Source of the DNA: a virus
IMG/VR virus record: IMGVR_UViG_3300007519_000030
Coordinates: 1-40,292 of that record
Direction: 5' to 3' (one strand)
Length of the DNA stretch: 40,292 nt
The position numbers and the translations under genes are program-made. A model generated the notes under the pieces. That model made no database searches, had not been told where the DNA came from, and saw only the letters and a program-made list of their open reading frames with translations. Positions 1-40,292 of the stretch are shown here, piece by piece (the stretch's first letter is position 1; each line of letters begins with the position of its first letter).

Positions 1-514
1 CTATATGGTGACCATTAGATAAATGTTTTTCTAAAATATCAAAACTATCATCAGTTTCATTAACAGAAAATACCTCACCATTTAATTTACCTATAGCAAA
101 CATAGTTACATAGCAATGTTCATGGTTTAATAATAACTCAACATCATCAGTAATTAATTTAATTTCATCACCATTTTTATTTTCAAAATTTAACGTTTTG
201 ATTAGAACAGTAAATTTATATTCTGGTTTTGCTATACCACCATTTAGATTATCACATAGGGTATATTCTAACACCTCATTTTTAGTTGAATCATCCATAT
301 ACACATTTAATTCTTTAAATTTAGTTTTAAAATCATCAGACCAATTTGATTTTAAAACCTCATCCCGTAATTCATCATGTTTTTGGTGAAGTTTTTCACC
401 TTTTTCTAGTAGTTCTTTAATTCTTTTATTCATTTTTAATTCATTAATATCAATTTCCTCAACTAAACCAGTAGTTTTATTTCTTATAACTATCTTAGTA
501 TCAGAACAAAAACA
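1..514 (-). mobile_element. Second ClpC intein, in the AAA2 P-loop (partial)
   Basis: After GPTGVGK in the second ATPase module the sequence changes to CFCSDTKIVIRNKTTG, closely resembling the start of the AAA1 split intein ([16 protein letters not shown]). It occupies the equivalent site, between the P-loop Lys and the expected Thr. The reading frame stays open for 171 codons to the window edge, so this copy is not split as early as its paralogue. The end and any endonuclease domain lie outside the window. Confidence 0.85.
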
Positions 515-1894
515 CTTACCGACTCCAGTGGGTCCCAGAAAGATAAATGACCCCACTGGCTTACTTTTATCTTTAATACCAATACGATTACGTTTAATTG
601 CTTTAACAACTTTGGTAACTGCGTCATCTTGACCGATTACTTTACCCATTAGTTCTTTATCTAAAAGCATTAGACGTTTACTTTCACCAGTTGATATTTT
701 AGTTAATGGTATTCCAGTCATCATAGATACGACATCAGAAATTAATTCTACACCAACTTCAGTAACATCTTTATCTAGACTTTCTTGCCATACTTTCATA
801 GCCTTATCTAATTCTTGACTTATTTTTCTATCCTCATCTCTAAGTTTAGCAGCTTCCTCGTATTTTTGTTTGATTATAACCTCTTTTTTCTGTTCATTAA
901 CCTCATTTCGCTTATTTTCTAGCAATTTAATAGCGTTTGGTTTTTCAATACCAACATTTGTTGCCGCACCAGCTTCATCTAAAACATCTATGGCTTTATC
1001 TGGCATTGCTCTATCCATAATGTATCTAGCTGAAAGTTTAACACATTCCTCAATGGCTTCATCGGTATACTTAACATTATGGTGTTTTTCATATTTTTCT
1101 TTAATATTGTTAAGAATAACTATTGTTTCATCTAGCGTTGGTTCTTCCACAAGAATTTGTTGAAATCTTCTTACGAGGGCTCCATCTTTTTCGATATTTT
1201 CACGATATTCATCCAGTGTAGTTGCACCAATTACTTGAAGTTCACCCCTAGCTAATGCTGGTTTAAATATATTTGACGCATCTAGAGAACCAGAAGCATT
1301 ACCAGCACCTACAATAGTGTGTAGTTCATCTATGAATAAAATAACATTTGGATTTGCTTTACATTCTTCTAGAACAGCTTTCATTCTTTCCTCAAATTGG
1401 CCACGGTATTTAGTACCAGCAACTATCGATGCTAAATCTAGACTAAAAATTCTTTTATTGATTAGGGTTCTAGGTGCGTTACCATCCATTATTAATTGTG
1501 CTAACCCTTCTACTATTGCAGTATTATGTGATAATATTCCGTTAGTATAATATCTTCTATTTGAACCCTCAGTTAATTGAAAATCATACATAATCTCTTC
1601 GTAACCTAAATTGGTTATACCAATAACCTCAACTTCAGATAAACTATCATCACCATTAACACAGATTTTGTCACCAATCAATAAATTTTTAATAAAGACC
1701 TCTTCCATATCATCTTTATAGAATACGATATGGTTATCCGCACATTTAAGTTTTTTCCCATCATTTAAGTTAAGCTGATATACTTGATAAGGTATTGTTT
1801 CATGTAGTTTCGCAAGTTTCACAAAACCACTATCAGTTAAGATACTAAAACCAGACATATCAAATGATTTGGTTATTTTTTTTAATTCTTCCAT
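1..1894 (-). CDS. clpC: ClpC-like AAA+ ATPase, C-terminal part (partial at left edge)
   Basis: Second half of a gene-in-pieces ClpC-type unfoldase. Codons 1-124 are the C-terminal fragment of a split intein ending SHN. The host protein resumes at Thr with TAIVEGLAQ, the residues that normally follow the first Walker A Lys. Then come Walker B (ILFIDELHT), pore-loop and sensor regions, a short middle domain with a UvrB-like QKYEEAAKLRDED helix that points to ClpC rather than ClpB, and the second AAA module start (MTGIPLTKIS, LIGQD-like KVIGQDDAV). The second Walker A (GPTGVGK) is interrupted at codon 461 by another intein, still open at position 1. The ATG at 1894 follows an A/T-rich leader. 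The protein cannot be active until the trans-splicing described for the split intein. Family assignment is secure; the 3' end is outside the window. Confidence 0.9.
   Translation of the reverse strand, partial: MEELKKITKSFDMSGFSILTDSGFVKLAKLHETIPYQVYQLNLNDGKKLKCADNHIVFYKDDMEEVFIKNLLIGDKICVNGDDSLSEVEVIGITNLGYEEIMYDFQLTEGSNRRYYTNGILSHNTAIVEGLAQLIMDGNAPRTLINKRIFSLDLASIVAGTKYRGQFEERMKAVLEECKANPNVILFIDELHTIVGAGNASGSLDASNIFKPALARGELQVIGATTLDEYRENIEKDGALVRRFQQILVEEPTLDETIVILNNIKEKYEKHHNVKYTDEAIEECVKLSARYIMDRAMPDKAIDVLDEAGAATNVGIEKPNAIKLLENKRNEVNEQKKEVIIKQKYEEAAKLRDEDRKISQELDKAMKVWQESLDKDVTEVGVELISDVVSMMTGIPLTKISTGESKRLMLLDKELMGKVIGQDDAVTKVVKAIKRNRIGIKDKSKPVGSFIFLGPTGVGKCFCSDTKIVIRNKTTGLVEEIDINELKMNKRIKELLEKGEKLHQKHDELRDEVLKSNWSDDFKTKFKELNVYMDDSTKNEVLEYTLCDNLNGGIAKPEYKFTVLIKTLNFENKNGDEIKLITDDVELLLNHEHCYVTMFAIGKLNGEVFSVNETDDSFDILEKHLSNGHHI
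1523..1894 (-). mobile_element. Split intein, C-terminal fragment (124 aa)
   Basis: Residues 1-124 of the downstream clpC gene look like the C-terminal part of a HINT domain: a block with CADNHIVF resembling intein block B (TxxH-like NHI), LLIGDKI, and a C-terminal block ending NGILSHN followed by Thr+1. It is preceded by its own ATG. Together with the 33-residue N fragment at 2319-2420 it would make a 157-residue mini-intein without an endonuclease domain. The short N fragment and long C fragment match the 'atypically split' inteins known from phage and metagenomic terminases. Confidence 0.85.
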
Positions 1895-1896
1895 TT

Positions 1897-2251
1897 TTAT
1901 TTATTTAAAAATTTAATGCATTTATTTATTATTTCTTCTCTATTTCCCCATCTATATTCCGAATCCCAAACTACCATTACATCAAACCCTTTCTAACCAA
2001 AAATTAAGGTTGTTAGGTATTTTATATTTAAAATTAAACCTACCAACAATAAACCAATCTAATAAACTAGATTTAATCGAGTGGTCTAATAAAACTAAAT
2101 CATTATAAATCAATTGTATTTAATTTTCTAAAGTTTCCACATTAATAAATTTGTTTTTTTATTTTATAAAACCCTTCAAGTTATCAACGTTTTTAAAATA
2201 TTCGTTAAACTCAACTTCAAAATTACCATTCTTTTTATATTTAATTTTCAT
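1897..2251 (-). pseudogene. Decayed homing endonuclease between the clpC halves (Vsr-like type)
   Basis: This fills the 424-base gap between the two clpC genes. Three fragments in shifting frames read in the operon direction: an ATG-started 30-codon piece (MKIKYKKNGNFEVEF...), a middle piece containing LLDHSIKSSLLDWF and NFWLER, and a last piece GFDVMVVWDSEYRW...KCIKFLNK that ends just before the clpC C-half. The last piece matches my recollection of the C-terminus of Vsr-like phage homing endonucleases (VMVVWESEY...CIKFLN). Stop codons and frameshifts break it. Position between split-intein halves fits the published 'fractured gene' arrangement. Endonuclease family is inferred from memory of the motif. 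Confidence 0.6.
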
Positions 2252-2318
2252 ACATTTACTTTTATTATAAACATATTCAATAGTAAGAAAAGTAAATAAT
2301 GAAGTGAAAAAAAGTTAA

Positions 2319-2420
2319 TTAGCTGTTGGTAAACGTATTTAATAAATTAGTTATTGTTGTTTTAAACACTTCTCCAGTTAAATCATTTCTCATAACTACC
2401 TCAGTATCAGGACAAATACA
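2319..2420 (-). mobile_element. Split intein, N-terminal fragment (33 aa)
   Basis: Starts with Cys directly after the P-loop Lys (GVGK|C) and reads [16 protein letters not shown]..., an intein block A, then stops after 33 residues. Its mate is at 1523-1894; splicing would join ...GEPGVGK to TAIVEGLA..., exactly restoring the Clp family P-loop. Confidence 0.88.
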
Positions 2421-3119
2421 CTTACCAACTCCTGGCTCACCAATCAACACTGGGTTATTTTTCTTTCTCCTAGATAATATCTGAGATATCCTCTTAATTT
2501 CTGGGGCTCTACCAACAACTGGGTCTAATTCACCTCTTTCAACGGCTTTAGATATATCTCTACAGAAATTATCTAATACTGGTGTTTTACTTTTAGGTTC
2601 ACCTTGTTTTGATTTCCCATTAAAAGAATCTAGCTCATCACTAGATTCTTCCAATGCACTTTTAATTTGTTCTGGTTTATAATCTTCACCAACCATTGAT
2701 ATTAAAAATATGTCATAAGTAATTCCCATATCGATTAAAAATTTAGATATTGGATACTTAGAATTTAACATAGCCAACATGATGTGAGTAGTGTCAATCA
2801 TAATATCACCTAATTTATCACACTCTTTATCTAAAGAATTTATAATAGCCTTACTTTCGTCAGAAAAAGGAAGTGAGCGTCTATTTTTACTTACTCTAGG
2901 TATTAAATCATTCACTCTAACAAATGTATAAATTAAATCATATAAATCTGAAGGTTCTACTTTTAATTTTTTTAATATATTTACACATGTATTATCATTA
3001 TCAGATAATATCGATAAGAGTATATGCTCTGGTTTAACTTTAACATCATCAAAAGCTTTAGCTTCTTTAATTGAGTTATTCATTATAATCTTAACTTTAG
3101 GATAAATTTCTCTATTCAT
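2319..3119 (-). CDS. clpC: ClpC-like AAA+ ATPase, N-terminal part with N-intein
   Basis: 266 residues. Residues about 1-140 resemble the Clp N-domain double repeat ([29 protein letters not shown]), followed by a linker and the typical entry to the first AAA module ([36 protein letters not shown]). Residues 234-266 are the intein N fragment starting at Cys, then a stop. The protein thus ends inside the first Walker A motif. It is transcribed first in the operon from the promoter at 3146-3176, with the other half 424 bases downstream. Clp ATPases remodel or feed proteins to proteases; phage roles are not established. Confidence 0.9.
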
Positions 3120-3145
3120 ATTTTTTTTTTATTAATTTTTTTCAG

Positions 3146-3176
3146 CAAATGTACTAATATTTATTTAATAAACCAA
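3146..3176 (-). promoter_or_regulatory. Host-type (Bacteroidota) promoter for clpC operon
   Basis: On the minus strand TTG (3176-3174), a 20-bp spacer, then TACATTTG (3153-3146), matching the Bacteroidota -33/-7 pattern TTG-N19-21-TAnnTTTG. It lies about 27 nt before the ATG at 3119. Confidence 0.65.
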
Positions 3177-3177
3177 C

Positions 3178-3207
3178 TTGATTTACAATTAAATATTCGT
3201 ATATTTG
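3178..3207 (+). promoter_or_regulatory. Host-type (Bacteroidota) promoter for the 3219 operon
   Basis: TTG (3178-3180), 19-bp spacer, TATATTTG (3200-3207), matching TAnnTTTG. It leaves a leader of only a few bases before ATG 3219/3222. It is back to back with the minus-strand promoter; the two -33 boxes are one base apart. Confidence 0.65.
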
Positions 3208-3218
3208 TATAAAAGTAA

Positions 3219-3458
3219 ATGATGAGCGTGAGTTATACAAGAATTGAATTAATATTAAAAATAAATGATACGGTATTTGGCAGTACGGTTAAATTAGAAT
3301 TTATTAATTGTGAAGTAAATTTTCAAGCTGATTTTATGATAATTACAACAGTTTCAGAATTTGGTTCGAAAGAAAATAATGATACCTATACATATAATAA
3401 TAAAATTTTTAAATTATCTGAAATATCATCATATCAAACAACAAAAATAATAAAGTAA
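3219..3458 (+). CDS. Small hypothetical protein, first gene of rightward early-type operon
   Basis: 79 residues (or 78 if the second ATG at 3222 is used). Mixed beta-rich sequence with no motif I recognise, no signal peptide and no membrane segment. It directly follows a well-formed host-type promoter and is followed after 16 nt by the KTSC-domain gene, so it is probably co-transcribed early in infection. Function unknown. Confidence 0.6.
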   Translation: MMSVSYTRIELILKINDTVFGSTVKLEFINCEVNFQADFMIITTVSEFGSKENNDTYTYNNKIFKLSEISSYQTTKIIK

Positions 3459-3474
3459 AAAAACAAAAAAAAAA

Positions 3475-3933
3475 ATGATTTTAAAAAGAAAAGAACAAGA
3501 AGGTGTAGTTAAAGCTATTTATTCATCGTCTAACATTTGTGCATCAACGTATAACAACTTAACAAACGATTTAACGTTGATTTTTACGTATGGTGGTCAA
3601 TACCTATATAAAGGTGTTTCAAAAACAGATTATACACGTTTTGAACTTGCTGATAGTCAAGGTTCAATATTGAGTAGTCATATAAAAAAATACTCTAGTG
3701 AAAAGTTAGGTGGTATTGATGTTACTGAGATGATTAAAGAAATAAAAGAATTAGAGTTGGTTGGAGATACATCGACACCAGAATCTAGAACAAAAGAATT
3801 ATTAGAAGCTATGAGTACTATTATTGCTAATTACTTTAAGAATGGTAATGTTACGAAAGCATCGTTAAAAGGTTTAAAAGATAATATTAGTAATTTAGAA
3901 AAAATAACTACAAATAACGTAACTATTGTTTAA
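3475..3933 (+). CDS. KTSC-domain protein
   Basis: 152 residues. Residues about 15-75 fit the KTSC domain: a YNNLTNDLTLIFTYGGQYLYKGVS stretch split by short turns, then ...SQGSILSSHIKKY, matching the family pattern of a beta-hairpin followed by Y-x-GV and a KG/S..xxHI helix. The family is common in phages and often linked to nucleic-acid proteins, but its role is unknown. The C-terminal 70 residues are helical and charged. It ends 7 nt before the thymidylate synthase start. Confidence 0.7.
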   Translation: MILKRKEQEGVVKAIYSSSNICASTYNNLTNDLTLIFTYGGQYLYKGVSKTDYTRFELADSQGSILSSHIKKYSSEKLGGIDVTEMIKEIKELELVGDTSTPESRTKELLEAMSTIIANYFKNGNVTKASLKGLKDNISNLEKITTNNVTIV

Positions 3934-3940
3934 ACATATA

Positions 3941-4258
3941 ATGAATAAATTAGATAAAGATTATCAAAATATACTTAGGGATATAATAGATTTTGGTATT
4001 AAAAAGGAGGATAGAACTGGTACTGGTACTCTTTCATTGTTCTCTCATCAAATAAAACATGATATGTCAACTGGATTCCCTTTGTTAACAACAAAAAAAA
4101 TGTTTACCAAAGGAATTATAACTGAATTATTATGGTTTCTTAAAGGAGATACAAATATAAAATATCTCGTGGATAATGGTTGTAATATTTGGAATGGGGA
4201 TAGTTATAATTTTTACTTAAAAGAATGTGAAAAATTAAAAAAAGATAACAATAATTAG
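3941..4258 (+). CDS. thyA: Thymidylate synthase, N-terminal piece
   Basis: 105 residues from ATG 3941 (an upstream TTG in frame is less likely because it overlaps the previous gene). It carries the ThyA N-terminus: EDRTGTGTLSLF with the phosphate-binding Arg, FPLLTTKKMF, and ELLWFLKGDTNIKYLVDNG...IWNGD. It then runs into a short tail (KKDNNN) and stop. The next part of the enzyme (residues after about 105) is encoded by the separate frame at 5004. Product: half of the dUMP methylase of dTMP synthesis. Whether the halves associate or are joined at RNA level cannot be read from sequence; see the GIY-YIG gene. Confidence 0.9.
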   Translation: MNKLDKDYQNILRDIIDFGIKKEDRTGTGTLSLFSHQIKHDMSTGFPLLTTKKMFTKGIITELLWFLKGDTNIKYLVDNGCNIWNGDSYNFYLKECEKLKKDNNN

Positions 4259-4278
4259 TAGTTCTTATACCCATCACC

Positions 4279-4287
4279 ATATTTATA
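4279..4287 (+). promoter_or_regulatory. Putative late promoter box for GIY-YIG gene
   Basis: ATATTTATA, 13 nt before the ATG at 4301 and inside the thyA interruption. Same box and spacing as before several late genes. Known parallel: the I-TevI gene in the T4 td intron also has its own late promoter. Confidence 0.45.
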
Positions 4288-4300
4288 TATAAACTAAAAT

Positions 4301-5017
4301 ATGGAAAAAAAATATTATTTATACATTAAGACGAGCCCAATAGGGTTAAGGTATCTAGGTAAAACAACAAAAGACCCGTTTATATATTTAGGTAGTGGTA
4401 AAATTTGGAAGCGTCATATTAAAAAACATAATTTGACGATTGGTGATATTAAGACCGAGATTGTTTTTGAAACAACCGATATTGACAAGTTAATTGAAAA
4501 AGGACTTGAATTGAGTTTATTGTACGATGTTGTTAAGTCAAAAGAATGGGCTAATTTGAGAGAAGAAATAGGTGACGGTGGAGATACATCTAAATTTATA
4601 GATTATTCAAACCCAACATTTCACAATCCAGAAAATAGTAAACACTTGAATGATTGGTTGAAGAATGTTAGTGATGATGAAATAAAAAAAATACTTAGAG
4701 AACGAATCGAAAAAGTTGATTTTAAGAAAAGAGCTGATAAAGCAAAGAAAAATACTGATTGGGATAGTTGGAGAGAATCAATAAAAAACAGGAAAACAGA
4801 TTATTCATTCCTAAATAAAGTACATGAACAGAGTAAAAAACCTATTTATCAACTTAATTTAGATGGTGAAGTTATTGATGTGTTTAGTTCAGCTGTAGAT
4901 GCCGCTAATGTGTTAAACATAAATGTTGGGGGGATTGGACATTGTTTAAGAGGTAGGAATAAAACCGCTGGTGGTTATAAATGGAAATATAAAAATATAG
5001 AAGATGAAAGCAAATAG
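4301..5017 (+). CDS. GIY-YIG homing endonuclease with NUMOD-type DNA-binding repeat
   Basis: 238 residues. N-terminal GIY-YIG-like nuclease module (YYLYIKTSP...LRYLGKT, then IYLGSGKIWKRHIKKH with the conserved Arg/His region, and Glu at ELSLLYD...), followed by LREEIGDGGDTS. The central part is basic and helical. The C-terminus has a NUMOD1-like unit: KPIYQLNLDGEVIDVFSSA, then a helix and GGYKWKY. It interrupts the thymidylate synthase gene, beginning 43 nt after the first half's stop and overlapping the second half by 14 nt. That leaves no room for a group I intron core, so I read it as a free-standing seg/mob-type gene inserted in thyA. Confidence 0.85.
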   Translation: MEKKYYLYIKTSPIGLRYLGKTTKDPFIYLGSGKIWKRHIKKHNLTIGDIKTEIVFETTDIDKLIEKGLELSLLYDVVKSKEWANLREEIGDGGDTSKFIDYSNPTFHNPENSKHLNDWLKNVSDDEIKKILRERIEKVDFKKRADKAKKNTDWDSWRESIKNRKTDYSFLNKVHEQSKKPIYQLNLDGEVIDVFSSAVDAANVLNINVGGIGHCLRGRNKTAGGYKWKYKNIEDESK

Positions 5018-5801
5018 AAATGATTTACATGAAAGTGGTAGACCTTATACACAAGAAGAATTTACTGATAGAATTAAAACTGATATTAAATTTGCTAAAA
5101 AATGGGGTGATTTAGGTCCAGTATATGGAAAACAATGGAGAGCGTGGGGTGGGTATAAACTAGTACCTTCTTCTTACTATCATGGTAGTGTTACACATTT
5201 TGATAGGCAACCAATTTTAGACCAAATTAAAGAGTTAATACACAGTTTAAAAAATGACCCAGACTCAAGACGATTGATTGTCTCAGCTTGGAATGTTGGT
5301 GAGATTGACAAGATGGTTTTACCGCCTTGTCATTGGGCATTTGAGTGTTATACTGAAGAATTAAGTGACGAGGAAAGGGTTAAATTGGCTGGCGGTACTA
5401 TCCAAGTAAAATATCCAGCACTAACAATTAAACAAATTAAATCTTGTGATGAAAGAAACATACCAAAAAGAAAACTTAGTCTTAAATGGCATCAAAGAAG
5501 TGTTGACACATTTTTAGGTTTACCATTTAATATAGCATCTTATGGTTTGTTATTAGAAATGTTAGCTAAGGAGGTTAATATGGTTCCTAGTTTTTTAATA
5601 GGTGATTTAACCAATGTACATTTATATTCTAATCATATAGAACAAGCTAAAGAACAGTTGAGAAGAGATTCATTTGACTTACCTAGATTGGAGATACATG
5701 GTGAACCTATTGGTTCTGACATATCAGACTATAACATTGACCAATTTAAATTTACTGGGTACGAATCACATCCAACGATAAAAGCTCCTTTATCGAATTA
5801 A
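5004..5801 (+). CDS. thyA: Thymidylate synthase, C-terminal piece
   Basis: 265 residues starting at ATG 5004 within the end of the endonuclease gene. It contains WGDLGPVYGKQWRAW, DPDSRRLIVSAWN, the catalytic Cys in LPPCHWAFE, WHQRSVDTFLGLPFNIASYG, and HLYSNHIEQA; all standard ThyA motifs are present. The extra segment before WGDLGP (TQEEFTDRIKTDIKF) is the form seen in longer phage and bacterial enzymes. N- and C-pieces together cover a full enzyme without obvious loss, which argues that function is kept despite the break. A terminator follows at 5807. Confidence 0.92.
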   Translation: MKANRNDLHESGRPYTQEEFTDRIKTDIKFAKKWGDLGPVYGKQWRAWGGYKLVPSSYYHGSVTHFDRQPILDQIKELIHSLKNDPDSRRLIVSAWNVGEIDKMVLPPCHWAFECYTEELSDEERVKLAGGTIQVKYPALTIKQIKSCDERNIPKRKLSLKWHQRSVDTFLGLPFNIASYGLLLEMLAKEVNMVPSFLIGDLTNVHLYSNHIEQAKEQLRRDSFDLPRLEIHGEPIGSDISDYNIDQFKFTGYESHPTIKAPLSN

Positions 5802-5806
5802 TAAAT

Positions 5807-5833
5807 AAAAGCTACATTAAGTAGTTTTTTTTT
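5807..5833 (+). terminator. Rho-independent terminator after thyA
   Basis: Stem AAAGCTAC / GTAGTTTT (one G-T pair) with loop ATTAA, running into nine T. It separates the early-type operon from the virion-gene block. Confidence 0.7.
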
Positions 5834-5843
5834 GTTTTTGTTA

Positions 5844-5852
5844 ATATTTATA
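5844..5852 (+). promoter_or_regulatory. Putative late promoter box
   Basis: ATATTTATA ending 15 nt before the ATG at 5868, directly after the thyA terminator. Confidence 0.5.
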
Positions 5853-5867
5853 AGAAAGAAATAGATT

Positions 5868-6113
5868 ATGGCAAAAATAAATGATATACATAGCATTATA
5901 GTTCCAGCATCATCCCCTAATTTAACCGCACATACATATACTGAGATATATGGTGGTTCTGCTGGTTGCACAATAACACTTAACGGTGTTGGTGTATCTA
6001 TTGGTGCTTCTTCTAGTATCTATGTTTGGGTAAGGACAATAAGTGGTGGTGATGGTTGTTTTTTATTAGGTGAAAACAAAGATGTATTCCAAGGAAGTAA
6101 TAATTTACAATAA
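5868..6113 (+). CDS. Small hypothetical protein, possible virion component
   Basis: 81 residues, rich in Gly, Ser and Thr with alternating beta pattern (YGGSAGCTITLNGVGVSIGASSSIYVWV) and no charged helical regions. It starts a gene block preceded by a terminator and a late-type box. The composition fits a small beta-sandwich virion protein, but I recognise no family. Confidence 0.55.
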   Translation: MAKINDIHSIIVPASSPNLTAHTYTEIYGGSAGCTITLNGVGVSIGASSSIYVWVRTISGGDGCFLLGENKDVFQGSNNLQ

Positions 6114-6135
6114 AAATAAATAATATAAAATAAAT

Positions 6136-6918
6136 ATGAAAAATAATAAAATAATGCCATTAGGTCTTAAGGGTGAAGAAATAAATGAACGTATGCGTCA
6201 TTTAATGGGTATTAAAACAATCAACGAAAATAAAACATCATATGTTATTGAGTTAACTAAGATTGGTCCAGATAATAAAGCTTACGCTATTGTTAGAGAA
6301 AATCATGAATATTATATTAAAATTAGCGATAAAACTTCAAACATATTAGCTGAAGATTTTAAATATATTGGTGGTTTACAAAATAAAAAATCTGAATCTT
6401 ATCCTTCATATGCTAAAGCAACTAAACATTTAAATTTAAGGTTTAATTCATTGGCTGAAGCTTTCGATAAAGAACTTACTATAAACGTATTGAAAGATGA
6501 TAATTTATTATCTGAATCTGGTATTGCTGGTTTCTCTAATTATGGTGGAAATGGTTTTTCTGGTGCTGGAAATTTAGCAGGTAATACTGTGTTATATGAA
6601 GAAGAGGGAGAAATTGAAGAAGAAATTGAAATGACTGAGGAAGAAGCTATTATCGAAGCTATGTTAACTGAAAAAGACTGCGGAACTGGAGACGTAAAAG
6701 AAGAATCTATGGAGGAGTCAATTGATAGATTAACTGAGATGCTTGAAGTTCCATCTGAAAATAGCGAAAATAGCGAAAAAATAGAAAGTATTATTGCTGA
6801 ACTAACTGAAAAAGGTAGAGAAATTAATCCTAATAATATTAGTATAGCTTCATTGTTTCGTAAAGGTGGAACTGTAAGTGAAGAAGCGGCAGCTGCTTAT
6901 TTAAAAAAAAAAGTTTAA
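6136..6918 (+). CDS. Acidic hypothetical protein, probably N-terminal part of the 6933 protein
   Basis: 260 residues. Residues 1-100 form a mixed domain (YVIELTKIGPDNKAYAIVRE...YYIKI; PSYAKATKHLNLRFNSLAEAF). Residues 135-210 are very acidic (EEEGEIEEEIEMTEEEA), then a helical tail. The gene ends in a run of ten A (6903-6912). Reading one base back at this run leads without stop into the next gene (SLNETKYMLKLDALEP...), so the two may be one protein made by -1 frameshifting or by an assembly indel. Function unknown; the neighbourhood suggests a head or virion protein. Confidence 0.65.
   Translation: MKNNKIMPLGLKGEEINERMRHLMGIKTINENKTSYVIELTKIGPDNKAYAIVRENHEYYIKISDKTSNILAEDFKYIGGLQNKKSESYPSYAKATKHLNLRFNSLAEAFDKELTINVLKDDNLLSESGIAGFSNYGGNGFSGAGNLAGNTVLYEEEGEIEEEIEMTEEEAIIEAMLTEKDCGTGDVKEESMEESIDRLTEMLEVPSENSENSEKIESIIAELTEKGREINPNNISIASLFRKGGTVSEEAAAAYLKKKV
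6903..6912 (+). other. A10 slippery run joining two reading frames
   Basis: TTT followed by ten A and G at the very end of the 6136 gene. The -1 frame is open from 6882 through the ATG at 6933, so slippage here would fuse both genes into a protein of roughly 750 residues. No stable pseudoknot was evident downstream by eye. Confidence 0.4.
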
Positions 6919-6932
6919 ACGAAACTAAATAT

Positions 6933-8402
6933 ATGTTGAAACTTGATGCTCTAGAGCCAAAAGTTTCAGCCGAACCTATTGCCGAACCAGCTGATGAAGC
7001 TGGTTTTGGTGGTTTTGATGGTTCTAGTAGTGAAGAGCCATCTATGGATTCTGGTGAGGAATTACCAGTAGATGATAAACCTTTCGATGATGAACCATTT
7101 GATGCTGGAGTAGAAGCAAATGAAGATTCTGACCCCAAAAAATACATCCAACAATTGACTGGTAAATTGGGTCAGTCTTTAAGACAGTATTCTAAAGACC
7201 AAGGACAACCAGATTATGAATTAGAAAAATTTGCGATTAATTCTTTATTATCGGCAACACATACTTCTCAAATGGATGAAGAGGATAAAAACGATATAAT
7301 TAAGAAAGTTAATACATCTGGAAATGAATCAGAAGATTCCGACAATACGGAAGATAACGGTAGCGATAATGACAATGCTGGGTTTGATGATAATAGTAAT
7401 AACGGTGAAAATGATGGTGATGAAGATTTACAAGAGGGTAAATACTTATTGGATAAAGAAAAGGTCCCAAAAGTAAGTATATTTGCACCAAAATATAGTA
7501 AAGAACACATTCCAGAAAATGATTTAGATGAGGCAGTTGATTCTGACCCATGTTGGAAAAATTATCAACAAATTGGAATGAAGGAGAAGAATGGTAAACA
7601 AGTACCTAATTGTGTACCAGTTAATGAAGGTGTTGAGGGTAGAGAATCAAATAATTATACGTTTTGGCAAAACCTTAAAACCTTAAATCATGCTTCTAGT
7701 GAATTGTTAGGAATGGATAAAGATAAAATAGATGAAATGTGTGCAAATGGTCACGCATGGGCTGTTGACCACATTTCTACTTCGGCAGATGATATTGAAG
7801 AAGTATATCATTTCTTTGACACTAATGTTGATTCCAGTTCAATGGATTATGATGGTGAGACAGAGTGTGGTTATGAAGATGAGTATGGTACGGTTGAAAA
7901 TGTTGAACTTTATGAAGGTAAATATGATGATAAAAAATTAAATAAACCAACTAGTGGTGACGTAAAAAAATTCAAAGTATTTGTAAAAAATAAAAAAGGT
8001 AATGTTATAAAGGTTAATTTTGGTGACCCTAATATGGAAATTAAAAGAGATGACCCAAAAAGAAAAAAAGCATTTAGAGCTAGACATAAATGTTCTGAAG
8101 CTAAAGATAAAACAACACCAAAATATTGGTCATGTAAAATGTGGTCATCAACCCCAGTTTCTAAAATAGTCGGTGAAAACTTGATTGTTAGTGGTGGAAA
8201 TAGTATCTTTGGGAAAAAAGATTTAACTATGAGATTAAGAGAGACATTTAATGACGATTTAGAACCGTTTGTAGAGCCAGCACCAATGCCAGTTATAGAA
8301 CCTAAAAGAACAACTAAACCTTTTGCACCTAGTAGAAAAAATAAACCATTTACGATTGAGCCAGATACAATACCTCAAACGGACCCTAAAGCTGAAAAAT
8401 AA
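6933..8402 (+). CDS. Phage structural-type protein with FGDPNMEIKRDD...YWSCKMW motif
   Basis: 489 residues. The first 60 are Pro/Glu/Asp-rich. Residues 65-130 form a helical module (PKKYIQQLTGKLGQSLRQY; KFAINSLLSATHTSQMDEED). A long acidic Asn/Asp/Glu linker follows. Next comes a cysteine motif DPCWKNYQQIGMK..GKQVPNCVP, a region with CGYEDEYGTVE, and then the module KVFVKNKKGNVIKVNFGD, NMEIKRDDPKRKKAFRARH, and PKYWSCKMW. I recall the last two motif groups from many myovirus structural or hypothetical proteins; their function is unknown to me. The Cys residues (DPCW...PNC; HKC...WSC) may bind a metal. Shares TAATG with the next gene. Confidence 0.7.
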   Translation: MLKLDALEPKVSAEPIAEPADEAGFGGFDGSSSEEPSMDSGEELPVDDKPFDDEPFDAGVEANEDSDPKKYIQQLTGKLGQSLRQYSKDQGQPDYELEKFAINSLLSATHTSQMDEEDKNDIIKKVNTSGNESEDSDNTEDNGSDNDNAGFDDNSNNGENDGDEDLQEGKYLLDKEKVPKVSIFAPKYSKEHIPENDLDEAVDSDPCWKNYQQIGMKEKNGKQVPNCVPVNEGVEGRESNNYTFWQNLKTLNHASSELLGMDKDKIDEMCANGHAWAVDHISTSADDIEEVYHFFDTNVDSSSMDYDGETECGYEDEYGTVENVELYEGKYDDKKLNKPTSGDVKKFKVFVKNKKGNVIKVNFGDPNMEIKRDDPKRKKAFRARHKCSEAKDKTTPKYWSCKMWSSTPVSKIVGENLIVSGGNSIFGKKDLTMRLRETFNDDLEPFVEPAPMPVIEPKRTTKPFAPSRKNKPFTIEPDTIPQTDPKAEK

Positions 8403-8815
8403 TGAAAGAACTTTTTTTAATATATGTTAATAAGGTAGGTAAAGATTATAGAGGTGAATTTTTATATGAGTTCATATTTTCTGATACTATTTCAAACATA
8501 GATGGTGAAGAGTGGGACACATTTCCAGCTTCTGGTAGACCAGAACCACCTCATGAACATTTAATTAAGAAAGTTGGACGTTTACAGTCTGACTTAATTT
8601 TGGATGTTATTCAAGAAAGTGATACCTTTGCTGTATGGGATGCTGTTGACGGAGTTATTGCTTTGTCATGGGAGAATATAAACAATTACGATACTTACCC
8701 AGAGAATAGACTTTGCTTTAAATTTGGTGATACTATTAAAGATGTTGAAGCTAAATTGTACGAAAAAGACCTAATATTAGAATATAATAAAATTAACCAT
8801 GGAAAAGAAAAATAA
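8402..8815 (+). CDS. Hypothetical protein
   Basis: 137 residues, ATG overlapping the previous TAA, hence translationally coupled. Aromatic-rich, mixed alpha/beta, no signal peptide or membrane segment: ELFLIYVNKVGKDYRGEFLYEF, a DTFPASGRPEPP loop, then IALSWENINNYD and a KFGDTIKDVEAKLYEK end. It overlaps the next start by 17 nt. No family recognised; being locked in this tightly packed block it is probably co-expressed with virion proteins. Confidence 0.65.
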   Translation: MKELFLIYVNKVGKDYRGEFLYEFIFSDTISNIDGEEWDTFPASGRPEPPHEHLIKKVGRLQSDLILDVIQESDTFAVWDAVDGVIALSWENINNYDTYPENRLCFKFGDTIKDVEAKLYEKDLILEYNKINHGKEK

Positions 8816-9851
8816 AATTAATGAAGATGATGAAGATGGTAAAGATGGTAAAATTGCTCTTCTTGTAACGCCTAAAGTCTTAAAAGATGTTGTTAAAACT
8901 AAAGAATTAAGTGACATTCAAAAAGCAAATCCAGAAGGTGTTAAATTAGTTTACGATGAGGAAGGTGGTTCTGATAGTACTTCAATGTTGAGTATATCTG
9001 AGGAAGAATCTATTATTGAACCACAAGACCAAGCAACAATAAAATATTTATCAAATGTTATAGATAAAGAAAGTGGTGAGGTATCTAAACCTTTCACTAT
9101 CGATAATAAAAAATATAAGATGGTTAGAGGTCAACACCCAACTAAGGGTGTTGTTCTTGGTGTTTATTGTTTTGACGAATCGAATAAAGATGGTAATAAT
9201 ATTATACATTTAGTTGAGTACTTTGAAGAATCAGTAATAAAACCAATTATGGATAGAGATGGTATTCAAAAACCAATGGATAATAATAGTGAGGATTTGA
9301 TGAGTCACTTTAATTTAGATGACTTAGGTAAGTGTAGGTTATTTTTTATTGAAAAAGGAACTGGTAAAGTTATTGCTAGGTTTAGAGATGTTAAAGAATT
9401 GGCTACTTCTGGTATTAAGTTAGGTGATAACGAGATGTTAGTTAATAGGAGACAATTAAAAGCTATTAGATTCTCTAGTAAAATTAAAGAACAATTATCA
9501 ACACATGGTTTAGATGAGAGTGTTATTAATACTGATAAGCTAACTAGTGATGTAGGAAAATTAGTTCGTGGAATGATAAGTAAATTTGGTAATGTCTTTG
9601 CTAAATTAGATAAAGATATTGAAAAAGCAACATTTTTATCTAAAATCGCTGAATTACTTAAAATTGATACAACAATGTTATCAGCATTGGTTAGCAAATT
9701 TAAAGATACTGCTAATAGTAGTGGAAATAATGTTACACCAAGTGTTCCCACAGATGGTACCACAGATGGTACCACAGATGTTACATCTGGAATTAAAGAG
9801 TCAAAAAGAAATGTTATAAAAACAATTAAAATAAAAGATTTAAAGAAATGA
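8799..9851 (+). CDS. Hypothetical protein with Thr/Asp/Gly repeat near the C-terminus
   Basis: 350 residues. Charged N-terminus (EDDEDGKDGK), central beta-rich domain (YKMVRGQHPTKGVVLGVYCF...HLVEYFEE; KCRLFFIEKGTGKVIARFRD), helical segment (DVGKLVRGMISKFGNVFAKLDKDIEKATFLSKIAELL), a short TDG-T repeat encoded by a 12-bp tandem repeat, and a basic tail. Start chosen because it overlaps the previous gene by 17 nt with the usual A-rich leader; the end overlaps the next ATG by 4 nt. Function unknown. Confidence 0.65.
   Translation: MEKKNKINEDDEDGKDGKIALLVTPKVLKDVVKTKELSDIQKANPEGVKLVYDEEGGSDSTSMLSISEEESIIEPQDQATIKYLSNVIDKESGEVSKPFTIDNKKYKMVRGQHPTKGVVLGVYCFDESNKDGNNIIHLVEYFEESVIKPIMDRDGIQKPMDNNSEDLMSHFNLDDLGKCRLFFIEKGTGKVIARFRDVKELATSGIKLGDNEMLVNRRQLKAIRFSSKIKEQLSTHGLDESVINTDKLTSDVGKLVRGMISKFGNVFAKLDKDIEKATFLSKIAELLKIDTTMLSALVSKFKDTANSSGNNVTPSVPTDGTTDGTTDVTSGIKESKRNVIKTIKIKDLKK
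9750..9780 (+). repeat. 12-bp tandem repeat in coding sequence
   Basis: ACAGATGGTACC twice in full followed by a partial copy (ACAGATG), encoding TDGTTDGTTD in the linker of the 8799 protein. Confidence 0.8.
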
Positions 9852-11161
9852 GTAAATATAAAAAAATAGCTGAGGAAGCATTAAAAAAAGCTAAACTAAG
9901 TACTGTATCTACTAGTGTTAGTAAACCTATTAATGAAAGTGTTCTTTACCCAGAAAATCTTAGTGAAAGAATGCATCCTAAATTGGAGCAAGATATTAAA
10001 GATAGAAAACACTCATTGGGTAAACACCCAGCATTTCCAGAAGATGATGAATCCTTATTCGAAGAGAAGATAATGGGTGAACGTTTTAATGAAGTCGCTA
10101 AACGTTACAAAAGAGCGTTTGATTGTGATTCTATAGATAATAGAGAATTAACACAAAATATGGGGCCATTGGTTCGTGAGTGTATGAGACTAGAGGTTAT
10201 GCACACTAAGGAATTGGAAAATTTAGCAATAAAAATGGTTCGTGAAGAATATGATATGGGTGAAGATGTTGTTGAGATAAATGCAACTTTAACAAGTGAT
10301 ATATCTATTGAGGGTACTAAAAAAAATCCAACACCAGTTGTTAGTGAGGTTGAATTTTCTAATCATGGTGAAATAGCTAAAGCAAATAAAGAAGTTTATA
10401 AACGTAGATTTTTAAATGCTATGATTCAAGGTGCTGCTAAAAAATGTAATCACATGTTTCATATGGTTGATGATGAGTTAACAAATATTGAACCTAGATT
10501 AGCGAATAACTATACTAAGATGATGTCAGCTGCTGATTATATGTATTATGTTATACCTAAAATGGAGAATGGTGTTAATGCTGGTGTGGTTAGGGTTACG
10601 TTTCCAACAAAAAAGAACCCAAAAGTTATTATAGATGCTGAAGCAATGGTATTCCCAGTTCTTATTCATGAATTAGTGAAGGGTGTTATGGAAATATTAT
10701 CAGCAAAAGGTTTACCTAAAAATAAAAAAATAGCTAAGTATGTTATCGATAAAGCAGATTTTTTATCTGCTGAACCATGGGATATGAGATTAGGACCAGC
10801 TTTGTGGTCAAAATTTACTGATACTATAGAGCCAGATGATTTTAAATTAAAACATCACATATACAATGAGTTAGCAATATTAGAAGCTGATGAATTTAAT
10901 ATTAAAATGAAAGAGATTTTAGCTGGTACGAAAGAAGGTAAAAAAATTATTAAAACTATTGTTGAAGAAATAAATCAAGGTTTAAATGAAGATGAATTAA
11001 CTCATGTTTTAGATTACGAAAATGATGAACTAGAAAATGATTATGAAGAAACATTTAGATTAGATGATTTATTAAATGGTTCAAATATTTCATCTAATGA
11101 CGATAGTATTGATGATGAAGATGAAGATGAAGATACATATGATATAGACGACTTATTTTAG
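9848..11161 (+). CDS. Conserved phage protein, probable structural or assembly role
   Basis: 437 residues. Short basic helical N-terminus (KKIAEEALKKAKLS), a middle part rich in helices (RERMHPKLEQD-like; LTQNMGPLVRECMRLEVMHTKELENLAIKMV), a central domain with FLNAMIQGAAKKCNHMFHM and AMVFPVLIHELVKGVMEILSAKGLP, then PWDMRLGPALWSKF, and a strongly acidic tail ending DDEDEDEDTYDIDDLF. The HELVKG segment is not a metalloprotease site (no third His). I remember similar proteins beside terminase genes of large myoviruses but no function. A strong terminator follows. Confidence 0.7.
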   Translation: MSKYKKIAEEALKKAKLSTVSTSVSKPINESVLYPENLSERMHPKLEQDIKDRKHSLGKHPAFPEDDESLFEEKIMGERFNEVAKRYKRAFDCDSIDNRELTQNMGPLVRECMRLEVMHTKELENLAIKMVREEYDMGEDVVEINATLTSDISIEGTKKNPTPVVSEVEFSNHGEIAKANKEVYKRRFLNAMIQGAAKKCNHMFHMVDDELTNIEPRLANNYTKMMSAADYMYYVIPKMENGVNAGVVRVTFPTKKNPKVIIDAEAMVFPVLIHELVKGVMEILSAKGLPKNKKIAKYVIDKADFLSAEPWDMRLGPALWSKFTDTIEPDDFKLKHHIYNELAILEADEFNIKMKEILAGTKEGKKIIKTIVEEINQGLNEDELTHVLDYENDELENDYEETFRLDDLLNGSNISSNDDSIDDEDEDEDTYDIDDLF

Positions 11162-11181
11162 TATATGTAATGAAACACATT

Positions 11182-11210
11182 AAAAAGGGTCTATATGACC
11201 CTTTTTTATT
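11182..11210 (+). terminator. Rho-independent terminator
   Basis: AAAAAGGGTC, loop TATAT, GACCCTTTTTT followed by ATTTT. Ends the 5868-11161 block. Confidence 0.88.
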
Positions 11211-11238
11211 TTAGAATAGTTGTTTTCTGTTGTTATAG

Positions 11239-11247
11239 ATATTTATA
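11239..11247 (+). promoter_or_regulatory. Putative late promoter box for terL
   Basis: ATATTTATA in the context TTATAGATATTTATATC, ending 11 nt before the terL ATG. The TTATAGATATTTAT context recurs before the gene at 28389. Confidence 0.55.
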
Positions 11248-11258
11248 TCTAAAAAGAT

Positions 11259-14200
11259 ATGTTAACAACACAAGAAATATTTCAAGAGTATGCTCATTGT
11301 CTTACTGATTCTGTTCATGCTATTGAGACATATTTAGAAACGTTCGATAAAACGCAAGAAGGTTTCGTACCTTTTAAATTATTTCCTAGACAAAAAGAAA
11401 TAATTAAAGCATATGATAAACATAGATTTAATATTGTAACAAAACCACGTCAAGCTGGTGTATCAACAACAACCGCTGCATATATGTCAATCAAAGTAGG
11501 TTTTGGTGATAGGGATAACCCAGAGAATATACTTATTATTGCCAATAAACAAGAACTTGCATTTGAATTCTTAGCTAAGATTAAAGATTTTCTTGGTCAA
11601 TTACCTAGATGGGTATGGGGAAGTGAGTATTGTGGTGATGCTAAAAAGGACGCCAAATCAATTTTTATTACAGATTCAAAAAAAGAAATAAAATTACCTA
11701 ATGGTAGTCGTGTTAAAGCGGTTGCTACATCTAAAGATGCTTTGAGGGGTTTTACACCTACATTTCTTATCATGGATGAGGCTGCATATATTGATAATGG
11801 TGCTGAAGTTTTTGGTGCCGCACTTACAGCTTTAGGATGCTTAACAAAAGATTCGTTAATTTTAACTGAAAATGGTTTAATTCAACTTGATGAATTAGTT
11901 TCTGAAAAAGATAAAATAGGTTTCACTGATTTGGAGTTACCACATAAAGTTTGTAATAAAGATGGTGATATTGTTAATGCAACTCAAACTTTTGTTAGTG
12001 AATATGGTCAAACATTTAAAATAAAAACTAAATTAGGTGTTGAATTAGAGGGGAGTTGGAAACATCCTATCTTAATTGATAGGAATGGAACTGAAAATTG
12101 GGTTCGTATGAACGAATTAAAAATTGGTGACAAACCAATAATTCAATATGGTCAAAATTATTTTAGTGATAATAGTGAAGTAAATTTTGTTTTCAATAAA
12201 ACCAAAAATAATAAAAACATCACAATACCTAAAAAGCTTGGTGACAATTTAGATTTTTCTTATTTATTAGGTTTATTCGTAGCTGAGGGTAATTTTAATT
12301 CAAGAGGTATTACCATCACAAATATTGACGATTATATAACAAATTTTCTATTAACAGATAAAGCTTGTTTAGGTAACGCATTTAAAAAAGTTGATGACTT
12401 CCATTATCAATTTCACTCAACCGAATTAATTGAATGGTTTAAAATGTTTGGATTGGATAAACATAACGCTAGGGATAAAGAAATACCTTTAGCGTTATTA
12501 AAGATGCCTAAAGATGTTATTAAAGCATTTTTACAAGGTATGTTCGATGGTGATGGTATGAGTACTATAAAAGATATTAAATATTCAAGTACATCTAAAA
12601 AACTAATTCAAACTCTACAAACTTTATTGTTTAATTTTGGTATTATATCACATGTTAAATATGAAGAACAAAAAACATCTAAATCATCAATATTAAAAAA
12701 TAAAAAACATATTTGTAAAATTTACAACTTAAAAATATATTCAAATTATGCAATTAAATTTTATGACGAAATTGGTTTTAGATTAGATAGAAAACAAAAT
12801 AATAAACAATTTTTATTAAATAAGAAACAAAACTCAAGATTTGTTAATGTAAGTAATAAAGAAATTTTAGAAGTTTTACAAATAAATAATATAGTTAAAA
12901 CTAAAGTTAGATTTTTAGAAAGATTTTGGAAATCAGACTTAAATAGATTAAGTGTCGAATCATTAAACCGTTTATTATCCTTGTTACCAAATAATGCTTT
13001 TTTATTATCATTAACTGAACAATTAAAAAGACAAGAATTATTTTATATTGATGAAATTATTTCTATAACTGAGTCAGAAGATTATACTTATGATTTACAT
13101 GTACCAGAAACAAATTCATTTATTTCAAACGGTATTATAAGTCATAATACTGGGGGTCGAGCAACACTTATATCCTGTGTTACTGAAGATACTTTTATTT
13201 TTACTGATACTGGTTTACAACAAATGAAAGACATTATTAATTATGATGAACCAGATATACCTAATTTAGGTTATTATGTTAAAGAATATAATATTAGAGG
13301 AAATAATATATCTAGGAAATCAAATTTAATTGTTAATAATGGTTTTCAAGAAACTATAAAATTAACAACTACTAATTCAGAACTTGAGTCGACTGAAACA
13401 CATAAATTGTGGTCTTATTCAAATAAAAAAAACAAATATGATTGGTTTACGGTTAGTGAATTAGAAATTGGTGATTATGTTAACGTACAACATTCGTTTA
13501 ATATTTTCGGTAATAACGATACTATTGATTTTGCCTATGAGTTTTCAAATAGAGAAAATAAACCAAAAATAATTTATGATAAAATAAATACTGATTTAGC
13601 TTATCTAATTGGTTTATATTTATCAGAAGGGTCTTGTTATAAACCAAAAAATATTGATGGTATTATTGTTGGTTGTGATATTACGATATCATGTGGTGAT
13701 GATGTTGGTACATACATATCTAATGCTGGGTTTGATTATTCATCACACGATAATTTACACTATAAAATTTCATCTAAATATTTAGGTAGTTTGTTAGAGT
13801 ATTTGGGTTTTGATTTAACCTTAAAAGCACCAAATAAATTAATACCTAGACGTTTACTTGAAATGGGGCGTGAAAATATTATTGCTATGTTACAAGGTAT
13901 TATGGATGGTGATGGTTATTCTGATAATATTAGAGGTAGGGTAGGTATAAATTTATCCTCTAAAAAATTAATTCAACAAATAAGGTTTTTATTTTTAAAT
14001 CTTGGTATATTAACTGATTATTCAGAAGAAATAACACCACCAACTAAAAAAGTTAAAGTTAGTAGTCAATATTATAGACTTTCATCGACATCTATTGATG
14101 CGGATAAATATTACGATACCATTGGTTTTAGATTTAATAGGAAACAAATAAAAAGAGACCAAAATAAATTAGTATCATATAATAATGGATATAGAATAAT

Positions 14201-16925
14201 ACCAAACGGTAAAAATATAATTAGAAATATTATAGACGAACATAAATTAGTTAAAAAATTATCTAACACTGGTTTACTAGTTAATAAAATTAGAATTTCT
14301 AATAAAAACAAAACAGCTAATTTATCAGTAAATATTTTTAATGAATTTATAGATTATTTTATTAATGTTTTAAATCTTGATTTATCCAGATATTCAATTG
14401 ATAAAATTAATTTTAAAGATTCAAAATGGGTTCCAATAACTAAATTAGAAAAACTTAAAAATAAAACATATGATGTTTCATTACCCGAAACTAATGATTT
14501 TTGGTGTCATTCCGTTATTTATAATGGTATATTAGGTCATCAAACACCTAATGGTATGGATTCTTTATATTATAAGACTTATGACCAAGCTAAAAATAAA
14601 AAGAATAATTTCAACATTGTTGAGATGAGATGGTTTGAAGATTTACGTTATAATAAAGACCTTAGATGGATTAAAGGGGACCTTTTGGAGAAAGAGGTTG
14701 AGTTTACATTTAAAACATATTCAGAACGAATAAGTGATGGGTGGAAACCTACATCGAGTTGGTATGAAGAGATGTGTTTAGGTATGAATAATGATTCAAA
14801 AATGATTGCACAAGAATTAGATGTGTCATTTATTGGTTCTGGTGGTAACGTTATTAATGAAGAGTATATTGAATATCAAGATAAAAATAATGTAAGAGAA
14901 CCTAAGTATATGCATGGTCTAGAGCAAGAGACTTGGATATGGGAAGAACCTATTGAGGGTCACCAATATATTTTAGGATGTTTACCACCGAATGAAAAAG
15001 TCTTAACCGATAAAGGATTGGTAAATATTGAAGATGTTGATATTAATGATAGGTTAATAAGTGAAGATGGTAATTATGTAAATATAATTAATAAACAAAT
15101 TTACCAAGTGGTTGATGAAGATGTGTTTGAAATGCAAATGGATAATACATTTAGAACAACAACATTTACTAAGGAACACCCAATTTTAATTAGTAAATCT
15201 AATTTAAAACGAAATTATGATAAAAATAATGATGAATATAAATTTAATGATAGGTATTGGGATTTTGATTTTAATTATACTAGGGTAGAAGAGGTTGAGA
15301 TTGGGGATTGGGTCAAGGTGCCGAATATTTATAAAGAGTCAATTAAAAGTGGCTATAATAATAAATGGAAGATAGATAATGCTGTCAGATGTGAATTTGA
15401 ATTTGAGTCACCATTGTTTGAGAACGATTTTTGGTGGTTTATGGGTATGTGGTTAGGTGATGGGGGATTAGATAAAAATAAACACTCATATGCAATATCG
15501 TTATGTTTTGATAAAAAACATGAAGGTTATATTGAGAAATGTAAAGATATAATAAAACGATTATTTAAAAGTTCACCATCATTTATCGATAAAGGTAGTA
15601 CTTTTGAACTAGTGTTTAATTCTAAATTTTTATATTATTTCATATTAGAAAATTTCGGACAATACTCACATGGTAAAAAAATATCAGAATGGGTTAAGTT
15701 TATATCTGATGAAAATAAAAAAGAATTAATTAGAGGGTATTTTGATAGTGATGGGTGTTGGGTTAAAACTCAGAAAAACGGGAAGAAATATTCTAAGGTA
15801 AGTTTTGTTAGTACCAATTTAGAATTATTGGAGTCGGTACAAGATATTATTTTTTCATTGGGAGTTGTTTCATGTTTAGATAAGTTACGAGATGCTAAAA
15901 TTACAATAATTTGTGGTCGTGAATGTCAACAAAGCGAGACCTACAATTTAACTTTAGGTAATCATGACAGTTTGGATTTAATAAAATTAATTTATAAAAC
16001 TGATGATATTAAGTTAAATAAATTTGATATTGGTGATTTTAATGCCAAGAATAAACGAATCATTAGTTCTTGTCATTTTGATGATAATAAAGATTATATT
16101 TATTTTAGAGTTAAAAAAATAAATAAGAATAAGTTCACTGGGAATGTATATAATTTTGAATGTGATACTAATACTTTTATGTGTCACCATATAACAACCC
16201 ATAATTGTGATGTATCTAGGGGTGATAGTGAGGATTCATCAACTATCGTTATTATAGATTTCACCACAATGGAGGAAGTTTTAGAGTATCAAGGTAAAAT
16301 ACAACCAGATTTATTAGCTCAAATTGTTGAAGAGTATGGTAATCTATATAAAGCGTATACAGTAGTCGATGTTACTGGTGGTATGGGTGTTTCTACGGTA
16401 CTTAAATTATTAGAATTCGATTATAAATATTTACATTATGATAGTAATAACGGTAAAATACTTTCTGCTAGACAAAGAGAGTTAACGTCTTATGATAAAG
16501 GTAGTAAAATACCAGGTTTTCACGCAACAAATGTTCGTGTACCAATGATTTCAAATCTAGAATATCAAATAAGAACAAATGGTATTAAGATTCGTTCAAC
16601 TAGAATGATTTCAGAAATGAAAACATTTATATTTAAAAATGGTAGACCAGACCATATGGATGGATATCACGATGATTTACTTATGTCATTGGGTATGGGT
16701 CTTTGGGTAATGGAACATTCATTTAAGAATTTGGAAAGATTAGAAAAACAAAACAAAGCAATATTAAATAGTTGGGCTACTGGTAATCAAATTTCATCAA
16801 CTACTAATAGTTATAATAAAGAGACTAATAAATCTGAAGTTAAAATAAATCCAAATCATTTGGCATATAAAAATATACAAGACCCAAAAGGTGAGTATGC
16901 TTGGTTATTTGGAAGAAGAAAATAA
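11259..16925 (+). CDS. terL: Terminase large subunit with three inteins
   Basis: 1888 codons, of which 1302 are intein; the spliced protein would be 586 residues, normal for a T4 gp17-like TerL. Packaging ATPase: Walker A-type TKPRQAGVSTTT at residues 61-72, Walker B FLIMDEAAYI at 169-178, coupling region GGRATLIS-TPNGMDSLYY split by intein 2. Nuclease (RNase H fold): ILG-CDVSRGDSEDSS with the first catalytic Asp right after intein 3, VVDVTGGMG, and a final HDDLLMSLGMGLWV with a metal-binding Asp pair. Cleaves concatemers and pumps DNA into the prohead through the portal. Exteins are 1-193, 631-639, 1096-1240 and 1650-1888. No small terminase is recognisable nearby. Confidence 0.96.
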   Translation: MLTTQEIFQEYAHCLTDSVHAIETYLETFDKTQEGFVPFKLFPRQKEIIKAYDKHRFNIVTKPRQAGVSTTTAAYMSIKVGFGDRDNPENILIIANKQELAFEFLAKIKDFLGQLPRWVWGSEYCGDAKKDAKSIFITDSKKEIKLPNGSRVKAVATSKDALRGFTPTFLIMDEAAYIDNGAEVFGAALTALGCLTKDSLILTENGLIQLDELVSEKDKIGFTDLELPHKVCNKDGDIVNATQTFVSEYGQTFKIKTKLGVELEGSWKHPILIDRNGTENWVRMNELKIGDKPIIQYGQNYFSDNSEVNFVFNKTKNNKNITIPKKLGDNLDFSYLLGLFVAEGNFNSRGITITNIDDYITNFLLTDKACLGNAFKKVDDFHYQFHSTELIEWFKMFGLDKHNARDKEIPLALLKMPKDVIKAFLQGMFDGDGMSTIKDIKYSSTSKKLIQTLQTLLFNFGIISHVKYEEQKTSKSSILKNKKHICKIYNLKIYSNYAIKFYDEIGFRLDRKQNNKQFLLNKKQNSRFVNVSNKEILEVLQINNIVKTKVRFLERFWKSDLNRLSVESLNRLLSLLPNNAFLLSLTEQLKRQELFYIDEIISITESEDYTYDLHVPETNSFISNGIISHNTGGRATLISCVTEDTFIFTDTGLQQMKDIINYDEPDIPNLGYYVKEYNIRGNNISRKSNLIVNNGFQETIKLTTTNSELESTETHKLWSYSNKKNKYDWFTVSELEIGDYVNVQHSFNIFGNNDTIDFAYEFSNRENKPKIIYDKINTDLAYLIGLYLSEGSCYKPKNIDGIIVGCDITISCGDDVGTYISNAGFDYSSHDNLHYKISSKYLGSLLEYLGFDLTLKAPNKLIPRRLLEMGRENIIAMLQGIMDGDGYSDNIRGRVGINLSSKKLIQQIRFLFLNLGILTDYSEEITPPTKKVKVSSQYYRLSSTSIDADKYYDTIGFRFNRKQIKRDQNKLVSYNNGYRIIPNGKNIIRNIIDEHKLVKKLSNTGLLVNKIRISNKNKTANLSVNIFNEFIDYFINVLNLDLSRYSIDKINFKDSKWVPITKLEKLKNKTYDVSLPETNDFWCHSVIYNGILGHQTPNGMDSLYYKTYDQAKNKKNNFNIVEMRWFEDLRYNKDLRWIKGDLLEKEVEFTFKTYSERISDGWKPTSSWYEEMCLGMNNDSKMIAQELDVSFIGSGGNVINEEYIEYQDKNNVREPKYMHGLEQETWIWEEPIEGHQYILGCLPPNEKVLTDKGLVNIEDVDINDRLISEDGNYVNIINKQIYQVVDEDVFEMQMDNTFRTTTFTKEHPILISKSNLKRNYDKNNDEYKFNDRYWDFDFNYTRVEEVEIGDWVKVPNIYKESIKSGYNNKWKIDNAVRCEFEFESPLFENDFWWFMGMWLGDGGLDKNKHSYAISLCFDKKHEGYIEKCKDIIKRLFKSSPSFIDKGSTFELVFNSKFLYYFILENFGQYSHGKKISEWVKFISDENKKELIRGYFDSDGCWVKTQKNGKKYSKVSFVSTNLELLESVQDIIFSLGVVSCLDKLRDAKITIICGRECQQSETYNLTLGNHDSLDLIKLIYKTDDIKLNKFDIGDFNAKNKRIISSCHFDDNKDYIYFRVKKINKNKFTGNVYNFECDTNTFMCHHITTHNCDVSRGDSEDSSTIVIIDFTTMEEVLEYQGKIQPDLLAQIVEEYGNLYKAYTVVDVTGGMGVSTVLKLLEFDYKYLHYDSNNGKILSARQRELTSYDKGSKIPGFHATNVRVPMISNLEYQIRTNGIKIRSTRMISEMKTFIFKNGRPDHMDGYHDDLLMSLGMGLWVMEHSFKNLERLEKQNKAILNSWATGNQISSTTNSYNKETNKSEVKINPNHLAYKNIQDPKGEYAWLFGRRK
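11838..13148 (+). mobile_element. TerL intein 1 with LAGLIDADG endonuclease
   Basis: 437 residues, from Cys (CLTKDSLILTENG) to ISHN, Thr+1. HINT blocks flank a LAGLIDADG-type domain with motifs LLGLFVAEG (about intein residue 145) and FLQGMFDGDG (about 232). Insertion between ALTALG and TGGRATLIS. Confidence 0.93.
13176..14543 (+). mobile_element. TerL intein 2 with LAGLIDADG endonuclease, ends in Gln
   Basis: 456 residues, from Cys (CVTEDTFIFTDTG) to ILGHQ, Thr+1 (TPNG). Motifs YLIGLYLSEG (about 143) and MLQGIMDGDG (about 238). The last residue is Gln in place of the usual Asn, with the penultimate His kept. Only nine extein residues separate it from intein 1. Confidence 0.92.
14979..16205 (+). 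mobile_element. TerL intein 3 with LAGLIDADG endonuclease
   Basis: 409 residues, from Cys (CLPPNEKVLTDKG) to ITTHN, Cys+1. Motifs WFMGMWLGDG (about 152) and LIRGYFDSDG (about 250). Sits directly before CDVSRGD, the first catalytic motif of the TerL nuclease. Confidence 0.93.
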
Positions 16926-16936
16926 ATATATTTAAA

Positions 16937-17197
16937 ATGTCAAAAAATTGTAAAAAAATATTTGCACAGAAAAGTTCTGTAAATGGTTTATATTCGTGGT
17001 GCCGACCTGTAAATTCATATAACAATAAGTATACAAATGCTAACAGTAACAATTCTGGTGGTGGAGAATCTAGATTTTGTAATGCAGTACCTTATTCTCA
17101 AGGACAAGATTGGTATGTAACTTATGTGTACGATATTAAAGTTGTGAATGGTCAAAAAGAGCAATCAGCTTATGTTGAATGCGGTTATGTATTATAA
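16937..17197 (+). CDS. Small cysteine-containing hypothetical protein
   Basis: 86 residues from ATG 16937, 11 nt after the terL stop; an in-frame ATG at 16901 overlaps terL and is less likely. Aromatic, Asn-rich, with Cys at CKK, WCRP, RFCN and ECGY, and a beta-rich end (DWYVTYVYDIKVVNGQ). No signal peptide. Placed between terminase and portal, so a head-related role is possible but unproven. Confidence 0.6.
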   Translation: MSKNCKKIFAQKSSVNGLYSWCRPVNSYNNKYTNANSNNSGGGESRFCNAVPYSQGQDWYVTYVYDIKVVNGQKEQSAYVECGYVL

Positions 17198-17243
17198 CAT
17201 TTATTTTTAATAAATTTTAACTATAATTAAATAAAAATATATT

Positions 17244-20200
17244 ATGTCAAATAAAAATTCAACATTATTTCAAAGATTAGGACAAGTTGTAAGTCCAGAA
17301 GGTATTAAAGTTCAAAAACAACAGTCTCAAAGATATAACATAGGAGATAATGAATTACTTAAAACAAATAGTAAACAAGAGTATGATACTGCTAAATTAC
17401 AAGCACAACAAAAAAAATATTTAGGTCAAACATGGAAAAAGGTAGAGAGTGGTTTATTCCAACAATCTATTAACTATGAAACGACTAGAATTGGTTCTTA
17501 TGTTGATTTTGAGGCTATGGAATTTTATCCTATTATAGCGGCTGCTTTAGATGTTATGATGGAAGAATCAACCACAGTTAATGATAGTGGTAGAATGATT
17601 AATATTTATTCTGATAGTAAACGTGTTAAAACTATATTGGAGGATTTATTCTTCAATAGATTAGATTTACACACGTCTTTACCTATGTGGACAAGAAATA
17701 CTTGTAAATATGGTGATAATTTTTTATATTTAAATATAGATGAATCACAAGGTGTATTAGGTGGTAAACAGATGCCTAATTATGAGATGGAACGTAGAGA
17801 ATTTGGATTATTTGATATGATTTCTGGTCGAGAAACTACTATAGATGAAGGTTCTGATAGTGGTAAAGTTAAATTCTTTTGGAGAGGTCGTGATGTTGAA
17901 TTTAATTCTTGGCAAATTGCTCATTTCCGTTTATTAGGTGATGATAGACGTTTACCTTATGGTACGTGTTTAAAATATAATTCTAGAGTTGAGACAAGTG
18001 ATGGGTATAAGGAGATAAAAGATATTGTTATTGGTGATATGGTTTATTCATTTGATGAGATAAATCAAGTTAAAGTATTGTCAAAAGTATTGGATACTAT
18101 TAATTCTGGTAATAAAAAAACTTATAAACTTAGTACCAAACATAATTTTATAGACGCATCTAAAGAACATAAGATAATGTATTATAATACCGAATTAAAT
18201 AAATTCGATTATAAAAATACGCTAGATTTTAAAGTAGGTGATTTATTGGTTGTTGATAAAATTAATCTAAATAATGTTAATGTTCCAATAATAAGGCAAA
18301 AAAATAAATATGATTTAATTGGTAATAGGTTAACTAACGATTTTATTTTAGAACCGATTAAATCAATTGAGGAAAGTGGTGAACACGAAACATACGATAT
18401 ATATGTTGAAAATGATAATCATAATTTTTATGCAAATGGTATCGTTGTCCATAATTCTGTATTAGAGAAAGCTAGACGTATTTGGAAACAACTTATTTTA
18501 TCTGAGGATTCAATGCTTGTATATCGTGTTACTAGGGCACCAGAGAGACGTGTATATAAAATTTATGTTGGAAATATTGATGATGCAGATGTTGAACAGT
18601 ATGTTAATACTATTGCTGATAGATTTAAACGTATGCCAATTACTGACCCACAAACTGGTCAAATTGATTTGCGTTATAACCAATTATCGAACGACCAAGA
18701 TTTTTTCATTCCAGTTAGAACTGAAGATGCTCCTAACCCTATCGATACATTACCTGGTGCTTGTATCGCATTAGATACTCGTATACCATTATTAGATGGT
18801 AGAACATTAGAGTTAAATGAAATAATAACTGAATGGAATAATGGTAATAGAAACCTTTGGGTTTATTCATGTGACCCAATTTCTGGTGCACTTGCACCAG
18901 GTGTTATTACTTGGGCTGGTGAAACTAGAAAAAATACTGAGGTTATGAAAATAACATTGGATAATGGTGAGTCGATTACAACTACACCAGACCATAAATG
19001 GGTGCATAGAACCAAAGGGTTCGTTGAAGCTCAAGATTTAGTTATTGGTGATTCGTTAATGCCTTTCTATAGAGATGAGGAATATATACTAAAAAAGAAA
19101 TATTCTAAAAAATATGAAAGAGTATGGGATTCGTTAAAACAAGAATGGGTGTTCACACATAGAATGGTTAATAGTTTTATGAAAGATAAAAATAAAGAAA
19201 ATTATTTTACATTTGAAGGTGATTATTATAAAACTAAGATGAAAACTATTCACCATGTTGATAACGATAGATTTAATAATGTACCTAAAAATTTAACGTT
19301 AATGAATTCAAGAGACCATTATCAATACCATAGGCATGAGTTATGGTCTACTCCAGATAAGGCTAAAGAAAACATACGTAAAATAACTAAAGGTATTAAT
19401 AAGTTCATCTCTAATCAAACAGAAGATGAGAAATCAATTAGAGGTGAACAATCTAAATTAAATTCAATTAATTCTAGAATTAAATCTAATGAAACATTTA
19501 ATAATAATCTTAATAAATATGGGATTATTAAGTTAAGAGGTGAAGCCATTAGTAAAGCTAAATCAACTGATGAATTTAAAGAAAGTTTTTCTAAGATAGC
19601 CAAAGAAAACTGGGAATCTGACGAATACAGACGTAAAGTATTTAGTAAGAAACAAACAATCACATTTAGTGACAAACTTTATAATATGTTCTTTGAAATG
19701 TTTAAACTTTGTGGTAAAGCTGATTTGACATTGGTTGAACTAAATTCAAATGAAGATTTCATGACTGAGTTTACGGATTCAAATAAAGACATTAGAAGCT
19801 CACTAACAAACCTAAATGAATTTACACGTAATCATCTAGATAAGATGATTAAAGAACGTGGGTTTAAGAATTACAGAGACTGGTGTAAAGTAACAGCTGA
19901 AGAGTTAGGTTATAAGAACGTAATAGCTTGGAGATATTATATTGAAAAGTCTAATAAATCTGTTGAAGAAGCCAACTATAATCATAAAATAGTTAATATT
20001 GAATGGTTAAAGGTTAAAGAAGATACTGGTACAATTACCGTAGATGGTGATGAATTATACCATAATTATCATACATTTGCAACAGAAGCTGGTAACTACT
20101 TGAAAAACAGTAATTTAGACCAAATTGCTGATATTGAATATTTAAGAAGTAATTTATTTACAGCTTTGCGTGTACCTAAACCTTTCTTAGGTTTTGATGA

Positions 20201-21158
20201 GACATCTGGTGATGGTAAAAATTTAGCGATACAAGACGTTCGTTTTTCTAGAACAATAAATAGAATACAGCAATCTATGCTACAAGAACTTAACAAGATT
20301 GCTATTATACATTTATATATTTTAGGGTTTGAGGATGATTTAGATAATTTCACACTTACATTAAATAATCCATCAACACAAGCTGAAATGCTTAAAATTG
20401 AAAACTTACTACTTAAAGTTTCATTACTTAAAGATGCAACATCCGATATTGGAACTGGATTTAGTACTATGTCATGGACTCGTGCTCATAGAGAGATATT
20501 AGGTTGGTCTGATGATGAAATTAAACAAGATTTACTTGAACAAAGAATGGAGAAAGCTGCTGCTGCTGAATTAGCTAATACGGCTAATGTAATTAAACAT
20601 ACTGGTATGTTTGATACGGTTGATAGAATTTACGGTGATTACCAAGCTGCTTTAGAAGGTGGTGCTGGTGGGGAAGCTGGTGGTGTAGAAGCTGGTGGTG
20701 GTGGAGAAACTGGTGGTGGCGGATTAGGTGGTGGATTTGGTGGCGGATTTGGTGGCGGTGGTACTGGTGGTGAAGACTTAGATTTCGGTGATGCTGAAGA
20801 TGGGGGTGCTGATGAGGTTGCTGATGAGGGTGCTGATGAGGGTGCTGATGGTGGATTAGGTGGAGAAGCTGGTGGTACTGGCGCAGAATCTGGTGGTGAA
20901 GACTTAGATTTCGGTTCAACATTATCTGAAAATATTAAAAGAATTGATAAACAATTAACTGAAAGGAAAAATAATTTAACTGCTAAATTAAATAAACGAA
21001 CCAAAAAATACGAAAGTAAATTTATTGATATCTTAATTGAGGCTGTAAAGCCAAGCAACAAAGATAAAGGTGAGAAAACTAAAGTTTATGATAAAAACAT
21101 TAAAATTAATAATGATATTGATAATATGATTGATGATATTGATAAAATGTTAGAGTAA
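17244..21158 (+). CDS. Portal protein (T4 gp20-like) with two inteins
   Basis: 1304 codons; without the inteins (163 and 449) 692 residues. Portal motifs: YYPII-like FYPIIAAALDVMMEEST near residue 95, FWRGRDVEFNSWQIAHFRLLGD, LPYGT-SVLEKARRIWKQLILSEDSMLVYRV (junction at intein 1), RAPERRVYKIYVGNI, DTLPGA-SNLDQIADIEYLRSNLFTALRVPKPFLGF (junction at intein 2). Forms the dodecameric ring at the capsid vertex that binds TerL. The C-terminus has an unusual Gly-rich and Asp/Glu-rich region of about 90 residues, then a basic helical tail. Starts 46 nt after the small gene. Confidence 0.95.
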   Translation: MSNKNSTLFQRLGQVVSPEGIKVQKQQSQRYNIGDNELLKTNSKQEYDTAKLQAQQKKYLGQTWKKVESGLFQQSINYETTRIGSYVDFEAMEFYPIIAAALDVMMEESTTVNDSGRMINIYSDSKRVKTILEDLFFNRLDLHTSLPMWTRNTCKYGDNFLYLNIDESQGVLGGKQMPNYEMERREFGLFDMISGRETTIDEGSDSGKVKFFWRGRDVEFNSWQIAHFRLLGDDRRLPYGTCLKYNSRVETSDGYKEIKDIVIGDMVYSFDEINQVKVLSKVLDTINSGNKKTYKLSTKHNFIDASKEHKIMYYNTELNKFDYKNTLDFKVGDLLVVDKINLNNVNVPIIRQKNKYDLIGNRLTNDFILEPIKSIEESGEHETYDIYVENDNHNFYANGIVVHNSVLEKARRIWKQLILSEDSMLVYRVTRAPERRVYKIYVGNIDDADVEQYVNTIADRFKRMPITDPQTGQIDLRYNQLSNDQDFFIPVRTEDAPNPIDTLPGACIALDTRIPLLDGRTLELNEIITEWNNGNRNLWVYSCDPISGALAPGVITWAGETRKNTEVMKITLDNGESITTTPDHKWVHRTKGFVEAQDLVIGDSLMPFYRDEEYILKKKYSKKYERVWDSLKQEWVFTHRMVNSFMKDKNKENYFTFEGDYYKTKMKTIHHVDNDRFNNVPKNLTLMNSRDHYQYHRHELWSTPDKAKENIRKITKGINKFISNQTEDEKSIRGEQSKLNSINSRIKSNETFNNNLNKYGIIKLRGEAISKAKSTDEFKESFSKIAKENWESDEYRRKVFSKKQTITFSDKLYNMFFEMFKLCGKADLTLVELNSNEDFMTEFTDSNKDIRSSLTNLNEFTRNHLDKMIKERGFKNYRDWCKVTAEELGYKNVIAWRYYIEKSNKSVEEANYNHKIVNIEWLKVKEDTGTITVDGDELYHNYHTFATEAGNYLKNSNLDQIADIEYLRSNLFTALRVPKPFLGFDETSGDGKNLAIQDVRFSRTINRIQQSMLQELNKIAIIHLYILGFEDDLDNFTLTLNNPSTQAEMLKIENLLLKVSLLKDATSDIGTGFSTMSWTRAHREILGWSDDEIKQDLLEQRMEKAAAAELANTANVIKHTGMFDTVDRIYGDYQAALEGGAGGEAGGVEAGGGGETGGGGLGGGFGGGFGGGGTGGEDLDFGDAEDGGADEVADEGADEGADGGLGGEAGGTGAESGGEDLDFGSTLSENIKRIDKQLTERKNNLTAKLNKRTKKYESKFIDILIEAVKPSNKDKGEKTKVYDKNIKINNDIDNMIDDIDKMLE
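17967..18455 (+). mobile_element. Portal intein 1 (mini-intein, no endonuclease)
   Basis: 163 residues, Cys (CLKYNSRVETSDG) to VVHN, Ser+1. Only HINT blocks are present (EHKIMYY as block B, DFKVGDLLVV, ETYDIYVENDNHNFYANGIVVHN in two parts); no endonuclease motif. Joins LPYGT to SVLEKAR. Confidence 0.92.
18762..20108 (+). mobile_element. Portal intein 2 with HNH endonuclease
   Basis: 449 residues, Cys (CIALDTRIPLLDG) to GNYLKN, Ser+1. Block B is TTTPDHKWVH. An HNH nuclease core (IHHVDNDRFNNVPKNLTLM, then HYQYHRH) lies near intein residue 163, followed by helical DNA-binding-like segments. The penultimate residue is Lys, not His. End placed by extein continuity: LPGA joins SNLDQIADIEYL. Confidence 0.87.
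20651..20925 (+). repeat. Gly-rich low-complexity region in portal gene with 25-bp direct repeat
   Basis: Encodes GGxGG runs, then ADEGADEGAD (12-bp units, GCTGATGAGGGT type). A perfect 25-bp repeat at 20765-20789 and 20891-20915 encodes GGEDLDFG twice. Opposite-strand open frames here are composition effects. Confidence 0.8.
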
Positions 21159-21181
21159 ATGGTATTTTTAAAAAAATAAAG

Positions 21182-21190
21182 ATATTTATA
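21182..21190 (+). promoter_or_regulatory. Putative late promoter box
   Basis: ATATTTATA preceded by G, ending 14 nt before the ATG at 21205. Confidence 0.5.
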
Positions 21191-21204
21191 ATAAAAGGTA
21201 GAAT

Positions 21205-22005
21205 ATGTCTAAAGAAATTAAAATAACTAAAATTCCAGTTGCCAATTTCGGTGCAATAAAAGATGTTTATAATAATATACTTGCTGAAAACATTGGTAAT
21301 AAGGATGAAGACAATAAGAAACTATTTAAGTCATATTTTAAGATGATTAGTGAAAATGAAATTCTTAGAACGCAATTTCTAATCTATAATAGTATAGAGA
21401 ATATGGTTGAGACTGATAGTTTTAAGGCCATTCAATATATTCAAGAATCAATTGATTTGATGAGTAAGTTTTCAAAGAAAGATATTGATGCAGCTAATTT
21501 AGCATTAATGCGTCAAATTACATTTAAAAAAGAAAATATTGATGAAGTTAAAAAAAGTTTATATGAAAATATACACTTTCTTATTATGACTAATAAGAAG
21601 TCTGATACAATCGCAATAATAGTTGAAGCAAGACATAATATATCTGAGTATTTAAAAGGTAATACTGTTAAAGTAATATCAGAATCAATAGATTTACCTA
21701 ATAGTATGTTAAGTAGTATAATGGTTGAAAAATATAACGAAAAATATTCTAATTTAACTGAATCTGAAAAAGCATTAGTCAAGGTTTTAATGGATGAAGA
21801 TGATATTAAAAGATTAGAGGTTTACGCTAACACTCTAAGGGAATGTATTGACTTGATAGATGTTAAAATTAAAGAATCTGATACTGATACGAAGGTAAAA
21901 TTATTAACTGTTAAGTGTAAATTATTAAACGATAAAAAAGATATAAATGAAGATTTCATTAAAAATATATCAAAATTAGTTGAACTTAAAAGTTCATTAT
22001 CTTAA
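21205..22005 (+). CDS. Helical hypothetical protein, between portal and protease
   Basis: 266 residues, almost entirely predicted helical and charged (LLKVSEN-like repeats of E/K/I/L; IQYIQESIDLMSKFSKKDID; LVKVLMDEDDIKRLEVYANTLRECIDLIDVKIKES). No membrane segment. In T4 this interval holds prohead core genes (67, 68), so a core or assembly role is conceivable, but sequence alone does not show it. Followed by a 5-nt gap to the next gene. Confidence 0.6.
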   Translation: MSKEIKITKIPVANFGAIKDVYNNILAENIGNKDEDNKKLFKSYFKMISENEILRTQFLIYNSIENMVETDSFKAIQYIQESIDLMSKFSKKDIDAANLALMRQITFKKENIDEVKKSLYENIHFLIMTNKKSDTIAIIVEARHNISEYLKGNTVKVISESIDLPNSMLSSIMVEKYNEKYSNLTESEKALVKVLMDEDDIKRLEVYANTLRECIDLIDVKIKESDTDTKVKLLTVKCKLLNDKKDINEDFIKNISKLVELKSSLS

Positions 22006-22009
22006 GATT

Positions 22010-22237
22010 ATGGGAGAGCTTAGTGAAAATTTAAAAAAATTAAAAGAACTAAGAGAAAAGTTGTGTGAAACACAACAACAAGATAGTTCATACAAAGATA
22101 TTTTAATAGAGTTAAAATGTATTGTTGATAGCGGTAAAGATGAAATTGATAATGTTACTGGTGAAAAAGGTAAAATTAAATGTTACGAAAATATGTGTTT
22201 TAGAGTAATGAACTTATTAGGAAATGTAAAACTATAA
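22010..22237 (+). CDS. Small coiled-coil hypothetical protein
   Basis: 75 residues from ATG 22010, placed 4 nt after the preceding stop; an upstream in-frame ATG at 21980 lies within the previous gene and is not preferred. N-terminal heptad-like helix (LSENLKKLKELREKLCETQQ). No recognised family. Co-transcribed with its neighbours. Confidence 0.55.
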   Translation: MGELSENLKKLKELREKLCETQQQDSSYKDILIELKCIVDSGKDEIDNVTGEKGKIKCYENMCFRVMNLLGNVKL

Positions 22238-22243
22238 TATAAA

Positions 22244-22576
22244 ATGGCAGATAAAGAAACGTGGGACGATTACAGTAAATTGGTTTTAAAAGAATTAGAA
22301 CGTTTAAACGATAACTATGTGGATATGCGTAAAGATATGGATGCTCGTTTTAATGAGCTAAATCAAAAATTGACTGAAGTTAAAAATATTGACGCTAAAG
22401 TTCAAGTACATGATGTTTGGATTGATAAAGTAAGTGAGATTTGGAGTCCAACACAAATGAAGGAAGCTAAAGATGAACTATATAAACAAAAAAATAGATG
22501 GGTTGCTGCCATAGCGATTATTTCATTCACACAAATTGTTATAGCTTTGGTAGCAGCTTTATGGGGTAAATTTTAA
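22244..22576 (+). CDS. Coiled coil plus C-terminal membrane anchor protein
   Basis: 110 residues. Residues 10-50 form a coiled coil (LVLKELERLNDNYVDMRKDMDARFNELNQKLTEV), and residues 86-107 form one hydrophobic membrane segment (WVAAIAIISFTQIVIALVAALW) ending GKF. The layout resembles XhlA-type or other phage accessory lysis/membrane proteins, but no family motif is decisive. It could also tether prohead assembly to the membrane, as T4 proheads assemble there. Both are inference. Confidence 0.6.
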   Translation: MADKETWDDYSKLVLKELERLNDNYVDMRKDMDARFNELNQKLTEVKNIDAKVQVHDVWIDKVSEIWSPTQMKEAKDELYKQKNRWVAAIAIISFTQIVIALVAALWGKF

Positions 22577-22581
22577 GGGGG

Positions 22582-22612
22582 TTGACTATACCAATTATTT
22601 TTATTATACTTG
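22582..22612 (+). promoter_or_regulatory. Possible host-type promoter
   Basis: TTG (22582-22584), 20-bp spacer, TATACTTG (22605-22612); one mismatch to TAnnTTTG. Located 11 nt before the ATG at 22624. Confidence 0.4.
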
Positions 22613-22623
22613 TAATAAAAAAT

Positions 22624-23067
22624 ATGAAAACTGGTAAAGAAATTAAAACTAATAGACACAAAAATTATAATGTTATATTTGGTAGTGTAAATAATAAGAA
22701 ACCTAAAGCAATATATATTAATCTGTCAGCATGGGTAGAGCCAACTGAGGATAGTGAATTTAATTACAGTCGTTCAATTAGAGATTTAAATAAAAAAATA
22801 AGACAATCATTATTCGGACATATAAATTCACATTATGAGACTATGTTCAAGAACGATAAAACGATAGTTGATTTAGATATACGTGAATCTGGAATAAAAT
22901 TAGGTAAAAGAAGTTTTATGAATTGTGAAATAACTTTATTCCTAAGCAATGAAATTCCGTTGACATCCGAAGTGATGATTGATGGGTTGGTTTTAATATC
23001 AGATACTTTAATAAAGACAGTATTTGATAGTAATAAAACATTTAATTTCCATAAGAAAAAAAAATAA
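22624..23067 (+). CDS. Hypothetical protein
   Basis: 147 residues from ATG 22624. An upstream TTG in the same frame would add a hydrophobic 14-residue leader but coincides with a promoter-like sequence, so ATG is preferred. Mixed alpha/beta: YNVIFGSVNNKKPKAIYINLSAWVEP, NKKIRQSLFGHINSHYE, VDLDIRESGIKLGKRSFMNCEITLFL. I recall similar small proteins next to gp21-like genes in other phages but not a function. Terminator follows. Confidence 0.6.
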   Translation: MKTGKEIKTNRHKNYNVIFGSVNNKKPKAIYINLSAWVEPTEDSEFNYSRSIRDLNKKIRQSLFGHINSHYETMFKNDKTIVDLDIRESGIKLGKRSFMNCEITLFLSNEIPLTSEVMIDGLVLISDTLIKTVFDSNKTFNFHKKKK

Positions 23068-23087
23068 AAATAAATAATAAAAATTAA

Positions 23088-23113
23088 TAAAGGCCCGTTT
23101 GGGCCTTTTTTAT
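23088..23113 (+). terminator. Rho-independent terminator
   Basis: AAAGGCCC, loop GTTT, GGGCCTTTTTT then ATTTT. Confidence 0.9.
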
Positions 23114-23122
23114 TTTACGCAT

Positions 23123-23131
23123 ATATTTATA
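23123..23131 (+). promoter_or_regulatory. Putative late promoter box for prohead protease
   Basis: ATATTTATA (within ATATATTTATAA), ending 16 nt before ATG 23148 and directly after a terminator. Confidence 0.55.
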
Positions 23132-23147
23132 ACTATAATAATATAGT

Positions 23148-25013
23148 ATGGATAAAGATATAAAAACGTTAAAACGTGGGGAAAGTGGTTATGGCTACTT
23201 AATAGAGCATGATGCTGGTTACATATCTCCAGATGAACCAAGAAATTTACCTTTCATCAATGAGATGAAAAAACTTGAAAGTGGTAAGTTGGTTATAGCG
23301 GAACCATTGTTGGTGTATGTAGTATTGCAGAAGTTTGGAATACTTAACCGAAATGGTCGTATATATCCAGAGTCTATTCTTAGAAGCCAAGATAGACTTT
23401 ACCAAGAGGTCATTAGGGAACGTAGAGCTGTGGGTGAACTAGACCATCCAGAATGTCACCGACAAAGTGCTGAAATTTTAACAAAAGATGGTTGGAAATA
23501 TATTAAAGATGTTTCTTCAAATGAAGAAGTATACACTTTAAACCCAATTTCAAACCAAATAGAACTAAAGACTATAACAAAAAAAATAGTTAAACATTAC
23601 AACGGTAGTATGATTTCAATAAAAGGTAGGTCAATTGACTTAATGGTCACACCTAACCATAAATTTTGGGTTATAGATAGAAACGGTAATGGAAGTTTTA
23701 TTACCGCTACAGACATACACGAACACAAGATTAAAGGTATTGATAAAATGTATATACCTAAAGTTGGTAAGTGGATTGGTGACGATAAAAAATTTTTTAC
23801 AATTAAAGGGTTAGATGAAAACGAAATAGCTTTTAATACCTCATACAGTAAAAAATTAGAATTGATGAGTGATATTGAGATACCAATGGATTTATGGGTC
23901 AAATTTATGGGAATTTATTTAGCCGATGGTTGTGTTGTGGTTAGTAAAACAAAAAAAAGAATATCTAGAGTAACTGAAAATGGTGAAAAAGAATATGGTT
24001 TTGAATCATCTGATAGTGGTTATGTTTGTAAAATAACACAGAAAAAAGAAAATGGTAAAATACTGATAAGAGAATTATTAGAATCATTACCATTAAGTTT
24101 TAAAGAAATAATATATTCAGATGGCAAAGTAGATTTTAAAATAAATGATGCTAGATTACATAATTATTTAAAACAATTTGGTAAATCACAAGATAAATTT
24201 ATACCAACTGAATTAAAAGGATTAAGTGATAATTTATTATCTGATTTTATAGATTGGTTCGTTTTGGGGGATGGTCGAGTTAGAGGTGGTAAATATCGAG
24301 AAGTTTTTAGTACTTCTAAAAAATTAATAAATGATTTACAAGAAATTATATTAAAAATTGGGTACTCATCTAATTTAAGAATTGAGGAACGAAATTATGA
24401 TAGAATGTTTGACAATAGAGTAATTAAAAAAGGTCATTCAAAACCAATGAATAGATTACATATTTCAACAACAAAAGGTATTTATTTAGATAAAAGAACA
24501 TTAAAAACTGAATTAGTTGAATATAACGATAATGTTTATTGTGTAGATGTACCTAATCATGTGTTCTATGTTAGAGATAATGGTAAAACTTGTTGGAATG
24601 GAAACTCATCTATTATTGCTGGTGATAGGATTTCACATAATATTGTTGAAACGTGGTGGGAAGGTCATACACTTATGGGTAAGATGGAAGTTATCATGAG
24701 TCCAGGTTTTGTAAACTTAGGTATCATATCTTGTAAAGGTGATGATGTTGCCAACCTATTAAGAAATAGAATTAAAATTGGAGTATCATCAAGAGGTGTT
24801 GGTTCACTTAAAGAGAGTAAAGATGGTCAACAAATAGTTCAAGATGATTACGAGATAATTTGTTGGGATGTAGTTACTGCACCATCTACCCCAGATGCTT
24901 GGATTGGTAGAAATCATGAAGAATTAAAACCTTACGTAGAGAGCTTAAATATTAAAAAACCATTACTTAATGAAAATCTTTTAGACGATTTAGATAAATT
25001 TTTATCTGATTAA
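23148..25013 (+). CDS. Prohead protease (T4 gp21-like) with intein
   Basis: 621 codons; spliced length 237, normal for the gp21 family of herpes-like serine proteases. Extein features: KFGILNRNGRIYP, then VGELDHPE with the catalytic His at residue 100, junction to SSIIAGDRISHNI, and RIKIGVSSRGVGSL with the catalytic Ser (residues 547-548 of the precursor), DYEIICWDVVTAPSTPDA. It removes scaffold and matures capsid proteins inside the prohead. The intein is inserted two residues after the catalytic His, so the unspliced precursor should be inactive. Confidence 0.94.
   Translation: MDKDIKTLKRGESGYGYLIEHDAGYISPDEPRNLPFINEMKKLESGKLVIAEPLLVYVVLQKFGILNRNGRIYPESILRSQDRLYQEVIRERRAVGELDHPECHRQSAEILTKDGWKYIKDVSSNEEVYTLNPISNQIELKTITKKIVKHYNGSMISIKGRSIDLMVTPNHKFWVIDRNGNGSFITATDIHEHKIKGIDKMYIPKVGKWIGDDKKFFTIKGLDENEIAFNTSYSKKLELMSDIEIPMDLWVKFMGIYLADGCVVVSKTKKRISRVTENGEKEYGFESSDSGYVCKITQKKENGKILIRELLESLPLSFKEIIYSDGKVDFKINDARLHNYLKQFGKSQDKFIPTELKGLSDNLLSDFIDWFVLGDGRVRGGKYREVFSTSKKLINDLQEIILKIGYSSNLRIEERNYDRMFDNRVIKKGHSKPMNRLHISTTKGIYLDKRTLKTELVEYNDNVYCVDVPNHVFYVRDNGKTCWNGNSSIIAGDRISHNIVETWWEGHTLMGKMEVIMSPGFVNLGIISCKGDDVANLLRNRIKIGVSSRGVGSLKESKDGQQIVQDDYEIICWDVVTAPSTPDAWIGRNHEELKPYVESLNIKKPLLNENLLDDLDKFLSD
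23454..24605 (+). mobile_element. Prohead protease intein with LAGLIDADG endonuclease
   Basis: 384 residues, Cys (CHRQSAEILTKDG) to TCWNGN, Ser+1. Block B LMVTPNHKFWV; LAGLIDADG-type motifs FMGIYLADG (about 151) and WFVLGDG (about 268). The penultimate residue is Gly rather than His. Junction GELDHPE|SSIIAGD restores the family sequence. Confidence 0.92.
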
Positions 25014-25065
25014 GTTTTTATTTTACATTTTTTTACATAAAAAATGAATTTTAGTGAAATAATAT

Positions 25066-25074
25066 ATATTTATT
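25066..25074 (+). promoter_or_regulatory. Possible late promoter box upstream of scaffold
   Basis: ATATTTATT, 62 nt before ATG 25137, in the 123-bp gap; farther than the usual 11-16 nt, so weaker. Confidence 0.35.
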
Positions 25075-25136
25075 ACCAAATGGGGTTAGACCTTAATATT
25101 TTATCTAATAAAATAAATTAACAATTTTAAAATAAG

Positions 25137-26432
25137 ATGGCAGAAAAGAAATCAATAATCGAAGAAGCAATGTTGGATATTAAAAATATTCAAAATGCTC
25201 TTAATGCTAACACAAAAGAAATACTTCGTAGCGTCGCTAAAGAAGAAATTGATAGTGTTGTAAAAGAATCTCTTTTAACAATGGAAAAGAATGACCTTTA
25301 TGAGGAGGAAGAATTCGACGAAATCACATTAGGTGATGACTCTGAAGAATTAGAAGGTGGACTAGATGACATGGGTGACTCTGAAGAAATGGGTGCTGAA
25401 CCAGAAATGGGAATGGAACCAGAAATGGGAATGGACGTTGATGCGTTAGATATAGAGGACATGGATATGACAGGAGCATCTGATGATGACGTAATCGCAA
25501 TTTATAAAAAAATGAGTGGCGAGGATGAAATCGAAATTGTTGGTGATGAACTTCGTTTAAACGTTCAAGAGCCAGGGGAATATATCGTAAAGTTAGATTC
25601 ATTAAAAGGTAAAGAAGAAATGGATATGGGTTCTGATATGGAAGACTTAGACATGGGTTCTAATATGGGTTCTGATATGGAAGACTTAGACATGGATTCT
25701 AATATGGGTTCTGATATGGAAGAATTAGACATGGATTCTGATATGGAAGATGAATCTGAATATGATGTAGAATACGATATTGAGATGGATGCTGAAGGTG
25801 GGTTACCAACTGTCGGTGGAGAAGAAGAATCTGAAGAAGAAGAATCTGAAGAAGAAGAATCTGAAGAAGAAGAATCTGAAGAAGAAGAATCTGAAGAAGA
25901 AGAAGTATTAGATGAAACTAGATATGTTGGTGGTAAGGTAAAGTATGTTGCAACAGCACATACTAACGCTAAACTTCAAGAAGAAGCTTTATTAAAATCA
26001 AAAAAATTAGTTTATGAAACAGCTAAGAAGTATAACACTTTATTGAAAGAAGCTACTAAATTAAAAAGTGAAAACGAACAATTTAGAGGCGCATTAAAAG
26101 AATTTAGAACTAAGTTAATTGAAACTGTGGTTTGGAATACTAATCTTGCAAGTGTTACTAGTTTGTTTACAGAGCATTCTACTACAAAAACTGAAAAAGA
26201 AAGTATATTAAAAAGATTTGATAATGCAACAAGTATTAAAGAATCAAAAAAATTAGCTAAAACTATTGAAGGTGAATTGGAATCAAGAAAATCAATTTCT
26301 GAATCAGTTGAGAGCAAAATTATTAAGGAATCAACAACAAGTGTGTCAAGAAATTTAAATGAAAGTAACGCTTATGTTGACCCATCTACGAAAAGAATCA
26401 TGGATTTGATTAATAGAGTAGAAAAAAGATAA
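25137..26432 (+). CDS. Prohead core scaffold protein (T4 gp22-like position)
   Basis: 431 residues. Helical N-terminus (IEEAMLDIKNIQNALNAN), then a very acidic, Met- and Asp-rich centre with repeats (GSDMEDLDM units; EEESE units), a short folded segment (DEIEIVGDELRLNVQEPGEYIVKLD), and a long coiled-coil C-terminus (AKLQEEALLKSKKLVYETAKKYN ... LRSENEQF-like). It lies between protease and capsid genes as gp22 does in T4. Acidic, helical, low complexity fits a core protein destroyed by the protease. Assigned mainly by position and composition. Confidence 0.8.
   Translation: MAEKKSIIEEAMLDIKNIQNALNANTKEILRSVAKEEIDSVVKESLLTMEKNDLYEEEEFDEITLGDDSEELEGGLDDMGDSEEMGAEPEMGMEPEMGMDVDALDIEDMDMTGASDDDVIAIYKKMSGEDEIEIVGDELRLNVQEPGEYIVKLDSLKGKEEMDMGSDMEDLDMGSNMGSDMEDLDMDSNMGSDMEELDMDSDMEDESEYDVEYDIEMDAEGGLPTVGGEEESEEEESEEEESEEEESEEEESEEEEVLDETRYVGGKVKYVATAHTNAKLQEEALLKSKKLVYETAKKYNTLLKEATKLKSENEQFRGALKEFRTKLIETVVWNTNLASVTSLFTEHSTTKTEKESILKRFDNATSIKESKKLAKTIEGELESRKSISESVESKIIKESTTSVSRNLNESNAYVDPSTKRIMDLINRVEKR
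25391..25435 (+). repeat. 18-bp tandem repeat in scaffold gene
   Basis: GAACCAGAAATGGGAATG occurs twice in a row, encoding EPEMGM twice. Confidence 0.75.
25620..25750 (+). repeat. 39-bp near-perfect repeats in scaffold gene
   Basis: About three units of ATGGGTTCTAATATGGGTTC-TGATATGGAAGACTTAGAC type, encoding MGSNMGSDMEDLD, with single-base differences. Confidence 0.8.
25821..25904 (+). repeat. 15-bp tandem repeat in scaffold gene
   Basis: Five perfect copies of GAAGAAGAATCTGAA plus a 9-bp partial copy, encoding (EEESE)n. Identical codon use in each copy points to recent expansion by slippage. Confidence 0.92.
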
Positions 26433-26479
26433 TAAAAATAAACTATAACAAAAACAAACAAAAAAAAACAAAACAAATT

Positions 26480-28315
26480 ATGTCACATTTATTAACATCT
26501 GGACAAGTTGGGAACATCGGATTAAACCACATGAAGGCTATCCGTTTAGAAACTCAATCAAAATGGGAGTCATTAGGATTCTTAGAAGGTCTTAAAGGTC
26601 ACGTTAAAGAAAATATCGCTCAATTATATGAAAACCAAGCGTCTACATTATTAACTGAGTCTACATCAAGTAATTCTTCTGGTTCTTTCGAGACAGTTGT
26701 ATTCCCTATTGTACGTAGAGTATTCTCTAAATTGTTAGCTAATGATATCGTATCAGTACAAGCTATGAATATGCCAATTGGTAAATTATTCTATTTCGTA
26801 CCACAAACATCTAGTCGTGTTGACCAGAATGGTGTTGCTGGTAATAATTACTCATCTACCGCTGCATCTGATGTATACGGAACAACATTCTCCGCACATA
26901 CTGGTATGGGTGCTGAAGGTGTTCCTTCATGTGTGTTACCAGCTAATGGAACATGTGTAGTTACACCATTCTTAGCAAAAAATCTTTATGATTTATTTTA
27001 CAATGATGGTTTATTCGATAACTCTAAAGGTGCTTTAACTATTCGTACTCACGCTGGACCACAAACTTTGTCTATGGATTCAAACGGTGCTTACACTATT
27101 AGTGCTCCAGCTTCAACTTTAGCTACAGCTACTGATGGTTCTGTAAGAAGTATTATTTTAGCTATCTCTGGATTTTCTCCAAATAACTCAAACAAAGCAG
27201 TCATGACTGGTGCTAATGGGAACCAAATGGATACTGAGTCTTTCTTAGCTTCATTACACGTTGTACCTTCTGCTGCAATTAATGACCAAGATAATAACGT
27301 TATTATCGCTGCTAACAAGGAAATTCCTTTTAGATTAGTAACACAACAATACGGTAAAGGTATCGTAGATTATTCTTCATTGACTGATAGTACTGGTAAC
27401 TTATACATTGAATTAGATTTACGTCACCCAGTTGGTGTAACTGCTACGGGAGCTGCTAACGCTGGAACATCTACATACGATGGTTATGTTGGTGCATCTG
27501 CTACTACAGTATCTGCATTTACATTTACTGCTGCATGGGGTGAATACGCATCATTAGAACTAGAAACTGAAATGGGAGAAGTATCTTTCACATTGGATGA
27601 AGTTGTTGTTGCTGTTGAAGAAAGAAAATTAAGAGCTACATGGTCTCCAGAGTTAGCACAAGATGTTTCTGCATTCCATAACATCGATGCTGAAGCTGAA
27701 TTAACAGCTATGTTGTCTGAACAAGTTGCTGCTGAAATCGATAGAGAAATCTTAAGAGATATTCGTAAAGCTGCTGCATGGCAATTACGTTGGGATTATA
27801 ATGGATGGAGAAAAGCTTCGACTTCTGCAAGTCCTTATACTCAAAAAGAGTGGAACCAAACTTTAATTACTAAATTAAACCAAGTTTCCGCACAAATACA
27901 TAAATCAACTCTTAGAGGTGGTGCTAACTTCATCGTTGTATCTTCTGAAATCTCAGCTATCTTTGATGATTTAGAATACTTCCACGTAAGTGATGCTAAC
28001 CCAGAGCAAGATTCTTATAACATGGGTATTGAAAGAATTGGTTCTTTAAGTGGACGTTACCAAGTGTACCGTGACCCTTACGCTCCAGCTTACTCAGTAA
28101 TCATTGGACATAAAGGTAAATCATTGTTAGATACTGGGTACATTTATGCACCATACGTACCTTTACAATTGACACCAACAATGTATAACCCGTTCAATTT
28201 CGCACCAGTGAAAGGAATCATGACTCGTTACGCTAAGAAAATTGTAAACAACAGATTCTACGGTCACGTGAGAGTTGATGGTGTTGTTACTTTTAATCCT
28301 AATGAGTTAAGATAA
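26480..28315 (+). CDS. Major capsid protein (T4 gp23-like)
   Basis: 611 residues, no intein. Typical gp23-like start (LTSGQVGNIG; ESLGFLEGL; NIAQLYENQASTLL), then FETVVFPIVRRVFSKLLANDIVSVQAMNMPIGKLFYF and, in the second half, FTLDEVVVAVEERKLRATWSPELAQDVSAFHNIDAEAEL, ILRDIRKAAAW, GANFIVVSSEISAIFDDLEYF, and YVPLQLTPTMYNPFNFAPVKGIMTRYAKK. The region about 115-330 is variable. Codon use is richer in C than neighbours, as expected for the most expressed gene, and the leader is an A-rich stretch (AAACAAAAAAAAAC...). Terminator follows. Confidence 0.96.
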   Translation: MSHLLTSGQVGNIGLNHMKAIRLETQSKWESLGFLEGLKGHVKENIAQLYENQASTLLTESTSSNSSGSFETVVFPIVRRVFSKLLANDIVSVQAMNMPIGKLFYFVPQTSSRVDQNGVAGNNYSSTAASDVYGTTFSAHTGMGAEGVPSCVLPANGTCVVTPFLAKNLYDLFYNDGLFDNSKGALTIRTHAGPQTLSMDSNGAYTISAPASTLATATDGSVRSIILAISGFSPNNSNKAVMTGANGNQMDTESFLASLHVVPSAAINDQDNNVIIAANKEIPFRLVTQQYGKGIVDYSSLTDSTGNLYIELDLRHPVGVTATGAANAGTSTYDGYVGASATTVSAFTFTAAWGEYASLELETEMGEVSFTLDEVVVAVEERKLRATWSPELAQDVSAFHNIDAEAELTAMLSEQVAAEIDREILRDIRKAAAWQLRWDYNGWRKASTSASPYTQKEWNQTLITKLNQVSAQIHKSTLRGGANFIVVSSEISAIFDDLEYFHVSDANPEQDSYNMGIERIGSLSGRYQVYRDPYAPAYSVIIGHKGKSLLDTGYIYAPYVPLQLTPTMYNPFNFAPVKGIMTRYAKKIVNNRFYGHVRVDGVVTFNPNELR

Positions 28316-28334
28316 TCTAACTACTTAAAATAAT

Positions 28335-28366
28335 AAAAAGTCTAATCGAAAGGTTAGACTTTTTTT
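28335..28366 (+). terminator. Rho-independent terminator after major capsid gene
   Basis: AAAGTCTAA, loop TCGAAAGG, TTAGACTTTTTTT. Confidence 0.9.
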
Positions 28367-28376
28367 GCTTTTATAG

Positions 28377-28385
28377 ATATTTATT
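28377..28385 (+). promoter_or_regulatory. Putative late promoter box
   Basis: ATATTTATT in TTATAGATATTTATTATC, only 3 nt before ATG 28389; if it is a promoter the message would be leaderless or nearly so. Confidence 0.35.
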
Positions 28386-28388
28386 ATC

Positions 28389-29117
28389 ATGAAGTCATTA
28401 ATTAAAAAGTTACTTAGAGAAAATTTAAGACAAAAAGAAGAAACAACCGAAGAGTTTTACAATAGATTTAATGAAACAAATCCTAATAAAGAATTTCTAG
28501 AAAATAATTTTAAAAACCCTAATTTTGAATTAAGGTTAACACATGATGGTGGTGTTGAAATGAAAAAATGTGGTATGTCAAATTATAATAAATGTGAAAC
28601 TAATGTTTTTAAATTCATACAAATTAATTTAAAAAATGGAATTGAGCGATATTACCCAGTTAAAGGTTGGGCCTTTTTAAATAGTACAACATATTTCGAA
28701 CATTATTGGATTTACGATGAGGTGACTAACTTATTTTTGGAGATAACACCTTTAGATAGTAATAAATTACCATATGCCTATGGTGGTGTTATTTATAAAG
28801 ATATTAACGATGAAATTTTAAACGCTAACTCTATAACAACTCTACGATTTGGTGCAAATGACTCGTATGATGATAACCCTAGTGTCCCAGATTTTGATAT
28901 TAAAACTGTTAAGAAAGATAATTTATTTAATTATGTTATGACTAATAACACTTATTCTGATTTAAAAAATTTTATTAATTCTTATGATAACAAAATCACA
29001 TCAATTGAGGGGATTAAAAATTTAATTAACCCATTAGAAGTTTTACAAGATAATGCTAGAGTGAATAGTCAATTTAACTATTATACAAAATTAATAAAAC
29101 AAATAAGATTATTATAA
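28389..29117 (+). CDS. Hypothetical protein downstream of capsid gene
   Basis: 242 residues. Basic N-terminal helix (MKSLIKKLLRENLRQKEE) of a type I have seen on many large-phage proteins. A central domain has Cys pair KKCGMSNYNKCE, YYPVKGWAFLN, FEHYWIYDEVTNLFLEITPLD and AYGGVIY, then an Asn-rich helical end. No family recognised. It is the last rightward gene and overlaps the convergent minus-strand gene by 6 nt at their 3' ends. Confidence 0.65.
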   Translation: MKSLIKKLLRENLRQKEETTEEFYNRFNETNPNKEFLENNFKNPNFELRLTHDGGVEMKKCGMSNYNKCETNVFKFIQINLKNGIERYYPVKGWAFLNSTTYFEHYWIYDEVTNLFLEITPLDSNKLPYAYGGVIYKDINDEILNANSITTLRFGANDSYDDNPSVPDFDIKTVKKDNLFNYVMTNNTYSDLKNFINSYDNKITSIEGIKNLINPLEVLQDNARVNSQFNYYTKLIKQIRLL

Positions 29118-30053
29118 TTTATCTTTAGATTTATTAATTAAACTAGTTAAAAAATAACTTCTAATTTTTTCACCTAAAATCATATCGTTAGGGTTTTCAT
29201 TTACAATAGTTATAATATCTGACATTGTAGGTTTTATTTTTTTTATATCTTCTACGGTATTTATTTTTTGTGATATTGGTAACATTTTACATTCAATAGT
29301 ATGAAACGCTATAAAATCAAAATCCATAGAAACAATTTTTAATTTTTGTTCTGATTCGGAACCTTCTTCAACTTTACCAGTTTCTATTTTAGCTATTTTA
29401 GTTAATGAACGAAGTACATTACTTTTAGGTAATGGATTACTAAATGTTCTACTATTATTAGAATTAAAACTCGTTGTGTTAAAGTTACTATTTGTTGTTA
29501 TTCCATTGTATTTATATCTAAAACTTTCTGAGCTGACACCACTGGTGAATGTAAGATTATTAGGGAAATAATTACCAGATGTATTGGAATTAGGGTGAAT
29601 ACCAGCTGAAAGATTATTACTCAGTGTTATGTCTGTTGAATACGGATTACTCTTGTTGAACTGAAAATAATTTTCTTTAGTAAATGATTTTAACTCTTTA
29701 AAGAATTCAACTTTAAAATCTCCATTTTTTTCAATCGCTTTTTTAACCTCTTCAGAGCTTGACACTTCATATGTATCGAATAAGAATTTTTTAGCTACAT
29801 CAAGATATCGCTCTAGGAAAATTCTTTCACCTTGTCTTATAATTAATCCACCTTGAGATATAACTTTATCGTTAAGGTATATCTTAGCCATTATAACGTC
29901 TTGTGTTGGATTAAATAACTCTAATTGGAACTCTTGCCCCTTTTGTAGATAATACGTTGGCATATCACCCGTATTCTTATATAATTTTATTCTACTTTTG
30001 TTTACAGTAATGTTTGCTGATGGTACTGATACCAAATTGTTTTCTTTTATCAT
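29112..30053 (-). CDS. Conserved virion structural protein
   Basis: 313 residues. Residues 10-105 form a beta domain with YYLQKGQEFQLELFNPTQDVIMAKIYLNDK and GGLIIRQGERIFLERYLD, followed by KKFLFDTYEV; I recognise this as widespread in large phages (and some giant viruses), without known function. A Ser/Asn/Thr-rich linker (about 140-215) follows, then a compact C-terminal domain. Last gene of the leftward block. A late-type box lies about 107 nt upstream. Confidence 0.7.
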   Translation of the reverse strand: MIKENNLVSVPSANITVNKSRIKLYKNTGDMPTYYLQKGQEFQLELFNPTQDVIMAKIYLNDKVISQGGLIIRQGERIFLERYLDVAKKFLFDTYEVSSSEEVKKAIEKNGDFKVEFFKELKSFTKENYFQFNKSNPYSTDITLSNNLSAGIHPNSNTSGNYFPNNLTFTSGVSSESFRYKYNGITTNSNFNTTSFNSNNSRTFSNPLPKSNVLRSLTKIAKIETGKVEEGSESEQKLKIVSMDFDFIAFHTIECKMLPISQKINTVEDIKKIKPTMSDIITIVNENPNDMILGEKIRSYFLTSLINKSKDKL

Positions 30054-30160
30054 ATTTTAACTTTCTAATATTTGTTATTATTGGACTAATACCTTTGTTG
30101 TTTTAACACAACTCTAAACCGTTTTAATGGTCGGGACTAATACTGTGGAGTTAACGCATG

Positions 30161-30169
30161 TATAAATAT
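30161..30169 (-). promoter_or_regulatory. Putative late promoter box (minus strand)
   Basis: Reads ATATTTATACATGC on the minus strand, in the 143-bp gap before the 30053 gene. The 14-mer GCATGTATAAATAT recurs at 35255-35268, also just after the end of a minus-strand gene. Confidence 0.4.
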
Positions 30170-30182
30170 AGTTAATTTTATT

Positions 30183-30210
30183 AAGAGGTCAAGTTTTTAT
30201 TGACCTTTTC
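30183..30210 (-). terminator. Possible terminator hairpin overlapping the 30197 stop codon
   Basis: AAGAGGTCAA, loop of 7, TTGACCTTTT; the stop codon of the 30197-31597 gene is in the loop. The T tract is weak in the minus direction, better in the plus direction, so it may act on either strand. Confidence 0.45.
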
Positions 30211-31597
30211 TTAATTCTACTTGATTAATGATTTCGAACGCTAATCTATTTTTTAGTGTTGTTACCTCTAAGTTTGACGTAACTAAAATATCTAAATAAT
30301 ATGTATTAGGAATTAAACTCTCAGTGTCTAGTAAAAAATAATAATTATTATTACTAATTTCGACTGGTTGAAAATCTATGACTGTTAATTCTGAAGTTCC
30401 CTCTAGAACATAAATTCTATACTTAATATCACTTATATTTTGAGCTTGTTCTACAGTATATGGTATTCTAGCCGATACTAAAACTTTACGAATATCACCT
30501 CTTTTAATTTTTTCTTTATTTTGAATACCAGTTACATTTACAGCTACTTTTTTAGGCAAAGAACCACTATCACCAATGTCATAATAATCCATTGAATCTA
30601 CCATGACGAACGATAACTCAATATTTGGTCTAGATATACCATTAATAGTGATACCAGTCCATACATCATTATACATAGTGCAAGAATTTGTTGGTGATGT
30701 AGGAACGTTTATGTCTATTGAATAAACACCTTTTGTTATGTGATTGACACCTGAGGTAGTATAAGCACTAAATAGTGTGTTAGACGCATCGAATACGTTA
30801 ACTGAGGGTAATGAATCCAAATTAGTTGGAGAACCACCTACGTTTACATAAAGATAAAGTTTATTACTCTTGTCTAAATAGAAGTTATTTCTATCATCAG
30901 TAATATGGTTATTATAAACAGTTTCAATAAAAGGTTCGTAAAATGTTTGAGTATTGTTTGTGAAGAAACCAACGTATTTTAATTTAGTGGTATTTAAAAG
31001 TTCAAATGAACGAGGAAATGCAATACCTAAGCCATGATTGGTGTCACCAGTAAGTACACCATTTACATAATCACTAATGTCCATTTCTATATTTTCATTG
31101 CCTTTATCAAAATGTTGCGTTGTTACAGTAATACCAGAAGGTGAACCAGAATAAACTCCAGTACCACCATTCCATGAAATACCAGTTTGTGGACTGGCCC
31201 AGTTAGATGGTAATGTTGAGTATACTGTATTATTAGAAATAGATGCTTCAAAATCATATCCAACACCATTATCCCATGGTTGTTGGATTTTAAAAAGCAT
31301 AAGGTCGAAAGAGGATGTTCTATCTTTTGCACCCAACATAGTGTTTAATAAGTCTTTATCAAAACTACCAGTATTGGTCATCCTTAAAGTATGTTTAAGT
31401 TTACTTAAGTCTGTGTATGTGTTTCCAGTATATAATGCCTTTAATCTAGTTTCATCAAAATGAAATAAAAATCTACTGTATCGTTCTAGACCAATACCAC
31501 CACCATAAAATAATTCAGTAACTGGGTTTAACCCAGTATTTATAGTTGAATTGCTTACAATTGTATTGTTTTTATCAAAATATGTACGTATTACCAT
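30197..31597 (-). CDS. Virion structural protein, probable fibre or appendage
   Basis: 466 residues. N-terminal YFDKNNTIVSNSTINTGLNPVTELFYGGG and SRFLFHFD, then DLMLFKIQQPWDNGVGYDFE, a middle beta-rich portion with repeated strand patterns (NNFYLDKSNKLYLYVNVGG; DVWTGITINGISRPNIELSF), and a C-terminal Ig-like stretch (YRIYVLEGTSELTVIDFQPVEISNNNYYFLLDTESL). Predominantly beta, Asn/Thr/Ser/Gly-rich, as in tail or fibre-associated proteins. I recall the N-terminal motif from other large phages. Specific role uncertain. Confidence 0.7.
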   Translation of the reverse strand: MVIRTYFDKNNTIVSNSTINTGLNPVTELFYGGGIGLERYSRFLFHFDETRLKALYTGNTYTDLSKLKHTLRMTNTGSFDKDLLNTMLGAKDRTSSFDLMLFKIQQPWDNGVGYDFEASISNNTVYSTLPSNWASPQTGISWNGGTGVYSGSPSGITVTTQHFDKGNENIEMDISDYVNGVLTGDTNHGLGIAFPRSFELLNTTKLKYVGFFTNNTQTFYEPFIETVYNNHITDDRNNFYLDKSNKLYLYVNVGGSPTNLDSLPSVNVFDASNTLFSAYTTSGVNHITKGVYSIDINVPTSPTNSCTMYNDVWTGITINGISRPNIELSFVMVDSMDYYDIGDSGSLPKKVAVNVTGIQNKEKIKRGDIRKVLVSARIPYTVEQAQNISDIKYRIYVLEGTSELTVIDFQPVEISNNNYYFLLDTESLIPNTYYLDILVTSNLEVTTLKNRLAFEIINQVELRKGQ

Positions 31598-31610
31598 GAT
31601 TTGTTTTATT

Positions 31611-31619
31611 AATAAATAT
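31611..31619 (-). promoter_or_regulatory. Putative late promoter box (minus strand)
   Basis: Reads GATATTTATT on the minus strand, 13 nt before the ATG at 31597, the same spacing as in plus-strand late genes. Confidence 0.5.
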
Positions 31620-31628
31620 CACTAAACC

Positions 31629-32615
31629 TTAATTAATTCGAATGTTTTTAGATAACATTTTATTTTCTAAATCTTTAGCGTTTGCTTTTAAATTAGCTAT
31701 TGATTGAATATTACCAGAAGACGTTAAATCTGTAGATGGATTACCGTTACCATTATGAACATGACTAAGTATCGCATTCTTAAGCAATTTTAAATAATCT
31801 AACAGTACATCACCAAAGGGTAATTGATGAGCATCATTAAGAATATTTAACATCTCTTCATCAGTAATTAATTGTTCTTGGTCAGTTAGATTAAATCTTG
31901 GTGAACCTCCTTTATGTGTTAATAGATTAATTTTATTAGACACAATATTCGTTACAGTACCACTTTCTTTAGCTTCAACGTCTTTTTCTGAAATTATAAC
32001 GTTGTTTTTAATTTGAATAAAACCTTGAGTTTTTGAATTGAATTTAATTCTAAATTTATTATTTTCAGATGTTTCAAATTTACCAGCTCTTATTACTATT
32101 TGATTGTGCTTTTGTGTTATATCTGTATTGAATCTACCTTGTATTGATATATCCTCTGGATTAGGGAAGACACCAATTAATTCTGGTAAAATAGTTGTAC
32201 TAATTTTTTCACCAGTAACTGCTTGGTCACCATCTTGTTGCCCAAATGTAAATGGTCTTAAAGGTGAAATAAAACCACTATCTTTATTTAATAATTGTAA
32301 TTGAGATGTTAGTGGTCCAATATATAACCTATCTGAATGTTTCTTTTTATTATTTATTATGAAAACCCAAACAATTTCACCTACTTTAGGTATTGTAGAT
32401 ATGTGTTTAGGTATAAGCGGATGTGACCAAGGTAAATTTTTATTCTCAATTCCATCATCACCACCGACACTTTCAGCACCTTTGATTCTAACTTTAATCC
32501 TACCCATACCAAATTCATCGGCAATAGATTCTACTATACCGTGAACAAGATATTTAAAATTATCTTGTTTATAAGTATCCGCTATGTTACCTAATTTATT
32601 TGTTCCGTTACTCAC
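31629..32615 (-). CDS. Baseplate hub protein with gp5/VgrG-type OB fold
   Basis: 328 residues. Residues about 20-110 are an OB-fold: HGIVESIADEFGMGRIKVRIKG, NLPWSHPLIPKHISTIPKVGEIVWVFI, the standard pattern of gp5/VgrG N-terminal domains. The middle has repeating beta strands (GRFNTDITQKHNQIVIRAGK, KIKFNSKTQ-like, VIISEKDVEAKESGTV), and the C-terminus is helical with HVHNGNGNPSTD. No lysozyme domain is present. It likely forms the central hub or spike of the tail baseplate. Confidence 0.82.
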   Translation of the reverse strand: MSNGTNKLGNIADTYKQDNFKYLVHGIVESIADEFGMGRIKVRIKGAESVGGDDGIENKNLPWSHPLIPKHISTIPKVGEIVWVFIINNKKKHSDRLYIGPLTSQLQLLNKDSGFISPLRPFTFGQQDGDQAVTGEKISTTILPELIGVFPNPEDISIQGRFNTDITQKHNQIVIRAGKFETSENNKFRIKFNSKTQGFIQIKNNVIISEKDVEAKESGTVTNIVSNKINLLTHKGGSPRFNLTDQEQLITDEEMLNILNDAHQLPFGDVLLDYLKLLKNAILSHVHNGNGNPSTDLTSSGNIQSIANLKANAKDLENKMLSKNIRIN

Positions 32616-32799
32616 CTTTTAATCTTTTTACTAATATTTTATTTGCATCATCAAATTTCCCCTCAATTTCAATCAAACGGTCATAATCTTTTAGCATATT
32701 AATCTTAACTGATTCGTGGTCAGCTTCCAATTGTTTAATATCAAATAAAATTTCATTATTTGATTTACCCTCTAATTCTTTTTTATATTCGTTACCCAT
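32608..32799 (-). CDS. Small coiled-coil hypothetical protein
   Basis: 63 residues, all helical, charged (NNEILFDIKQLEADHESVKINMLKDYDRLIEIEGKFDDANKIL), overlapping the hub gene start by 8 nt, so translationally coupled to it. Possibly a chaperone or small baseplate part; no family recognised. Confidence 0.6.
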   Translation of the reverse strand: MGNEYKKELEGKSNNEILFDIKQLEADHESVKINMLKDYDRLIEIEGKFDDANKILVKRLKGE

Positions 32800-32810
32800 A
32801 TTAAAACTTT

Positions 32811-33224
32811 TTATCTTATTATTCCATCGCCAATACCCATTGAGGTTGTAGCACCTTGTGATAGTACTGGTATACCAAGATTACCTACACCTACCGTAAG
32901 CACTGAAATACCAGGCGGTATTACAACATTAACAACTGCTTCAGTTAATAAAGCATTTACAATTTCCTCAATTCTAATCAGTTCCATTGTTTGTTCAACA
33001 TTTGGACCATCAGAAAATACATCACCTACTTGTCTGCCAGACTCAGATTGTCTTGATATTATCCTAGCGGCAATTGCTTGCGCTGAAAGACCAGTTCTTA
33101 GTTTAGCACCAACAAGTATAAGTGGTGGTGGTAGTGGTGCTATTGGTTCTTCTGGAATAATAAAAGCAGATAATATCATTCTTAAAACACCAGAAATTGA
33201 TGATAGACTAGGGGTTAAAATCAT
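32811..33224 (-). CDS. Hydrophobic hypothetical protein, baseplate region
   Basis: 137 residues. Hydrophobic and Pro-rich N-terminal third (FIIPEEPIAPLPPPLILVGAKLRTGL), helical middle (SAQAIAARIISRQSESGRQ; IRIEEIVNALLTEAVVNVVIPPG), Gly-rich end (LTVGVGNLGIPVLSQGATT). Stop of the preceding gene and this ATG overlap (ATGA). Similar proteins sit beside hub genes in other large phages as I recall; role unknown. Confidence 0.6.
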   Translation of the reverse strand: MILTPSLSSISGVLRMILSAFIIPEEPIAPLPPPLILVGAKLRTGLSAQAIAARIISRQSESGRQVGDVFSDGPNVEQTMELIRIEEIVNALLTEAVVNVVIPPGISVLTVGVGNLGIPVLSQGATTSMGIGDGIIR

Positions 33225-34651
33225 TGTGTTAAGCTTTTTATTTTACTGATAACTTCTTGAGGTATACCAACTAGTGATAGTATCTGAGTTAATTTATTTT
33301 TATTTTTTTCGATACGTGTTTTTATTTGTGATTCAGCAACTAATTTAGCAATTTTTTTCATGGCAATAGCTAATAATATTTTAACAATCATAACTGTTAT
33401 TTTTTTCATCATTCTATTGAATAAAACTTTGTTCTTTTTTATAAAATCAATAGCATCGGTGTATTCACCCGTTGGACCATTAATTATTCTATAATTAACT
33501 AAGAATATAATAACAACTTTTGGTGATAGTATAACACCTATTATGGCTCTAAGTAGATTGTTTATAATCATCTGAATAAAGTTAAGTTTAACAGTATCTT
33601 TATCTTTATTATCTACATTTACAGCACTTTCGTCAGCCATTCTATCTAGATTGTCTGATAGGGTTTTAGTTTTACCCTCCGTTGTTGTTGTATTTTTAAT
33701 TTCTTCAGTAAATTCATTTAATGTATCAGAAGATATTGAGCTGTCAACATCTTTTGAAGTTTTAATTTTTATTACTCCTCTTCGTTTTTCGTTTGAACGT
33801 TTTTCAATTACGGATATTTCAGAATTACTAAATTCAAAATAACTATCATCAACACTTTCATCAACGGTATCATTAGCGTTATCATCAATCATTTTATCAA
33901 TAACTGTATTAATCTTTTCTTCAGAATCTAATTGTTTCCTAGATTTAGAAAGTTTAAACGATATTGACCCAAATATAATATCTATAATTTTACTAACGAT
34001 ATTTCCAGTATTAAATAGTTTTAATGAGTTAATAAAATTATTATTTAAATCATTAAGAGTTTTTGAATCGTAACTTGCATTGGCTTTTATTGTGATTGTA
34101 TTATTTGGTGTAGTGCCAACACCAATAGAATTAAATGTAATATCAAATATACCTTTCCATGTACTCGTAACACCATCATTTTGTATTAGACCGTATAAAA
34201 AAGTATTAAAATCGGTTGAATTTGTTAATGTTGGGGTTATATCATTATATAACAATTTTCCACCAGCAGAGTTGGGGTCAACTTTTAATAACGATAAAAA
34301 ATCTATTTTTTTAACTTCAATAATAATACCAGAACCACTTGATTTAATAAATGGAGGTAGACTAGGGTCTATACCACAACTAACAATACTTTTTAACTCT
34401 ACTTTTAATGCTGATTTAATCTCTTTCTCTATATTTTCTAAAGTGTGTATTAATATACCAACTACAGTTTTAACCAAAGCAACATAACCTATTAACGATT
34501 TGATTAAATCGGTTAAAAAGGTTATGCTATTAGTTTTGTTGTTAACTGAAGGGAATGAAGAATTTAATTTTAGATTCGGCATGCCTTCAGTTAAGGTTTT
34601 GTTTGCTGCTATCTTCCCGAAAACTTGTTTCTTTTGGTCTAAAATAGACAT
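33221..34651 (-). CDS. Large structural protein of baseplate block
   Basis: 476 residues. Hydrophobic helices near the N-terminus (ITFLTDLIKSLIGYVALVKTVVGILIHTLENIEKEIK) and C-terminus (IQMIINNLLRAIIGVILSPKVVIIFLVNYRI; MKKITVMIVKILLAIAMKKIAKL), with a beta segment (KGIFDITFNSIGVGTTPNNTITIKANASYD) and an acidic/Thr-rich middle. The hydrophobic stretches might be buried helices rather than membrane segments. Gene order suggests a baseplate or tail-tube-terminus component. No named family. Confidence 0.65.
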   Translation of the reverse strand: MSILDQKKQVFGKIAANKTLTEGMPNLKLNSSFPSVNNKTNSITFLTDLIKSLIGYVALVKTVVGILIHTLENIEKEIKSALKVELKSIVSCGIDPSLPPFIKSSGSGIIIEVKKIDFLSLLKVDPNSAGGKLLYNDITPTLTNSTDFNTFLYGLIQNDGVTSTWKGIFDITFNSIGVGTTPNNTITIKANASYDSKTLNDLNNNFINSLKLFNTGNIVSKIIDIIFGSISFKLSKSRKQLDSEEKINTVIDKMIDDNANDTVDESVDDSYFEFSNSEISVIEKRSNEKRRGVIKIKTSKDVDSSISSDTLNEFTEEIKNTTTTEGKTKTLSDNLDRMADESAVNVDNKDKDTVKLNFIQMIINNLLRAIIGVILSPKVVIIFLVNYRIINGPTGEYTDAIDFIKKNKVLFNRMMKKITVMIVKILLAIAMKKIAKLVAESQIKTRIEKNKNKLTQILSLVGIPQEVISKIKSLTQ

Positions 34652-34665
34652 ATAACTTTGTTTTA

Positions 34666-35052
34666 TTATTCCGTTTCGTTATTTGGTTCAGCTCCATTCT
34701 TTTTAAGCATTTCTCTGATTGTTTTAAAATCATCAAAAGATGCTAAACCTTGACTTCGCTCATTAACTGTTGTTTCAACATCACCACGATTTTTAATAAT
34801 ATCGCTTTGTAGTTTAGCAAGTTCCAATTTAATTCTAATCGCTGAATCTTTAACTTTTAATAGATTACCTTTTTCTTTGGCAATCTTAGTTATGTCATCA
34901 ATATCCGTTGGTGTGGCGCTTGAAGTCATTTCGTTGATGGTCTTCTGAGCATCATTAATTTGTAAACAAGCATCATTATAAGTTTCTTGCATAAGACCAG
35001 ACAGTGAATCATTGTTATTAATCACTATCTCTTGTTTCTTTTTTCTCGGCAT
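34666..35052 (-). CDS. Helical hypothetical protein
   Basis: 128 residues. Basic start (MPRKKKQEIVINNND), then continuous amphipathic helices (LMQETYNDACLQINDAQKTINEM; IAKEKGNLLKVKDSAIRIKLELAKLQSDII) and an acidic end. First gene after a 251-bp gap that carries two late-type boxes. Size, charge and coiled-coil character could fit a small terminase or a baseplate chaperone, but no motif decides; function left open. Confidence 0.6.
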   Translation of the reverse strand: MPRKKKQEIVINNNDSLSGLMQETYNDACLQINDAQKTINEMTSSATPTDIDDITKIAKEKGNLLKVKDSAIRIKLELAKLQSDIIKNRGDVETTVNERSQGLASFDDFKTIREMLKKNGAEPNNETE

Positions 35053-35123
35053 TTTATTTACGTTTAAGTTATGTTATTTATTTTATTATAAGTATCTGGT
35101 TTTATTCAAATTATTACATATTT

Positions 35124-35137
35124 TATAAATATTTATA
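35124..35137. promoter_or_regulatory. Palindromic late-box sequence
   Basis: TATAAATATTTATA, a perfect 14-bp palindrome holding the box in both directions, 71 nt before the 35052 start. The 35053-35303 gap holds no gene that I can see. Confidence 0.4.
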
Positions 35138-35259
35138 TAACTACTGATTCATGTTTTAGTCTTAGTAAACTCTGAAAACACTTTGTACTTATTACATTTA
35201 ATATATATTTTTTATAATGATTTCATATTGTTTACTTTCACATCTTATTTGTAAGCATG

Positions 35260-35268
35260 TATAAATAT
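35260..35268 (-). promoter_or_regulatory. Putative late promoter box (minus strand)
   Basis: Reads ATATTTATACATGC on the minus strand; identical 14-mer as at 30156-30169. Both copies lie about 30-50 nt after the stop of the upstream minus-strand gene. Confidence 0.35.
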
Positions 35269-35303
35269 TGTTTTACCATAAATGCCTTGAGTCAAGGTTT
35301 TCA

Positions 35304-36260
35304 CTATAAATCATCCAATTTTAGTAAATCATAAAGACATTTAAAACGTTTCATTGCAATCCTAATATCTTTAGTTGACAAATTAGTATAATTTCTAATT
35401 GTTTCTAAAACAGAATTCTTATTATATTTTGACCCACCACTCATGGATTCAAAAGCAGTTTCCCAATTTTCTAGAATCTCAAGTAAAACGTAACCTATTT
35501 TTCTTTCATTTTCATTAAGTTTCTTTTTAGCTGGTAAATCATCATCATTTAACTCATCTTTAATGCCATCTAATAACTTTTTAATAAAGTCTTCCATAGT
35601 GTCATCATAATTGTCTATATGATACGTTAAATCTTTCCTTCCTTGAATGTTAGAAGCTACGTCTTCATAAGATGCTGTTTGATTAATGTATTTATCATCC
35701 TTTATTAATAATCCTAAAATATAATTTTTAGATATTGTTCCAAAGTATGAGTAAGCTTTTTTATTTCTACCAGGCTCAAATTTATGTACCTTTGTCATCA
35801 AAAATGAGTAGGTATCTATATGTAACTCTTCAAAAGTAAAACCTTTTCTATATAACTTATACTTCCTTATTATCGATTCAATCATTTTAGCTATTGGCGC
35901 ATTTAACCATTTAGTAAATATTAAATCTCTATTGATGGTGTCAATAACTATCACCGTAGCACCAGACACAGTTTCGTCTGGTGTTATAGTAACACTGTTT
36001 TCCTTATAATCTTTAATATCTAAGGGTACATATATCTCAATTAATTTATTATCAGTACTATACGCATTTAAGTTTGGTATAACATATGATGCATCAATAC
36101 TTATTTCTTTACCTAAATTATGTTTTATTGTTAAGGGTAGACCCTTAACAAAATCAATTATATGTATCTCTCTGAATTCTAAAAATTTAACAACGGCAGC
36201 TTCTTCGTCTGGACCAAAATACATGTCGTTTTTTCTTTTTCGTCCTCGTTTAATAACCAT
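35304..36260 (-). CDS. Late sigma factor (T4 gp55-like) with inserted beta domain
   Basis: 318 residues. The flanks align by eye with cyanophage gp55: MYFGPDEEAAVVKFLE at the start; LNAPIAKMIESIIRKYKLYR, then FLMTKVHKFEPGRNKKAYSYFGTISKNYILGLLIK (sigma region 2-like); and the C-terminal LNENERKIGYVLLEIL ... NTKDI-like LSTKDIRIAMKRFKCLY. Residues about 30-108 are extra: TIKHNLGKEISIDASYV ... NSVTITPDETVSGATVIVID, resembling small beta domains of virion proteins. Expected role: directs host RNA polymerase to late promoters. The ATG follows the previous stop immediately (TAAATG), so it is coupled to the glycosyltransferase gene. Confidence 0.82.
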   Translation of the reverse strand: MVIKRGRKRKNDMYFGPDEEAAVVKFLEFREIHIIDFVKGLPLTIKHNLGKEISIDASYVIPNLNAYSTDNKLIEIYVPLDIKDYKENSVTITPDETVSGATVIVIDTINRDLIFTKWLNAPIAKMIESIIRKYKLYRKGFTFEELHIDTYSFLMTKVHKFEPGRNKKAYSYFGTISKNYILGLLIKDDKYINQTASYEDVASNIQGRKDLTYHIDNYDDTMEDFIKKLLDGIKDELNDDDLPAKKKLNENERKIGYVLLEILENWETAFESMSGGSKYNKNSVLETIRNYTNLSTKDIRIAMKRFKCLYDLLKLDDL

Positions 36261-37058
36261 TTATGCATTCAGTGTGTCATATGTTATCCCTCTATCTTTT
36301 GTATGGTAATATTCTTTTTTAGCTTGAGCTAGCCACCATCTTGCCTCAACTGGGTCAATCTGTTCTTTATATGAGTGGAATAAAGACCCTTCACGAAGGT
36401 TTAAATGTTTATATCCAAAGCGAGGTATAATCATTACTCTAACATCTTTAAACGTCATACGTAATAAGAATTCGTAATTAAACATTAATTTAATACCAGC
36501 TTTAATACCACCTAAACTTTCAAAAACTTCTTTTTTAATAACCATTCCATCAATATTAAAGTTTTGATAAGCTAGTAATGCATTTAAATCTAAAATACCT
36601 AATTCATCTGAAAAACTTTGTGCCCATACAGCTTCATTGCTAAATCCAATAAATTGACCATCAGCATCAACATCTACGATTATTGGTAAAAATAAATCAA
36701 CATTTTGATGTGCTTCTCTATATTTAATAGCATTTTTAAACCAAATACTAGCGTATTCATCATCTAGCTCCAATACTGAAAACCATTCAGTTTTAGCAAC
36801 GCTAACACCATAATTAATCTGTGATGCAAAATCTGTAAGTCCATCATTTTCAGCAATAACCACAGATTTTTTATAATCACCATATTCTAAAGTTTTTAAG
36901 TATGTAACTACATCGCTTCCTTTAGGTGCAACAATTACCAATTCATCTGGTCTTGCTGTTTGAGCAATAACACTTTCGATAGCGTTATCTAAATATTTTT
37001 TAGTTTCGTCATTCAATTCATGAATTGGTAAAATTACCGATATATTTGTCTTTTCCAT
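36261..37058 (-). CDS. Family 2 glycosyltransferase (GT-A)
   Basis: 265 residues. Start ISVILPIHE, then YLDNAIESVIAQT and PDELVIVAPKGS, the nucleotide-sugar-binding half of GT2; AKTEWFSVLELDDEYAS with the metal-binding acidic motif (LDDE, residues 98-101); later NIDGMVIKKEVFESLGGI and FLLRMTFKDVRVMIIP. The family transfers a sugar from a nucleotide sugar; the acceptor here is unknown (virion protein, DNA base or cell surface). Between a GT-B gene and the late sigma gene, all leftward and tightly spaced. Confidence 0.85.
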   Translation of the reverse strand: MEKTNISVILPIHELNDETKKYLDNAIESVIAQTARPDELVIVAPKGSDVVTYLKTLEYGDYKKSVVIAENDGLTDFASQINYGVSVAKTEWFSVLELDDEYASIWFKNAIKYREAHQNVDLFLPIIVDVDADGQFIGFSNEAVWAQSFSDELGILDLNALLAYQNFNIDGMVIKKEVFESLGGIKAGIKLMFNYEFLLRMTFKDVRVMIIPRFGYKHLNLREGSLFHSYKEQIDPVEARWWLAQAKKEYYHTKDRGITYDTLNA

Positions 37059-37070
37059 ATTTTTTATTTT

Positions 37071-38219
37071 TTATTGAGCGTTAGTTGTTTCTATTAAAGA
37101 TTCTTCTAAACGTTCTAGTGTTATTTTTAATTCGTTAATTCTATTTTCTTGAATGTTAGTGTAAACTGAGCTTAAGACTGTTTTTTGGTTTTCTAAAGTA
37201 TACTTACCAGTACTTTCTTTCATAGAAGTTAATAAATTTTCTGGTAAAGAATCTTCGAACCATACTTTTAAATATGTTGCGATTAATTCTGGGATATTTA
37301 ATGTTGTGTTTGTCCAAATACCATTGTTTTTAATAACTGAATTACCAGCTTCGTCTTTTGATTCCATCCATTCTGGTACCATGTTAGGGATTTTACCGAT
37401 AATTGGTGTATTGCACTCCATAGCTTCTAATGGGAAGGTACCAAAACCAGATTGGTCATCAATCCAAACAGCTAAACAAGACTTGCCTAATTCAGTGGCA
37501 AATTCTTTTCTTGGTAAGCCTCTTAATTCTCTAAAAGTAACCCATTTATAAATTGGATATTGTAAACAGAAAGATTTCACAATTTTAGCAGAATCACCTT
37601 GATTTCTAGTAACAATAGAAATAATTGGAACTTTAGGTTTCTCACTTTCTACAAAATAAGAAGGTATCGATACTGGAATTACATGAGTATTGATAGAAGG
37701 GAATAATGATTTAACGTAATTCGCTTGTTTAATACTAGTCGTAATTACATCATTAAATCCATAATCAACATTCCAACGTTTACCAAGATTTAATAATTCT
37801 AGTAAATAATCGTAGTTTTGTGAAAAAACTATTTTCTTACAAGGAAATCCTTTGACTTGGTCCATTATGTTTGAGAAAATCTCTGGAATAATAATAAAGT
37901 CAGATGGCCCAACCTTTAATTCTTGACTCTCAATTGAAATGTGTGGTAATGCAGAATATTCAGCACCTAACCAATCTGAAAGACCTTGACCATCTTGGTC
38001 AATTTCAAATTTATAGTCATTTTTTTCATGAAGAATAACAGCTTTAAAGCCTAATTCATTTAATGTTTTAACATGTTCATATATATTTGCAATACCAGCA
38101 CTTGGGTTACCCTTTGTGTCTAATGTAAAAAAATACATTGTAAAATCTTTTTTATCTAATTTATCGATAATAGATTTTACCTCACTAATTTGTTCTTGAA
38201 TTTTTGTTTTGTCTTCCAT
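37071..38219 (-). CDS. GT-B fold glycosyltransferase (family 4-like)
   Basis: 382 residues. N-terminal Rossmann half (YFFTLDTKGNPSAGIANIYEHVKTLNELGFKAVIL), hinge near SIPSYF, and C-terminal half with PIISIVTRNQGDSAKIVKSF, YKWVTFRELRG and the donor-site region LAVWIDDQSGFGTFPLEAMECNTPIIG, where the conserved Glu of EX7E-type GT4 enzymes is seen. No signal peptide, so cytoplasmic. Probably works with the GT2 gene 12 nt downstream to decorate a phage or host molecule. Confidence 0.82.
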   Translation of the reverse strand: MEDKTKIQEQISEVKSIIDKLDKKDFTMYFFTLDTKGNPSAGIANIYEHVKTLNELGFKAVILHEKNDYKFEIDQDGQGLSDWLGAEYSALPHISIESQELKVGPSDFIIIPEIFSNIMDQVKGFPCKKIVFSQNYDYLLELLNLGKRWNVDYGFNDVITTSIKQANYVKSLFPSINTHVIPVSIPSYFVESEKPKVPIISIVTRNQGDSAKIVKSFCLQYPIYKWVTFRELRGLPRKEFATELGKSCLAVWIDDQSGFGTFPLEAMECNTPIIGKIPNMVPEWMESKDEAGNSVIKNNGIWTNTTLNIPELIATYLKVWFEDSLPENLLTSMKESTGKYTLENQKTVLSSVYTNIQENRINELKITLERLEESLIETTNAQ

Positions 38220-38265
38220 TTTATTTTTATTTTATTTTTATTATTTTGTTATTTTCAGTGTGGGT

Positions 38266-38628
38266 CTAATCTTCTACTTCTTTTAGTATACCATATTTTA
38301 TTAATGAGTTAAATGCTATTTTGAATGGTAAGGATGTTTTATCTAATGCTCTATCGAGACCCAATGAATCATCTTCGTTTTCGTTATTACCATCCATTAA
38401 TACGTCTAACATCAATCTTACGATATCATATTTAGCAGCATCCATTTCACGACCTCTTTCTCTAGTAACTTGAATTATCTCAGTACTAGTTTTGATGTCG
38501 GTACTGTCTAATATTGTTTTTGTTTCTGTATCAGTAATTAAATCACTTGGGTCAAGCCCTGATGGTTTAACTATGTTTTCAATTGCACTAATATCTATAT
38601 AATAAATATTTCCACCAAATTCTATCAT
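38266..38628 (-). CDS. Hypothetical protein
   Basis: 120 residues. Begins with a short beta unit (MIEFGGNIYYIDISAIENIV), followed by Asp/Thr-rich SDLITDTETKTILDST and helical RERGREMDAAKYDIVRLMLDVLMDG, ending FKIAFNSLIKYGILKEVED. Similar short proteins occur in large phages near tail genes as I recall; function unknown. Starts 1 nt after the stop of the upstream gene. Confidence 0.6.
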   Translation of the reverse strand: MIEFGGNIYYIDISAIENIVKPSGLDPSDLITDTETKTILDSTDIKTSTEIIQVTRERGREMDAAKYDIVRLMLDVLMDGNNENEDDSLGLDRALDKTSLPFKIAFNSLIKYGILKEVED

Positions 38629-38629
38629 T

Positions 38630-39238
38630 TTAATTTATTTCTTCGTAAGTTGTTATTTTGGTATTTAAGATTCTATTTCTTAAATCTTCATCATTTATAA
38701 AATCCAATATTGATTCTATCTCATAGTCCGCAGATACATCTTTATTGTAAGATGCCTTTACCTTAACGCTTATTTTACCTTTTGGTTTACATTCTAAAGC
38801 TCTTGGATTAGCACTTATTAATACATCAATACCATCCCATTCTTGTTCATATTTACTAACAAATTTAATATTGTCAGCTCTACAACCAGTTTTAGATAAG
38901 AAGAATAGTGTTGATGGGATACTTTTTTCAATCTCAAGACTAGTAAGAATAATTTCATGTTCTTCATCGTCTTTGATGTTGGTTAAAAAGTTATTAAAAT
39001 GGTTCATTAAACCATCCGACATTTGGTCGGCATGACCAAATATTTCTAGAGGTGCCTCTAAATATAGAAACGAATTAAATTTGTTGATATTATCAAATTT
39101 AAAGAATTCGATTAAATTATAGTTAGTTACATCTTTTTCAGTTATATCGATATTATCGACATACTTTTCATATGTGTAGGCTAACTGACTAATAAAATCT
39201 CTTAATACCTCATTTATACATATTCCGATACGAGACAT
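38630..39238 (-). CDS. Possible HAD-like protein
   Basis: 202 residues. N-terminal helical part (ICINEVLRDFISQLAYTYEKYV), then IILTSLEIEKSIPSTLFFLSKTGCRADNIKFVSK with a Ser/Thr after a beta strand, and WDGIDVLISANPRALECKPKGKISVKVKASYN, which resembles the second half of phage HAD or 5'-nucleotidase-like proteins (WD..DVLI..NP....KP.GK). The usual DxD nucleophile motif is not evident near the start (GICINEV instead of DxDG), so if HAD it is probably inactive. Moderate to low certainty on family. Confidence 0.55.
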   Translation of the reverse strand: MSRIGICINEVLRDFISQLAYTYEKYVDNIDITEKDVTNYNLIEFFKFDNINKFNSFLYLEAPLEIFGHADQMSDGLMNHFNNFLTNIKDDEEHEIILTSLEIEKSIPSTLFFLSKTGCRADNIKFVSKYEQEWDGIDVLISANPRALECKPKGKISVKVKASYNKDVSADYEIESILDFINDEDLRNRILNTKITTYEEIN

Positions 39239-39407
39239 AATTTTTATTTTTTTTTATTCTTTATTCTTAGTGTTATATCAACAATTATATTTGATTATTG
39301 CAAATAGTACATAGTAAATAAAATTATTTTTTAATTGTGTCAGAAACTTTATGATAATAGCTTACATTTATCACAAACATTTTGTATCGAAAATTATTAA
39401 AGATTAA

Positions 39408-39429
39408 ATTAGTCAGTGAGGCGACTAAT
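39408..39429 (-). terminator. Possible terminator after phoH
   Basis: Stem ATTAGTC / GACTAAT with an 8-nt loop, 16 nt after the phoH stop; followed in the minus direction by TTAATCTTTAAT, a weak T tract. The rest of the 39239-39444 gap shows nothing certain. Confidence 0.45.
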
Positions 39430-39444
39430 CACATGGATGACAAA

Positions 39445-40290
39445 TTAATTAAAAAACCTTATAAGTCTACCGATAATTGATTTGTCTTTTTCTTGATTAA
39501 TAGGTCTTTTATTCTCTATTAATAATTGTTTTTTTTCTGAAGTTTTTTTGCTAATTTCATTTTCTTCTTCAAATTTATCAAAAACCTCTTCAATTATTTT
39601 AATCATTGGGTGTCTTACAATATCACTTTTAAAGAATTCTACAACACCTATTTTAGGTATGTTATTAAATCTTTCCACTAAGAACTTTAAAGCACTATCG
39701 TATTTATTTTTAGAGTCAATTTGTTTAACATCACCCAAAAATACCATTTTAGATTTTTCACCTAAACGAGTAAGTATCGTTCTAATATTGTCAATGGTGA
39801 TATTTTGTGCTTCATCAATAATAACTATTGCGTTATCTATGTTAACGCCTCTAAGGTAGGCTATTGGCATTATTTCAATAAAGTTTTCAGCTTTAAGTTT
39901 AGCAAATAGTTCTTTACCTAATATTTTTTCAAAATTACCAGTAAAAGAATACATAAAAGGTTCCATTTTTTCTTCCATAGTTCCTTTTAAAAAACCAATC
40001 TCTTCAGATTTTAAAGTTGTTACAGATTTAACCAAAACAATCTTTTTAATATCATCATCATTTTTTAAATCATAAAGTGCTTGTAAGCAAGAAATGTACG
40101 TTTTTCCAGTACCTGCTGGACCAGTACATATGGTTATATCATTTGATTTAATAGATGAAGTTAATTTTTTTTGAGTATCATTTTTATGTTTAATCTCAAT
40201 TTTAATTTGTTCTAATGAACTTCCTTTTTCAAATGTAATTTCATTTTCATCCTTTTTAACTCTAGGTTTTCTAGTAGTTAATGGTTTGTT
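39445..40290 (-). CDS. phoH: PhoH-like ATPase (partial, start beyond right edge)
   Basis: The frame is open to the right edge with no start seen; 282 codons are visible. Walker A is GPAGTGKTY, then IVLVKSVTTLKSEEIGFLKGTMEEKMEPF, PIAYLRGVNIDNAIVIIDEAQN with Walker B, and MVFLGDVKQID, all standard for the PhoH family. A basic helical C-terminal extension of about 50 residues follows. PhoH proteins are P-loop ATPases (helicase-like) common in phages; role in infection is unsettled. Confidence 0.92.
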   Translation of the reverse strand, partial: NKPLTTRKPRVKKDENEITFEKGSSLEQIKIEIKHKNDTQKKLTSSIKSNDITICTGPAGTGKTYISCLQALYDLKNDDDIKKIVLVKSVTTLKSEEIGFLKGTMEEKMEPFMYSFTGNFEKILGKELFAKLKAENFIEIMPIAYLRGVNIDNAIVIIDEAQNITIDNIRTILTRLGEKSKMVFLGDVKQIDSKNKYDSALKFLVERFNNIPKIGVVEFFKSDIVRHPMIKIIEEVFDKFEEENEISKKTSEKKQLLIENKRPINQEKDKSIIGRLIRFFN

Positions 40291-40292
40291 TA

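Follow-up and report, generated by a model that had tools for sequence, protein, structure and literature searches.

The MCM gene of haloarchaea contains four close intein sites, and the paired inteins MCM-a and MCM-d interfere mutually in their homing into alleles that lack an intein (PMC10643990). That work treats it as an open question whether neighbouring inteins promote or impede one another's spread. Several inteins have also been described in the terminase large subunit (TerL) of mycobacteriophages, namely TerL1-a to -e and TerL6-f, and splicing and cleavage were demonstrated for several of them (PMC5050341).

The locus presented here is the TerL gene of a 40,292-nt stretch of viral DNA (the window, that is, the whole stretch that was analysed), in which three inteins interrupt a single open reading frame and the first two are separated by nine residues. 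With a probability of about 0.85, these two are separate class-1-type LAGLIDADG inteins located at conserved homing sites 27 bp apart, which probably arrived, and would splice, independently of each other. As in the window, the mycobacteriophage inteins lie in functional motifs of the ATPase domain, TerL6-f being placed in the C-motif as is the intein at site 2, and only one residue separates mycobacteriophage sites a and b. However, those terminases belong to other lineages, and two inteins in one protein are not described in the accessible text of that work (PMC5050341). The TerL of the Microcystis phage Mic1 (PMC7156551; L011) also carries two inteins, the larger at the equivalent of site 2 (G/C...HN/TPKG, slashes marking splice junctions), but the second one is far off, in the nuclease domain, unlike the adjacent pair of the window. 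The TerL intein of the crAss-like phage cr118_1 (L012) occupies the same site as intein 3 of the window (G/C...HN/CDP) with 37% identity, although it is a single intein in a different TerL lineage.

The TerL gene and its inteins

The features of the locus are collected in Table 1. Removal of the three inteins gives a predicted spliced TerL of 586 residues. The spliced protein is of the T4 gp17 type: it possesses the ATPase motifs and a nuclease domain, its sequence matches T4 gp17 (2.3e-19), and the predicted structure of an intein-free allele matches the gp17 fold. The Pfam matches of the open reading frame are LAGLIDADG_3 (E=1.3e-40) and Intein_splicing (5.2e-26).

Table 1. Coordinates of TerL and of other interrupted genes in the window
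Feature	Position	Strand	Length	Description
TerL precursor (T4 gp17-type terminase large subunit)	11259..16925	+	1888 aa	Open reading frame; PHROG terminase matches
N-extein	11259..11837	+	193 aa	Walker A (PRQAGVST) and Walker B (LIMDEAA); alignment
Intein 1 (site 1)	11838..13148	+	437 aa	C...HN/T; LAGLIDADG motifs LLGLFVAEG and LQGMFDGDG intact
Extein linker	13149..13175	+	9 aa	TGGRATLIS; mature TerL residues 194-202
Intein 2 (site 2)	13176..14543	+	456 aa	C...HQ/T (Gln at the C-terminus); intact LAGLIDADG motifs LIGLYLSEG and LQGIMDGDG
Middle extein	14544..14978	+	145 aa	Begins with C-motif TPNG
Intein 3 (site 3)	14979..16205	+	409 aa	C...HN/C; precedes nuclease motif DVSRGD
C-extein	16206..16925	+	239 aa	Nuclease domain; gp17 match of spliced protein
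Portal protein (gp20-like)	17244-21158			Two inteins
Portal intein	17967-18455		163 aa	End HN/S
Portal intein	18762-20108		449 aa	End LKN/S
Prohead protease intein	23454-24605		384 aa	HPE/C...NGN/SS
Thymidylate synthase	3926-5801			Apparently split
Thymidylate synthase ORFs	3926-4258; 5004-5801
Endonuclease ORF	4301-5017			NUMOD1 domain

A sequence-only reading of this DNA had proposed two large inteins in TerL, and its boundaries for both, with TGGRATLIS left between them, proved exact to the residue when compared with intein-free alleles; intein 3, which lies in the same open reading frame, was absent from it. Inteins 1 and 2 both begin with Cys and end in ...GIISHN/T and ...GILGHQ/T, respectively, and the linker between them is encoded by ACTGGGGGTCGAGCAACACTTATATCC. 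The closest relative of the window, the IMG/VR contig L038, is empty of inteins. Its uninterrupted TerL aligns with the spliced protein of the window over 586 of 586 residues at 97% identity (95.9% DNA identity). Since this intein-free protein can be aligned over its full length, the nine linker residues belong to the extein. More distant intein-free TerLs also read through the linker segment (for instance, TLATGGSAIINSTPNG and TLATGGQCMALSTPNG), and across 48 intein-free relatives there is no variation at residues G195, G196, S202, T203, P204, and G206. In the model of the L038 protein, T194 is the end of a helix and residues 197-202 form a strand that continues into the STPNG coupling motif; the linker residues are the turn and strand that precede the ATPase C-motif. 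A product with the nine residues deleted would therefore be devoid of invariant core residues. This product and a double excision, both foreseen by the sequence-only reading in case of splicing failure, are reasonable expectations from the sequence.

With respect to splicing, both inteins show the termini of class 1 (Cys at position 1 and Thr at +1). The splicing blocks are GSWKH (block B), YTYDL (block F), and an SHN end in intein 1, and STETH (block B), KTYDV (block F), and a GHQ end in intein 2; the block B His, the block F Asp, the penultimate His, and the C-terminal Asn or Gln are present in both. Each intein also contains two LAGLIDADG motifs with acidic residues and is matched by Pfam LAGLIDADG_3, and the solved folds closest to the modelled inteins are those of LAGLIDADG inteins. 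Both inteins are predicted to splice and their endonucleases to be active, cleavage of the empty allele being suggested indirectly by horizontal spread and a pattern resembling conversion. In all full-length inteins the N-terminal Cys, the His of block B, the block F region, and a terminal His-Asn or His-Gln pair are retained, except that L035 has Tyr-Gln at the C-terminus. Wherever they could be read in double alleles, the splicing blocks are undamaged. The endonuclease motifs, intact in the window, are mutated or deleted in several relatives. Intact splicing blocks alongside decaying endonuclease motifs would be expected where an essential gene depends on splicing but not on homing.

The sequence-only reading had also supposed that splicing next to another folded domain would impose order and steric constraints. 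An AlphaFold model running from Walker B through both inteins contains two confident folds joined by a linker predicted to be disordered, the nine residues having pLDDT values below 50, and its pTM of 0.52 leaves the relative placement of the inteins uncertain. No steric bar is evident in this model, and nothing in it would require ordered splicing. Each intein would excise itself so that ...TALG-TGGRATLIS-TPNG... is joined (TALGTGGRATLISTPNG), and double excision would rebuild the strand leading into the ATPase coupling motif. Two independently folded inteins connected by a flexible linker of nine residues would tolerate such spacing with no need of a fixed splicing order.

Intein 2 and nearly all of its site-2 relatives end in Gln. 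Since inteins ending in Gln splice slowly in some cases and efficiently in the case of the CIV RNR intein (PMC4031507), it is only a guess that intein 1, which ends in Asn, may be completed ahead of intein 2. A kept regulatory device, by which the terminase would be inactive until two ordered splicing steps are done, the slow one being that of intein 2 with its Gln end, could account for the Gln end of the site-2 copies and for the core strand that, in the models, the nine residues would form only after both excisions. However, close relatives such as L038 have the same TerL without any intein, and occupancy changes often, which does not suggest a maintained function; this explanation is very improbable.

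Other genes of the window are interrupted as well. The portal protein carries two more inteins: no endonuclease domain was found in the shorter one, and the longer one matches an HNH-endonuclease PHROG and ends without the usual penultimate His. In the prohead protease intein the penultimate Gly replaces His. In total, a region of about 13 kb with packaging and head genes contains six inteins. The thymidylate synthase gene is apparently split into two open reading frames, between which lies an endonuclease gene with a NUMOD1 domain. The interruption is either an intron or a split gene; there was no Rfam intron match in this region, nor any Rfam match in the whole 40,292-nt window.

Site occupancy and intein families among relatives

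IMG/VR contigs were searched for relatives using the sequence of either intein, the spliced extein, and DNA patterns of the junctions. The TerL genes found contain no intein, an intein at site 1 only, at site 2 only, or at both, besides combinations that involve site 3 and two other sites. The two adjacent inteins are present in the window and in 14 other contigs, one of which (3300007522_000023) is a phage near-identical to that of the window, and the spacing is nine residues every time. Because the identical arrangement is found in 14 other contigs, the pair is neither a chance occurrence nor an assembly artefact. The proposal that two complete inteins flank an extein segment of nine residues is borne out.

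The view that such close spacing is rare stands in part. Among the 120 TerL matches listed for a pattern located upstream of the sites, which is blind to inteins and retrieves mostly distant relatives, no intein was present at site 1 or site 2, and one was present at site 3. The pair, however, recurs at seven or more places on the TerL tree. The extein tree requires 19 changes for site 1, 12 for site 2, and 8 for the double state, at least 7 of the latter being forced by supported branches. Site 2 is also occupied in 12 of the 32 TerL contigs retrieved with the site-1 junction pattern. The raw co-occurrence of both inteins is high, but their association was not significant in a tree-based independent-pairs test, in which kinship is corrected for.

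On a tree of 60 inteins, the site-1 and site-2 inteins require one label change each, with SH-aLRT values of 71 and 90, respectively; the support of only 71 for site 1 and the uncertain domain order of the structural model are among the weak points of our preferred reading. Inteins 1 and 2 share 30% identity. They look like members of old, separate families of alleles, each specific for its own site. The deep separation of these families rules out that one intein was recently duplicated into the site of the other.

Intein size and position vary further in this group. The site-1 inteins of L154, L166, and L158 have shrunk to 226 residues without endonuclease motifs, and in L154 and L166 this short intein adjoins a site-2 intein with degraded endonuclease motifs. 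One additional TerL site lies in the nuclease motif GYHDD (GYHDD/C; L017 and L031, inteins of 373-374 residues) and another after AQE-(L/I)x (L036, L037, and L210, short inteins of 131-143 residues).

Linker DNA and the arrival of the inteins

The window, L016, L020, and L023 have both inteins in common at 94-98% DNA identity, in exteins that are only about 74-87% identical. Despite inteins that are 96-98% identical, the 27-bp linkers of L016 and L020 share 70% identity (8 mismatches, p=7e-6 at the divergence of the inteins) and those of the window and L016 share 78% (6 mismatches, p=3e-5). Transfer of both inteins and the linker in one event is rejected for these two pairs. The linkers of the window and L023 are 93% identical, a value equal to that of their inteins, and this pair taken alone would be compatible with joint transfer.

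The window linker is a mosaic whose first 14 bases match L016 and whose last 12 match L020 and L023. The first part includes a CGA codon that is present in the window and L016 and in no other allele compared. The last bases are nearly those of the empty sister L038, so that they may just have belonged to the recipient. Positions at which the window differs from L038 accumulate around the inteins: 14 fall within 15 nt of the three sites, versus 3.6 expected, and none of 20,000 permutations gave as high a number. This excess peaks at site 3 and is less marked at sites 1 and 2 (p=0.02).

These data bear on the possibility that the nine residues are part of one composite element, removed together with both inteins and inherited as a single insertion. 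The inteins are related and, as seen in the site-1 contigs, frequently found together. However, each one has its own complete splicing blocks, intein-free and single-intein alleles retain the nine residues, three of them (G195, G196, and S202) invariant, and the linker DNA has diverged like the host gene, with up to 8 of 27 bases differing between alleles whose adjoining inteins are near-identical. The composite element, which the sequence-only reading had itself named as the finding that would overturn it, has been examined on this evidence and fails, leaving it next to no credibility. Linker divergence, the mosaic, and the clustering of differences reject it and favour separate homing with short conversion on the linker side.

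It is also unlikely that the two inteins are linked in their spread, a single endonuclease cut transferring both so that an intein with a dead endonuclease hitch-hikes on its neighbour. Such spread would fit the near-identical inteins of the four phages and the equal linker and intein identity of the window and L023, as well as the broken site-1 and intact site-2 endonuclease motifs of L016 and L023. Nevertheless, in L016/L020 and window/L016 the linkers are much more diverged than the inteins, the linker of the window is a mosaic, many alleles have one intein only, and the excess of site-1 endonuclease decay in double alleles reaches only p=0.07 by lineage. Block co-transfer is unsupported for most pairs.

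The most likely history is a separate homing event for each intein, with linker-side conversion of less than 27 bp. As a more general proposal, to which we give somewhat less than even odds, two homing inteins of T4-type phages may invade sites 27 bp apart successively, with gene conversion ending within the 27-bp linker; the few informative bases of so short a linker carry this view of the conversion tract. If true, neighbouring inteins would stay independent even at a spacing that should lead to joint conversion and at which cuts at both sites would eliminate the linker.

Comparison with known intein pairs

In this phage group, alleles that are empty, occupied at site 1, at site 2, or at both form a natural series with sites 27 bp apart and with endonucleases intact or decayed, in a type of phage amenable to routine laboratory crosses. 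The TerL pair is also a compact substrate for asking whether inteins separated by so few residues limit one another in splicing.

We found no published natural intein pair at nine-residue spacing in the open-licence literature, and a scan of haloarchaeal MCM for intein spacing gave uninterrupted matches only, among the loci kept. Like the TerL pair, MCM-a and MCM-d occupy close sites in one ATPase gene, occur in single and double alleles, and favour separate homing over co-homing. In contrast, they belong to a cellular archaeal helicase in which homing was measured, whereas homing in the phage terminase is deduced from alleles, and the accessible text of that report states no spacing as short as nine residues, the TerL sites being 27 bp apart (PMC10643990). 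Neighbouring inteins were thus already known; what the window adds is a pair in the same protein only nine residues apart, recurrent in a phage group, whose linker DNA points to independent arrival.
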